Origin: Microbacterium schleiferi
Lineage (GTDB): Bacteria; Actinomycetota; Actinomycetes; Actinomycetales; Microbacteriaceae
Direction: 5' to 3'
Length of the DNA: 64,000 bases
Assembly (NCBI RefSeq): GCF_015565955.1
Contig: NZ_CP064760.1
Location: 1,054,001-1,118,000, forward strand
Part shown: positions 1 to 64,000 of the stretch, piece after piece
Layout of the letters: each line of letters starts with the position of its first letter
Position numbering within the stretch: the first letter of the stretch is position 1
Position numbers and translations under genes: made by a program
Notes under the pieces: generated by a model
Told to the model about the DNA's origin: nothing
The model's input: the letters and a program-made list of their open reading frames with translations, nothing else
Database searches by the model: none

Positions 1-1762
1 ACGCGCCAGCACCCGACGCTCTCACCGAGGTCATCGATCCTGCCGTCCTCGATGGGGCGAAGAAGGCTGTCGGCGCCTCGCACACGGGGCTCCAGGACGA
101 TGACTCCGATGACGAGGATGCCGCTTTGCCGGGTGTCATCGGGATCGGCAGCGACACCCCGCGGTCCACGCCCACGGCGCCCTACCGGCTTCCCTCCGTC
201 AACAACCTGTCAGCGGGAACCCCCGCCAAGGCCCGCTCGGAGGCCAACGACGCTGTCGTTCGTGCGATCACGAGCGTGTTCGAGGAGTTCTCGATCAACG
301 CCCGTGTGACCGGCTTCTCGCGCGGCCCGACAGTCACGCAGTACGAGATCGAGCTCGGTCCCGGCGTGAAGGTCGAGCGCATCACGGCGCTCACCAACAA
401 CATCGCCTATGCGGTCGCCTCCAACGAGGTCCGCATTCTCGCGCCGATCCCCGGCAAGAGCGCGATCGGCGTGGAGATCCCCAACACCGACCGTGAGATC
501 GTCACCCTCGGCGATGTCCTGCGCTCGGCCGCCGCGACCCAGTCGACGCATCCCATGACGATCGGTGTCGGCAAAGACGTCGGCGGCGGGTTCGTCGTGG
601 CCAACCTCGCCAAGATGCCCCACCTGCTCGTGGCCGGTTCCACCGGCTCGGGTAAGTCGAGCTTCGTCAACTCAATGATCACGAGCCTGCTGATGCGCGC
701 CAAGCCCTCCGAGGTGCGCATGGTGCTCATCGACCCCAAGCGGGTCGAGCTGACCTCCTACGCCGGCGTCCCGCACCTGATCACCCCCATCATCACGAAC
801 CCCAAAAAGGCAGCCGAGGCGCTGCAGTGGGTCGTGAAAGAGATGGACATGCGCTACGACGATCTGGCGTCGTTCGGGTTCCGCCACATCGACGATTTCA
901 ACCGCGCGGTCGTCGCGGGCGAGGTGAAGCTGCCGCCGGGCAGCGAACGGGTGCTGAAGCCGTATCCGTACCTGCTGGTCGTCGTCGACGAGCTCGCCGA
1001 CCTCATGATGGTCGCCCCGCGCGATGTTGAGGACTCGATCGTGCGCATCACGCAGCTGGCCCGTGCCAGCGGCATCCACCTGGTGCTGGCAACCCAGCGC
1101 CCCTCGGTGGACGTTGTCACGGGACTCATCAAGGCCAACGTCCCCTCGCGCCTCGCGTTCGCTGTCACAAGCGTCACCGACTCCCGGGTCATCCTCGATC
1201 AGCCCGGAGCCGACCGGCTCATCGGGCAGGGTGACGCGCTGTTCCTCCCGATGGGGCATCCAAGACCCTGCGTGTGCAGGGGGCATGGGTCAGCGAGTCC
1301 GAGATCGAGAAGGTCGTTGCCCACGTGACCGGTCAGGCCCGCCCCGAGTATCGCTCGGACGTGCAGGTGGCTGCCGAGAGGAAAGAAGTGGATGCCGACA
1401 TCGGCGACGACCTCGAGTTGCTGCTGGCGGCGGCTGAACTCGTCGTGTCGACGCAGTTCGGTTCGACCTCGATGCTTCAGCGCAAGCTCCGCGTCGGCTT
1501 CGCCAAGGCGGGCCGACTCATGGACCTCCTCGAGTCGCGCGAGATCGTCGGCCCGTCCGAGGGGTCAAAGGCGCGCGATGTGCTCGTGACAGCCGAGCAG
1601 CTCCCGGGAGTCCTGGCGCGACTGCGCGGCGAGGATGCGCCCGGTGCGGCATCCGAGGACCGGTACGGTCCCGACGCGGTCGACGGGCAGTTCGCGGGCC
1701 TCGAGGTCGTCGACGGTGACGACGGCGGCGAGGACGCGTGGGGGCTGACCGGCCGGGACTGA
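1..1762 (+). CDS. ftsK: DNA translocase FtsK/SpoIIIE, 3' part, one frameshift
   Basis: Partial at the window edge; the reading frame is entered at base 3. FtsK is the septal hexameric motor that pumps DNA toward the dif site during division and works with XerC/XerD. Visible here: the end of a low-complexity linker, the alpha domain, then the RecA-fold motor with Walker [10 protein letters not shown] (about 640-665) and Walker [13 protein letters not shown] (about 970-1010), and a C-terminal winged-helix gamma domain ([14 protein letters not shown] onward) that reads DNA polarity. The frame breaks at the GGGG run 1253-1256. Adding one G restores [20 protein letters not shown], and the repaired frame runs to the TGA at 1760-1762. 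A true lesion in this motor would be harmful, so a sequencing error is likely. pgsA follows 35 bp downstream. Confidence 0.95.
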
Positions 1763-1797
1763 TCGGCCGGGACAGGCCTGCGCAGTAGGCTCGCCCC

Positions 1798-2388
1798 ATG
1801 GCGATTCCGCGGCAGCTCCCCAACGCGATCACGATCGTGCGCATCCTCATGGCGCCGATCTTCCTCTGGATGCTGCTGGCAGACGGGGGATCGGACGGGG
1901 CCCTGCGCTGGTGGGCGGCGGTCATCTTCATCGTTGCGATCGCGACGGACGGAATTGACGGGTATCTGGCCCGCAAGTACGAGATTGTCACCGACCTCGG
2001 AAAGCTCCTCGACCCCATCGCCGACAAGGTCCTCACCGGCTTCGCCTTCATCGGGCTGTCGATCCTCGGTGAGCTGCCGTGGTGGATCACGATCGTCGTC
2101 CTCATCCGTGAGGTCGGGATCACCGTCTACCGGTTCATCGTCGTCAGCGACCATGTGCTGGCTGCCGCCTGGATGGGGAAGCTGAAGACCGTTGCCCAGG
2201 CCGTCGCGCTCTCGCTGGCCCTCCTGCCGCTGTGGGACCTCGTGGGTGAATGGATCTTCTGGGTCAACGGGGTCACCATGACAATCGCCGTGGTGCTCAC
2301 GATCGCTAGCGGTATCGACTACGTGGTGACAGAGGTCCGGGCTGCGCGCGCTCGGCGCGCGGCAGCATCGCCCACCCGAGACGCATGA
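1798..2388 (+). CDS. pgsA: CDP-alcohol phosphatidyltransferase (phosphatidylglycerophosphate synthase type)
   Basis: This 196-residue integral membrane enzyme is predicted to transfer a phosphatidyl group from CDP-diacylglycerol to glycerol-3-phosphate, the first step of phosphatidylglycerol and cardiolipin synthesis. The family signature is complete: DGIDGYLAR, then DLGKLLDPIADK, giving the metal-binding DG..AR...G...D...D pattern near residues 47-75. Several hydrophobic segments surround it (LRWWAAVIFIVAIATDG, WWITIVVLI, MTIAVVLTIASG). The start ATG lies 6 nt after TAGGCT (1786-1791), a -10-like hexamer, so the transcript may be leaderless. The stop overlaps the cinA start (ATGA). Its position between ftsK and cinA is the standard actinobacterial order. 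Confidence 0.93.
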   Translation: MAIPRQLPNAITIVRILMAPIFLWMLLADGGSDGALRWWAAVIFIVAIATDGIDGYLARKYEIVTDLGKLLDPIADKVLTGFAFIGLSILGELPWWITIVVLIREVGITVYRFIVVSDHVLAAAWMGKLKTVAQAVALSLALLPLWDLVGEWIFWVNGVTMTIAVVLTIASGIDYVVTEVRAARARRAAASPTRDA

Positions 2389-2875
2389 CGGAGCTCGCTC
2401 CCGAGGCTGCGGCCGAGGTGCTCGCGGCGCTCCGGTCCCGCGGGTGGCGGCTGGGTGTTGCCGAGTCGCTGACCGGTGGTGCCCTGGCCTCCGCCTTCGT
2501 GTCCGTTCCGGGTGCCTCCGACGTCCTGCGGGGCGGCATCGTCGCGTATGCCACTGATTTGAAGACGAGCCTGCTCGGAGTGGATGCCGCGCTCCTGGAC
2601 CGCGAGGGGCCGTGCATCCGGACGTGGCGATCCAGATGGCTCGCGGCATCCGGCGTGCCAGCGCTCGGGCGGGGTCCCTCACCGAGGTCGGCGTCGCCAC
2701 GACCGGCGTCGCGGGACCAGACCCTCAGGATGGGGCGCCGGTTGGGCGCGTGTATGTCGCCGTCGTGACGCCCGATCGTGAGTCGGTCATCGAGCATCAG
2801 CTCGCCGGTGACCGGGCGGCGATCCGCGGGGGAGCGGTCGAGGCGGCGCTCACGCTCCTGCGCGTTTCGCTCTGA
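2385..2875 (+). CDS. cinA: CinA C-terminal-domain protein (NMN amidohydrolase type), one frameshift
   Basis: This short CinA protein has only the C-terminal domain, 163 residues once repaired. Family members of this form deamidate nicotinamide mononucleotide in pyridine nucleotide recycling, and the gene commonly travels with recA and pgsA. The domain signature is plain: RSRGWRLGVAESLTGGALA, VPGASDVLRGGIVAYA, then ATTGVAGPDPQDGAPVGRVY. The frame breaks at GGGG 2606-2609; adding a G restores LLDREGAVHPDVAIQMARGI and the total length becomes divisible by three. The ATG overlaps the pgsA stop by 4 nt, so the two are translationally coupled. There is no N-terminal molybdopterin-binding-like domain, which is usual for actinobacterial copies. 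Confidence 0.9.
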
Positions 2876-3053
2876 GCGAGCGCTCGCCGCACGCGGGAAC
2901 ACACGATGTTTCGGATGCGTTACTTTCGGTGATTCCCACCCATTCCCCAGAAGGCGGCATTAGTGTGACCTACATCGGTGTTGTACTGTTGTCCACCCGC
3001 GACACCAGCGGAATTGCCACCAACAGAAGCAGTCAGTGAGGAGGGGACCCGAC

Positions 3054-3362
3054 ATGGTACTGGTACGTCAAGAGATCGGCGAAGTCCTGCGTGACTTCCG
3101 CCAGCAGAAGGGTCGCACCCTCCGTCAGGTCGCCAGCCGCGCCAGTGTTGCGCTGGGCTACTTGAGCGAGGTAGAGCGCGGTCAGAAAGAGGCGTCGAGC
3201 GAGATTCTCGCCTCGGTCGCCGAGGCGCTCGACGTTCCCATCTCGACGATCATGCGCGAAGTCGGTGACCGACTCGCGGTGCTCGAGGGCCTGCAGACGT
3301 TCCCCGACGTCGTTCCCGACGAGCTCGTCGCGTCGATGGACGCCGAACTCTCGCTGCGCTGA
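3054..3362 (+). CDS. clgR: XRE-family transcriptional regulator ClgR
   Basis: This is a 102-residue helix-turn-helix protein. The HTH covers roughly residues 9-63 (EVLRDFRQQKGRTLRQVASR, then YLSEVERGQKEASSEILA), followed by a short acidic C-terminal helix. ClgR activates clp protease and repair genes in corynebacteria, mycobacteria and streptomycetes. Assignment rests on the sequence style and the conserved position between cinA and DUF3046/recA. The ATG at 3054 was chosen over an upstream in-frame ATG (3036) because a strong ribosome site (GAGGAGGGG, about 3037-3046) sits just before it. The 178 bp upstream to the cinA stop presumably hold its promoter; I could not identify a convincing -35/-10 pair or a full ClgR palindrome there. 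Confidence 0.88.
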   Translation: MVLVRQEIGEVLRDFRQQKGRTLRQVASRASVALGYLSEVERGQKEASSEILASVAEALDVPISTIMREVGDRLAVLEGLQTFPDVVPDELVASMDAELSLR

Positions 3363-3379
3363 GCCGCGCCGCCCACTGC

Positions 3380-3601
3380 ATGCGTCGCAGCGAATTCGAC
3401 CGCGCCGTCGCCGACGAGTTCGGTGCTCGCGCCGGTGCCTTGATGGCCGACCTCGTGCTCTCGGCTGTGGGCGGGCTCACCGCTAGCGAAGCGCTCAGTG
3501 AGGGCGTTCGCCCGCGAGAAGTGTGGCTTGCGCTGTGCGATGAAACGGATGTCCCGGTGGAGCGACGCTACGGCGTCGGTCGCCTCGAACCTCGGCGCTG
3601 A
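3380..3601 (+). CDS. DUF3046 family small protein
   Basis: A 73-residue protein of the DUF3046 family, found almost only in Actinobacteria between clgR and recA. Typical features are the N-terminal MRRSEFDRAVADEFG, a central helix with LVLSAVGG, and the C-terminal DVPVERRYGVGR. No enzymatic motif is visible and the function is unknown. It starts 17 bp after the clgR stop, so the two are probably co-transcribed. The conserved neighbourhood suggests a role related to stress response or recombination, but nothing in the sequence proves it. Confidence 0.85.
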   Translation: MRRSEFDRAVADEFGARAGALMADLVLSAVGGLTASEALSEGVRPREVWLALCDETDVPVERRYGVGRLEPRR

Positions 3602-3616
3602 TCCAGCGGCGTGTCG

Positions 3617-3632
3617 TCGAAGATCTGTTCGA
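3617..3632. promoter_or_regulatory. SOS box (LexA operator) upstream of recA
   Basis: The 16-mer TCGAAGATCTGTTCGA matches the actinobacterial LexA operator TCGAAC-N4-GTTCGA at all fixed positions but one (G for C at position 6). It lies 230 bp before the recA ATG in a 260-bp intergenic region, so recA likely has a long leader or a second promoter nearer the gene. The remainder of the region (3633-3861) holds no gene that I can support. Confidence 0.8.
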
Positions 3633-3861
3633 TGACAACGTAGTCTCCTGCACAAGTGGAGTCGAGAAGGCGTTCCCTCACGACACGCGGGATCACCGGC
3701 AGCAGTGTCGGAGCCCCCGCGTACCGTGATCAGCGTCGAACGACACCACACGCCTTGTCGGGGTGAGGCTCATCCGAGCAGCACCGCGACAGCCTACAGG
3801 CGGCCGATTCTCCGGAGCCGGACACACCGACGCCGGACCGAGTGCTGAAGGAGCACACGCC

Positions 3862-4911
<1,050 letters not shown>

Positions 4912-4913
4912 TC

Positions 4914-5615
4914 ATGACGCGTGAGACCGGGGGCGAGCAGTCACTCGCCCCCGTTATCCCGCTCTTCGGCGGCGGGGCAGTGTCCCGCACTGACGACGCT
5001 CCTGGTGAGGATCGCGGCGAAGCATGCGCGGAACTCTCCGCGGGTGGCTGGCACTCGACGTGGGTCGATGACGACGATCTCTTCGGTGATGACGACGACC
5101 TGGATCGCGACGATCCGTTCGGGGAGACCCGGGCGTCGTCAGCTGTCATCAGCGCAGCGCTCGATCGCCTGATCAAGCGACTGCGCCGGCGCGGCTTGTC
5201 GGAGGCCGAAGCAACGGACGAACTTGTTGCCGACGGCGTGGAGAAGACCGTCGCTCAGGTTCTCGTCGCCGAGTTCGTCGGCAAGAGATGGCTCGGCGAC
5301 GCGGACCTCGCCGAGCAGCTCGTTCACACCGCGGTCACGAGGCGTCGAGAAGGGCGACGGGCCATCGCCCAGGTGCTGTCCAAGCGTCGAATTCCCCGCG
5401 AGATCGCCGATGCGGCCCTCGCGGCGTTGCCCGACGATGACTCCGAGCGCGCTCTCGAGTTTGCGCGGCAGAAGGCGGGCGGATACCGGGGTGTGCCGGT
5501 CGATGTCGCGATCCGGCGCCTGGTCGGTCAACTGCAGCGGCGAGGCTACCCGCCCGGGGTCGCGATGTCTGCGGCACGCCTCGCGCTTGCCGACCCTCAC
5601 GACGAGGCGCGGTAG
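4914..5615 (+). CDS. recX: Regulatory protein RecX with acidic N-terminal extension
   Basis: This is a 233-residue RecX, which caps and destabilises RecA filaments. The core (from about residue 75) shows RecX-type three-helix repeats: [20 protein letters not shown], then [19 protein letters not shown], then [15 protein letters not shown]. The start is 2 bp behind recA, indicating co-transcription and dosage coupling. The first 70 residues are unlike the classical short RecX: they contain an aspartate-rich stretch ([19 protein letters not shown]) and no recognised domain. Such extensions occur in several actinobacterial RecX proteins; their role is not known to me. Confidence 0.9.
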
Positions 5616-5685
5616 GGGCACGAGGGGCCTACTGCGGTGCTCACGCGGCCCGCTCCGAGGTGGGGCTCGTAGAATGGCAGGCACT

Positions 5686-7233
5686 ATGACCACCCCCTCT
5701 GCCTCGCCGACGCTGATCGCGCCCTCTGCCGCAGCCGTGTCACCAACGGGTGCGGTGCGCACGTACGAGGTGCGCACTTTCGGCTGTCAGATGAACGTCC
5801 ACGACTCCGAGCGCCTGTCGGGATCGCTCGAGAGTGCTGGCTACGTGCGCGCGGCTGCCGGCGACGAGGCTGACGTCGTCGTGATCAACACCTGCGCCGT
5901 CCGCGACAACGCAGCCGGCAAGCTCTACGGCACCCTCGGTCACCTCAAGTCCCGCAAAGACAAGCACGAGGGCATGCAGATCGCGGTGGGCGGCTGCCTC
6001 GCGCAGATGGACAAGCAGCGGGTCCTCGAGAAGGCGCCGTGGGTAGACGTCGTCTTCGGCACGCACAACATGGGATCCCTGCCGAGTCTGCTCGAGCGGG
6101 CCCGGCACAACGACGAAGCGGAGCTCGAGATTCTCGAGGCCCTCGAGGTCTTTCCCTCGACGCTTCCCACCAAGCGCGACAGTGCAGCATCGGGGTGGGT
6201 ATCGATCTCTGTCGGGTGCAATAACACCTGCACCTTCTGCATCGTTCCGAGCCTGCGCGGCAAAGAGAAGGATCGGCGACCGGGCGACATCCTCAACGAG
6301 ATCCGGCTGCTCGTCGACGACGGAGCGATCGAAGTCACCCTGCTCGGGCAGAACGTGAACTCCTACGGTGTCGAGTTCGGTGACCGCCACGCGTTTGGCA
6401 AGCTGCTGCGCGCGGCCGGCGAGATCGACGGGCTCGAGCGCATTCGGTTCACCAGTCCTCATCCGGCAGCCTTCACCGATGACGTCATCGAGGCGATGGC
6501 AGAGACGCCGGCCGTCATGCCCCAGCTGCACATGCCGCTGCAGTCCGGCAGCGATCGCATCCTGCGGGCGATGCGTCGCTCGTATCGCAGCGATCGGTTC
6601 CTCGGCATCCTGGACCGGGTGCGCGAGCGGATCCCGCACGCCGCGATCTCCACCGACATCATCGTTGGATTCCCGGGTGAGACCGAGGAGGATTTCGCCG
6701 AGACGATGCGCGTCGTCGAGCGCGCTCGGTTCGCCAGCGCCTTCACCTTCCAGTACTCGATCCGCGAAGGCACCCCGGCGGCGACCATGGCCGATCAGGT
6801 TCCCAAGGCCGTCGTCCAGGAGCGGTACAACCGGCTGATCGCGCTGCAGGAACAGATCAGTCTCGAAGAGAACCAGGCGCAGATCGGCCGGGAGCTCGAG
6901 GTGCTCGTATCGACGGGCGAGGGCAAGAAGGATGCCGAGACGCGGCGCCTGACGGGCCGCGCCGAAGACAACCGGCTCGTGCACTTCGCGGTGCCCGACG
7001 GGTCGGATGCTCCCCGGCCTGGGGATGTCGTCACGGCCGTCGTCACGCACGCGGCGCCCTTCCACCTGCTCGCCGACGCCCCCGAGGGTGGCGTGCTGCC
7101 GATCCGTCGGACGCGTGCCGGCGATGCCTGGGACCGGTCGCTCGCCGAATCGTGCGCCGTGCCGGCCCCTGCCGCGAACGGTGAGCGGCGCGCGGTGTCG
7201 CTGGGTGTCCCCGCGCTCCGTGTGAGCGTGTGA
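5686..7233 (+). CDS. miaB: tRNA-2-methylthio-N6-dimethylallyladenosine synthase MiaB
   Basis: A 515-residue radical-SAM methylthiotransferase that modifies i6A37 in tRNAs reading UNN codons, acting after MiaA. The N-terminal UPF0004 domain has its three cluster cysteines in [20 protein letters not shown] and GGCLAQMD. The radical SAM motif is CNNTCTFC (about residues 182-189). A C-terminal TRAM domain follows ([10 protein letters not shown] to FHLLADA). The ATG at 5686 was chosen because it precedes [11 protein letters not shown] by a modest distance; TAGAAT (5670-5675) just upstream resembles a -10 box. The open frame continues far upstream across recX and is not coding there. miaA lies downstream, the usual pairing of the two enzymes. 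Confidence 0.96.
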
Positions 7234-7367
7234 CCGCTCGTGCACCGCATCCAGGCGCTGCCCCCAACGCAGCCGCCATGTGCGCGCGCAGCTGCGGTTG
7301 GCGCTTGCGTGCACGACAGGGGCGCGGGCAGCACGTCCGCGTGGATTCAGCGGTCGCGGAACGCGAC

Positions 7368-8326
7368 ATGACCGCGGAACCAACGCTGTGGGTGATCGTC
7401 GGAGCGACGGGAACCGGGAAGAGCGAGACCTCCCTCGCGCTCGCGCAGGCGCTGGCACGCCGCGGACAGCGAGCCGAGATCATCAACGCCGATGCCATGC
7501 AGCTCTACCGCGGCATGGACATCGGAACCGCCAAGCTGCCGCACCGCGAGAGGCTCGGCTTCCCGCATCACCTGCTCGATGTTCTCGACGTCACCGAAGA
7601 GGCGGCTGTCGCGATGTACCAGCCGGCCGCACGCGCAGCAATCGCGGACGTTCACGCGCGCGGCGCGGAGGCGATCCTCGTCGGCGGCTCGGGGCTCTAT
7701 GTCTCGAGCGTCATCTACGACTTCCAGTTCCCCCGCGCGATCCCGGGCGCCGCGCCGCCCTGGAGGCAGAAGCCGCGGAGCGGGGGATCGGCGTCCTGTT
7801 CGCGCGCTTGCGGCGCCTCGACCCCGCCGCGGCGGGGCGGATCGATCCCGCCAACGAACGGCGGGTGATCCGGGCCCTGGAGATTCTCGAGTCCGGGAGT
7901 TCCGGCCACGGTGCTGCACTCCCGGACAGACCGGTCCTCTGGCACCCGAGGACTCGCATCGTGGGGCGTCGAATGCCCAGAGACGAGCTCGTGAGTCGCC
8001 TCGATGAGCGCGTTAAACGGATGTGGGCGCTGGGGCTGCTCGGCGAGGTCGAGGCTCTGCGCGCTGCGGGCCTGGAGCGGGGCGTGACGGCCCGTCGCGC
8101 GATCGGTTACGCGCAGGCGCTCGCGCAGCTGGGGGGAGAGATTTCGGAGCCCGAGGCGATAGCCCAGACCCAAGCTCTCACGCGTCGATATGCGCGACGC
8201 CAGGTGTCGTGGTTCCGGCGCTACGCCGGGGTTGAGTGGCTTGATCCGGGTGCAGACGTGGCGGTGCTTGCCGGGGATGCTCGCGCCGGGCTGACCGGGG
8301 AGGCGAGCGCCGGGCTCCTAGACTGA
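7368..8326 (+). CDS. miaA: tRNA dimethylallyltransferase MiaA, one frameshift
   Basis: This enzyme adds the dimethylallyl group to A37, the substrate later methylthiolated by MiaB. It is 319 residues once repaired. Motifs: P-loop [10 protein letters not shown] near the N-terminus, [36 protein letters not shown], and in the second frame [10 protein letters not shown] and [19 protein letters not shown]. The frame breaks in the C-run 7730-7734. One extra C gives [20 protein letters not shown] and a length divisible by three. The ATG at 7368 directly precedes the P-loop segment; the 134 bp after miaB are non-conserved. dapF starts 5 bp downstream. Confidence 0.92.
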
Positions 8327-8330
8327 AGGT

Positions 8331-9203
8331 ATGTCGACCCCCATCTCGTTCACGAAGGGCCACGGCACCGGCAACGACTTCGTCATCGTGCCCGATGCCG
8401 ACGGGGACCTCGACCTCTCCGACGACCAGGTAGCCGCGCTGTGCGACCGTCGCTTCGGCGTCGGCGCCGACGGACTGCTGCGGGTCGTTCGGGCTGCGGC
8501 GATTCCCGAGGGGGCCGAAGCAACGGCTGCGGGCGTGGAGTGGTTCATGGACTACCGCAACGCCGACGGTACGGCCGCCGAGATGTGCGGGAACGGCATC
8601 CGCGTCTTCGTGCGCTACCTCACCGCGGTCGGCTGGGCCGATGCTGCCGCCGGGCCCGTGCTGGTCGGTACGCGAGCCGGTATCAAGCCGGTGACCGTGC
8701 ACGACCGCGGCTTCGAAGTCGATCTCGGCGCCTTCCAGATCGACGAGTCCGAGGTGCTCGTGCGGGCTCGTCATCTCGACGTGGCGCGGCCCGGGGTCGG
8801 AGTGGATGTCGGAAACCCCCATGTCGTGGTTGCTCTTCCGACCCCTGAAGAGCTTGCCGGCATCGATCTGTCGCGTGCCCCACAGCTGGACCCCGCGCCG
8901 CCCGCGGGTGCGAACGTGGAGTTCGTCGTTCCCCGTGACCCGCTGGTGCACAACGGCAGCGGGGGCCTGAGCATGCGGGTCTTCGAACGCGGAGTCGGCG
9001 AGACGCTCTCCTGCGGCACGGGCGTGGCAGCAGCAGCCCTCGCCGTGCGTCACTGGGCGGGGTCTGCCGCTCCGGACACGTGGCACGTCACGGTGCCCGG
9101 GGGCGAGCTCGGCGTTCGTGTGGCCACGGTCGACGGTGCTCCCCACGTCTTCCTCGCGGGCCCCGCGACCCTGGTCTTCTCGGGCGAGATGGCGCTGGCC
9201 TGA
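8331..9203 (+). CDS. dapF: Diaminopimelate epimerase
   Basis: A 290-residue enzyme that converts LL- to meso-diaminopimelate for lysine and peptidoglycan synthesis. Both catalytic cysteines are present: one in [11 protein letters not shown] and one in [13 protein letters not shown]. The conserved GHGTGNDF lies at the N-terminus and DVGNPHVVV in the middle. The start ATG lies 6 nt after TAGACT (8319-8324), a -10-like hexamer at leaderless distance, although the gene follows miaA by only 5 bp and may also be co-transcribed with it. It converges on the reverse-strand methyltransferase, 20 bp apart. Confidence 0.96.
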
Positions 9204-9223
9204 TCTCCCGCGAGGAGGCGGCA

Positions 9224-9864
9224 TCACACGATGTCGATCGCCGCCGTCGGCGTGGTCCCGTGACGGCGCACGCGGAGAACCCGAAAGCCCTTGGCCGTCG
9301 CGGAACGATGAATCGAGTAGCCGGGGGTGAACGTCGTCGTCATCCACCGCTGCAGGGAGTCCGACCCGAGGTTGCGCGAGACGACCAGCCACGCGTCCGA
9401 CCGCTCATCGAGCCGCGGGATCCACTCCTCCAGCAGCCCGTGGAGTTGGTTCTTGCCAACCCGGATCGGTGGGTTGGAGCGGATCGTGCGGAAGGCGACG
9501 TCATCGGGAACATCGTTCGGGAGGACCGCGTTGACATTGGTGAGGCCGAGTTCGCTCGCGTTGGTGCGCACCAGGTCGAGAGCACGCTCGTTCACGTCAA
9601 CGGCCCAGATCGTCGCGTGGGGAGCATCCATCGCAAGAGTGAGCGCGATCGGGCCCCAGCCGCACCCGAGGTCCAGGAGGTGTCCACCCGCCGGCGGGGA
9701 GGAGTGTTCTCGAGCAGGACTGCGGTTCCGGTGTCGATGTGATCCGGGCTGAAGACCCCACCGGCCGTCGTGACCTCAACCGGCTGCCCGGCGATGGACA
9801 CACGGATACGGCGGATGTTCTCGGGGCTGGAAGGCGACGATGAGAAGTAGTGATCGCTCTCCAT
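9224..9864 (-). CDS. RsmC/RlmG-like class I SAM methyltransferase, one frameshift
   Basis: 213 residues after repair. The N-terminal part has DHYFSSSPSSPENIRRI and FSPDHIDTGTAVLLENTPP, followed by the SAM motif HLLDLGCGWGPIALTLAM, which spans the frameshift. The second part carries WAVDVNERALDLVRTNA and the catalytic SNPPIRVGK, the NPP motif of N2-guanine methyltransferases. It probably modifies a guanine in 16S or 23S rRNA; the exact base cannot be told from sequence. The break is at the G-run 9696-9699 (+ strand); one extra base restores PPPAGGHLLDLGC and a length divisible by three. It faces hflX head to head with a 52-bp gap. Confidence 0.87.
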
Positions 9865-9916
9865 GGCGACGAGCGTAGCGGAGGACGGGCCGCCTTCGGG
9901 AGGCTAGAGTTTACGG

Positions 9917-11495
9917 ATGCCTGCTGGCGGGCATCCAACAGAAATGACGATGGACGAGATCTCAGACACCCAGAACACCCCGAGGAGCACCGGGTCGACC
10001 CTGTCGACCGGGTGCTGGAGCGTGCCCGCGGCCGCTCGGACGTGTGGGTTTTCGGGTCGGCCCAGGCCCTGCAGGATGCCGCAACCGCCGTCGGCGCCGA
10101 TTCCGACGGAGACCAGTGGGATCGCGAGGAGCGCGCGGCGCTGCGGCGGATCCCCGGCCTGTCAACCGAGCTCGAAGACGTCACCGAGGTCGAGTACCGC
10201 CAGCTCAGGATCGAGAACGTCATCCTGGTCGGTGTCCATCCGCAGGGCGAGCAAGAGAATGCCGAGAACTCGCTTCGCGAGCTCGCCGCGCTCGCCGAGA
10301 CAGCCGGTGCCGTCGTGCTAGATGGTGTGCTCCAACGGCGCCCCCATCCCGATCCCGCCACCTACCTCGGCCGCGGCAAGGCCGAGGAACTCCGCGACCT
10401 CGTCGCCTCGCTCGGTGCCGATACGGTCATCGCCGACACGGAGCTCGCGCCCAGCCAGCGTCGTGCGCTCGAGGATGTCGTCAAGGTCAAGGTGATCGAC
10501 CGCACGACCGTCATCCTCGACATCTTCAGTCAGCACGCCAAGAGCCGCGAGGGCAAGGCTCAGGTCGAGCTCGCGCAACTCGAGTACCTCCTTCCGCGCC
10601 TGCGTGGGTGGGGTGAGTCGATGAGCCGCCAGGCCGGTGGTCAGGTCGGTGCCGGCGGAGCCGGTATGGGTTCTCGTGGACCGGGTGAGACCAAGATCGA
10701 ACTCGATCGCCGTCGCATCCGCACTCGGATGGCGCAGCTGCGTCGCCAGATCCGCGACTTCGGGCCCGCCCGGGATGCCAAGCGCGCGGAGAGGCGTCGA
10801 AACACCGTGCCGTCGGTCGCGATCGCGGGCTACACGAACGCCGGCAAGTCCAGTCTGCTCAACCGCTTGACGGGCGCCGGCGTGCTGGTCGAGAACGCTC
10901 TGTTCGCGACCCTCGACGCGACAGTGCGCCGCACCGAGGCATCCGATGGCCGCGTCTACACCTTCACCGACACCGTCGGTTTCGTGCGCAATCTGCCCCA
11001 CCAGCTCGTCGAGGCGTTTCGCTCGACGCTCGAGGAGGTCGGCCAGTCGGACGTGATCGTGCACGTCGTGGATGCCTCCCACCCCGATCCCGCGGCGCAG
11101 CTGGCGACGGTGCGCGATGTCATCGGCGACGTCGGTGCGCGCGATCTTCCCGAGCTCGTCGTGTTCAACAAGGCGGACCTCGTCGACGAGTCGACACGGA
11201 TGGTGCTCCGAGGGCTGGAGCCCGCGGCGCTGTTCGTCTCGTCCCGGACGGGGAGGGCATCGCCCAGCTCCGAGACGCCATCGAGCAGGCGCTTCCGCTT
11301 CCGGCGGTCGAGGTACAGGCGGTCGTTCCCTACGACCGCGGCGATCTGATTTCGGCAGCGCACGAGTCCGGACACGTCATCACGATCGCGCACCAAGAAG
11401 CCGGGACAGCGCTTCATGCTTTCGTGTCCGAGAAGCTTGCGGCAGAGCTCGCGCCGTTCAGCTCAGCGTCAGCGGCGCGACATCCGGTGGAGTGA
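9917..11495 (+). CDS. hflX: GTPase HflX, two frameshifts
   Basis: A ribosome-associated GTPase that splits stalled 70S ribosomes under stress. It is 526 residues from 9917, or 517 from ATG 9944. Regions: the N-terminal HflX domain (RPHPDPATYLGRGKAEELRD), a coiled linker with GAGMGSRGPGETKIELDRRR, then the G domain with G1 GYTNAGKSSLLN, G3 DTVGFVRNLP and G4 NKAD. Two breaks occur, in the C-run 9978-9981 and the G-run 11250-11253. Adding one base at each restores NTPEEHRVDPVDRVLERA and SSRTGEGIAQLRDAIEQ, and the total becomes divisible by three. ATG 9917 lies 6 nt behind TAGAGT, supporting a leaderless start there. The 3' end overlaps the convergent peptidase gene by 38 bp. Confidence 0.92.
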
Positions 11496-13397
11496 AGCCG
11501 AACACGACGCCCAGGAACGCCAGCTCGGTCTCCAGGGCGTGGATGACGGTCTCCGCCCGTCGGAACCCGTGCGCCTCGCCCTCGTAGAGGACGTACGCGT
11601 GGGGCACCGCGCGGGCAGCCAGCGCCGCGCGAATGGCCTCGGCCTGTGCCGGGGGACGACCTCGTCATCCGCCCCCTGTAGCAAGAGCATCGGAACGTCG
11701 AATCCCTCCGGGTGCGACAGCGGAGACCGTTCGAGATAGAGGTCTTCCGCGTCGGGGAGCGGACCGATCAATCCGTCGAGGTAGCGGGCCTCGAAGTCGT
11801 GCGTTTCGGCGGCGAGCGCGCGAGCATCGCCGACGCCGTAGCGTGAGACGCCGGCAGCGAAGGCGTTGGTGCGGGCGATGGCGGCGAGCACGGTCCATCC
11901 GCCGGCCGAACCGCCGTCTATGGCGATGCGGGAAGGGTCGGCAAGGCCCGCGTCTGCCAGCGCCACCGCGGCGGCGCGCACGTCCTCGACGTCGACGACG
12001 CCCCACTGTCCCCGCAACCTGTCGCGGTAGGCGCGACCGTACCCGGTGGAGCCGCCATAGTTCACATCCAGAACACCGATCCCGCGACTGGTGAAGTAGG
12101 CGATCTTCGGGGATGCTGCTCCGCCGACATGACCTGTGGGCCCGCCGTGCACGAGGACGAGGTAGGGCGGCAGTTCGCCTTCCGGCGCTGAGGCATCGGG
12201 GTTCGTCGGAGGGAAGGCGAAGGCGTAGACCTCTCCGCGGGGACCCTCGGCGGTCAGCTCGACCGGCCGCGGCGTCCACGGGGCCGGCCACGCGGACTCG
12301 CCTCCCGCGACCGACTCCCAGTTCCCGGTCTGGGTGTCGACCACCCAGACCCCGGCAGCACCATCTGTCCGCGCGCCAATGACCAGGGCGCGCTCTCCTG
12401 CGGCATCCTCGATCGATGCCCCGGCGCTCACCGGTCCGCCGAGCTCACGGACCTCGCCATCCGGCGAGATCGCGACGATGCGGTCGGTGCCGTGCGTGCG
12501 GACGCAGACGGCGGTGCCGTCCGCGGTCAGGGAATACCAGCGGCCGCCGAGCGACCACAGCGGGCCGCCGGTGTCCTCGGGTGCGGCATCGATGCGCATC
12601 GAGCCGCGCGAGGGCGACCAGGCGTGCAGGTTCCAGCGGCCGTCGGGATCATCGACGAAGACGAGCTGCTCGGCGTCGGCCCACTCCGGCTGCAGGGGTG
12701 CTCTGTTGGCTCCCCCGGCGAGGGTCCGCCAGTTCTCGACACGACCGTCAACGATGCCGCCGAGGCGCAGCTCCGTGCTGTCCCACGGCATGTTGGGGTG
12801 ATCCCAGGCGATCCACGCAAGCTGCGACCCGTCGGGCGAGACGGCGAGCTGCGCGACGAAGTCGCTGCCGGCGACCACCGACACGATCCGGTCGGGATCG
12901 GCCGAGGCCGAACCGTCTCGGGGGATCCGGACGATGTCGCGAGCCGGGATGCCGGGCCTCGCGTGGTCTTCGCGAATCGCCCAGAGCTGTCCCGCCGCGA
13001 AACGAAGGCCACCAAAGCGCATTCCCGTGCCCGCTGGCGTCAGAGGGCGCGGCTCCGTTCCCGTCTCGCGGAGCCACACCCGCTGGTCGGTCTTCTCGAC
13101 GAAGCACAGCGCGCCATCATCCGTCGCCGCCCAGGCGCCGCCACCGTACTCGTGCACGCGCGAACGGGCGTTCCACGGCGCCGGCAGCAGATCCTCGATC
13201 GTCGCGTCGGGGAGGCGGCGCCTGACCGTCGTGCGGCCGCCCTCGGCCGGAACGCTCTCGCCCCACCAGATCTGTTCGCCCTCGGGAGCGGCAACGAACC
13301 GCGCCCCTTCGTACCGCGGCGAAGCAGCCGCGACGGAGGCTGCCGTGATCGGTGAGGGCCACGTGCCGTAGGCGAGTCGCGTGTCGGGGGAGTCCAT
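11458..13397 (-). CDS. S9-family serine peptidase (prolyl oligopeptidase/acylaminoacyl-peptidase type), one frameshift
   Basis: 646 residues after repair. The N-terminal two thirds form a repeat-rich propeller-like region with many short beta repeats (AVSPDGSQLAWIAWDHP, FVDDPDGRWNLHAW). The C-terminal alpha/beta hydrolase has the nucleophile in DGGSAGGW, the oxyanion segment LVLVHGGPTGH, the aspartate in GADDEVVP, and the histidine in YEGEAHGFR. There is no signal peptide, so it is probably cytoplasmic and cleaves short peptides. The frame breaks at the G-run 11651-11655 (+ strand), just after the catalytic Asp; one base restores EVVPPAQAEAIRAAL through to the histidine and a stop at 11458. 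Its 3' end overlaps hflX tail to tail. Confidence 0.9.
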
Positions 13398-13407
13398 GCT
13401 CCCCACG

Positions 13408-14751
13408 CTACGCGCGGTCGCTCGCGGTCTCCTCCTCGGACACGATCACCTCGACGACCTCGACCTCCGCGATCTCGCGCTGCTGGAGCAGTTCGAGGAC
13501 CCACGCGACGATGATCGTCACGAGGAACACGACGACGACGTCGGCAAACGACAGCGGACGCAGGGCGAGGAGCCAGACGACGGCGAGGACCACGAGCGCG
13601 ACGCGGATCGCGACACGGTACCGGGCCAGGAAACGTCCGAAGCCACCCGTGTTGAGACCACGGGCTGCCAATGCCTCGCGCGCCGTGGCGTTGAGGCCGC
13701 TGACACCACCGCGAACCGCCGTCGCCCCACGGCTGGAACCCATCAGCCAGCCGATCACCGCGATCACGACGCCGAGCACCGCGATCACGAGGGCGCTTTG
13801 AGCCATGGATGCCGTGAGCTGGGCATAGATGACGCTGAGGGCCGACGGCGACAGATCGAGCTGACCGGCCAAGACGGTGCTCGCCGCCGCGCCGATGCCG
13901 AATCCGGCCGCGAGCATCCCCCCGCCGATGAAGAGTCCGACTCCGGTGCCGATCACGGCGACACTGCGGCGGCGGGCGATGACGATCGCGAGCACAAACA
14001 GGCCGATCGTCACGACCGAGAGCCACCAACCGACAGCATCGGCGAGTGCGTAGACGGTGCGGAAGGTGGTGAGAGCCTCACCGTCACCGATGATGATGGT
14101 CTTGTCGATCGTCGGGATCAGGCTTGCAACGCCGACCCCGCTCTCGGTGAGCCGCTCCTTGACCTGTTCGATGATGGGGCCCAGAGCGATCCCCAGCCCG
14201 TCGCTGTCGAGGACGAGGATGCCGCCACCGTCAGCTGTGGCTGCGGTCGTGATCGACCGATGAACCCCGCGAAGTGCGAACCCCCAGACATCGGAGAAGG
14301 CCTCGGACGCGACAATGCGTTCAACCGCGGAGTTGACGAGGTTCTGTACACCTTGCGCCGCCGGCGCCCGCAGCGCATTGAGGGCGGTAGCCGCTGCCGG
14401 CGGCAACCCCAGACTCTCGACCCCGTCGAAGACCTGATTCGTGAGCGCGGTGAAATCCACCTGTTCGTCGATGGCGGCAGTAGCCTCGTCGACGATCAGC
14501 TCCTGGACGGCGGGGTCTTCGGTCAGGGGCGCGAAGGTCGCCACGAACGCCGCTTCGTCCACGAGCTGCACGCGCGCCCACGTGGTCACGACCGAGACCG
14601 GAACGAGGATGGTCGCGATCACGATCAGCAGCGCGGACAGCGCCGCGCGCCACCAGCCTCCGGATGAGGTGGCGCGACCGGCTAGGCGCGCGTTCTCGGC
14701 CTCGAGAGTACGAATGCGGGCTTCGAGATCATCCGGCGATGTCGGGGTCAT
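13408..14751 (-). CDS. Multi-pass membrane protein of unknown function
   Basis: 447 residues. A short N-terminal heptad-like segment (DDLEARIRTLEAENARL) precedes a first membrane helix (ALSALLIVIATILVPVSVV). A soluble region of about 180 residues follows, presumably extracellular, and then at least five further hydrophobic segments (VGWWLSVVTIGLFVLAIVI, GLFIGGGMLAAGFGIGAAA, ALVIAVLGVVIAVIGWLMG, VALVVLAVVWLLAL, VVVVFLVTIIVAWVLELL). The C-terminus is acidic. Similar proteins are frequent in Actinobacteria without assigned function. It ends 10 bp before the start of the reverse-strand peptidase gene, so co-transcription with it is possible. I do not recognise a catalytic motif. Confidence 0.75.
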   Translation of the reverse strand: MTPTSPDDLEARIRTLEAENARLAGRATSSGGWWRAALSALLIVIATILVPVSVVTTWARVQLVDEAAFVATFAPLTEDPAVQELIVDEATAAIDEQVDFTALTNQVFDGVESLGLPPAAATALNALRAPAAQGVQNLVNSAVERIVASEAFSDVWGFALRGVHRSITTAATADGGGILVLDSDGLGIALGPIIEQVKERLTESGVGVASLIPTIDKTIIIGDGEALTTFRTVYALADAVGWWLSVVTIGLFVLAIVIARRRSVAVIGTGVGLFIGGGMLAAGFGIGAAASTVLAGQLDLSPSALSVIYAQLTASMAQSALVIAVLGVVIAVIGWLMGSSRGATAVRGGVSGLNATAREALAARGLNTGGFGRFLARYRVAIRVALVVLAVVWLLALRPLSFADVVVVFLVTIIVAWVLELLQQREIAEVEVVEVIVSEEETASDRA

Positions 14752-14838
14752 GCGCCCATTCTGTCGGAACTGTCAGGCGCTCACATGTCCGTGAGGTAAC
14801 GACTGCGTCCCGTTACACCCAGAAAGAGGTGCGTGAGA

Positions 14839-15519
14839 CTAGACGGCCCGCAGAACGGCGACGACCTTGCCGAGGACCGTCGCGTCGTCGCCGAGGATGG
14901 GCTCGAAAGCCGAGTTGCGGGGGAGGAGCCACGTGTGGCCGTCTCGCTGACGGAAGGCCTTGACTGTCGCTTCGCCGTCGAGCATCGCCGCGACGATGTC
15001 GCCGTTGTCGGCCGTCGGCTGTGATCGCACCACGACCCAGTCCCCGTCGCAGATGGCTGCATCGATCATCGACTCGCCGCTCACGCGCAGCATGAACAGG
15101 TCACCCTTGCCCACGAGCTGTCGCGGCAGGGGGAAGATCTCCTCGATCTGCTGATCGGCAGTGATCGGCACGCCCGCGGCGATGCGCCCCACGAGCGGGA
15201 CCATCGCGGCATCGCCGACCGAGGGCGAGATGTCTGCCGGGTTCTCGGCTGCCATGCCCGGCAGATCGATCAGTACTTCCATCGCGCGCGTCTTGCCCGC
15301 GTCACGCCGGAGGTATCCGCTGAGCTCGAGCTGGTTGAGCTGATGGGTGACACTCGAGAGGCTCTTGAGTCCGACGGCGTCGCCGATCTCTCGCATGCTC
15401 GGCGGATAGCCGTTTCGGGCGATCGCCCGCTGGATCACTTCGAGAATGGCGAGCTGTTTCTCGCTGAGGCTGCGCCGCCGCCGTGTGCCCGTGCGCTCCC
15501 GTGACGGCTCCTCGTTCAT
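14839..15519 (-). CDS. lexA: SOS repressor LexA
   Basis: This repressor binds SOS boxes and cleaves itself when RecA filaments form. It is 226 residues from the ATG at 15519, which is preferred because the upstream in-frame ATG (15597) adds an unconserved 26 residues. The N-terminal winged helix-turn-helix is [17 protein letters not shown] with VTHQLNQLE. The cleavage site is Ala-Gly in GRIAAGVPI, the catalytic serine is in [10 protein letters not shown] and the catalytic lysine in GEATVKAFR. The gene is divergent from a LysM protein gene, the same arrangement as in mycobacteria and corynebacteria. Autoregulation is expected, and an SOS-like palindrome lies in the shared intergenic region. 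Confidence 0.96.
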
Positions 15520-15679
15520 GACCCTGCTCCTGTCGCTGCTCGCATCTGCCCCGCACTCCTCTTCGAATGTCGGAGGTCGGTGATTACGTGTGTTCATCGA
15601 AACCGTAACCGTCCCGACGCCGATTCGCGGACTCTCGGCCCGCGTGTCGTGTTCGAAAGAACAGCGAGACAGTTACCCC

Positions 15680-15711
15680 TTGACAGACACAATACTCGAA
15701 GATAGCTTCGG
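15680..15711 (+). promoter_or_regulatory. Promoter with SOS-like palindrome before the LysM gene
   Basis: A near-consensus -35 TTGACA (15680-15685) and a -10 TAGCTT (15703-15708) are separated by 17 bp. The -10 is embedded in the palindrome CGAAG-ATAG-CTTCG (15697-15710). With flanks this reads TCGAAGATAGCTTCGG, close to the LexA operator TCGAAC-N4-GTTCGA and sharing the TCGAAG half with the recA box. Binding of LexA here would block RNA polymerase directly. A second palindromic element, GTTCGAAAGAAC (15651-15662), lies upstream, toward lexA. Confidence 0.65.
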
Positions 15712-15784
15712 AAGAGAGGTTCGTATCCATCCCTCCTGGCCGAGAGGTGGATGCGAATTTCTCCCCGAGATAGCGGAGGATGAC

Positions 15785-16174
15785 ATGACGACGATTGCTC
15801 TCGGCCCCCTGACCACGGCGACCTCATCGGTTCGGCGCGCGGATACGCGGCAGCCGGCGACCCGCCTTCGCTTGACCGCCCGCGGACGAGCAGTGCTGAC
15901 CGCTGTTGCCGCTCTTCCCGCTGTTCTGGTCATCCTCGGTGCGATCTGGGGAGGCGGCGCAGCGCTCGCCTCCCTGGAGCCTGCTGCGCCCGCCGGCACC
16001 TTCGAGACCGTCACCGTGTCGTCGGGGGACTCCCTCTGGTCCATCGCGGAGGAGATCGCACCGGATGCCGATCCCCGTGATGTCGTGTCCGACATCGCCC
16101 GCCTGAACGGCTTGACCGGAAGCGTTGTGAGCGCGGGGCAGCGACTCGCGATTCCCGCCGTATACAGTCAGTGA
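15785..16174 (+). CDS. LysM-domain membrane-anchored protein, likely SOS-induced division inhibitor type
   Basis: 129 residues. There is one N-terminal membrane helix (AVLTAVAALPAVLVILGAIW, about residues 38-57) and a C-terminal LysM peptidoglycan-binding domain (TVSSGDSLWSIAEEIAPDAD to GQRLAIPAVY). The layout and the divergent position next to lexA match the mycobacterial Rv2719c/ChiZ and corynebacterial DivS type proteins, which delay division after DNA damage. Functional transfer is inference. The ATG at 15785 has a good ribosome site (GCGGAGGA); the open frame upstream crosses the promoter and is not coding. Transcription probably starts about 70 bp upstream, under LexA control. Confidence 0.82.
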   Translation: MTTIALGPLTTATSSVRRADTRQPATRLRLTARGRAVLTAVAALPAVLVILGAIWGGGAALASLEPAAPAGTFETVTVSSGDSLWSIAEEIAPDADPRDVVSDIARLNGLTGSVVSAGQRLAIPAVYSQ

Positions 16175-16226
16175 TCCCTCCGGCGTGCCCGGCGACGGTG
16201 TCGCTTGGCACCGTACGATGGGACGG

Positions 16227-17312
16227 GTGACGATCCGCCTCGATGATCTCCCGCTCCGCGACGACCTCCGGGGTCTCCAGCCCTACGGTGCGCCCCAGGC
16301 ACCGCTGCCGGTCGCCTTGAACGTCAACGAGAACACGCACCCGGTTCCGCGGGAGGTGGCGGACGACATCCTGGATGCGGTAGGCCGAGCTCTCGGCGAA
16401 ATCAACCGCTACCCCGACCGCGAGTTCCGGGAGCTTCGCGCCGCATTTGCCGACTATCTTCGGCACGGCCTTGTCGCCGATCAGATCTGGGCGGCGAACG
16501 GTTCCAACGAGGTGCTCCAGCATGTGCTCCAGGCCTTTGGCGGCCCCGGGCGTCGAGCGCTCGGTTTTGCGCCCACCTACTCGATGTACCCGCTCTTGAC
16601 GCGGGCAACCGGTGCCGAGTGGGTGTCGGGAAGCCGCGGCGCGGACTACACCCTCGATGCTGAGTCTGCGGTCGAGCAGATCAGCGCCGTCGATCCCGAC
16701 ATCGTCTTCCTGTGCGCACCCAACAATCCGACGGGCACGCCCCTGAGCCTCGACGTGATCGAGGCCGCGTATGAGGCGACGCGCGGGATCGTCATCGTCG
16801 ATGAGGCGTACTTCGAGTTCGCGCCGCGCACAGCGCCGTCGGCACTTGCTCTGCTGCCGGGCCGCGAACGGCTGCTCGTATCGCGGACCATGAGCAAGGC
16901 GTTCGCGTTCGCGGGGGCGCGAGTGGGCTACCTCGCTGCCGATCCTGCCGTCATCGATGCGCTCCGTCTGGTGCGCCTGCCGTACCACCTCAGTTCGCTC
17001 ACCCAGGCTGCGGCGATCGCAGCGCTCGCGCACGCTCCAGTCATGCTCCAGATGGTCGATGAGATCATCGCGCAACGCGACCGGATTTCAGCGACCGTCG
17101 AGGCGCTTGGCTACCGCGCGTACGAGTCGTGGACGAACTTCGTTCTCTTCAGCGGGGTCGATGATCCCGGCCGCACGTGGCAGCAGCTCTACGACCGCGG
17201 GATCCTCGTGCGCGACATCGGAATCCCGCGCAGTTTGCGTGTGTCGGCGGGAACCGCCGAGGAAACCACCGCGTTTCTCGAAGCGCTCGCGTCGATAGAC
17301 TCTCGCGCATGA
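16227..17312 (+). CDS. hisC: Histidinol-phosphate aminotransferase
   Basis: This PLP enzyme converts imidazole acetol-phosphate to histidinol phosphate. It is 361 residues from GTG 16227. The PLP-binding lysine is in [17 protein letters not shown]; other family motifs are [19 protein letters not shown] and the C-terminal arginine in [17 protein letters not shown] 16227 is preferred over ATG 16218 because TACGAT (16214-16219) stands 7 nt before it and the conserved N-terminus [16 protein letters not shown] starts there. The stop overlaps the hisB ATG by 4 nt. First gene of the local his cluster; hisG, hisD and hisF are not in this window. Confidence 0.94.
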
Positions 17313-17914
17313 GCAGCAGCCGCACCGCAACTCTCACGCGCGCCACGAGTGAGTCGCGCGTCGAGGTGAGTCTCGACCTCGACGGTACCGGTGCCAGCAC
17401 CATCGACACCGGCGTCCCGTTCTACGACCACATGCTCACCGCGTTCGCCAAGCACTCGCTGACCGACCTGACGATCCGGGCCGAAGGCGACGTCGAGATC
17501 GACGCGCACCACACCGTCGAGGACGTCGCGATTGTCCTCGGTGACGCGATCCGCGAAGCACTCGGCGACAAGTCGGGTATCTCACGGTACGGCGATGCGC
17601 TCGTTCCCCTCGACGAGGCCTTGGCGCAGGCTGTCGTCGACATCAGCGGGCGCCCGTACCTCGTGCACGACGGTGAACCCGACGGGTTCGCGCTGCACCT
17701 GATCGCCGGTCACTTCACGGGCTCGCTCGTGCGGCACACCTTTGAGGCGATCAGCTATCACGCCGGGTTGACGGTCCACCTTCGCGTTCTTGCCGGACGT
17801 GACCCGCACCACATCGCGGAAGCCGAGTACAAGGCCTTCGCGCGCGCGTTCCGCCAGGCGAAAGCCCTCGACCCCCTCGTGCGCGGAATCCCGAGCACGA
17901 AGGGTGCCCTGTGA
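17309..17914 (+). CDS. hisB: Imidazoleglycerol-phosphate dehydratase
   Basis: A 201-residue monofunctional HisB that dehydrates imidazole glycerol phosphate. The two metal-binding motifs characteristic of the family are present: [13 protein letters not shown] and [34 protein letters not shown] near the N-terminus completes the fold signature. It overlaps hisC at ATGA and its stop overlaps the hisH GTG, so translational coupling along the cluster is likely. TAGACT lies 7 nt before the ATG and could be an internal leaderless promoter, or a coincidence inside hisC. Confidence 0.96.
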
Positions 17915-18579
17915 CCGCGACACCGAGCTCGGCCGCCCGGCCGACAGTCGCTGTCTTGGATTACGGATCCGGCAATGTGCACTCGGCCGTCAAGGCGCTC
18001 GCCCTCGCCGGCGCCGATGCCCGGCTGACCGACGACCTCGACGCGATCATGGCTGCCGACGGGCTGGTGGTCCCGGGTGTCGGGGCCTTCCGGTCCGTTG
18101 TGGACGCCCTGCGGGAATCCCGAGCCGATCAGCTCATCGAGCGTCGCGTGGCCGGCGGGCTCCCGGTCCTGGGGATCTGCGTCGGGATGCAGGTGATGTT
18201 CGAACACGGGGTCGAACGCGGGGCCGACAGTCTGGGACTCGGACAGTGGCCCGGCGCGGTGACCGAGCTCGACGCTCCCGTCCTGCCGCACATGGGGTGG
18301 AACACCGTCGAGGCCGGCTCAGGCTCGACGCTGTTTCGCGGGATCGAATCGGAACGGTTCTACTTCGTCCACTCTTACGCGGCGCAGCACTGGACCCTCC
18401 CGTCGCAGGAGCCCTTCCCGAGCGCGGTCGTCACGTGGGCCACGCACGGCGTCCCGTTTGTGGCAGCAGTGGAGAACGGCCCGCTGGCGGCGACGCAGTT
18501 CCATCCCGAGAAATCGGGCGAGGCGGGCATCCGGTTGCTGGCGAATTGGATCGCGAGCCTTCCCGCGGCTACCCTCTGA
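17911..18579 (+). CDS. hisH: Imidazole glycerol phosphate synthase glutaminase subunit HisH
   Basis: A 222-residue class I glutamine amidotransferase that supplies ammonia to HisF. The catalytic triad is visible: Cys in [10 protein letters not shown], then His and Glu in [10 protein letters not shown]. The N-terminal [14 protein letters not shown] is typical of HisH. The start is GTG, overlapping the hisB stop (GTGA). Its partner hisF is not in the window, so the enzyme subunit is encoded elsewhere, which is common for partially split his clusters. Confidence 0.95.
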
Positions 18580-18642
18580 ACTCGTGCCTGCCTCCGAGAG
18601 TCATCGGCGTGCCGCGGGCTCCGTGAACCCGCCCGAGGAACC

Positions 18643-19389
18643 ATGAACGACTTCGCGTCAACGCCCGAATTGATCCTGCTGCCCGCCGTCGATGTCGCCG
18701 ATGGCAAGGCGGTGCGCCTCACGCAGGGTGCCGCGGGGTCGGAGACGAGCTACGGCGACCCGGTGGAGGCCGCCGTCGACTGGGCTCGGCAGGGCGCGCA
18801 GTGGATCCACCTGGTCGATCTGGATGCCGCCTTCGGCCGCGGCAGCAACGTCGGCGTCATTCGCAAGGTCATCAAGCAGGTCAAGGGCGTGCACGTCGAG
18901 GTATCGGGCGGCATCCGGGATGACCGCAGCCTCGAGCTTGCGATCGAGTATGGCGCAGAGCGCGTCAACCTCGGCACCGCCGCACTCGAGAACCCGGAGT
19001 GGGCGGCCGACGTGATCGGGCGGTACGGCGAGCTGGTTGCCGTCGGACTGGATGTTCGGGGAACGACCCTCGCCGCCCGCGGCTGGACGCAGGAGGGCGG
19101 CGACCTGTGGGCGGTGCTCGACCGTCTCGAGGATGCCGGATGCAGTCGCTACGTCGTCACCGACGTCACCAAGGACGGGACGCTGCGCGGCCCGAATCTC
19201 GACCTGCTTCGTGAGGTCACCACACGCACCCCCAAGCCGGTGATCGCGTCGGGCGGGGTGGCGACCCTGGATGACATCGCCGCGCTGCGCGAGCTCGTTC
19301 CGCTCGGTGTCGAGGGAGCCATCGTCGGGAAGGCGCTGTACTCGGGTGCCTTCACCCTGGCCGAGGCGCTGGATGTCGCCGGAGGCTGA
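18643..19389 (+). CDS. priA: Bifunctional HisA/TrpF isomerase PriA
   Basis: A 248-residue (beta-alpha)8 isomerase. In Actinobacteria this protein usually acts both on ProFAR (histidine) and on phosphoribosylanthranilate (tryptophan). Catalytic aspartates are in [18 protein letters not shown] and [13 protein letters not shown]; the phosphate sites are VSGGIRDD and [10 protein letters not shown]. Dual function is inferred from lineage, and from the fact that no separate trpF is visible here; it cannot be proved from the sequence alone. It lies 63 bp after hisH and its 3' end overlaps the next gene by 17 bp. Confidence 0.92.
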
Positions 19390-20185
19390 CGATCGGTGCA
19401 CCGGCGGTTCCGCTGCTGACGCACCACGACACACTGCAGACTCCGCCGGGTTTCCCTGGGAAGGTCGCAGCTTCGAGGCGAACCCGTTCTCCGGTGACGA
19501 TGGATCGGCCGATCCCGAGCTCGTCAGCGCGATCGAGCGATTCCGGGCGGGTCAGGCTCCCGTCGGTGCGGTGATCGATGCGTACCGGTCGGCGCGCCTG
19601 TTGATCCCCCTCATCGCCGAGAAGGGCGACGAGGGTGTCGGCGCTCACGGGTTGACCGTCGACAAGACGCAGGAGCTGTCGATCGTCACCGTTGCCGCGC
19701 CCGACGGCAGGCGTGTGCTGCCGGTGTTCTCGTCGGTCGCGGCGATGAGCGTGTGGGATACGGCGGCCCGTCCCGTTCCGGCCGACGGCGTGCGCACCGC
19801 CGCGGCAGCCGTCGACGACGGCACAGACTGGATCGTCCTCGATCCCGGTTCCGAAACCGAGTTCGTCATCCGTCGCCCCGCCGTATGGGCTATCGCGCAG
19901 GGTCAGGCGTGGGAGCCTGCCCACACGTCGCCCGAGGTCTTCGCCGGATTTCAGGAGAGCATCGGCGCGGAGCTTGCCGTTCTCGATCTGTCGCTGGCGC
20001 CCGCCGACCCGCTCGCGCGGGGGAGAGGGCCCGAGGTGCAGGTCCAGCTGGACATCATGCCGGGCCTTGACCGCGAGGAGCTCGATGCCGTGCTGCAGCG
20101 GCTCGCGAAGCGCTGGTCGACGGATGACCGCATCGCGGTTCTCGTGGACTCCCTGGCCGTGAAGATCCGGCGCTCCCAGGCCTGA
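19373..20185 (+). CDS. SseB-family protein
   Basis: About 270 residues. The central part ([17 protein letters not shown] to [12 protein letters not shown]) and the C-terminal domain ([20 protein letters not shown]) match the SseB N- and C-terminal domains widespread in Actinobacteria, where the gene regularly follows hisA/priA. It is named for a Salmonella protein, but no role in secretion is implied and the function in Actinobacteria is unknown. The ATG at 19373 lies inside priA and gives a 17-bp overlap, suggesting coupled translation. No signal peptide or membrane segment is visible. Confidence 0.82.
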
Positions 20186-20233
20186 GGTCTCGCGCACGGG
20201 GGCGGCGCCATCCGGCTGGCGTGTCGACTCTGG

Positions 20234-20662
20234 TCAGGTGACCGGACCGGTCCACTTCTCGCCCGGCCCCTTGCCGATCGGATCGGGAATGACGGATGCC
20301 TCGCGAAACGCGAGTTGCAGGGATCGGAGGCCATCGCGCAGGGAGCGAGCGTGCATGTCGCTGATCTCCGGGGCGCCTGCCGTGATCAAGCCCGCGAGAG
20401 CGTTGATGAGCTTTCGAGCCTCGTCGAGGTCCTTCTGCCGGTCGGGGTCGTCGGCCAGGCCGACCTTCACGGCGGCTGCGCTCATGAGGTGCACGGCGGT
20501 GGTCGTGATGACCTCGACCGCGGGCACGTCGGCGATGTCTCGGGACGCCGAAGCGGCGGCTTGGGCATCCTCTTCCCAGCGCTGCTCGCGCTCGCGGTCT
20601 CGGCGGTCGGCCGATTCGCTGTCGGATGGTGCGGGGTCGGGAGAACCGGGAATCGTCGACAC
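20234..20662 (-). CDS. DUF1844 domain protein
   Basis: 142 residues from a GTG start at 20662. The N-terminus is charged and disordered-looking. The domain (AVEVITTTAVHLMSAAAVKV, then DLDEARKLINALAGLI) is that of the DUF1844 family, found next to infC in many Actinobacteria. The start was placed at GTG because the in-frame codons upstream run into the infC leader and are not conserved. No biochemical role is known to me. It is divergent from infC, so the two promoters share a short region. Confidence 0.85.
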   Translation of the reverse strand: MSTIPGSPDPAPSDSESADRRDREREQRWEEDAQAAASASRDIADVPAVEVITTTAVHLMSAAAVKVGLADDPDRQKDLDEARKLINALAGLITAGAPEISDMHARSLRDGLRSLQLAFREASVIPDPIGKGPGEKWTGPVT

Positions 20663-20676
20663 GTGTTGCCTTCTGC

Positions 20677-20941
20677 TAGACTCGTGCGGGCTCCGGAGCC
20701 TTGTGCCCCGGACACGAAAGAGGATCACATCCCACCCGCGCTTGCCGCTCAAGGCTACCGGGTCCACGCACTCCGCTTCGTTTCACAACCTGGTTGTCAG
20801 ATGAGGTCGTGCTCGAGGAACTCTCGGGCAGCAGGGTGCAGAAAAGCCGGTGCATTGCGTCGTGCGGGTGGAGTGTTCTGATCTCACCCGCGGCGCACCC
20901 CGTGTCGCGGTGCCTTACACCCGCACGAAGAGGAGTTCCGC
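20677..20941 (+). promoter_or_regulatory. Long structured 5' leader of the infC-rpmI-rplT operon
   Basis: TAGACT (20677-20682) is a likely -10 box, giving a leader of roughly 250 nt. Near the 3' end, TCGTGCGGGTG (20860-20870) is perfectly complementary over 11 nt to CACCCGCACGA (20918-20928), which ends 2 nt before the Shine-Dalgarno AGGAG (20931-20935). The same upstream strand can instead pair 7 nt with CACCCGC at 20885-20891. Between them lies a small GCACC/GGTGC hairpin. The two pairings exclude each other, as in an attenuator or translational switch. No folding energy was computed. Confidence 0.5.
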
Positions 20942-21559
<618 letters not shown>

Positions 21560-21605
21560 GCCCCCAGACTCCCGCCCGGCGGGAACCACAACGAAGGAAC
21601 AGAAG

Positions 21606-21800
21606 ATGCCGAAGCAGAAGACCCACTCGGGTGCCAAGAAGCGCTTCAAGGTCACCGGAACCGGGAAGATCAAGAAGCAGCAGGCGGGCCTCCGCCACAA
21701 CTTCGAGGGCAAGCCCACCAAGCGCACGCGCCGCCTGTCGGCGGACAAGATGCTCGCCCCCGGTGACGCGAAAGTCGCCAAGAAGCTCCTCGGCATCTGA
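21606..21800 (+). CDS. rpmI: 50S ribosomal protein L35
   Basis: A 64-residue basic protein with the L35 signature ([20 protein letters not shown], and [16 protein letters not shown]). A good ribosome site (GAAGGAACAGAAG) precedes the ATG at 21606; the open frame upstream is not conserved. It stands between infC and rplT, the classical three-gene operon. Confidence 0.98.
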
Positions 21801-21830
21801 GCGCCACGGTACGAACAGGAACGAAACGAA

Positions 21831-22214
21831 ATGGCTAGAGTCAAGCGGGCTGTCAACGCCCACAAGAAGCGTCGCGTCATCCTTGAGCGCGCGTCCGGTT
21901 ACCGCGGGCAGCGCTCGCGCCTGTACCGCAAGGCGAAGGAGCAGGTCACCCACTCGCTCGTCTACGCGTACCGCGACCGCCGCAAGCGTAAGGGCGACTT
22001 CCGTCGTCTGTGGATCCAGCGCATCAACGCCGCGAGCCGCCAGAACGGCCTCACCTACAACCGCTTCATCCAGGGCCTGAACCTGGCTGGCGTCCAGGTC
22101 GACCGTCGCATGCTCGCCGAGCTCGCGGTCAACGAGCCGGCGGTGTTCGCCTCGCTCGTCGACACCGCGAAGAAGGCGCTGCCCAGCGACGTCAACGCAC
22201 CCAAGTCGGCCTGA
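21831..22214 (+). CDS. rplT: 50S ribosomal protein L20
   Basis: A 127-residue L20, needed early in 50S assembly and binding 23S rRNA. Signature segments are [37 protein letters not shown] and RDFR-type [19 protein letters not shown]. In Firmicutes and enterobacteria L20 represses this operon by binding its mRNA; whether the leader described upstream of infC serves this purpose here is open. A strong hairpin follows the stop. Confidence 0.98.
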
Positions 22215-22227
22215 CCGGTCCGTTCTT

Positions 22228-22267
22228 CGACGAAGGGCGTCTCCCGTAGGGGAGGCGCCCTTCGTCG
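22228..22267 (+). terminator. Terminator hairpin after rplT
   Basis: An 18-bp inverted repeat (CGACGAAGGGCGTCTCCC, 4-nt loop, then GGGAGGCGCCCTTCGTCG), perfect apart from one G-U pair. It begins 13 bp after the rplT stop. No T-run follows, which is common in this high-GC group. Confidence 0.85.
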
Positions 22268-22329
22268 TGCGTGCGCCGCGCGTCGTCCACTGGCATCAAC
22301 CGGCTCGGCGGTGCCTCTAAACTGGGCGC

Positions 22330-23145
22330 GTGCTGGAGAACCCGCGATCCCCGCGCGTACGCGCGGTCGCGAAGCTGTCCAAGCGCAGCGCCCGCCACGA
22401 GACCGGACTCTTCTTGCTCGAGGGCCCGCAGTCCGTCCGAGAGGCTCTCACGTACCGCCCGGACGCGCTCGTCGAGCTGTACGCGACGCCGGCCGCGCTG
22501 GACCGGCACACCGACATCCGTGACGCGGCACGAACCGCGGGTCTGGATCCCGACCTGGCCAGCGAAGCGGTCCTGGATGCCATGGCCGATACGGTGACGC
22601 CTCAGGGGATCATCGCGGTCGCGCGTCAGACGCCGTCCACCGTGGCCGAGGTGTTCGCCGCTCTGCCGCGCCTGGTCGCGATCTGCGAGCAGGTGCGCGA
22701 TCCCGGGAATCTTGGCACCATCATCCGTGCCGCGGACGCTGCGGGAGCCGATGCTGTTGTGCTCACGGGCAAGTCGGTCGACCCCTACAACCCGAAGGTC
22801 GTGCGCTCCACGACCGGTTCCCTGTTCCACCTGCCGATCGCGGTGGGAGTCGAGCTGTCGGAGGCTGTCGAGCGGGCGCACGCGGCAGGGGTTCGGGTCG
22901 TCGCCGCGGATGTCGACGGGACCGACTTCCTCGCATCGCGTGACGTGCTGGCAGAGCCCACGGCGTGGCTGTTCGGCAACGAAGCACGCGGTCTTGAAGA
23001 GGATGCCCTGTCGCACGCCGATCTGTCTCTGCGTCTGCCGATCTATGGCAAGGCCGAGTCGCTCAATCTCGCGACGGCGGCGAGCGTGTGTCTCTACGAG
23101 ACGGCCTTCGCCCAGCGCTCCATCCGGGTGGGTTCCCTCGGCTGA
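22330..23145 (+). CDS. SPOUT/TrmH-family RNA 2'-O-methyltransferase
   Basis: A 271-residue methyltransferase of the SpoU class. An N-terminal L30e-like substrate-binding domain (HETGLFLLEGPQSVREAL) precedes the knotted catalytic domain with motif 1 QVRDPGNLGTIIRAADAAG, motif 2 WLFGNEARGLEEDAL and motif 3 LRLPIYGKAESLNLATAAS. The target is probably a 23S rRNA ribose (RlmB-like) but tRNA cannot be excluded. GTG 22330 lies 6 nt behind TAAACT (22318-22323), a leaderless arrangement. It is placed between rplT and pheS, the usual actinobacterial site for this gene. Confidence 0.88.
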   Translation: MLENPRSPRVRAVAKLSKRSARHETGLFLLEGPQSVREALTYRPDALVELYATPAALDRHTDIRDAARTAGLDPDLASEAVLDAMADTVTPQGIIAVARQTPSTVAEVFAALPRLVAICEQVRDPGNLGTIIRAADAAGADAVVLTGKSVDPYNPKVVRSTTGSLFHLPIAVGVELSEAVERAHAAGVRVVAADVDGTDFLASRDVLAEPTAWLFGNEARGLEEDALSHADLSLRLPIYGKAESLNLATAASVCLYETAFAQRSIRVGSLG

Positions 23146-23178
23146 TCGCGCGTTCTGGCCTCGGTAGACTCGACTCTC

Positions 23179-24219
23179 GTGTCCGACGCCCCAGAGATCA
23201 CCCCCGAGGCCGTAGCGGCGGCGACCGATGCGGCTCTTGCCGCGATCGCCGCTGCCGCCGACTCCGCCGCCCTCAAGTCCGCTCGCGCGGCTCACGTCGG
23301 CGACGGGTCGCCGCTTGCTCGCCTGAACGCCAGGTTGCGTGATGTGGCTCCGGAACGCAAAGCCGAGTTCGGCAAGCTCATCGGGCAAGCGCGCGGCCGG
23401 GTGACCCAAGCGCTCGCGGCGCGCGAGGCCGAGATCGAGGCGGCGGAGCTCACCGCGCGGCTCGAGGCCGAGGCGATCGACATCACGGCGCTGCCGACGC
23501 GTGCGCGCGTCGGCGCGCGGCATCCGTTGACCCTCCTGCAGGAGGAGATCTCGGACGTCTTCGTCGGTATGGGGTGGGAGGTCGCGGAGGGCCCCGAGCT
23601 CGAGCACGAGTGGTTCAACTTCGACGCCCTGAACTTCGACGTCGACCACCCGGCACGCCAGATGCAGGACACCTTCTTCGTCGACCCCGTCGAGCGCCAC
23701 CTCGTGATGCGCACGCACACGAGTCCCGTGCAGGTGCGCTCGATGCTCGATCGCGAGCTCCCGGTCTACGTCGTGTGCCCGGGACGGGTGTACCGCACCG
23801 ACGAGTTCGATGCCACCCACCTGCCGGTGTTCTCGCAGGTCGAGGGCCTCGTGATCGACAGGGGCATCACGATGGCGCACCTCAAGGGCACCCTGGATCA
23901 CTTCGCGCGCGTCCTGTTCGGCCCGGAGGCAAAGACACGCCTGCGCACGAACTACTTCCCCTTCACCGAGCCCAGCGCTGAGCTCGACCTCTGGCATCCG
24001 ACCTTCAAGGGCGGCGCGCGCTGGATCGAGTGGGGCGGCTGCGGGATGGTGAACCCGAACGTCCTCCGCGCGGCGGGAATCGACCCCGAGGAGTACTCCG
24101 GTTTCGCGTTCGGGATGGGGATCGAGCGCACGCTCATGTTCCGCAGCGATGTGAAAGACATGCGCGACATGGCCGAGGGCGATGTGCGCTTCAGCGAGCA
24201 GTTCGGGATGGTGGTGTGA
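23179..24219 (+). CDS. pheS: Phenylalanyl-tRNA synthetase alpha subunit
   Basis: A 346-residue class II synthetase subunit carrying the catalytic site of the alpha2-beta2 enzyme. The N-terminal coiled coil is Ala-rich (EAVAAATDAALAAIAAAADS). Motif 2 is in YRTDEFDATHLPVFSQVEG and motif 3 in GFAFGMGIERTLMFR. The segment HPARQMQDTFFV is characteristic of PheS. The start is GTG, with TAGACT 8 nt upstream. The stop overlaps the pheT ATG (TGATG), coupling the two subunits. Confidence 0.97.
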   Translation: MSDAPEITPEAVAAATDAALAAIAAAADSAALKSARAAHVGDGSPLARLNARLRDVAPERKAEFGKLIGQARGRVTQALAAREAEIEAAELTARLEAEAIDITALPTRARVGARHPLTLLQEEISDVFVGMGWEVAEGPELEHEWFNFDALNFDVDHPARQMQDTFFVDPVERHLVMRTHTSPVQVRSMLDRELPVYVVCPGRVYRTDEFDATHLPVFSQVEGLVIDRGITMAHLKGTLDHFARVLFGPEAKTRLRTNYFPFTEPSAELDLWHPTFKGGARWIEWGGCGMVNPNVLRAAGIDPEEYSGFAFGMGIERTLMFRSDVKDMRDMAEGDVRFSEQFGMVV

Positions 24220-26753
24220 TGCGCGTTCCGCTCTCGTGGCTCCGCGAGTTCGTCGAGGTCCCCTCCGAAGCCACCCCCGAGGATGTCTTGGCGTCACTGG
24301 TCTCGGTGGGCTTCGAAGAGGAGGACATCCACCGATTCGAGCTGTCGGGCCCGATCGTCGTCGGTGAGGTTCTCGCGTTCGTCGAGGAGCCCCAGTCCAA
24401 CGGCAAGACCATCCGGTGGTGCCAGGTGCGGGTCGCGAGCGGCGAGGGTACGGATGCCGAGCCCGCGGTCCGCGGCATCGTCTGCGGCGCGAGCAACTTC
24501 TTCGTCGGCGACAAGGTCGTCGTGACCCTTCCCGGCTCGGTGCTTCCCGGCCCGTTCCCGATTGCGGCGCGCAAGACCTATGGACACGTCTCGGACGGCA
24601 TGATCGCCTCGGCCAAGGAGCTCGGGCTCGGTCAAGAGCACTCGGGCATCCTGCGCCTGGTGGAGATCGGCGTCGATGCGCCGGTCGGTTCGGACGCGAT
24701 AGCCCTGCTCGGGTTGGACGACGAGGCAGTCGAGATCAACGTGACCCCCGACCGCGGGTACGCGCTCTCGATCCGCGGCGTTGCGCGGGAGTATTCGCAC
24801 GCCACGGGCGCGACCTTCCGCGACCCCGCGGACAGGCCGTGGGATGAGGTCGACCCGGGCGAGGGCTTCTCGATCACCGTCGACGACGCGAACCCCATCC
24901 GCGGCCGCGTCGGCGCTTCCGAGTTCGTCGCGCGGCTCGTTCGCGACGTGGATGCTGCCAAGCCGACGCCCCCGTGGATGATCACCCGGCTCGCTCTTGC
25001 CGGTGTGCGCCCGCTCGGCATCCTGATTGACATCACGAACTACGTGATGCTCGAGCTCGGCAACCCGATCCACGGGTACGACTACGACGCCCTCCGGGGC
25101 GGAATCACCGTTCGTCGCGCTCGCGCCGGCGAGAAGCTCGAGACCCTCGACGGACAGGTGCGCACCCTCAGCACGGAGGACCTGCTCATCACCGATGAGT
25201 CGGGCCCGATCGGCCTCGCGGGCGTGATGGGCGGCGCCACGACCGAGATGGGGTCAGCGACCCGCACCGTGCTCATCGAAGCCGCCACGTTCGATCCCGT
25301 GTCGATCGCGCGGACGGCCCGCCGGCATAAGCTGCCGTCCGAAGCCTCGCGGCGTTTCGAGCGCGGCGTCGACCCCGCGATTCCGTTCGTCGCCGCCCGT
25401 CGGGTTGCCGACCTCATGGTCCAGCTGGCCGGCGGGACACTGGACACCGCGTTCGGCGGTGCCCTGCGTGCCGGGCATGAACAGCCCGCGATCGAGCTGC
25501 CCCGCGGGTTCGTCTCGGGGCTGATCGGCGTCGACTACACGGTTGACCAGATCGTGGAGGCCCTGCGGCTGATCGGCTGTGACATCCAGGATGCCGACAG
25601 CGACGCGAGCGCACCGTGGCTCGTCTTCCCGCCGTCGTGGCGACCTGACCTGACCGACCGGTGGACGCTTGCCGAAGAGGTGGCGCGCATCCACGGGCTC
25701 GACCAGGTGCCCTCGGTCCTCCCCACCCCACCCTCCGGGCGCGGGCTGACTGCCGCGCAGCGTGCGCGGCGTCGGGTGTCGAACGCTCTGGCTGCCGCCG
25801 GCTACGTCGAGACGCCCTCGTTCCCGTTCGCCACGGCCGAGAGCAACGACCTCCACGGCAGCGCTGACGGGCGGCGCCTCCCGAGCATCAAACTCGCGAA
25901 CCCCCTCGACGGGCAGCTGCCCTACCTTCGGCGTTCGCTCATCCCGGGGCTGTTGCAGGTTGCGCACCGGAACCTCTCCCGCGGGCTCGTGGATCTCGCA
26001 CTCTTCGAGACCGGTGTCGTGTTCGTGCCGGCAGACGGCGTGGAGTACGGCACGCCGTTCGTTCCGCCGCTGGGGGTCCGACCCGATGCGGCGACCCTCG
26101 CGGCCCTGGACGCGTCGATTCCCTCGCAGCCGCGCCACGTCGCGATCCTGCTGACGGGGATGCGGGTGTCGAAGCAGCCAGGCCAGGCGGCCGAGGCGGC
26201 AGACCTCGCCGATGTCATCGACGCGGTTCGCACGGTCGCCGCCGCAGCGGGCGTCGAGGTGACGATCGATCAGACGCGGCGCGCCGCGCTGCATCCCGGC
26301 CGAGCAGGCACCGTGCGTGTCGGTGAGGTCGCGGTGGGCTATGTCGGCGAGCTCCTGCCCTCCGTCGCCGCCGATGCCGACCTACCGGGTCGTGTCGTCG
26401 TCGCCGAGCTGGACCTTGACCTCATGCTCTCGCTCGCGGGGGAGCGGGTCGTGGCAGCATCCCTGTCGGGGTTCCCGGCGGCGACGCAGGATGTGTCGCT
26501 CGTCGTGTCGGCGACGGTTCCTGCGGCAGAGGTCGAAGCGGCGCTCGTGTCGGGCGCCGGCGATCTGCTCGAGGCGGTGCGACTCGTGGACGACTACCGC
26601 GGGTCCGGTGTCGCAGAGGGGACGAAGAGTCTGACCTTCGCGCTGCGCTTCCGCGCCCCTGACCGCACGCTCACGGCTGCGGAGGCGACCGAGGCCAAGC
26701 TCGCCGGCGTTGCCGTCGCCGAGGATCGCTTTCAGGCTCACATCCGGGAGTGA
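24219..26753 (+). CDS. pheT: Phenylalanyl-tRNA synthetase beta subunit
   Basis: 844 residues, normal for the bacterial form. Domain order: MRVPLSWLREFVE N-terminus, EMAP-like tRNA-binding OB domain (about residues 40-160), B3/B4 editing domain (GIRV-like region with ITNYVMLELGNPIHGYD), B5 domain (PSWRPDLTDRWTLAEEVARI), the catalytic-like core (FPFATAESNDLHG to FETGVVFVPADG), and a C-terminal anticodon-binding FDX-ACB domain (FPAATQDVSLVVSATVPAAE to LRFRAPDRTLTAAE). The ATG at 24219 overlaps the pheS stop. The open frame upstream of that ATG is a shadow of pheS. Confidence 0.97.
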   Translation: MRVPLSWLREFVEVPSEATPEDVLASLVSVGFEEEDIHRFELSGPIVVGEVLAFVEEPQSNGKTIRWCQVRVASGEGTDAEPAVRGIVCGASNFFVGDKVVVTLPGSVLPGPFPIAARKTYGHVSDGMIASAKELGLGQEHSGILRLVEIGVDAPVGSDAIALLGLDDEAVEINVTPDRGYALSIRGVAREYSHATGATFRDPADRPWDEVDPGEGFSITVDDANPIRGRVGASEFVARLVRDVDAAKPTPPWMITRLALAGVRPLGILIDITNYVMLELGNPIHGYDYDALRGGITVRRARAGEKLETLDGQVRTLSTEDLLITDESGPIGLAGVMGGATTEMGSATRTVLIEAATFDPVSIARTARRHKLPSEASRRFERGVDPAIPFVAARRVADLMVQLAGGTLDTAFGGALRAGHEQPAIELPRGFVSGLIGVDYTVDQIVEALRLIGCDIQDADSDASAPWLVFPPSWRPDLTDRWTLAEEVARIHGLDQVPSVLPTPPSGRGLTAAQRARRRVSNALAAAGYVETPSFPFATAESNDLHGSADGRRLPSIKLANPLDGQLPYLRRSLIPGLLQVAHRNLSRGLVDLALFETGVVFVPADGVEYGTPFVPPLGVRPDAATLAALDASIPSQPRHVAILLTGMRVSKQPGQAAEAADLADVIDAVRTVAAAAGVEVTIDQTRRAALHPGRAGTVRVGEVAVGYVGELLPSVAADADLPGRVVVAELDLDLMLSLAGERVVAASLSGFPAATQDVSLVVSATVPAAEVEAALVSGAGDLLEAVRLVDDYRGSGVAEGTKSLTFALRFRAPDRTLTAAEATEAKLAGVAVAEDRFQAHIRE

Positions 26754-26908
26754 GCAGCATCCCCCGGGGCCGTCCCGGGCGCGTCGTGAGGGGGCGGCGC
26801 GGGCTCGGCTCCCACGCGGGCGGAGCTGGGCCGCTACGCTGGCCACGGGTCAGGGCGGAGGCGCCGGGCCTCAGCCGTGACACACCGACCGCTTAAGGAG
26901 CTGCGCCG

Positions 26909-29797
26909 ATGTCGTCGTTCCTCTATCGGGTAGGCAGGTTCGCGGCCCGCCGACGGTGGACGGTCATCGTCCTGTGGATCGCCGTGGTCGTCGGCGCCTC
27001 AACGCTGGCTGGCGTGCTCGGCAACCATCTGCAGTCGAGCTTCACCGTGCCCGGTACACAAGCGCAGTCGGCTCTGGATGCCCTGGAACAGCGCTTTCCG
27101 CAGATCAGCGGCGCCAGCGCGAAGGTCGTCGTCGCGGCGCCCTCGGGTGAGCAGATCTCGACGAGCGAGAACCTGATCGTCACGGCTTGCGAGGACATTG
27201 CAGCCCTCGATGACGTCGTCGCCGTCACGTGTCCGTACGCGATGGCCGCGAGCGGTGCGACCGCGGCATCCGATGGCGCTGCCTCACAGGTCTCGGCAAG
27301 CGGCGAGATGGCGTTCATTTCGGTCCAGCTCTCGGTCGCCTCCACCGACATCCCCGACACGCTCGTGGCCTCGGTCACGCAGGCCACCGAGCCGATGGCG
27401 GACGCGGGGCTGACCGTTGCTGTCTCGGGTCTTGCCGCCAGTTCGTCGTCGGGGGTCGACTGGACTGAGCTGGCCGGCATGGGGGTGGCCTACATCGTGC
27501 TGGCCATCACGTTCGGGTCCCTGATCGCCGCGGGTATTCCGCTGGTGACCGCAGCACTCGGCGTCGGGCTCGCGGCGAGCGCCATCACGATCGTCGCGGC
27601 TCTCGTTCCGGTCTCTTCGACAGCCCCGGTCCTTGCGACGATGCTGGGCCTGGCTGTCGGTATCGACTACGCCCTCCTGATCACTTCACGGCACCGAGAC
27701 AATCTGCGACAGGGGATGGATCCGGCCGAATCGGTAGCGGTTGCCATCGCGACGGCTGGGACGGCGGTCGTCTTTGCCGGGATGACGGTCATGATCGCCC
27801 TCGTGGGGCTCGGAGTGGCGGGCATTCCGTTCCTCACGGTCATGGGCCTCGGGGCTGCTGGCGCGGTGCTGACGGCGCTGCTCGTGGCTGTGACCCTGCT
27901 GCCGGCGATCCTCTCGCTCCTCGGTCGCCGGCTCATCCCGCGGGGCCGGATGGCTCGCCGGGGGAGTGAACCGGCGCGCACGGCGCGGTGGGTGCGGATC
28001 GTGACCCGCCAGCCGCTTCTGACCGCGATCGGTGTCACCGCGCTGCTCGCGGTGGTAGCGATCCCGGCATCCGGACTGCGTCTGACGCTGCCCGATGCCG
28101 GATACGACCCGCCCGGAACCGAAGCGCGCGTCGCCTACGACCTTCTCGACGAGGGGTTCGGGCCCGGCTTCAACGGCCCGCTGCTGGTGACCGCCGACAT
28201 CTCCCGCACGCTGCAGATCGAGCAGGCTCTCGACGCGCTCCAGGATGCGTTCTCGGGGGTTCCCGGGATCACGGCGGTGTCCCAGGCGTTCCCGAACGAA
28301 GCCCTCGACATGGCAGTTGTGACCATCACCCCCGACAGCTCGCCGTCCTCCGAGCAGACTGCGCAGCTCGTGCAGACGTTGCGCGACCGGGCAGCCACGT
28401 TCGAGGCGGCGAACGGTTTCACATACGAGGTCACCGGCCAAACGGCCCTCGCCATCGACATCTCCGATCGCCTGGGTGCGGCGATGCTGCCGTTCGCGAT
28501 CGTTGTCGTGGGGCTGAGCCTGGTGCTGCTGACGATCATGTTCCGCTCGATCGCCGTCCCGATCACCGCGACCTTCGGCTACCTCCTGACCGTCGGCGCC
28601 GGGCTCGGGATCGCCACCGTGGTGTTCGAGTGGGGATGGGGGGCGTCCCTTCTCGGGGTCGGCAAGGTCGGCCCGGTGATCAGCTTCATGCCGATCCTCG
28701 TCATGGCCGTGCTGTTCGGGCTCGCGATGGACTACCACGTGTTCTTGGTGTCGCGGATGCGCGAACGCTTCGTTGATGCCGGGGACGCGCGCGCGGCTGT
28801 CCTCGACGGTTTCTCGGCCTCCGCGCGCGTCATTACCGCTGCCGCGCTCATCATGTTCTCGGTCTTCTTCTCGTTCGTCCCCGGCGGCAACGCCATCATC
28901 CAGCCGATCGCCCTGGCGCTCGCGGTGGGTGTGCTCATCGATGCCTTTGTGGTGCGGATGACGCTCATCCCCGCCCTGATGGCGCTGCTCGGCGCGCGGG
29001 CCTGGTGGCTGCCGCGGTGGCTCGAGAAGGCTCTTCCCGACGCCGATATCGAGGGCGAGGCCGTGCGTCGGATGCTCGATCAGCGAGAGTGGCGCGAAGC
29101 AGACAGCGAGACCCGCGGCCAGGGCATCCACGCGCACGAGGCGACGTTCGGCGACTCCGCGCCTCTCACTGTCGATGTGCCCAGCTCCGGGGTCCTCCTG
29201 GTCCACGGACCCGAGGCTGCAGCCGTATGCGCGGGTCTGTCGGGGCGGATCCCCGACGTGGCCGGTGATCTCGCGATCGGCGGCCGGCTCATTCCGTTCG
29301 AGCGGGAGCCGCTGTCGCGGGTCTCGATTCTGGTTCCGGCGCTGCCGACCCCGACGGATGCGAGCACGCTTGTCGAGCACGTGCGGCGGGTCGTGCGTCT
29401 GGACGGGAGATCGGGCGACCACCGCGAGCGGGCGCGCCGGGCGATCGAGATCTGGGGTGACCTCTCGGCTGGCCCGGGCGTTCTCGATGAGTTCGATGTG
29501 CCGATGTCGGTTCTCGATGAGCACCAGCGATGGACTCTCGATGCCGCCGCCGCTCTTGCCTCGGCGGCGGAGGTGACAGTCCTCGATATGCGCCGGCGGC
29601 CGGATCAACCGGGGATGCTGGATCGCATCCTGCGCGCCGCGTCGCCCTCGACGACGATCGTGATCGCCCTGACCGAGACAGCCGTCGAGCCCGCCGTTTC
29701 CCTGGCATCTCCCGGGCGCCCCGTGCGTGTCATCCGGGCAGATCCGGCGGCGGATGTTCCCCGTAGCCAGCACGCGACGGACGAGGTGGTCGTATGA
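26909..29797 (+). CDS. MMPL/RND transporter with a degenerate ABC-ATPase-like C-terminal domain
   Basis: 962 residues. Two MMPL halves are present: a first helix (WTVIVLWIAVVVGASTLAG), an extracytoplasmic loop, five helices with the proton-relay motif GIDYALLITSRH; then the second half with AMDYHVFLVSRMRERF and a C-terminal helix bundle ending about residue 700. The remaining 240 residues are soluble. Residues about 750-950 follow the order of an ABC nucleotide-binding domain: VPSSGVLLVHGPEAAAVCAG where a Walker A loop would be, DLAIGGRLIP, LDEHQRWTLDAAAALASA where LSGGQ would be, AEVTVLDMRR where Walker B would be, and TTIVIALTE. The key Gly-Lys-Thr/Ser, signature motif and catalytic Glu are missing. 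It overlaps the YhgE gene by 4 bp. The substrate is unknown. A ribosome site (TAAGGAG) precedes the ATG. Confidence 0.85.
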   Translation: MSSFLYRVGRFAARRRWTVIVLWIAVVVGASTLAGVLGNHLQSSFTVPGTQAQSALDALEQRFPQISGASAKVVVAAPSGEQISTSENLIVTACEDIAALDDVVAVTCPYAMAASGATAASDGAASQVSASGEMAFISVQLSVASTDIPDTLVASVTQATEPMADAGLTVAVSGLAASSSSGVDWTELAGMGVAYIVLAITFGSLIAAGIPLVTAALGVGLAASAITIVAALVPVSSTAPVLATMLGLAVGIDYALLITSRHRDNLRQGMDPAESVAVAIATAGTAVVFAGMTVMIALVGLGVAGIPFLTVMGLGAAGAVLTALLVAVTLLPAILSLLGRRLIPRGRMARRGSEPARTARWVRIVTRQPLLTAIGVTALLAVVAIPASGLRLTLPDAGYDPPGTEARVAYDLLDEGFGPGFNGPLLVTADISRTLQIEQALDALQDAFSGVPGITAVSQAFPNEALDMAVVTITPDSSPSSEQTAQLVQTLRDRAATFEAANGFTYEVTGQTALAIDISDRLGAAMLPFAIVVVGLSLVLLTIMFRSIAVPITATFGYLLTVGAGLGIATVVFEWGWGASLLGVGKVGPVISFMPILVMAVLFGLAMDYHVFLVSRMRERFVDAGDARAAVLDGFSASARVITAAALIMFSVFFSFVPGGNAIIQPIALALAVGVLIDAFVVRMTLIPALMALLGARAWWLPRWLEKALPDADIEGEAVRRMLDQREWREADSETRGQGIHAHEATFGDSAPLTVDVPSSGVLLVHGPEAAAVCAGLSGRIPDVAGDLAIGGRLIPFEREPLSRVSILVPALPTPTDASTLVEHVRRVVRLDGRSGDHRERARRAIEIWGDLSAGPGVLDEFDVPMSVLDEHQRWTLDAAAALASAAEVTVLDMRRRPDQPGMLDRILRAASPSTTIVIALTETAVEPAVSLASPGRPVRVIRADPAADVPRSQHATDEVVV

Positions 29798-31626
29798 CGG
29801 GCCTGTCGGGCCTGCTGGCCGGTGGCGGCCGTGGGCGGGCGATTGCGCTCGCGGTCTTCGCGATCGTCATCCCGCTGCTGGTCATGCTGACGCTGCTGCC
29901 GCGTCAGACCCAGGAGCAGGTTCCGGTCGCGATCGTGAATCTCGATGTTCCGATCGAGAGTGGGAGCACTCCGGTTGCCGCCGGCAAGCTCGTGACCGAG
30001 AACCTCCTGACGACCAATGACGGGATCGCCTGGACCCTGACCGATACGGCGACGGCCGATCAGGGGCTGGCGATGGGGACCTACCTTGCCGTCGTGACGA
30101 TCCCCGCCGATTTCTCGAAGGACGTCGCAACCCTCGGCACTGACGCGCCCACGCAGGCTGACCTGACCGTGCAGACCAGCACCCGCCACGGCTATCTGTC
30201 GGGAGTGCTGGCCGAGGCGCTGGCGGCCGGACTGCCCCGTGGCGTGGAAGCCCAGCTCACCTCGGGATATGTCTCGGGCACGCTGGAGGCGTTCACGGAA
30301 CTGCACACCGGCATCGGCCAGGCCGCCGACGGCGCGGGAGAGCTGGCGAGCGGGATCACCGACGCCGCTGGCGGAGCGGCTGTGCTCGCCCAGGGGCAGC
30401 GGGAGCTGGTCACGGGCCTCGAGGGGATCGGAACGGTGCTTCGCGCCCTCCCGACCGGCGTTCGCGATCTGGGTGCGCTTAGTTCGGCGGCCGGATCTGA
30501 CGCAGCTGCGCTCGCGGGATCGCTGGCCGGTGCCGCGATCGACGCCGAGGCGCTCTCGCTCGCGCAGGATGCCGGGGTGGCAAACCTCGACGTCCTGGCC
30601 GCACTGATCTCCGCGGACCCGACGGCCCCGGCGGGTGATCTGCTCGATGACATCCTCGCGCTGCGCGGCGGCGCGGCAGCCATCGCGTCGGACCTCCAGA
30701 ATCAGGCGGGAGCCCTCGCCGGTGACGCTGTCGATGCCGCCGAGCTCGCGGTCGGCGCTGACGCGGTCGCCGACCTCGCCGGACCCGCGGCATCCGCCCT
30801 GACGGAGGTCGCCGCAGCTCAGCAAGCCGCGGTCTCCGGCGCATCCGATATCGCGACGGGCATGGCGGATCTGGCAACAGGCCTCGAGACCGCGGGCGGT
30901 GCCGCGGGTGACCTTGCCAGCGGACTGGATGAGGCAGCATCCAGCATCCCCAGCTACTCAAGCGCCCAGCAGCAGAGCATCGCGAACACTGTCGCGTCGC
31001 CGATCGGGGTCACCACCACGAGCATCGGCGGACCCGACTCCGCACTGGCTGCTGCCGTCGCTGCCCTGGCGCCGGTCTCGCTGTGGCTGGGAGCCCTCGC
31101 GACCTTCCTGGTCGTGGCGCCCTTTGCCCGGGCCTCTCTTGTGACCCCGGCGACCTCCGCGCACATCGCCGCTGACGCTGCTCTGGTGGCGCTGGGCATC
31201 GCGGCGGTGCAATCCCTGCTCGTCTGGCTCGGCATCGCGGTGCTCGGTATCGTTCCGGACCGGATCGCCGTGGCCTACGGGCTGACCCTTGCCGTCGCGG
31301 TGTCGTTCGCGCTGTTCCATCAGGCCCTCACGGCTCTGTTCGGCCGCGCGGGTCTCATCGTCTCGGTCCTCGCTCTGGGCATTCAGCTCGTCGCCGCGGG
31401 GACCCTCCAACCGGTGACTGATGGGTCGCTGGCTGCCACACCGTTCTCGATCTTGCCGCTGAGTATCGCCCTGCAAGGTGCCGATGCCCTCGTGGGCGGG
31501 TCGTTGCACGAGGTACTGGGGGCCGCGGTCGGGCTGCTCATCTGGGCAGCTCTCGCCTTCGCGGGCACCGTGATCGGCGTCCGCAGGGCCCGCGCTCGGG
31601 CCGTGAGCGCGCTGCTTCCGGCGTGA
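29794..31626 (+). CDS. YhgE/Pip-family ABC-2-type membrane protein
   Basis: 610 residues. One N-terminal helix (AIALAVFAIVIPLLVMLTLL) is followed by a roughly 370-residue extracytoplasmic region with VPVAIVNLDVPI and long alanine-rich helical stretches (SGITDAAGGAAVLAQGQREL, SDIATGMADLATGLETAGG). At least five C-terminal helices follow, from PVSLWLGALATFLVVAPFA to GLLIWAALAFAGTVIGV. This is the layout of phage-infection-protein (Pip)/YhgE, related to ABC-2 permeases. It starts inside the last codons of the MMPL gene (ATGA), so both are made together. No intact ATPase gene is adjacent; the only ATPase-like region is the decayed tail of the MMPL protein. Confidence 0.85.
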   Translation: MTGLSGLLAGGGRGRAIALAVFAIVIPLLVMLTLLPRQTQEQVPVAIVNLDVPIESGSTPVAAGKLVTENLLTTNDGIAWTLTDTATADQGLAMGTYLAVVTIPADFSKDVATLGTDAPTQADLTVQTSTRHGYLSGVLAEALAAGLPRGVEAQLTSGYVSGTLEAFTELHTGIGQAADGAGELASGITDAAGGAAVLAQGQRELVTGLEGIGTVLRALPTGVRDLGALSSAAGSDAAALAGSLAGAAIDAEALSLAQDAGVANLDVLAALISADPTAPAGDLLDDILALRGGAAAIASDLQNQAGALAGDAVDAAELAVGADAVADLAGPAASALTEVAAAQQAAVSGASDIATGMADLATGLETAGGAAGDLASGLDEAASSIPSYSSAQQQSIANTVASPIGVTTTSIGGPDSALAAAVAALAPVSLWLGALATFLVVAPFARASLVTPATSAHIAADAALVALGIAAVQSLLVWLGIAVLGIVPDRIAVAYGLTLAVAVSFALFHQALTALFGRAGLIVSVLALGIQLVAAGTLQPVTDGSLAATPFSILPLSIALQGADALVGGSLHEVLGAAVGLLIWAALAFAGTVIGVRRARARAVSALLPA

Positions 31627-31640
31627 GCGGGTGCGTCGAT

Positions 31641-31670
31641 TTGCTACGTCCCGGCTCTGATCGGTACTCT
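31641..31670 (+). promoter_or_regulatory. Candidate promoter before the argC leader ORF
   Basis: A -35-like TTGCTA (31641-31646) and a -10-like TACTCT (31665-31670) with an 18-bp spacer. The expected start site falls on or next to the ATG at 31677, six bases after the -10. This is the same spacing seen before several leaderless genes in the window. Confidence 0.5.
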
Positions 31671-31676
31671 CGCGAC

Positions 31677-31760
31677 ATGCTCCCGGCACCGCACGACCTC
31701 GTCGCTTCCGCGACGGCGGTCATCGTGCTGCGCCGACGTCTGGGCGGTCGCCGACTCTAG
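31677..31760 (+). CDS. Putative Arg-rich leader peptide upstream of argC
   Basis: A 27-codon ORF starting at ATG and ending at TAG. The peptide begins [17 protein letters not shown] and ends [11 protein letters not shown], with five arginine codons (CGC CGA CGT, then CGC CGA) in its last ten codons. It stands alone between the YhgE stop and argC, 92 bp before the argC ATG, and its start is at leaderless distance from a -10-like box. Ribosome stalling on these codons would be an arginine sensor. Arguments against: no protein-level conservation was checked, argC has its own TAAGGT 7 nt before its ATG, and short Arg-rich ORFs arise easily in GC-rich DNA. Confidence 0.4.
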
Positions 31761-31796
31761 GCGACCCCGCGGCGCGAGTGCGCTGGCGGCGTCGCC
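31743..31796 (+). promoter_or_regulatory. Mutually exclusive hairpins between leader ORF and argC (attenuator-like)
   Basis: Hairpin A pairs GGTCGCC (31746-31752, within the last Arg codons) with GGCGACC (31760-31766); the stop codon TAG lies at its loop edge. Two further G-C pairs can form beyond a 1-nt bulge. Hairpin B pairs the same GGCGAC (31760-31765) with GTCGCC (31791-31796) and encloses a GC-rich stem (31767-31789, loop GAGT). A and B share one strand and cannot coexist. A ribosome paused on the Arg codons would cover the 5' arm of A and favour B. No T-run follows, so whether either acts as a terminator is open. Confidence 0.4.
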
Positions 31797-31852
31797 ACCC
31801 CGGCTCAGACCCCGTGCCGTGCACGACGAACCCAGACAATAAGGTGGAAGCC

Positions 31853-32896
31853 ATGACCTACTCGGTCGCCGTCTCGGGCGCCTCCGGATACGCAGGCGGC
31901 GAGATCCTGCGGTTGCTGGCGGGACATCCCGACATCGACATCCGCACCGTCACCGCCCACTCCACGGCGGGCCAGCCGCTGATCGAGCACCAGCCGCATC
32001 TGCGCTCGCTCTCTCACTTGATGCTCCAGGAAACCACCCCGGAGATTCTCGCGGGCCACGACATCGTGGTCCTCGCGCTGCCGCACGGGCAGTCCGCGCA
32101 GTACACCGACGCCCTCGGCGAGGTGCCGGTGGTGATCGACGCCGGCGCCGATCACCGGCTGCGTGATGCGCTGGCGTGGGAGAAGTTCTACGGCGGTCCT
32201 CACCCCGAGCCCTGGGCCTACGGCGTGCCCGAACTGCCCACCCGAGGCGGGAAGATCCGCGACACCCTCGCGGGTGCGACCCGGATCGCCGCGCCGGGGT
32301 GCAACGCCTCGACCGTCAGCCTCTCGCTTGCTCCGGGCGTCGCAGCCGGGGTCATCGATCCGAGCGATATCGTCAGCGTCCTCGCCGTCGGCCCCTCCGG
32401 CGCCGGCAAGAGCCTCAAACCCCACCTGCTGGCAAGCGAGGTGCTCGGCAGCGCGAATCCGTATGCCGTCGGCGGCACGCACCGGCACATTCCCGAGATC
32501 CGTCAGGCGCTGCAGGATGCCGGGGCCGCCGAGGTGCGCATCTCCTTCACTCCCGTCATCGTCCCGATGGCCCGAGGGATCCTCGCCACCTCGACGGCGC
32601 CGATCTCGGCGGATGCCACGGATGCCGACATCCGTGCGGCCTGGGAGCAGGCGTACGCCGACGAGCCATTCGTACAGCTGCTCCCGGAGGGTCACGTCCC
32701 GCGAACTGCCGACGTCATCGGGGCCAACACGGCGCTGCTGGGGCTTGCGATCGATCGCGCTGCCGGCCGTATGGTCGTCGTCGCTGCCGTCGACAACCTC
32801 GTCAAGGGGACGGCGGGCGCAGCTGTCCAGTCCATGAACATCGCGCTCGGTCTTCCCGAGACCCGCGCTCTGAGCACGAACGGAGTGGCACCGTGA
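31853..32896 (+). CDS. argC: N-acetyl-gamma-glutamyl-phosphate reductase
   Basis: A 347-residue NADPH-dependent reductase making N-acetylglutamate semialdehyde. The nucleotide fold is [18 protein letters not shown]; the catalytic cysteine is in [14 protein letters not shown]; the C-terminal half has [10 protein letters not shown] and [17 protein letters not shown]. The ATG at 31853 lies behind GGTGGAAG, a fair ribosome site, and 7 nt after TAAGGT. The stop overlaps the argJ GTG. First enzyme gene of the arg cluster. Confidence 0.96.
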
Positions 32897-34050
32897 CCGT
32901 CACCGTACCCGCGGGATTCGAGGCGGCGGGTGTCGCCGTCGGCTTGAAATCCACCGGAAAGCCGGATGTCGCCGTGGTCGTCAACCGCGGTCCGCTCGCT
33001 GTCGGTGCGGCGGTCTTCACGAGCAACCGTGCCAAGGCCAACCCGATCCTCTGGTCGCAGCAGGCCATCCAGGATGGCGTCGTCGAGGCCATCGTGCTCA
33101 ACTCGGGCGGCGCGAACTGCTTCACGGGATCGTTCGGGTTTCTCACGACGCACCTGACCGCCGAGCGGGCAGCCGAGCTCCTCGGTGTGAGCGCGGGCGA
33201 CATCCAGGTGTGTTCCACCGGCCTCATCGGCACGGGAGATCAGGTCTTCCGCGACAAGGTGCTCGCGGGAACCGAGGCCGCCATCGGCGCGCTGTCGACC
33301 AGTGGCGGCGATGATGCGGCCCGAGCGATCATGACGACGGACTCCCGTCCGAAGACCAGCACCGTCACGGCAGACGGGTGGACGATCGGCGGGATGGCCA
33401 AGGGGGCCGGAATGCTGGCTCCCGGGCTTGCGACGATGCTCGTCGTCCTGACCACCGATGCCGTTCTCACGGCCGCCGAAGCCGACGAGCACCTCCGGGC
33501 TGCCACGCGCGTGAGCTTCGACCGCCTCGACTCCGACGGCTGCATGTCGACCAACGACCAGGTGACACTGATGGTCAGTGGCGCCAGCGGCATCGTCCCC
33601 GCTCCGGACGCGTTCCGGGCGGCGCTGATCGAGGTCTGCACCGACCTCGCGACCCAACTGCAGTCCGACGCCGAGGGGGCGAGCCACGACATCACCATCG
33701 AGGTGATCCACGCGGCATCCGAGGACGACGCCGTCGAGGTCGGGCGTTCGGTAGCCCGGAACAACCTGTTCAAGGCCGCGATCTTCGGCAACGACCCCAA
33801 CTGGGGACGTGTGCTGGCAGCGATCGGCACGACGGATGCCGAGTTCGACCCGTATGCCGTGGATGTCGAGATGAACGGCGTCCGCGTGTGTTCCGACGGC
33901 GGTCCTGATCAGCCCCGCGAGCTCGTGGACCTCTCGCCGCGCGCGACGAGCGTCGTCATCGACCTCAAGGTCGGCGACGCCTCGGCCACGATCTACACCA
34001 ACGACCTCACCCACGACTACGTTCACGAGAACAGCGCCTACTCCTCATGA
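32893..34050 (+). CDS. argJ: Bifunctional ornithine acetyltransferase/N-acetylglutamate synthase
   Basis: 385 residues from GTG 32893. ArgJ recycles the acetyl group from N-acetylornithine to glutamate. The precursor self-cleaves before a conserved threonine; here the site lies in [18 protein letters not shown], giving alpha and beta chains. Other motifs: [36 protein letters not shown], and [15 protein letters not shown]. Because no argA is seen and argJ is present, the cyclic acetyl route is expected. It overlaps argC and argB, each by 4 bp. Confidence 0.96.
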
Positions 34051-34940
34051 CCGATCTGCAAGAGACCACCCCGACGAGGCCGCCGAGAAGGCAGCCGTCC
34101 TCATCGAGTCGCTGCCGTGGCTCAAGCGTTTCCGCGACCAGATCGTCGTCGTCAAGTACGGCGGCAACGCGATGGTCTCCGAAGAGCTCCAGCGCACCGT
34201 CGCCGAAGACATCGCCTACCTGCGCTTCGTCGGCGTCAAGCCCGTCGTGGTCCACGGCGGCGGTCCCCAGATTTCCCGGATGCTTGAGCGCCTCGACATC
34301 CCGAGCGAGTTTCAAGGCGGCTACCGGGTCACGAACACCGAAGCGATCTCGGTCGTCCGGATGGTTCTCACCGGCCACATCAACCCTCAGCTCGTGTCGA
34401 AGATCAATGCGCACGGTCCGCTTGCGAGCGGCCTGTCGGGTGAGGACGCCGGATTGTTCGGGGGTCGCCGCCGCGGCGTCGTCGTCAACGGCGAAGAGGT
34501 CGACCTCGGGTCGGTCGGCGATGTCGTCCACGTGAACCCGGCAGCGGTTCTCGACCATCTCGCCGCCGGCCGCATCCCCGTCGTGTCCTCGATCGCGCCG
34601 GATCTGGACCGACCCGGACAGACCCTCAATGTGAATGCCGATGCCGCCGCCGCGGCTCTCGCCGTCGCGATCGGCGCCGCCAAGCTGGTCATCCTCACCG
34701 ATGTCCCGGGACTCTACGCCGACTGGCCCGACCGCGACTCGTTGGTCTCGCACCTCACGTCGACAGAGCTGCGAACGATGCTGCCGACGCTGGAGTCGGG
34801 AATGGTCCCCAAGATGCAGGCGTGCCTGGACGCGGTCGACGGGGAGTGGACACGGCAGCGATCATCGACGGACGCGTGCCCCATTCGCTCTTGATCGAAG
34901 TGTTCACGAGCAAGGGCATCGGAACAGAAGTGGTCAGCGG

Positions 34941-34944
<4 letters not shown>
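34047..34944 (+). CDS. argB: Acetylglutamate kinase, two frameshifts
   Basis: 299 residues after repair. ArgB phosphorylates N-acetylglutamate and is often the feedback-controlled step. Motifs: [59 protein letters not shown] and [15 protein letters not shown]. Two breaks: the C-run 34069-34072 near the start (one extra C gives [20 protein letters not shown]) and the G-run 34841-34844 near the end (one extra G gives [20 protein letters not shown] and a stop at 34942-34944). With both repaired the length is divisible by three, and both junctions (ATGA with argJ and with argD) are the expected overlaps. The core between the breaks is intact. Confidence 0.93.
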
Positions 34945-39652
<4,708 letters not shown>

Positions 39653-39721
39653 CGCGCCTGATCGACTCGGAAAATCAGCTTGAGGCTTATTCTTTTGTTT
39701 CATCAGCGGTAGACTGCTCGC

Positions 39722-40366
39722 GTGACCATCGCGGTGATCGCCGACATCGTCGGCTCCCGGCGCCTCGCCGACCGGGATGCCGCGCAGCGCGAGCTTGAGG
39801 CGACGATCGCGCGCGTCCACGCCGAGCGACCGACCGCGATCACCCCGCTGACGGCGACGTTCGCCGATGAGTTCCAGGCGGTGTTCGAGGACCTGGATCA
39901 GGCGCTCGCGTGGCTGCTGCTGCTGCAGCTCGCCCTTCCCGAGGGGATCGAGCTGCGCTTCGGGATCGGGATCGGCGCCGTGGGGGCCGTCTCGTCTGCG
40001 ACCGACCACATCTCCGATGGCCCCGGTTGGTGGTCCGCCCGGGACGCGGTCGAGGCCGTGCACCGCCTGCAGGATCGCGCGGTGCCGCGTGCCCGGACGC
40101 GCGTTGTCGCGGGTGCGGGGGAGGATGCGGCCATGGCCGAGCGCGTCCGATCCGTGAACGCCTACCTGCTTGTCCGCGACGAGATCGTCGGCGCGATGAC
40201 GCCGCGCACGCGCCGGCTCGCGTACGGCCGGTGCCTGGGCCGCACGCAGCGCGACCTGGCCGCCGAGGAGGGAATCACGCAGTCGGCGGTCTCTCAAGCG
40301 CTCGCCGCCGGCGGTGCCGCGGGGCTCGTGGCCGGATTCCAGACACTGGAGGAGGGCCCCCGGTGA
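39722..40366 (+). CDS. SatD-family protein with C-terminal helix-turn-helix
   Basis: 214 residues from GTG 39722, which lies 6 nt after TAGACT (39710-39715). The N-terminal part (TIAVIADIVGSRRLADRDAA, then ATFADEFQAVFEDLDQAL and GIGIGAVGAV) is typical of the SatD family, named after a streptococcal acid-tolerance locus. The C-terminal 45 residues (RTQRDLAAEEGITQSAVSQA) read as a helix-turn-helix, so the protein may regulate itself or its partner. The 69 bp upstream include an unusually T-rich stretch (39688-39702) for this genome. It overlaps the following membrane gene by 4 bp. Molecular function is unknown. Confidence 0.78.
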   Translation: MTIAVIADIVGSRRLADRDAAQRELEATIARVHAERPTAITPLTATFADEFQAVFEDLDQALAWLLLLQLALPEGIELRFGIGIGAVGAVSSATDHISDGPGWWSARDAVEAVHRLQDRAVPRARTRVVAGAGEDAAMAERVRSVNAYLLVRDEIVGAMTPRTRRLAYGRCLGRTQRDLAAEEGITQSAVSQALAAGGAAGLVAGFQTLEEGPR

Positions 40367-41060
40367 TCGGCGCCGGCATCGTCCTCCTGGCAGTCGGCGG
40401 CGTCGACCTCACCCGGCGGTCGCTGACGGGGCTGCGTCGCACAGTGGTTCTGGCCGCTCTCGGACTGGTCCTGCTCATCGGCTCGGCGGGTGCGGATGCC
40501 GCCGTCTGGAGTTTCGTCGCCGTCGGCGTGGCGGCCGTCTGGGCTGCCGCGACCCCGGATCGCCGTGGTGGCCGGACCGGATTCTGGCCCGTCGTGCTCG
40601 TGGCAGCGGTCGTCACGCTCGCCGTCGCCCTCCTCGGCATTCGCGTCGCGCAGGGCCCGCTGGGTGATGTGTGGCCGTCAGGCTCGCCGCTGGGTGCGGT
40701 GAGCCTGGATGTCGCCGTCCTCGTCGTCGGCGCGCTCGTCTTTCTCCTCGAGTCCGGCAATGTCGTCGTGCGGATCGCGCTCCGCGACGGCGAGGTGCCG
40801 GTGGAAGAGCGTGCGGCGACGCTGAAGGGCGGGAGGCTCATCGGTCCGATCGAGCGCGTGCTCGTCTTCGCCCTCACGCTCACCGGAGCGTTCACTCTTC
40901 TGGCCGCGGTGCTCGCAGCCAAGGGCATCGTCCGCTTTCCCGAGATCTCCCGGGACGGAGAAGGGGCATCCGTGCCGAGTACTTCCTCATCGGCAGCCTC
41001 GTGAGCTGGACGACGGCCCTCGCGATCGCCTTCCTCGTGTGGTGGGGCACGGCTGCCTGA
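40363..41060 (+). CDS. DUF3307-like membrane protein, one frameshift
   Basis: 232 residues after repair, with about six membrane segments (VVLAALGLVLLIGSAG, WPVVLVAAVVTLAVALLGI, DVAVLVVGALVFLLES, ERVLVFALTLTGAFTLLAAV, WTTALAIAFLVWW). The C-terminal block GRLIGPIERVLVFALTLTG, KGIVRFPEI and AEYFLIGSLVSW resembles DUF3307 proteins, which are often encoded next to SatD. The frame breaks at the G-run 40963-40966; one extra G gives DGEGGIRAEYFLIGS and a length divisible by three. The GTG start overlaps the satD-like stop, so the two form a coupled pair. Function unknown. Confidence 0.75.
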
Positions 41061-41100
41061 CGCCGCGGTCGGCGTTCGGCCCGCTGATAGCCTGGAGCGC

Positions 41101-42405
41101 GTGTCTGCAACCGTCGTGAGCGCAACAGCACCCGCCAACGACCCCACCTTCGAGAACGTGTGGGATGAGATCGTCTGGCGTGGCCTGGTGCACGTGTCCA
41201 CCGATCAGGAGGCGCTGCGCGCGCTGCTGTCCGAGGGTCCGATCACGTACTACTGCGGCTTCGATCCGACCGCGCCGAGCCTGCACCTGGGCAATCTCGT
41301 CCAGCTGCTTCTGATGCGTCGCATCCAGCTGGCCGGCCATCGCCCCCTCGGCCTCGTCGGGGGATCGACCGGGCTCGTCGGCGATCCGCGACCGAGCGCG
41401 GAACGCACCCTGAACACGAAGGAAACCGTCGCCGAGTGGGTCAGCATCCTTCGCGGGCAGGTCGAGCGCTTCCTCAGCTTCGAGGGTGATAACGCGGCAC
41501 GCATCGTCAACAACCTGGACTGGACGGCGCCGATGAGCGCGATCGACTTCCTGCGCGACGTCGGCAAGTACTACCGAGTCGGCACGATGTTGAAGAAGGA
41601 TGCCGTTTCGGCGCGACTGAATTCGGAAGCCGGCATCAGCTACACGGAGTTCAGCTACCAGATCCTGCAGGGTCTGGACTACCTCGAGCTGTTCCGGCAG
41701 TACGGGTGCGTCCTGCAGACCGGGGGCAGCGACCAGTGGGGCAACCTCACCAGCGGGACCGACCTGATCCACCGGGTGGAGGGCGTCTCGGTGCACGCCA
41801 TCGGCACACCCCTGATCACCAACAGCGATGGCACGAAGTTCGGTAAGAGCGAGGGCAACGCCATTTGGCTGGATCCCTCGATGTGCAGTCCCTACCGGAT
41901 GTACCAGTTCTGGCTCAATACGGATGATGCCGACGTCATCGCGCGGATGAAGATCTTCACGTTCCTCACTCGCGACGAGATCGAGGAGTACGAGCGACTG
42001 GTCGCGGTGGAACCCTACCGCCGGGCGGCGCAGAAGCGGCTGGCGCTGGAAGTGACAACCACGGTGCATGGCGCGGAAGCGACTGCCGCCGTGATCGCGG
42101 CGTCTGAGGCGCTGTTCGGCCAGGGGGATCTGACAGCGCTCGATGCGGCCGTGCTGCGCACGGCGCTCGAGGAGTTGCCGCATGTGGAGGGCAGTCCGGA
42201 GATGAGCGTCGTCGACGCCCTCGTCGCGACCGGGCTGGTTGCCAGTCTCTCCGATGGACGGCGCGCGATCGCGCAGGGCGGCGTTTCGCTCGACGGCATC
42301 CGCGTCGACGACGACGGAGCGCTGATCACGGGTGCGCTTCCCGGGGGAGTGTCCGTGATTCGTCGCGGGAAGAAGACGCTCGCCGGTGTCTTCGTTCGTG
42401 GCTGA
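41101..42405 (+). CDS. tyrS: Tyrosyl-tRNA synthetase
   Basis: A 434-residue class I synthetase. The HIGH-like site is in PSLHLGNLVQLL, the KMSKS-like site in GTKFGKSEG, and GGSDQWGN lies between them. The C-terminal S4 RNA-binding domain is SVVDALVATGLVASLSDGRR and onward. GTG 41101 lies 7 nt after TAGCCT (41088-41093), suggesting a leaderless transcript. Downstream, a small GCGCAC/GTGCGC hairpin (42410-42426) may end transcription before the rRNA operon. Confidence 0.97.
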   Translation: MSATVVSATAPANDPTFENVWDEIVWRGLVHVSTDQEALRALLSEGPITYYCGFDPTAPSLHLGNLVQLLLMRRIQLAGHRPLGLVGGSTGLVGDPRPSAERTLNTKETVAEWVSILRGQVERFLSFEGDNAARIVNNLDWTAPMSAIDFLRDVGKYYRVGTMLKKDAVSARLNSEAGISYTEFSYQILQGLDYLELFRQYGCVLQTGGSDQWGNLTSGTDLIHRVEGVSVHAIGTPLITNSDGTKFGKSEGNAIWLDPSMCSPYRMYQFWLNTDDADVIARMKIFTFLTRDEIEEYERLVAVEPYRRAAQKRLALEVTTTVHGAEATAAVIAASEALFGQGDLTALDAAVLRTALEELPHVEGSPEMSVVDALVATGLVASLSDGRRAIAQGGVSLDGIRVDDDGALITGALPGGVSVIRRGKKTLAGVFVRG

Positions 42406-42693
42406 ATGGGCGCACACCCGGTGCGCTGCGCCGCATGATTTCGGTGCGGACGAGCGCGACACGCCCGGGATGCGGTCAGGATTTGTCACGCCGTTCACAT
42501 CCGCGTAATGTCTTTCTTGTTCGCCCCAAAGGAGCGCGGTGAGGCTGAGAGCCTCCCCTCCTCAAGCAGTGAACCACCCCCCAACAAACAGACTCCTTGA
42601 GAGTCTCTGACCTTCGGGTCTACGATGGGGGTCCGCTCTTCGCGGTGGTCTTGTCGACCGCTCGAGCGAGTCTGAGACTCGCCGGACGCCGAT

Positions 42694-42721
42694 TTGACAG
42701 CCACGGAGAAACGGATAAGAT
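42694..42721 (+). promoter_or_regulatory. rRNA operon promoter
   Basis: A perfect -35 TTGACA (42694-42699), a 16-bp spacer and a -10 TAAGAT (42716-42721). The spacing and match are strong, as expected for a ribosomal promoter. The start site would be near 42729, giving a precursor leader of about 230 nt. Confidence 0.8.
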
Positions 42722-42775
42722 AGAGAAGTTGCCCTGCGGGGAGGCCGAGAGGCTGAAAGCAGGAGCATCCGATCC

Positions 42776-42794
42776 TTGAGAACTCAACAGCGTG
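42776..42794 (+). promoter_or_regulatory. boxA-like antitermination element in the rRNA leader
   Basis: TTGAGAACTCAACAGCGTG matches the actinobacterial rRNA leader element associated with NusB/NusE antitermination. A related copy recurs in the 16S-23S spacer at 44754-44772. Confidence 0.7.
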
Positions 42795-42961
42795 CACTTG
42801 TCAAATGCCAAATAACCTCGATTCAGCTTCGGCTGAATGAGATTCCTTTGGATCAAAGTCCGGCACTTCGGTGTCGGCAACGGATAGTCAGCAATGACAT
42901 CCCTTTGGTCAGATCAAACTCGCTGCTTCAGTCAATTTCCGACTGATCGCAGCAACATTTC

Positions 42962-47992
<5,031 letters not shown>

Positions 47993-48089
47993 ACCGTTTT
48001 TTGGTGCTTGCGTCCACTGAGTGGTTCTCGATGTACGGTCGAGAACCGCATGACAATGATTTTGTTGTGCAGACTGAAACATCAATAGT

Positions 48090-48207
48090 GTTTCGGCGGC
48101 CATAGCGAGAGGGAAACGCCCGGTTACATTCCGAACCCGGAAGCTAAGCCTCTCAGCGCCGATGGTACTGCAGGGGCGACCCTGTGGGAGAGTAGGACAC
48201 CGCCGGA
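48090..48207 (+). rRNA. rrf: 5S ribosomal RNA
   Basis: About 118 nt, from GTTTCGGCGGCCATAGCG to GACACCGCCGGAC; the two ends pair as helix I. CGAACCCGGAAGCTAAGCC is the conserved loop B/C region. It ends the 16S-23S-5S operon, 97 nt after 23S. Confidence 0.95.
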
Positions 48208-48217
48208 CTTCTTTCGA

Positions 48218-48249
48218 GAAATGGCCACCCAATGTTGGGTGGCCATTTC
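48218..48249 (+). terminator. rRNA operon terminator hairpin
   Basis: A perfect 15-bp inverted repeat (GAAATGGCCACCCAA / TTGGGTGGCCATTTC) around a 2-nt centre, 10 nt after 5S. The strength and position indicate the operon terminator. Confidence 0.9.
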
Positions 48250-48304
48250 GCGTTAACAGAGTTTTCGTACGGCTACGGCGTGCGAGCGAAGAGAGGAGAC
48301 CGTC

Positions 48305-49845
48305 ATGACGGAGGAGAATTCACGGCCGTCGGAGGAGTCTCCGGATCGCCGTCGCGACGGTCGAGATCGCGGTGCGTCAGGCGATCGTCGTTCCTCGGAG
48401 GGCCGCCCTGCACGGCGCGATGGTCAGGCGCCCCGCGGGTCGGGTTCGCGCGACGCGCGGCCGCCGCGGTCTGGCGACAAGCCTGGCGCGCGCTCCGAAC
48501 GGGCAGGCTCGGGGCGCTTGCATGATCGTTCTGGAGCACCCCGTGGTGCCGGCGATCGGGGCGGCGCCGCCGACCGAGGCGAGCGGTCGGGCAGCGATCG
48601 TCGATACGGCGAGCGGTCGGGCGGTGATCGTCCGTATGGGGATCGTTCCCGGAGTAGCGCTCCTCGAGGTGATCGTGCCCGCGATGACCGCCCCCGAGGT
48701 GATCGTCCGCGTGGTGACCGGCCTTCGGGTGACCGGGCTCGGAGCGGTGCTCCGTATGGGGATCGCGCGCGGGATGATCGTCCGCGTGGGGATCGTCCTT
48801 CGGGTGATCGCGCTCGGAGCGGTGCTCCTCGTGGGGATCGTCCCCGAGGCGATCGTCCCTCTGGGGATCGTCCTCGGAGCGGTGCTCCCCGTGGCGATCG
48901 TCCCTACGGCGAGCGTCCTCGCGACGAGCGTCCGCGGGACGACCGTGCTCGCGACGACCGGCCCCGTGCTCCGGAGATCCCCGAAGACGTCACCGCACGT
49001 GACCTCGCAGCTCCGGCTCGCAACGAGCTCAAGACACTGAGCAAGGAGAACGCCGACGCCGTGGCACGCCATCTCGCGATGGCGGCCCGCCTCATCGACG
49101 AGGACCCGGCTCTGGCCCACGAGCACGCGCAGGCGGCTGTGTCCCGTGCGGGGCGAATCGCTGTTGTCCGCGAGACCGCCGCGATCACCGCGTACGCCAC
49201 GGGCGATTTCGCGCTCGCCCTGCGGGAGCTGCGCACCTATCGCCGCATCTCCGGTCGCGATGATCAGATCGCCCTCCTCGTGGACAGCGAACGCGGCGTC
49301 GGGCGTCCCGATCGGGCGCTGGAGGCCGGACGCGCCGCGGATCGTGCCGCGCTCCCACCGGCTGTGCGGGTTGAACTCGCGATCGCGATGTCGGGTGCCC
49401 GCCTGGATCTCGGTGAGCCCGAACGCGCGCTGAGCGAGCTGGACATCCCTGAGCTCGACCCGGACCGTGCTTTCGAGTGGTCGCCGGCGCTCTTCGCTGC
49501 GCGGGCGACGGTTCTCGAGGAACTGGGTCGGGTCGAGGAGGCGCAGGAGTGGCAGCGGCGCGCAGTCGTCGCCGCCGACGCCCTGGATGCCGCCGCGGGC
49601 TATGCCGAGAGCGAAGAGCTCTTCGTGGAGGACATCGAGCCCGAGGAGGTCGAATCCGACGACGAGATGCCGGCCAACACCGAGCCGGAGCGGGCCGAGC
49701 CGGAGCGGGCCGAGTCCGAGCTGGAGGGGCCGAGCCCGAGGAATCCGAGCCCGAGGAGTCCGGAGCGACGGATGCCGCCTCGCCGGAGGCGACCAGCCCC
49801 GCTGCGGACGAGCGGACGGATGATCCCACTGACGGAGTGCGGTGA
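48305..49845 (+). CDS. TPR-like protein with a long Arg/Gly/Asp-rich disordered N-terminus, one frameshift
   Basis: 513 residues after repair. Residues 1 to about 220 are low-complexity and strongly charged, with repeats of units such as GDRPRGDRPSGDRARSGAP, GDRARDDRP and YGDR. From about residue 230 the protein is folded: EDVTARDLAAPARNELKTLS, then helix pairs typical of tetratricopeptide repeats (ARLIDEDPALAHEHAQAAVS, AYATGDFALALRELRTYRRI, VLEELGRVEEAQEWQRRAV). The C-terminal 90 residues are acidic and also disordered. The frame breaks at the G-run 49726-49729; one extra G gives LEGAEPEESEPEESGATDA and a stop overlapping the HAD gene (TGATG). The ATG has a good ribosome site (AGAGGAG). It lies directly behind the rRNA operon. 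Possibly RNA- or ribosome-binding, by composition only. Confidence 0.82.
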
Positions 49846-50879
49846 TGGCGGTCTTCTCCCGCCGGCGCTCAGAGGCAACGCCCCTCGAGGGCGTCGATGT
49901 GGTCCTGGCTGATCTCGACGGTGTCGTCTATGCCGGGGCTGGTGCGCTGCCGTGGGCTGTCGAGAGTCTCTCCGCGCTCGGGGAACGGCGGCTCGGGTTC
50001 ATCACCAACAACGCGTCACGCACCGACGCGACGGTGGCCGCCCATCTGCGCGAACTGGGTCTGTCCGCGCAGCCGTCGGATGTGGTCACAAGCCCGCAGG
50101 CTGCCACGCGTCTGCTGCGGACCCGCGTCGAGCCGGGCGCGACGATCCTCGTGGTCGGTGGCGAGGGACTTGTCGTCGAGCTCGAGAAGGCCGGATACGT
50201 CGTCACGCGCAGCGCCGAGGATTCACCGGCCGCTGTCGTACAGGGCTTTTCCCCCGATGTCGGGTGGAAGCACCTGGCCGAGGCGGCGTTTGCGCTGAAG
50301 ACGCCCGAGGACAAGGGCGGCATTCCGTGGATCGCGACGAACACCGACTGGACGATTCCTCAGGCACGCGGCATCGCGCCCGGGAATGGGACCCTCGTGT
50401 CGGCGGTGCATACCGCGGTGGGTCGGCTTGCCACGGTCGCGGGAAAGCCGGAGACACCGATCTTCGACGAGGCCGTCGCCCGGTTCGGGGCGCAGCATCC
50501 GTTGTTCATCGGTGACCGGCTCGATACCGACATCCTCGGCGCGTGTCGGGCGGGAATCGCCTCGGCGATCGTCCTGACCGGAATCGACCGGCCCAAGCAC
50601 ATCCTCGCGGCGCCCGCCGGATCTCAGCCGACGTACATTCTCGGGGATCTTCGCGAGCTCAGTGAGCCCTACCCCGCGGCCGTCACGCGCGACGGCGTGA
50701 CCGAGGTGCGGGGCGCTCGCGTGAGGATCGATGGTCCGGATGTCACGATCCTCGCCGAGGGGGAGCGTCCGATCGACCTGCTGCGGGCCGGAGCCGCAGC
50801 GATCTGGGGGACCGGTCGCGCGATCTTCGGCTTCCGGGTACCCGAGCGGCTGTACGCCGATCCGTTCCACCGTCCCTGA
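49845..50879 (+). CDS. HAD-IIA family sugar phosphatase (NagD/PGP-like)
   Basis: 344 residues from ATG 49845, coupled to the TPR gene by a TGATG overlap. The nucleophile motif is LADLDGVVYAGAGALP, motif II FITNNASRTDA, and motif III/IV KPETPIFDEAVARFG with FIGDRLDTDILGACRAG. The cap domain lies between motifs II and III, as in the NagD type. Likely substrates are small phosphates such as 2-phosphoglycolate or sugar phosphates. The last 75 residues (VRGARVRIDGPDVTILAEGE onward) extend beyond the core family and are typical of actinobacterial members. Confidence 0.88.
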   Translation: MAVFSRRRSEATPLEGVDVVLADLDGVVYAGAGALPWAVESLSALGERRLGFITNNASRTDATVAAHLRELGLSAQPSDVVTSPQAATRLLRTRVEPGATILVVGGEGLVVELEKAGYVVTRSAEDSPAAVVQGFSPDVGWKHLAEAAFALKTPEDKGGIPWIATNTDWTIPQARGIAPGNGTLVSAVHTAVGRLATVAGKPETPIFDEAVARFGAQHPLFIGDRLDTDILGACRAGIASAIVLTGIDRPKHILAAPAGSQPTYILGDLRELSEPYPAAVTRDGVTEVRGARVRIDGPDVTILAEGERPIDLLRAGAAAIWGTGRAIFGFRVPERLYADPFHRP

Positions 50880-50938
50880 TCGCTCGCGCGGTCTCACAAG
50901 CGTCCGCTCCACGCCGTGACGCCCGTAGTCTGGGTGTC

Positions 50939-51160
50939 ATGCTCAGCGACGATCGCCCCGACGAGGACGCCGTCCCCGACCAGACCGGCTCGGGCGATGA
51001 GCGACCCGACGCCGGTGCACCCCGGCCTGACGAGGATCTGCTGTCGCGACTCGACATCGTCGAGTCGCAGCCGCTGTCCGATCGCGCCGCGGCCTACGAA
51101 GCGATCCACGAAGACTTGGCGCGGCGGCTCGAGCAGAACCCTGAGGCTCCGCGTGCGTGA
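50939..51160 (+). CDS. Small acidic conserved-type hypothetical protein
   Basis: 73 residues, very acidic at the N-terminus (SDDRPDEDAVPDQTGSGDER) and helical at the C-terminus (LLSRLDIVESQPLSDRAAAY, EAIHEDLARRLEQ). It starts at ATG, 7 nt after TAGTCT (50926-50931). It lies between the HAD and TlyA-type genes, where Actinobacteria often carry a small protein of this style. I know no function. Confidence 0.7.
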   Translation: MLSDDRPDEDAVPDQTGSGDERPDAGAPRPDEDLLSRLDIVESQPLSDRAAAYEAIHEDLARRLEQNPEAPRA

Positions 51161-51198
51161 GGCCGCGGCCGCCGCACGGCGTCGATGACACTGTACCT

Positions 51199-51999
51199 AT
51201 GACACCTCGATTGGATGCCGAGCTCGCCGCTCGCGGCCTGGCTCGCTCGCGGACCCACGCGGCGCGCCTGATCGCCGCCGGCAGCGTCAGCGTCGACGGC
51301 CAGGGGGTCGTCAAGCCCTCCGCGCCGGTGGACGCGGCATCGGTCATCGAGGTCGCCGCCGCCGATCACTACGTGAGTCGCGGGGCGCACAAGCTCGTCG
51401 CAGCGCTTGACGCGTTCACAGTGGACGTCGCCGGCAAACCCGCGCTCGACCTCGGCGCGTCGACGGGTGGGTTCACGCAGGTGCTGCGGGAGCGCGACGC
51501 GACGCCGGTGATCGCGGTCGACGTCGGACACGGCCAGCTGGCGCCCACGATCTCCGCCGACCCCGCGGTGGTCTCGGTCGAAGGTTTCAATGTGCGCTAC
51601 ATGGATGCCGACACGCTACGGTCGGCATCCGGCGTGGATCAGCAGCCCCAGGTCGTCGTCGGGGACCTGTCCTTCATCTCGCTGGGACATGTTCTTCCCG
51701 CGATCTGCCGGGTGGCAGCGGCGGATGCCGACATCATCCTGCTCGTGAAGCCGCAGTTCGAGGTGGGGCGTACCGGCATCCGTGAAGGGATCGTGACGGA
51801 TGCGGCACTGCGCTCCGAGGCCGTCATGGGAGTGCTCTGGTCGGCGTGGGATCTCGGGCTGCGTACCGCCGGGGTGATCTCCTCCCCGATCGTCGGCACG
51901 CACGGCAACCTCGAGTACCTCGTGCATCTGGCGGCCTTGCGGGGGAGCAATCCGACAGAATGGATCAGCACGGTGAATCAGCTGACGGGAGCACGATGA
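51199..51999 (+). CDS. tlyA: TlyA-family rRNA 2'-O-methyltransferase
   Basis: 266 residues. An N-terminal S4 RNA-binding domain (RLDAELAARGLARSRTHAAR) is joined to an FtsJ-like methyltransferase with the SAM site ALDLGASTGGFTQVL, then VVVGDLSFISLGHVLPAI and LLVKPQFEVG. TlyA proteins methylate cytidines in 16S and 23S rRNA and sensitise to capreomycin; whether this one does both is not decidable here. The ATG at 51199 is preferred over the upstream in-frame start at 51157, because RLDAELAARGL is the conserved beginning. The stop overlaps nadK. Confidence 0.9.
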   Translation: MTPRLDAELAARGLARSRTHAARLIAAGSVSVDGQGVVKPSAPVDAASVIEVAAADHYVSRGAHKLVAALDAFTVDVAGKPALDLGASTGGFTQVLRERDATPVIAVDVGHGQLAPTISADPAVVSVEGFNVRYMDADTLRSASGVDQQPQVVVGDLSFISLGHVLPAICRVAAADADIILLVKPQFEVGRTGIREGIVTDAALRSEAVMGVLWSAWDLGLRTAGVISSPIVGTHGNLEYLVHLAALRGSNPTEWISTVNQLTGAR

Positions 52000-52915
52000 C
52001 CGACGAGGGCCGCAACATCCTCGTGGTCGCGCACGCGCGCCGACCCGAAACGGTCGACGCTGCCGCCCGGGTGATCGGCGCGTTGCGTGATGCGGGCGCC
52101 AGGCCCGTGCTGTCAGCGGACGACCGGGCCGAGCTGGGCACGGCGATCGCGGGACCGTTGGCGACCCTCGGGGCAGATGTGGCGATCGCCGACATCGAGC
52201 TGGCGATCGTCCTCGGCGGGGACGGCACGATCCTGCGCGCGGCAGAGCTTGTTCGCGAGGGCAGCGCCCCGGTTCTCGGGATCAACATGGGACACGTCGG
52301 CTTTCTCGCCGAGATCGAGCGCGACGACATGGACGAGGCAGTCCGGCGCGTCATCGACCGTGACTACACGGTCGAAGAGCGCCTCGCCCTCCAGGTGCGC
52401 ATCAAAGATCGTGGTGAGCAGGTCATTTACGAAACGTGGGCCCTGAACGAGGCCACCGTCGAGAAGGCCAGCCGAGAGCGGATGCTGGAGGTGGTCATCG
52501 AGATCGACGGCAGGCCGCTGTCCTCGTTCGGCTGTGACGGCATCGTCGTGTCGACCCCGACCGGCTCGACCGCCTACAACTTTTCCGCCGGCGGCCCGGT
52601 GATCTGGCCCAGCGTCGAGGCGATCGCCGTCGTCCCGCTGTCGGCTCACGCCCTGTTCGCCAAGCCCCTCGTGATCGCGCCCGAGCACACCGTCGCCATC
52701 GAACTCCTCGAGCGCACCAACGGCACCGGCATCCTCTGGTGCGATGGTCGTCGCTCCCACGACCTTCCCGTGGGCGCCCGCGTCGTGGTGCGCCGGTCGG
52801 AGCATCCCGTGCGACTGGCGCGGCTGCACCCGGCTTCGTTCACCGACCGGCTTGTCAAGAAGTTCCGTCTGCCTGTCGAAGGATGGCGCGGACCGTCACC
52901 GGCGGCGGAGAGTTC

Positions 52916-52919
<4 letters not shown>
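51996..52919 (+). CDS. nadK: NAD kinase
   Basis: A 307-residue ATP/polyphosphate-dependent kinase making NADP. Motifs: VLGGDGTILRAAEL for the active-site GGDG, LGINMGHVGFLAEIE, and DGIVVSTPTGSTAYNFSAGG with WCDGRRSHDLPVG. The ATG overlaps the tlyA stop and the recN GTG overlaps its own stop. The order tlyA-nadK-recN is a standard bacterial string. Confidence 0.96.
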
Positions 52920-56382
<3,463 letters not shown>

Positions 56383-56386
56383 CGGG

Positions 56387-56965
56387 ATGAGCGCTCCGGT
56401 GCAGGACGAGCCGTTCGAGGCTCCCGTCGTTTCGTCGACGCTCGTGCACGAGGGGCGCGTGTGGGATGTCCGCAGCGACACCGTCCGCTACGGCGACGCC
56501 GACATCGTGCGCGAGTACGTCGATCACCCCGGCGCGGCAGCGGTCGTCGCGATCGACGAGGATGGCCGGATGCTGCTGATCCAGCAGTATCGGCATCCGA
56601 TCCGCCACCGGGACTGGGAGGTGCCGGCGGGGCTCCTCGATGTTGCCGGCGAGCCCCCGATGGCGACGGCGCAGCGGGAGCTGGCCGAGGAAGCTGACCT
56701 CGTCGCCGACTCCTGGCAGCCGCTTGTCAGTATCTTCACGACGCCCGGCGGAAACGACGAGGTCGTGCACCTGTTCCTGGCCCGCGGGCTCAGCGCGGCA
56801 CCCGAGGTGCACGCGCGGGAGGATGAGGAAGCCGATATCCGGCTCGCGTGGGTCCCGCTCGACGACGTCATCACGGGCGTCTTGGACGGGAGCCTGCGCA
56901 ACGGCATCCTCTCGGTGGGGGTGCTCGCCGCCGCCGAAGTGCTGCGTCGCGAACGCCAGGACTGA
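56387..56965 (+). CDS. NUDIX hydrolase, ADP-ribose pyrophosphatase type
   Basis: 192 residues. The NUDIX box is [18 protein letters not shown], matching GX5EX7REUXEEXGU except Ala for the final Gly. The preceding [19 protein letters not shown] and following [16 protein letters not shown] fit the ADP-ribose pyrophosphatase group that usually stands between pyrG and xerD in Actinobacteria. It starts 4 bp after pyrG and ends 2 bp before xerD, indicating one transcript. Confidence 0.92.
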
Positions 56966-56967
56966 GG

Positions 56968-57890
56968 ATGCAGCTAGATCGGGCGCTGGACACCTACCTG
57001 CGTCACGTCACGATCGAGCGGGGGCTGTCGGCGCACACCGTGGCGGCCTATCGCCGCGACCTCGGACCGTACCGGCAGTGGCTGACCGGTCGGGGGATCG
57101 ACGACTCCACCCAGGTGACGCCGGCCCTCGTGACGGAGTTCATCGCCGAGCGTGCGGCATCCGACCCGCCCCCGGCTGCCACGAGCCTGGCGAGGCTGCA
57201 ATCGTCGGTGCGGGGCTGCACCGGTTCCTCGTCGTCGAAGGCATCGACCCCGTCGACCCGACGACGCACGTGACGCCGCCGAAGATGCCCCGTCGCCTCC
57301 CGAAGGCGCTCACGATCGAGCAGGTGGAGGCGCTCCTCGCGGCGGCAGGCCCCGAGCCTGCAGCTGCGACGCCCGCGGATCTTGTGGCGCTGCGCGACCG
57401 GGCTCTTCTGGAACTGCTCTACGCAACCGGAGCGCGTGTTTCCGAGGCCGTGAACCTCGATGTCGACGATGTGACCGACGGCGACATCCTGCGGGTGCGA
57501 GGGAAGGGGTCGAAGGAGCGCATCGTTCCGATCGGGTCCTACGCCCGGGCGGCAGTGGATGCCTACCTCACCCGCGCGCGGCCCGAGCTCGCCCGCCGCG
57601 GCACGGCCAGCCCGCGGCTGTTCCTCGGGGCACGAGGGGCCCCGCTGTCACGTCAGAGCGCGTGGCTTGTCATCCAGGCCGCCGCCGAACGCGCGCACCT
57701 GGATGCCCACGTCTCGCCCCACACGCTGCGGCACTCGTTCGCAACGCACCTGCTGCAGGGCGGGGCCGATGTGCGTGTCGTGCAGGAGCTGCTGGGGCAC
57801 GCCTCGGTCGCGACCACCCAGATCTACACGCACGTCAGCGTCGATGCGCTCCGCGACGTGTACGTCACCTCGCATCCTCGAGCGCGCTGA
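56968..57890 (+). CDS. xerD: Tyrosine recombinase XerD, one frameshift
   Basis: 307 residues after repair. XerD resolves chromosome dimers at dif together with XerC, activated by FtsK. The N-terminal SAM-like domain is [20 protein letters not shown]; the catalytic residues are Arg in [11 protein letters not shown], Lys in [12 protein letters not shown], His-x-x-Arg in [12 protein letters not shown], His in [11 protein letters not shown] and the nucleophile Tyr in TTQIYTHVS. The frame breaks at the G-run 57212-57215; one extra G gives [17 protein letters not shown] and a length divisible by three. The catalytic half is intact. Confidence 0.94.
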
Positions 57891-57896
57891 GGCGCT

Positions 57897-58844
57897 TCAG
57901 GCCGAGAGGCGCTGCCGCCACGCTCGCGCCGTCTCGGTGATGAGACCATCCCAGGTCGTGGGACGGATGCCGAATGACTCCTCCGTCTCGGTCGCATCGA
58001 CCTCGAAAGGGGCATCGAACTGATAGAGCATCCCGTTCACCTCGCGAAGCAGCGGCACCGCGACGCCGCCGGCGCGCAGGAGCCACCGCGGCACGAGCCG
58101 CAGCCGCGGTTCCGGGGCGCCGGCGGCAGCGCTCAGTTCGCGGAGGGTGTCGCGGACGCTGACGGGCGGATTGGTCGGCACCAGCCAGGGCCGGCCCCAC
58201 GCGCGGTCATCGCGGCCGAGCGTCGCGAGAGTTCGCGCCACGTCGTCGATCGCGGTCCACGCGTGCGGTACGTCGGGATCGGCGAACACGGATGCCGGCT
58301 TGCCCGCAAGCGTTGATTGCGCGTACCTCGCAAGCAGCCCGCTCGCGACCGGCAGGGTCGGGCCGATGTAGTCCGACGCGCGAGCCTCGGTCGCGCGGAT
58401 ACGGCCTGCCTCGTGCGCAGCGCGGGCGTCCTCCCACATCCGCGCCCGCAGGGCTCCTTTGTGGTCTGTCGGCCGCAGCGGCATGCCTGCCGTCATCGGG
58501 GCCGTCACCGGGCCGTACCCGTACAGGTTCGACATCGTGACCAGGACGGCGCCGGTCGACTCGGCTGCCGTCAGCAGCGCGGACGCCAGCGGCGGCCATA
58601 GCCGCTCCCACTCGACGTAGCTTCCGGGGTTTGCACAGTTGTAGATCGCCGCTGCCCCGGAGCAGATTCGTGAGAGCGCATCGGGATCGGACGCGTCAGC
58701 GGCGACCGACCGGAGCCCGTCACCGGCCGGGGTGCGACCGGAGCGGGTGACGACGATCACCGACTCGCCGTCACCGGTGAGGATGCGGGCGAGGGACGAC
58801 CCGACCGGGCCTGCTCCGACGATGACGTGCGGTGCGGTGGACAT
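57897..58844 (-). CDS. NAD(P)-binding epimerase/dehydratase-like protein
   Basis: 315 residues from ATG 58844. The nucleotide-binding glycine motif is VIVGAGPVGSSLARILTG; SNLYGYGPVTAPM holds the position of the active-site tyrosine region in extended SDR proteins; VPHAWTAIDDVARTL and VPTNPPVSVRDTLREL fit the NAD-dependent epimerase family. Substrate is unknown. The usual YxxxK catalytic pair is not obvious, so it may be an atypical SDR or a regulatory NmrA-type protein. It is convergent with xerD (6-bp gap) and its promoter side faces a 105-bp gap to the ROK gene. Confidence 0.82.
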   Translation of the reverse strand: MSTAPHVIVGAGPVGSSLARILTGDGESVIVVTRSGRTPAGDGLRSVAADASDPDALSRICSGAAAIYNCANPGSYVEWERLWPPLASALLTAAESTGAVLVTMSNLYGYGPVTAPMTAGMPLRPTDHKGALRARMWEDARAAHEAGRIRATEARASDYIGPTLPVASGLLARYAQSTLAGKPASVFADPDVPHAWTAIDDVARTLATLGRDDRAWGRPWLVPTNPPVSVRDTLRELSAAAGAPEPRLRLVPRWLLRAGGVAVPLLREVNGMLYQFDAPFEVDATETEESFGIRPTTWDGLITETARAWRQRLSA

Positions 58845-58949
58845 GACCCGAGTGTAGGGCGGCGCGGGTGCGGCACACCTCGCGGCCGGTGAACGCTCGG
58901 TGACGCGAATCACGGCACGAGGGGCAGCAGAGTCGAGCGCGCCCCGGTC

Positions 58950-60173
58950 TCAGGTCGCGAAGAGTTGGTTGCGCGGGGTGGCGATGAGGGCGGTGATCGG
59001 CATGAGAGCCGAACCGAGAGCAACGGTGTCACCGCCGAACGTCGCGGGCACGAGGTCGAACTGGACCCCGAAGCGCTCGAGGCAGTTGCGACGAACGGCC
59101 TCGGCGATCCGATCCTGGTGCTTCTCCATGAGGCGCATTCCCACCCATCCGCCGACGACGACGCGCTGGGGATTGGTGAGATTGACGATGCTCCCCAGTG
59201 CAGCGCCGAGCGCTTCAGTGATCTCGGCGACAACGCTCTGGGACACGGCGTCTGATTCGCGCAGGAGCGCGCCGATGGCTTGCCACCCGCTTCCCTCGAA
59301 GTGGCCGCCGCGGGTGCGCCACGAGTTCAGGATCGCGTCAGCTCCGAGGTAGGCCTCGACGCAGCCCCGCTGCCCGCACCGGCACAGCTCGCCGCCGTAT
59401 CGGATCTTCGTGTGTCCCCATTCGCCCGCGCCGCTGAAGGCACCGTGAGCCAGCTCGCCGCCGCTGATGACGCCCAGGCCGACACCGCGGCCCAGCAGGG
59501 CAATCACTGCGTGATCGATTCCGCGGGCCGCGCCGTACCAGAGCTCGGCGCGCGCCTGGGTCTTCGCGCCGTTCTCGGCGAAGACGGGCAACTCGGGATC
59601 GAGATCGCGCGGAATGGGGAAAGGGGCCCACCCCAGGCTCTGCGCGTAGAGCACGTGCTCGCCGGCCCCGTCGGTCTCGACGACGCCGGGTAAACCGAGT
59701 CCGATGCCCAGGACGCGTGGCCAGCGCTCGGCGTTGCGGGCTCGCAACGCCGCGACAGCCTCGATGAGGTCGCGGTGGATATCGTCGGGGGACTCTTCTT
59801 GACGGCCGCCGCGGAATTCGCGATCGACCATAGTCAGCGACAGATCGAAGAGCTCCACCGCGACGCCACGTTCGCCGACGTCGACGCCGATGGCGTAGGC
59901 GCCGTCTGCACGCGGAGCGAGCAACGAGATCGGGCGGCCGCCGCGCGAGGCGACAGAGCCGACCTCGGCGACCAGTCCGTCCTCGATGAGTTCGGCAGTG
60001 ATGTTGGCGGCCGACGCGGCAGACAGCCCGCAGCGGTGGGCGAGTGCGGCGCGGGTCGTCTCGCGTTCCTGCAGGATGAACTGCAGGGCGGCGGCACGAT
60101 TCTGCTGACGCAGCGTCGTCACTGTCGTCGACTCGCGGGACGGCGACGATCCCGACCGGGTCGGTGCGCTCAT
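58950..60173 (-). CDS. ROK-family transcriptional repressor
   Basis: 407 residues. An N-terminal winged helix (RQQNRAAALQFILQERETT, then RCGLSAASAANITAELIEDG) is followed by a ROK sugar-kinase-like domain with AIGVDVGERGVAVELF, ENGAKTQARAELWYG, GVISGGELAHGAFSGAGEWG and the zinc-binding CRCGQRGCVEAYLG. Such NagC/XylR-type proteins are released from DNA by a sugar. It starts 17 bp after the GH5 gene in the same direction and is likely the local regulator of the transporter cluster. I found no operator palindrome in the short gaps of the cluster; it may lie upstream of the binding-protein gene, outside the window. Confidence 0.92.
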   Translation of the reverse strand: MSAPTRSGSSPSRESTTVTTLRQQNRAAALQFILQERETTRAALAHRCGLSAASAANITAELIEDGLVAEVGSVASRGGRPISLLAPRADGAYAIGVDVGERGVAVELFDLSLTMVDREFRGGRQEESPDDIHRDLIEAVAALRARNAERWPRVLGIGLGLPGVVETDGAGEHVLYAQSLGWAPFPIPRDLDPELPVFAENGAKTQARAELWYGAARGIDHAVIALLGRGVGLGVISGGELAHGAFSGAGEWGHTKIRYGGELCRCGQRGCVEAYLGADAILNSWRTRGGHFEGSGWQAIGALLRESDAVSQSVVAEITEALGAALGSIVNLTNPQRVVVGGWVGMRLMEKHQDRIAEAVRRNCLERFGVQFDLVPATFGGDTVALGSALMPITALIATPRNQLFAT

Positions 60174-60190
60174 AGTCCGACGATATCCCG

Positions 60191-61635
60191 TCATGTGCGC
60201 ACCACGACCTTGCGAATCCGCACGAGCGCGGTCGTCGAGAGCGTCAGGGATCCCCGGTCCCACCGGCCGCTGACCGCGTGAGGGAGATCCGCGTCGATGC
60301 TCCACGCTCGCGGCTCCCTCGCGAGGTCGAACGACAGGTGCTGGCCAGGTTCGAGATCGACGGGAACGAACTCGTTCTCGGCGTAGGGCGCGCCGCTGGT
60401 GTGATGCCAGATATCTGCCGGGAGCTCCGCGCAGACGAGGTCCGCTAGCGCCGTCTCCGCGTCGTCTCGGCGACCTGCCCACGCGGGCAGGTCGAGGTCA
60501 GGCTCGGCAAAGAGGGCGCGCAGGATCGGCGTGCGCACGTCGCAGCGGTCTACCGAGAGGCCCTCGAGGAACTCCTCGAGGATGGCGGCGCTCTCGTCCG
60601 GGTCCGGGCGCTGCTCGGGATCGGCGATCGCCCCCATCCGGAAGGCAGGCGCGCTGAGAGCGGAGAGGTCAGGGTGTTCAGCTTCTTCCAGGGCCAGAAG
60701 TTCCAGCCGATGTCGTGCCGCTCGTAGAGCCGGGTAGCGGCGTAGACCCACTGGGGAGTGTTCTCGCCGCCCTCACCCATGTAGATCGGGGCGCCGAGGT
60801 CGCGGCGGAGGGCGAGGAAGTCGGCGATGCTCGTCTGGTCCGGAGGACACCAGTAGCGGTGGAACTGAACAGCCTGGTTCTCGTCGTAGCGAACGGACAC
60901 GGGCGCGGGGTTGGTAGCCCAGTGGCTGCCCTCATACATGAGAAGGTGACGGTCGTCGATCTCGCGGATCGCCGCGGTCAGCTCCCGGTAGGTGTCGATG
61001 AGTTCGTCGTGGTACCGGTATTGCCACTCGTTCGGGAGAGGCTCGTTGAGAAGGTCGTACCCGAGCACGGACTCGCGGTCTCGGTAGCGCCGCGCGAGTT
61101 CCTGCCACAGTCGGACAGTCAGGGCGCGGTAGCGAGGCGAGGTGAACAGCTCGGGCGCACCCCGCGGCGAGTCGTCGATGTTCGTGCCGGTCTGACCCCC
61201 GGGGGCGCCGTGAAGATCGAGCAGGATGCGCAGCCCGTGCCGTTCGCTCCAGGCCACCGCGCGGTCGATGTACGCGAACCCCTCCTCGAGGAGCTCGCCA
61301 TCATCGTCGATGACGCCGCGGGCATTGATCGGCAGGCGCACGTGATCGAATCCGGCGGCCGAGATCTGCGCGAAATCCGCCTCGGTGATGAACGAGTCCC
61401 GGAAGCGACGCCAGAAGGTGGCGGCTCGTTCGGGTCCGATCAGTTCAGCGACGCGCCTCTCGATCTGTCGTGGCGAGGACATGTCGTCGCCGAACTGCCA
61501 CATGTACCCTTCCGCGAGTAACCAGTTCCCCAGACCTATTCCGCGCAGCTGCACGGGGCCCCCGTCATCGACGAGGCGGGTTCCCTCGGCGCGCACGAAG
61601 CCGCGGCGAGGTGTGGAGGTCATGAGGGTGGTCAC
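60191..61635 (-). CDS. GH5-family glycoside hydrolase (exo-beta-1,3-glucosidase-like), one frameshift
   Basis: 481 residues after repair. A GH5 barrel occupies residues 1 to about 370: RGIGLGNWLLAEGYMWQF, FDHVRLPINARG, LRILLDLHGAPGGQTG, the acid/base glutamate in LLNEPLPNEW, and the nucleophile region IYMGEGGENTPQW with GWNFWPWKK. This resembles glucan 1,3-beta-glucosidases. About 110 C-terminal residues look like a beta-sandwich (VDLEPGQHLSFDLAREPRAW). No signal peptide is visible, so it probably acts inside the cell on imported oligosaccharides. The frame breaks at the C-run 60631-60635 (+ strand); one extra base gives LPSGWGAIADPEQRPDPDES and a length divisible by three. It starts 13 bp after the upstream permease gene. 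Confidence 0.88.
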
Positions 61636-61648
61636 GAGGTGAGGGTCC

Positions 61649-62506
61649 TTACTTCAAACCGGACAGCGCGAAGCCTTGGACGACGTAGCGCTGGAAGACG
61701 ATGAACACGATGAGGATGGGCACGACCATCAGGGTGGATGCGGCCATCTGCAGGGACGGGTTGGTCGCGATCTGCTGGTTCAGCAGCGACAGGCCGACCG
61801 AGAGCGTGTAGAAGCTCTGGTCGTTCGCGATGATGAGCGGCCACAGGAAGCTGTTCCAGCCCGCGATGAAGGTCAGCACGACCTGGACGGCCAGGATCGG
61901 GCCGGACATCGGCAGGATGATGCCGAAGAAGATCCGCCATTCGCCGGCCCCGTCCATGCGGGCCGCTTCGATGACTTCGGTGGGGATCGTCGTCATGAAC
62001 TGGCGGAAGAGAAACACCGCGAATCCCGACACGAGCATCGGGAGGGCGATACCGACGAGGGTGTTGGTGAGCTTCATGCCGTTGAGGATCAGGTAGCTCG
62101 GGATCATCGTGACCTGGCCGGGGATCATCATCGTCACCAGCACGAGGAAGAAGAGCGCGTCGCGTCCCGGGAAGGTGAACTTCGCGAATCCGTACCCCGC
62201 AGCGGCCATCAGCAGGAGGCCGACCATGCAGATCGCCACGATCGCGAGAGTGTTCAGGAGGTAGCGGCCGAAGTCCAGCTCGGTGAACAGCTGCACGAAG
62301 TACTCGAACGTGGGTTGTTGGGGAAGCAGGTGCGGCGGATACGCCACGGACTCGCTGCGGGGCTTGACGGAGGCGAAGAGCATCCACAGGAACGGGAATG
62401 CCGTGATGATCGCGCCGATTGCCAGCAGGATTCCGATGATGATCGTGCCGGTTCGGGCACGCCGGCGGCGCGCGGCGTCGCGCGGGCGGGTCTCAGTAGT
62501 CGACAT
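61649..62506 (-). CDS. Carbohydrate ABC transporter permease (MalG type)
   Basis: 285 residues with six membrane segments, starting with TIIIGILLAIGAIITAFPFLWMLF style hydrophobic stretches. The cytoplasmic EAA loop VIEAARMDGAGEWRIFFGII contacts the ATPase. The N-terminus overlaps the preceding permease gene by 14 bp. No ATPase gene is in the cluster; CUT1 systems of Actinobacteria often share the MsiK ATPase encoded elsewhere. Confidence 0.93.
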   Translation of the reverse strand: MSTTETRPRDAARRRRARTGTIIIGILLAIGAIITAFPFLWMLFASVKPRSESVAYPPHLLPQQPTFEYFVQLFTELDFGRYLLNTLAIVAICMVGLLLMAAAGYGFAKFTFPGRDALFFLVLVTMMIPGQVTMIPSYLILNGMKLTNTLVGIALPMLVSGFAVFLFRQFMTTIPTEVIEAARMDGAGEWRIFFGIILPMSGPILAVQVVLTFIAGWNSFLWPLIIANDQSFYTLSVGLSLLNQQIATNPSLQMAASTLMVVPILIVFIVFQRYVVQGFALSGLK

Positions 62507-63371
62507 CGGCCCTCCGAAGACGCAGTTGGATGACGGTGATGACCGCGATGATCGCGACGAGGATCACCGAGCCGGCGCTGGCGTAGCCGAACTGGCTCAG
62601 CGAGAACCCCTCCTGGTAGAGGAAGAGCGCGATCGATGTCGATGCACCCAGCGGTCCACCCTTGGTGAGGACGAACGGTTCGTCGAAGAACTGGAGCCAC
62701 GCGATCACGGTGGTGATCGTGACGAAGAAGATCGCGAAGCGCAGGAGGGGGATCACGATCGAGACGATGCGCCGCAGTCCCGACGCGCCGTCAATCTCCG
62801 CGGCCTCGAGGTATTCCTTGGGGACGCCCTGTAGCGCAGCGAGGAAGATGATGACGTTCAGCCCCAGCCCGCGCCACACGGCGACCATCACGACCGAGAA
62901 CTTCACGACGATCGGATCTGACAGCCAGGGCACCGGCGGCAGTCCGACGAGGGACAGGAGGTAGTTGAACAGCCCGAACTGGGTGTTGTACAAATAGCCC
63001 CAGACCAGCGCGACCGCGACGATGGCGGTGATTGCTGGGACGAAGTAGAACGAGCGGAGCGCGCGAAAGAAGCGTCCCTGCGAGTGATTGAGCGCGAGAG
63101 CGATCACGAGGGAGATCACGATGACGCTCGGGACGCCGATGATGGCGAACAGGGCAGTGTTCCCCAGCGCCTGCCAGAACGATGGATCGGCGAACAGTTT
63201 GGTGTAGTTGTCCGTACCGATGAACTGGATGCGTGACCAGTTGCCCAGGCCCGCGAGGTTCATGTCGGTGAAGCTCACCAGCAACGCCACCAGGATCGGC
63301 AGGATGCCGAAGGTGACCAGCAGGAGCATCGCTGGCCCGACGAAGGCGTACGGGAGGAATCGGTTTCTCAT
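62493..63371 (-). CDS. Carbohydrate ABC transporter permease (MalF type)
   Basis: 292 residues, six membrane segments (PYAFVGPAMLLLVTFGILPI first). The EAA loop is EYLEAAEIDGASGLRRIVS. It forms a heterodimer with the MalG-type permease encoded next. A 47-bp gap with a strong hairpin separates it from the binding-protein gene upstream. Confidence 0.93.
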   Translation of the reverse strand: MRNRFLPYAFVGPAMLLLVTFGILPILVALLVSFTDMNLAGLGNWSRIQFIGTDNYTKLFADPSFWQALGNTALFAIIGVPSVIVISLVIALALNHSQGRFFRALRSFYFVPAITAIVAVALVWGYLYNTQFGLFNYLLSLVGLPPVPWLSDPIVVKFSVVMVAVWRGLGLNVIIFLAALQGVPKEYLEAAEIDGASGLRRIVSIVIPLLRFAIFFVTITTVIAWLQFFDEPFVLTKGGPLGASTSIALFLYQEGFSLSQFGYASAGSVILVAIIAVITVIQLRLRRADVDY

Positions 63372-63379
63372 GCGCGTGC

Positions 63380-63410
63380 GGGGGTGGGGCGCCGTGGGCG
63401 CCCCACCCCC
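63380..63410 (-). terminator. 14-bp perfect stem-loop between binding-protein and permease genes
   Basis: GGGGGTGGGGCGCC (63380-63393), loop GTG, then the exact complement GGCGCCCCACCCCC (63397-63410). It lies 7 bp after the stop of the binding-protein gene and 8 bp before the permease start. It probably acts as a partial terminator or RNase barrier that keeps binding-protein mRNA more abundant than permease mRNA. Confidence 0.75.
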
Positions 63411-63417
63411 GGGTTCC

Positions 63418-64000
63418 TTAGTTCGCGGGGGTTCCGGTGGTTGCCGCGAACAGCGCGTCCAGCGCGACCGTCCGATCGGCTCCCGTGAGCACGATGGAGT
63501 TCAGCGCGTCCAACAGCGCCTTCCCGGTCTCGCCGTCCCAGTTGGGGACGAGGGGAGGAGCTCCGCATTGGCGAGCTGTTCCGTGAACACCGCGACGAGG
63601 GGGTCCCCCGTGAGAGCGGTATCTTCGAGCGCTGCTTTCACCGTCGGCAGCTGGCCGTCCGCTTCGTACCACTGCACCTGCACCGCCGGCTGCGAGAGGT
63701 AGTCCAGCAGCTGGAGCGCGCCGGCCTTGTTCTGCGTCGACCCCCAGACACCGAGGTTTGATCCTGCGAACAGTGAGGTGTTGGTCACCGTTTCGGGAAC
63801 CGTCGTGACGCCCCAGCTGCCCTCGAGTTCGGGGGCGGCATCCGAGATCGCGGCAGCGAGGTACGGGCCGCTGACCAGCATCGGCGTCGCGCCGCTGATG
63901 AAGCCCTGGGTCTGGTCGAAGTCGCTGTTGGTCGGGACGCTTCCGTCCGCATACAGACCGGTGTAGAGGTCGACCGCCTTTTCGAAGTCGGGAGTGTTGA
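63418..64000 (-). CDS. Carbohydrate ABC transporter substrate-binding protein, C-terminal part, one frameshift
   Basis: Partial; the 5' end lies beyond base 64000. The C-terminal lobe of a MalE-type binding protein is seen: FEKAVDLYTGLYADG, GATPMLVSGPYLAAAI, SWGVTTVPETV, AGSNLGVWGSTQNKAGALQL, LDYLSQPAVQVQWYEADGQL. The frame breaks at the G-run 63552-63555 (+ strand); one extra base joins AELLPLVPNWDGETGKALLD and the reading ends at TAA (63418). In this family the protein is a lipoprotein that hands sugar to the MalF/MalG pair. The sugar cannot be told, but the GH5 neighbour suggests a beta-glucan oligosaccharide. Confidence 0.88.
   Translation of the reverse strand, partial: QHSRLRKGGRPLHRSVCGRKRPDQQRLRPDPGLHQRRDADAGQRPVPRCRDLGCRPRTRGQLGRHDGSRNGDQHLTVRRIKPRCLGVDAEQGRRAPAAGLPLAAGGAGAVVRSGRPAADGESSARRYRSHGGPPRRGVHGTARQCGAPPLVPNWDGETGKALLDALNSIVLTGADRTVALDALFAATTGTPAN

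Follow-up and report, generated by a model that had tools for sequence, protein, structure and literature searches.

The arginine operon of Microbacterium schleiferi begins behind a short, Arg-rich open reading frame (mini-ORF) that carries a leaderless-type promoter and a hairpin seated on its stop codon. Comparison with related genomes makes it likely, with good support, that this leader acts as a ribosome-mediated, arginine-specific attenuator of argCJBDFH. From the sequences we infer the sensing, the output and its direction, and the output step is put forward as a proposal. The window analysed comprises 64,000 nucleotides of contig NZ_CP064760.1 (assembly GCF_015565955.1, positions 1,054,001 to 1,118,000). 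A preliminary description, made from its letters alone, had singled out the mini-ORF; sequence comparison confirms it and takes it further than that description could know: within a family that lacks a detected ArgR, the Arg-codon leader is conserved, of leaderless type and accompanied by a hairpin of its own.

An Arg-rich mini-ORF upstream of argC

The mini-ORF runs on the forward strand from an ATG at 31677-31679 to a TAG at 31758-31760, contains 27 codons with five Arg codons among the last ten, and ends 92 nt before argC. The six-base spacer CGCGAC separates its ATG from the −10-like TACTCT (31665-31670), and TTTGCT (31640-31645) ends 19 bases 5' of that hexamer. The preliminary description had reported the 27-codon ORF with its five Arg codons and a −10-like hexamer six bases before the ATG; coordinates, codons and spacing were all reproduced, and the hexamer stands 6-7 nt from the ATG in 104/104 Microbacterium leaders (6 nt in 100, 7 nt in 4). 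The frame is also open 5' of the ATG, back to a GTG at 31623; the ATG at 31677 was chosen because its distance from the −10-like hexamer is fixed in relatives. From the promoter spacing, the mRNA 5' end would lie at the A of this ATG. The features of the region are as follows.

31640..31645, + strand: −35-like TTTGCT (GATTTGC); TTTG lies 18-26 nt before the −10 in 97/104 Microbacterium and 4/32 other-genus leaders
31665..31670, + strand: −10-like TACTCT of a leaderless-type promoter; TANNNT in 104/104 Microbacterium leaders
31677..31760, + strand: Arg-rich leaderless-type mini-ORF, 27 codons plus TAG (rule-based ORF search, conservation, shuffles)
31700..31715, + strand: hairpin P0 inside the ORF (CGTCGC-TTCC-GCGACG), a possible pausing hairpin; folding z median −1.98 (104 Microbacterium) versus −0.59 (30 other-genus)
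31731..31739, + strand: first Arg run, CGC CGA CGT, the proposed sensor codons; Arg in 35, 36 and 37 of 37 leaders of 27 aa
31749..31754, + strand: second Arg pair, CGC CGA; kept in 37/37 leaders of 27 aa
31760..31765, + strand: hairpin 5' arm GGCGAC, starting at the last base of the stop codon
31791..31796, + strand: hairpin 3' arm GTCGCC
31797..31839, + strand: C-rich, weakly structured spacer without a U-tract, candidate Rho-loading region
31840..31845, + strand: TAAGGT, in which an AAGG Shine-Dalgarno (SD) core (31841-31844) overlaps a possible −10 of a leaderless argC transcript
31853..32896, + strand: argC, first gene of the arginine operon (TIGR01850 above cut-off, 344.8 bits)

The spacing between TTTG and the −10 is 19 in 99 of the 101 leaders that have TTTG. 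Rfam 15 models gave no match at the gathering threshold in 26000-40000; with E values up to 5, the stretch 31560-31900 gave one, the Pseudomonas sRNA P37, at 15.8 of 50 bits.

After argC the genes follow in the order argJ, argB, argD, argF, argH, with no argR among them. argB looks broken (34047-34894): the TIGR00761 frame at 34172-34894 aligns to positions 11-225 of the 231 in the profile, another frame, without a family match, opens with an ATG at the argJ stop, and the break possibly reflects sequence errors. In the gap between argF and argH (36916-38228), what appears by eye to be a membrane protein is seemingly split across two overlapping frames, which could be due to assembly errors in the window genome.

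The leader is conserved in Microbacterium

An argC match was obtained for 75 of 78 relatives, the best 30 of which were taken as loci, and the best 80 of 571 matches from an argC search of genome contigs were kept; these 110 loci gave 105 distinct upstream sequences. A leader was defined by an ATG with TANNNT 6-7 nt before it, 15-45 codons, and at least 4 Arg codons in the second half. This rule, drawn up after the sequences had been looked at, was satisfied by 104/105 distinct Microbacterium argC upstreams, compared with 1/2100 dinucleotide shuffles and 1/105 reverse complements. Thus, the Arg-rich mini-ORF before argC is not a product of chance. All 15 further same-genus genomes with argC also carry the leader, so that it is present in 44/45 such genomes (29/30 plus 15/15). 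The closest relative among the matches listed (L031, argC 92% identical) has a 27-aa leader.

The only leader-less Microbacterium upstream found (L018, identical to L065; G030) has unrelated sequence in that place, and its argC retains TTAAGGTGGAACCATG. Three loci (L041, L069 and L290) carry a divergent leader in which the peptide extends to SAGRCSLRA and argC lies closer (58-60 nt).

Distribution of the leader in Microbacteriaceae

argC was matched in 236 of 249 family genomes. From 150 listed argC places we picked 60 genomes representing 57 further genera, and argC upstreams from 20 of the 31 genomes sampled outside the family but within the order served as an outgroup. The leader precedes argC in 33 of the 60 other-genus loci (31 by rule and two, L123 and L165, added by hand) and is missing from 27; L120, which fits the ORF rule and has no hairpin, was dropped from the set. 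Hence the Arg codons upstream of argC, and not the DNA alone, are conserved in related Microbacteriaceae (104/105 Microbacterium and 33/60 other-genus loci), which was the check that the preliminary description had suggested. When either ATG or GTG was allowed, the rule selected 30/60 other-genus loci (3/1200 shuffles) and 0/20 outgroup loci (2/400 shuffles). The leader peptides are 20-38 aa long and have little in common across genera beyond the Arg codons, the Arg-rich end being the conserved part. The "Arg run" is loose in some genera: in 4/33 other-genus leaders, no window of 4 codons contains more than 1 or 2 Arg.

A covariance model trained on 65 leaders, all from Microbacteriaceae, matched 104/249 family genomes and 42/85 genera (E up to 0.001). 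Among its 107 matches, 82 fall in genomes with a listed argC place and 25 are unplaceable; 80 of the 82 stand on the argC strand, 19-77 nt ahead of the gene, and the two that lie elsewhere rank 105 and 107 of 107. In a class-wide search of 246 genomes, all 10 matches of at least 44 bits were within Microbacteriaceae. True Microbacteriaceae leaders score as low as about 35 bits, so score alone cannot dismiss weaker matches elsewhere; the five best of these (L207-L211, 33.6-40.3 bits) fall within frames that stay open for 331-921 codons and were put down to chance. The next best match in the window's own genome (L192, 29.8 bits), ahead of five weaker ones, lies within a 598-codon ORF and was likewise rejected as a second leader copy. 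Some leaders escape the model: G043 bears a divergent leader, but the model gave there only a 30-bit match away from argC.

In the argC tree, Microbacteriaceae form one clade with leader-bearing rows scattered inside it. Gain and loss of the leader on the best tree require 13 changes, 3 of them forced by well-supported branches. Early gain followed by repeated loss would be the simplest reading; the argC tree is too weak to serve as its proof. In two leader-less loci, L114 (G081) and L130 (G112), the upstream gene (pheT by eye) ends near argC and the 3' arm motif GGCGTCGCCGCC persists; in L114 the upstream gene also contains GGCGAC at its end, and the covariance model matches G081 at 37.4 bits. 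The arm motif in these loci is possibly a remnant after mini-ORF loss, or a source of the hairpin.

The leader hairpin and the RNA downstream

The hairpin at 31760-31796 appears in the predicted fold of the window's simulated stalled state. Of 137 leaders, 112 have the GGCGAC/GTCGCC helix beginning on the final base of the stop codon. The remaining 25 have a stop codon that ends 13-28 nt past the start of the 5' arm, so a ribosome would traverse the arm. The hairpin spans 37 nt in the window, within a range of 37-64 nt for Microbacterium; in other genera the range is 41-62 nt. Its folding z has medians of −3.42 and −3.46 and is below −2 in 93% and 94% of leaders, respectively, with energies and pair counts biased upward because pairing helped to decide which 3' arm was used, and because the arm was adjusted manually in L117, L128 and L131. 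RNAalifold recovers the same helix unprompted. In 65 aligned leaders, 90.6% of the cells of the main helix are paired and double changes occur at 4 of 8 pairs; its covariation score was equalled in 0/500 shuffles and its number of doubly changed pairs in 22/500, and a partner slid by −3 columns scored 0.166 against 0.164 for the helix. Because the slid partner and the 22 shuffles equal it, the evidence for the helix comes less from covariation than from folding energy and the percentage of paired cells.

Other structures proved less general. The P0 hairpin is supported only in Microbacterium. The window hairpin written as GGTCGCC/GGCGACC is, by eye, not kept as such in other genera. GCCG of the second Arg pair can pair with CGGC at 31801-31804; a GCCG-YGGY helix was rejected as a general part of the leader, the motif pair being found in 89/104 Microbacterium and 6/33 other leaders in a count of motif presence rather than of pairing.

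Between hairpin and argC, the RNA contains 46% C and 27% G in Microbacterium and 43% and 23% elsewhere, compared with 37.5% and 32.5% in the window's argC, and its folding z has a median of +0.32 in Microbacterium and +0.50 in other genera. Only 1/137 leaders has four consecutive U in the 25 nt that follow the hairpin, and an intrinsic terminator, or classical U-tract attenuator, was rejected on this count. Eight folds of the stop state showed no common alternative fold that would provide a terminator helix competing with the hairpin.

The stalled state was modelled by placing a ribosome, with 14 nt covered, at the second of the run's Arg codons. In this state, 72% of Microbacterium leaders and 73% of the others had a predicted helix probability above 0.5, compared with 66% and 73% of ribosome-free leaders. 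With a ribosome at the stop codon the modelled helix cannot form, a consequence of the assumed footprint. The distance from the first Arg codon of the run to the hairpin arm has a median of 29 nt (range 11-80), so a stalled ribosome would leave the arm free in most leaders. With the arm free under stall, the hairpin should favour expression, if the operon answers to shortage.

The same sensor might instead act on translation, the stalled ribosome or the hairpin altering access to the argC ribosome-binding site. The near absence of U-tracts and the SD core of leader-bearing argC genes would suit such translational attenuation. However, the predicted openness of the SD site hardly differs between the stalled and stop states (0.49 versus 0.48 in 104 Microbacterium leaders, 0.57 versus 0.61 in 33 others), and the distance from the mini-ORF stop to argC is highly variable (58-139 nt in Microbacterium, 61-122 nt in other genera), which renders this alternative unlikely. 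SD sequestration was set aside for want of a predicted change in openness between ribosome states. As neither a U-tract nor a predicted SD effect is present, Rho is the likeliest partner of the attenuator, and the termination step probably acts through it.

The start of argC

The preliminary description had offered TAAGGT, immediately before argC, as a competing explanation for argC transcription. The hexamer is there; in leader-bearing species it is better read as an SD core that often doubles as a −10. AAGG, GAGG or GGAG precedes argC in 40/41 leader-bearing loci (33 other-genus and 8 chosen Microbacterium) and 9/27 leader-less loci (Fisher p 6e-9, kinship-uncorrected); after correction for kinship, 3 supported independent pairs are left, which cannot reach significance, and the association is inseparable from kinship. 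TANNNT lies 5-8 nt before argC in 34/41 and 20/27 of these loci, respectively, and the SD core is kept in all 7 leader-bearing loci that lack TANNNT. Since the SD core accompanies the leader in 40/41 loci and is kept where TANNNT is lost, the argC message is probably part of the leader transcript. In addition, argC may be transcribed leaderless from TAAGGT, bypassing the leader.

A stronger form of the competing view takes the leaderless promoter TAAGGT-N6/7-ATG as the sole origin of argC transcription, the mini-ORF being an unrelated small gene or a by-product. The frequency of TANNNT before argC with and without a leader fits this view, as do the leaderless-looking argC starts of most outgroup loci, but the placement of 80 of the 82 locatable model matches just upstream of argC, the SD core in the 7 loci without TANNNT, and the co-occurrence of hairpin and Arg codons speak against it; we regard it as improbable. 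The outgroup and many leader-less argC starts look leaderless (TAGATT-N6-ATG and similar). In the loci from other families of the order (L171-L190) such a start often has an ARG-box-like site over the −10, for example TGTATAGTTATGCACATG in L176.

Arg codon choice in the leader

Arg codons in the leaders differ sharply from those in argC. Of the 650 Arg codons that 104 Microbacterium leaders contain, 21 are CGG (3%), against 508 of 1730 in argC (29%); for CGA the counts are 204/650 and 46/1730. The 33 other-genus leaders deviate from their own argC in the same way (CGG, 16/253 versus 144/504; CGA, 61/253 versus 22/504). These tests overstate independence, many loci being related. The last two Arg codons can take part in an outer helix; with them left out, CGG made up 4.9% in Microbacterium and 8.1% in others, and CGA 23% and 13%. 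Avoidance of CGG is strong, not absolute, since at least one CGG is present in 20/104 Microbacterium and 14/33 other-genus leaders. CGU, CGC and CGA are generally decoded by one tRNA (ICG) and CGG by another. The avoidance of CGG and over-use of CGA favour a sensor that reads decoding rather than the peptide, and suggest that the measured quantity is decoding by the tRNA reading CGU, CGC and CGA.

The codon skew bears on another type of sensor. In the fungal arginine attenuator peptide, free arginine is sensed through arrest of the nascent peptide, and the leader peptide could in principle be such a sensor, its Arg-rich end being the part conserved across genera. A peptide sensor has no need of a strong skew among synonymous Arg codons, and the remainder of the peptide differs among genera; nascent-peptide arrest is accordingly very improbable. 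That the small Arg-rich peptide works as a protein, for instance as an RNA or membrane binder, is barely credible: the ORF is conserved, but its length (20-38 aa) and non-Arg sequence drift between genera.

ArgR and the ARG box

The two ArgR domains, PF01316 and PF02863, had no match in the whole 3.3 Mb window genome, while 9/14 and 8/14 control genomes, respectively, gave matches. PF01316 was found in 0/47 same-genus and 0/249 family genomes (85 genera) and in 31/31 sampled genomes from other families of the order, the search of the genus and family with PF02863 being confined to the window's own genome. The lack of argR that the preliminary description had noted for the cluster therefore holds, and PF01316 is absent from all 249 sampled family genomes too. 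A site matching the ARG-box consensus TGNATNNNNATNCA with at most 1 mismatch was present within 80 nt at the argC start in 16/20 outgroup loci, and in 0/60 other-genus family loci and 0/110 Microbacterium loci. At two mismatches it appeared in a further 3 outgroup, 4 other-genus and 11 Microbacterium loci. Neither mark of an ArgR regulon, an argR gene together with an ARG box at argC, was thus found in the window genome. The distribution of the leader and of ArgR suggests that the leader replaced ArgR/ARG-box control after loss of argR in the family ancestor.

Proposed mechanism

Clustered codons for the end product in a short ORF before a biosynthetic operon, the mark of leader-peptide attenuation in the broad sense, are present here. 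We propose that transcription initiates at the first base of the mini-ORF, the A of its ATG, and that a ribosome loads directly on the leaderless end. With ample arginine, the ribosome would pass the Arg codons, reach the stop and cover the hairpin's 5' arm; the C-rich stretch downstream would stay open and transcription would end early, most likely via Rho. When charged tRNA-Arg is short, the ribosome would stall on the first Arg run, a median of 29 nt before the arm. The GGCGAC...GTCGCC hairpin could then form, masking or changing the C-rich loading region, polymerase would continue into argC, and argC would be translated from the AAGG site.

The full account, which we advance tentatively, is that an ArgR-less ancestor of Microbacteriaceae may have moved to an RNA switch, in which a leaderless CGY/CGA ORF reads the charging of one tRNA-Arg isoacceptor and a stop-seated hairpin gates Rho-dependent termination before argC, and that this switch was lost again several times.

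DISCUSSION

Classical attenuators (trp, his, leu, ilv, thr, phe) combine codons for the amino acid in a leader ORF with RNA structure that a stalled ribosome permits or blocks. The argC leader differs from these in its leaderless-type start, in lacking a U-tract terminator and, in the eight stop-state folds, a terminator helix, and in responding, as proposed, to arginine. ArgR with the ARG box has the same target, argC, and the same physiological job as the leader, but is a DNA-binding repressor.

Among published systems, the polycysteine leaderless short ORFs before cysteine-pathway genes of mycobacteria come close (Canestrari et al. 2020, as cited in PMC9094748 and PMC9031893; Shell et al. 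2015, PMC4633059). Shared with them are a leaderless short ORF, a cluster of codons for the pathway's amino acid, pathway genes next to it, and membership of Actinomycetota. Unlike them, the argC leader uses Arg rather than Cys, has a strong stop-seated hairpin, belongs to another family and occurs where a dedicated repressor is absent. In PMC1262725, terminator hairpins were likewise not seen in the mycobacterial cysteine case, and Rho was suggested. PMC12810186 offers a precedent for Rho-dependent leader control in Actinomycetota.

Two other leaders are reported to read Arg codons. The Salmonella orf34/speF leader (PMC6386406) shares Arg codons in a short upstream ORF and the involvement of Rho, and orf34 is described as pausing without arginine, with alternative RNA structures; it differs in that it controls ornithine decarboxylase (speF), that translation interferes with Rho, and that the arginine output runs via RNase G. 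Staphylococcus aureus rbfL (PMC13009471) likewise has a short Arg-codon ORF in which arginine limitation is sensed by tRNA charging, but there limitation blocks translation of a regulator gene, the codons are two, AGA and AGG, and no biosynthetic operon is involved.

A 2005 survey of Actinobacteria saw no conserved RNA structure ahead of arginine operons (PMC1262725). Our search of titles and abstract openings, drawn mostly from open-access papers, returned no arginine attenuator before argC in Actinomycetota. If the attenuator reading is true, the leader would be, as far as this search reaches, the first arginine-biosynthesis attenuator in Actinomycetota, and would represent a family-wide swap from a repressor to a leaderless attenuator. 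Leaderless attenuators that respond to an amino acid would then no longer be confined to the cysteine genes of mycobacteria, and, given the codon bias, synonymous changes offer a test of which isoacceptor the attenuator reads. The order also offers a natural comparison of three promoter states: ArgR with an ARG box in other families, the leader in about half of the sampled genera, and neither in the rest. For Microbacteriaceae, a family in which no ArgR was found, the leader would provide a concrete mechanism of arginine control.
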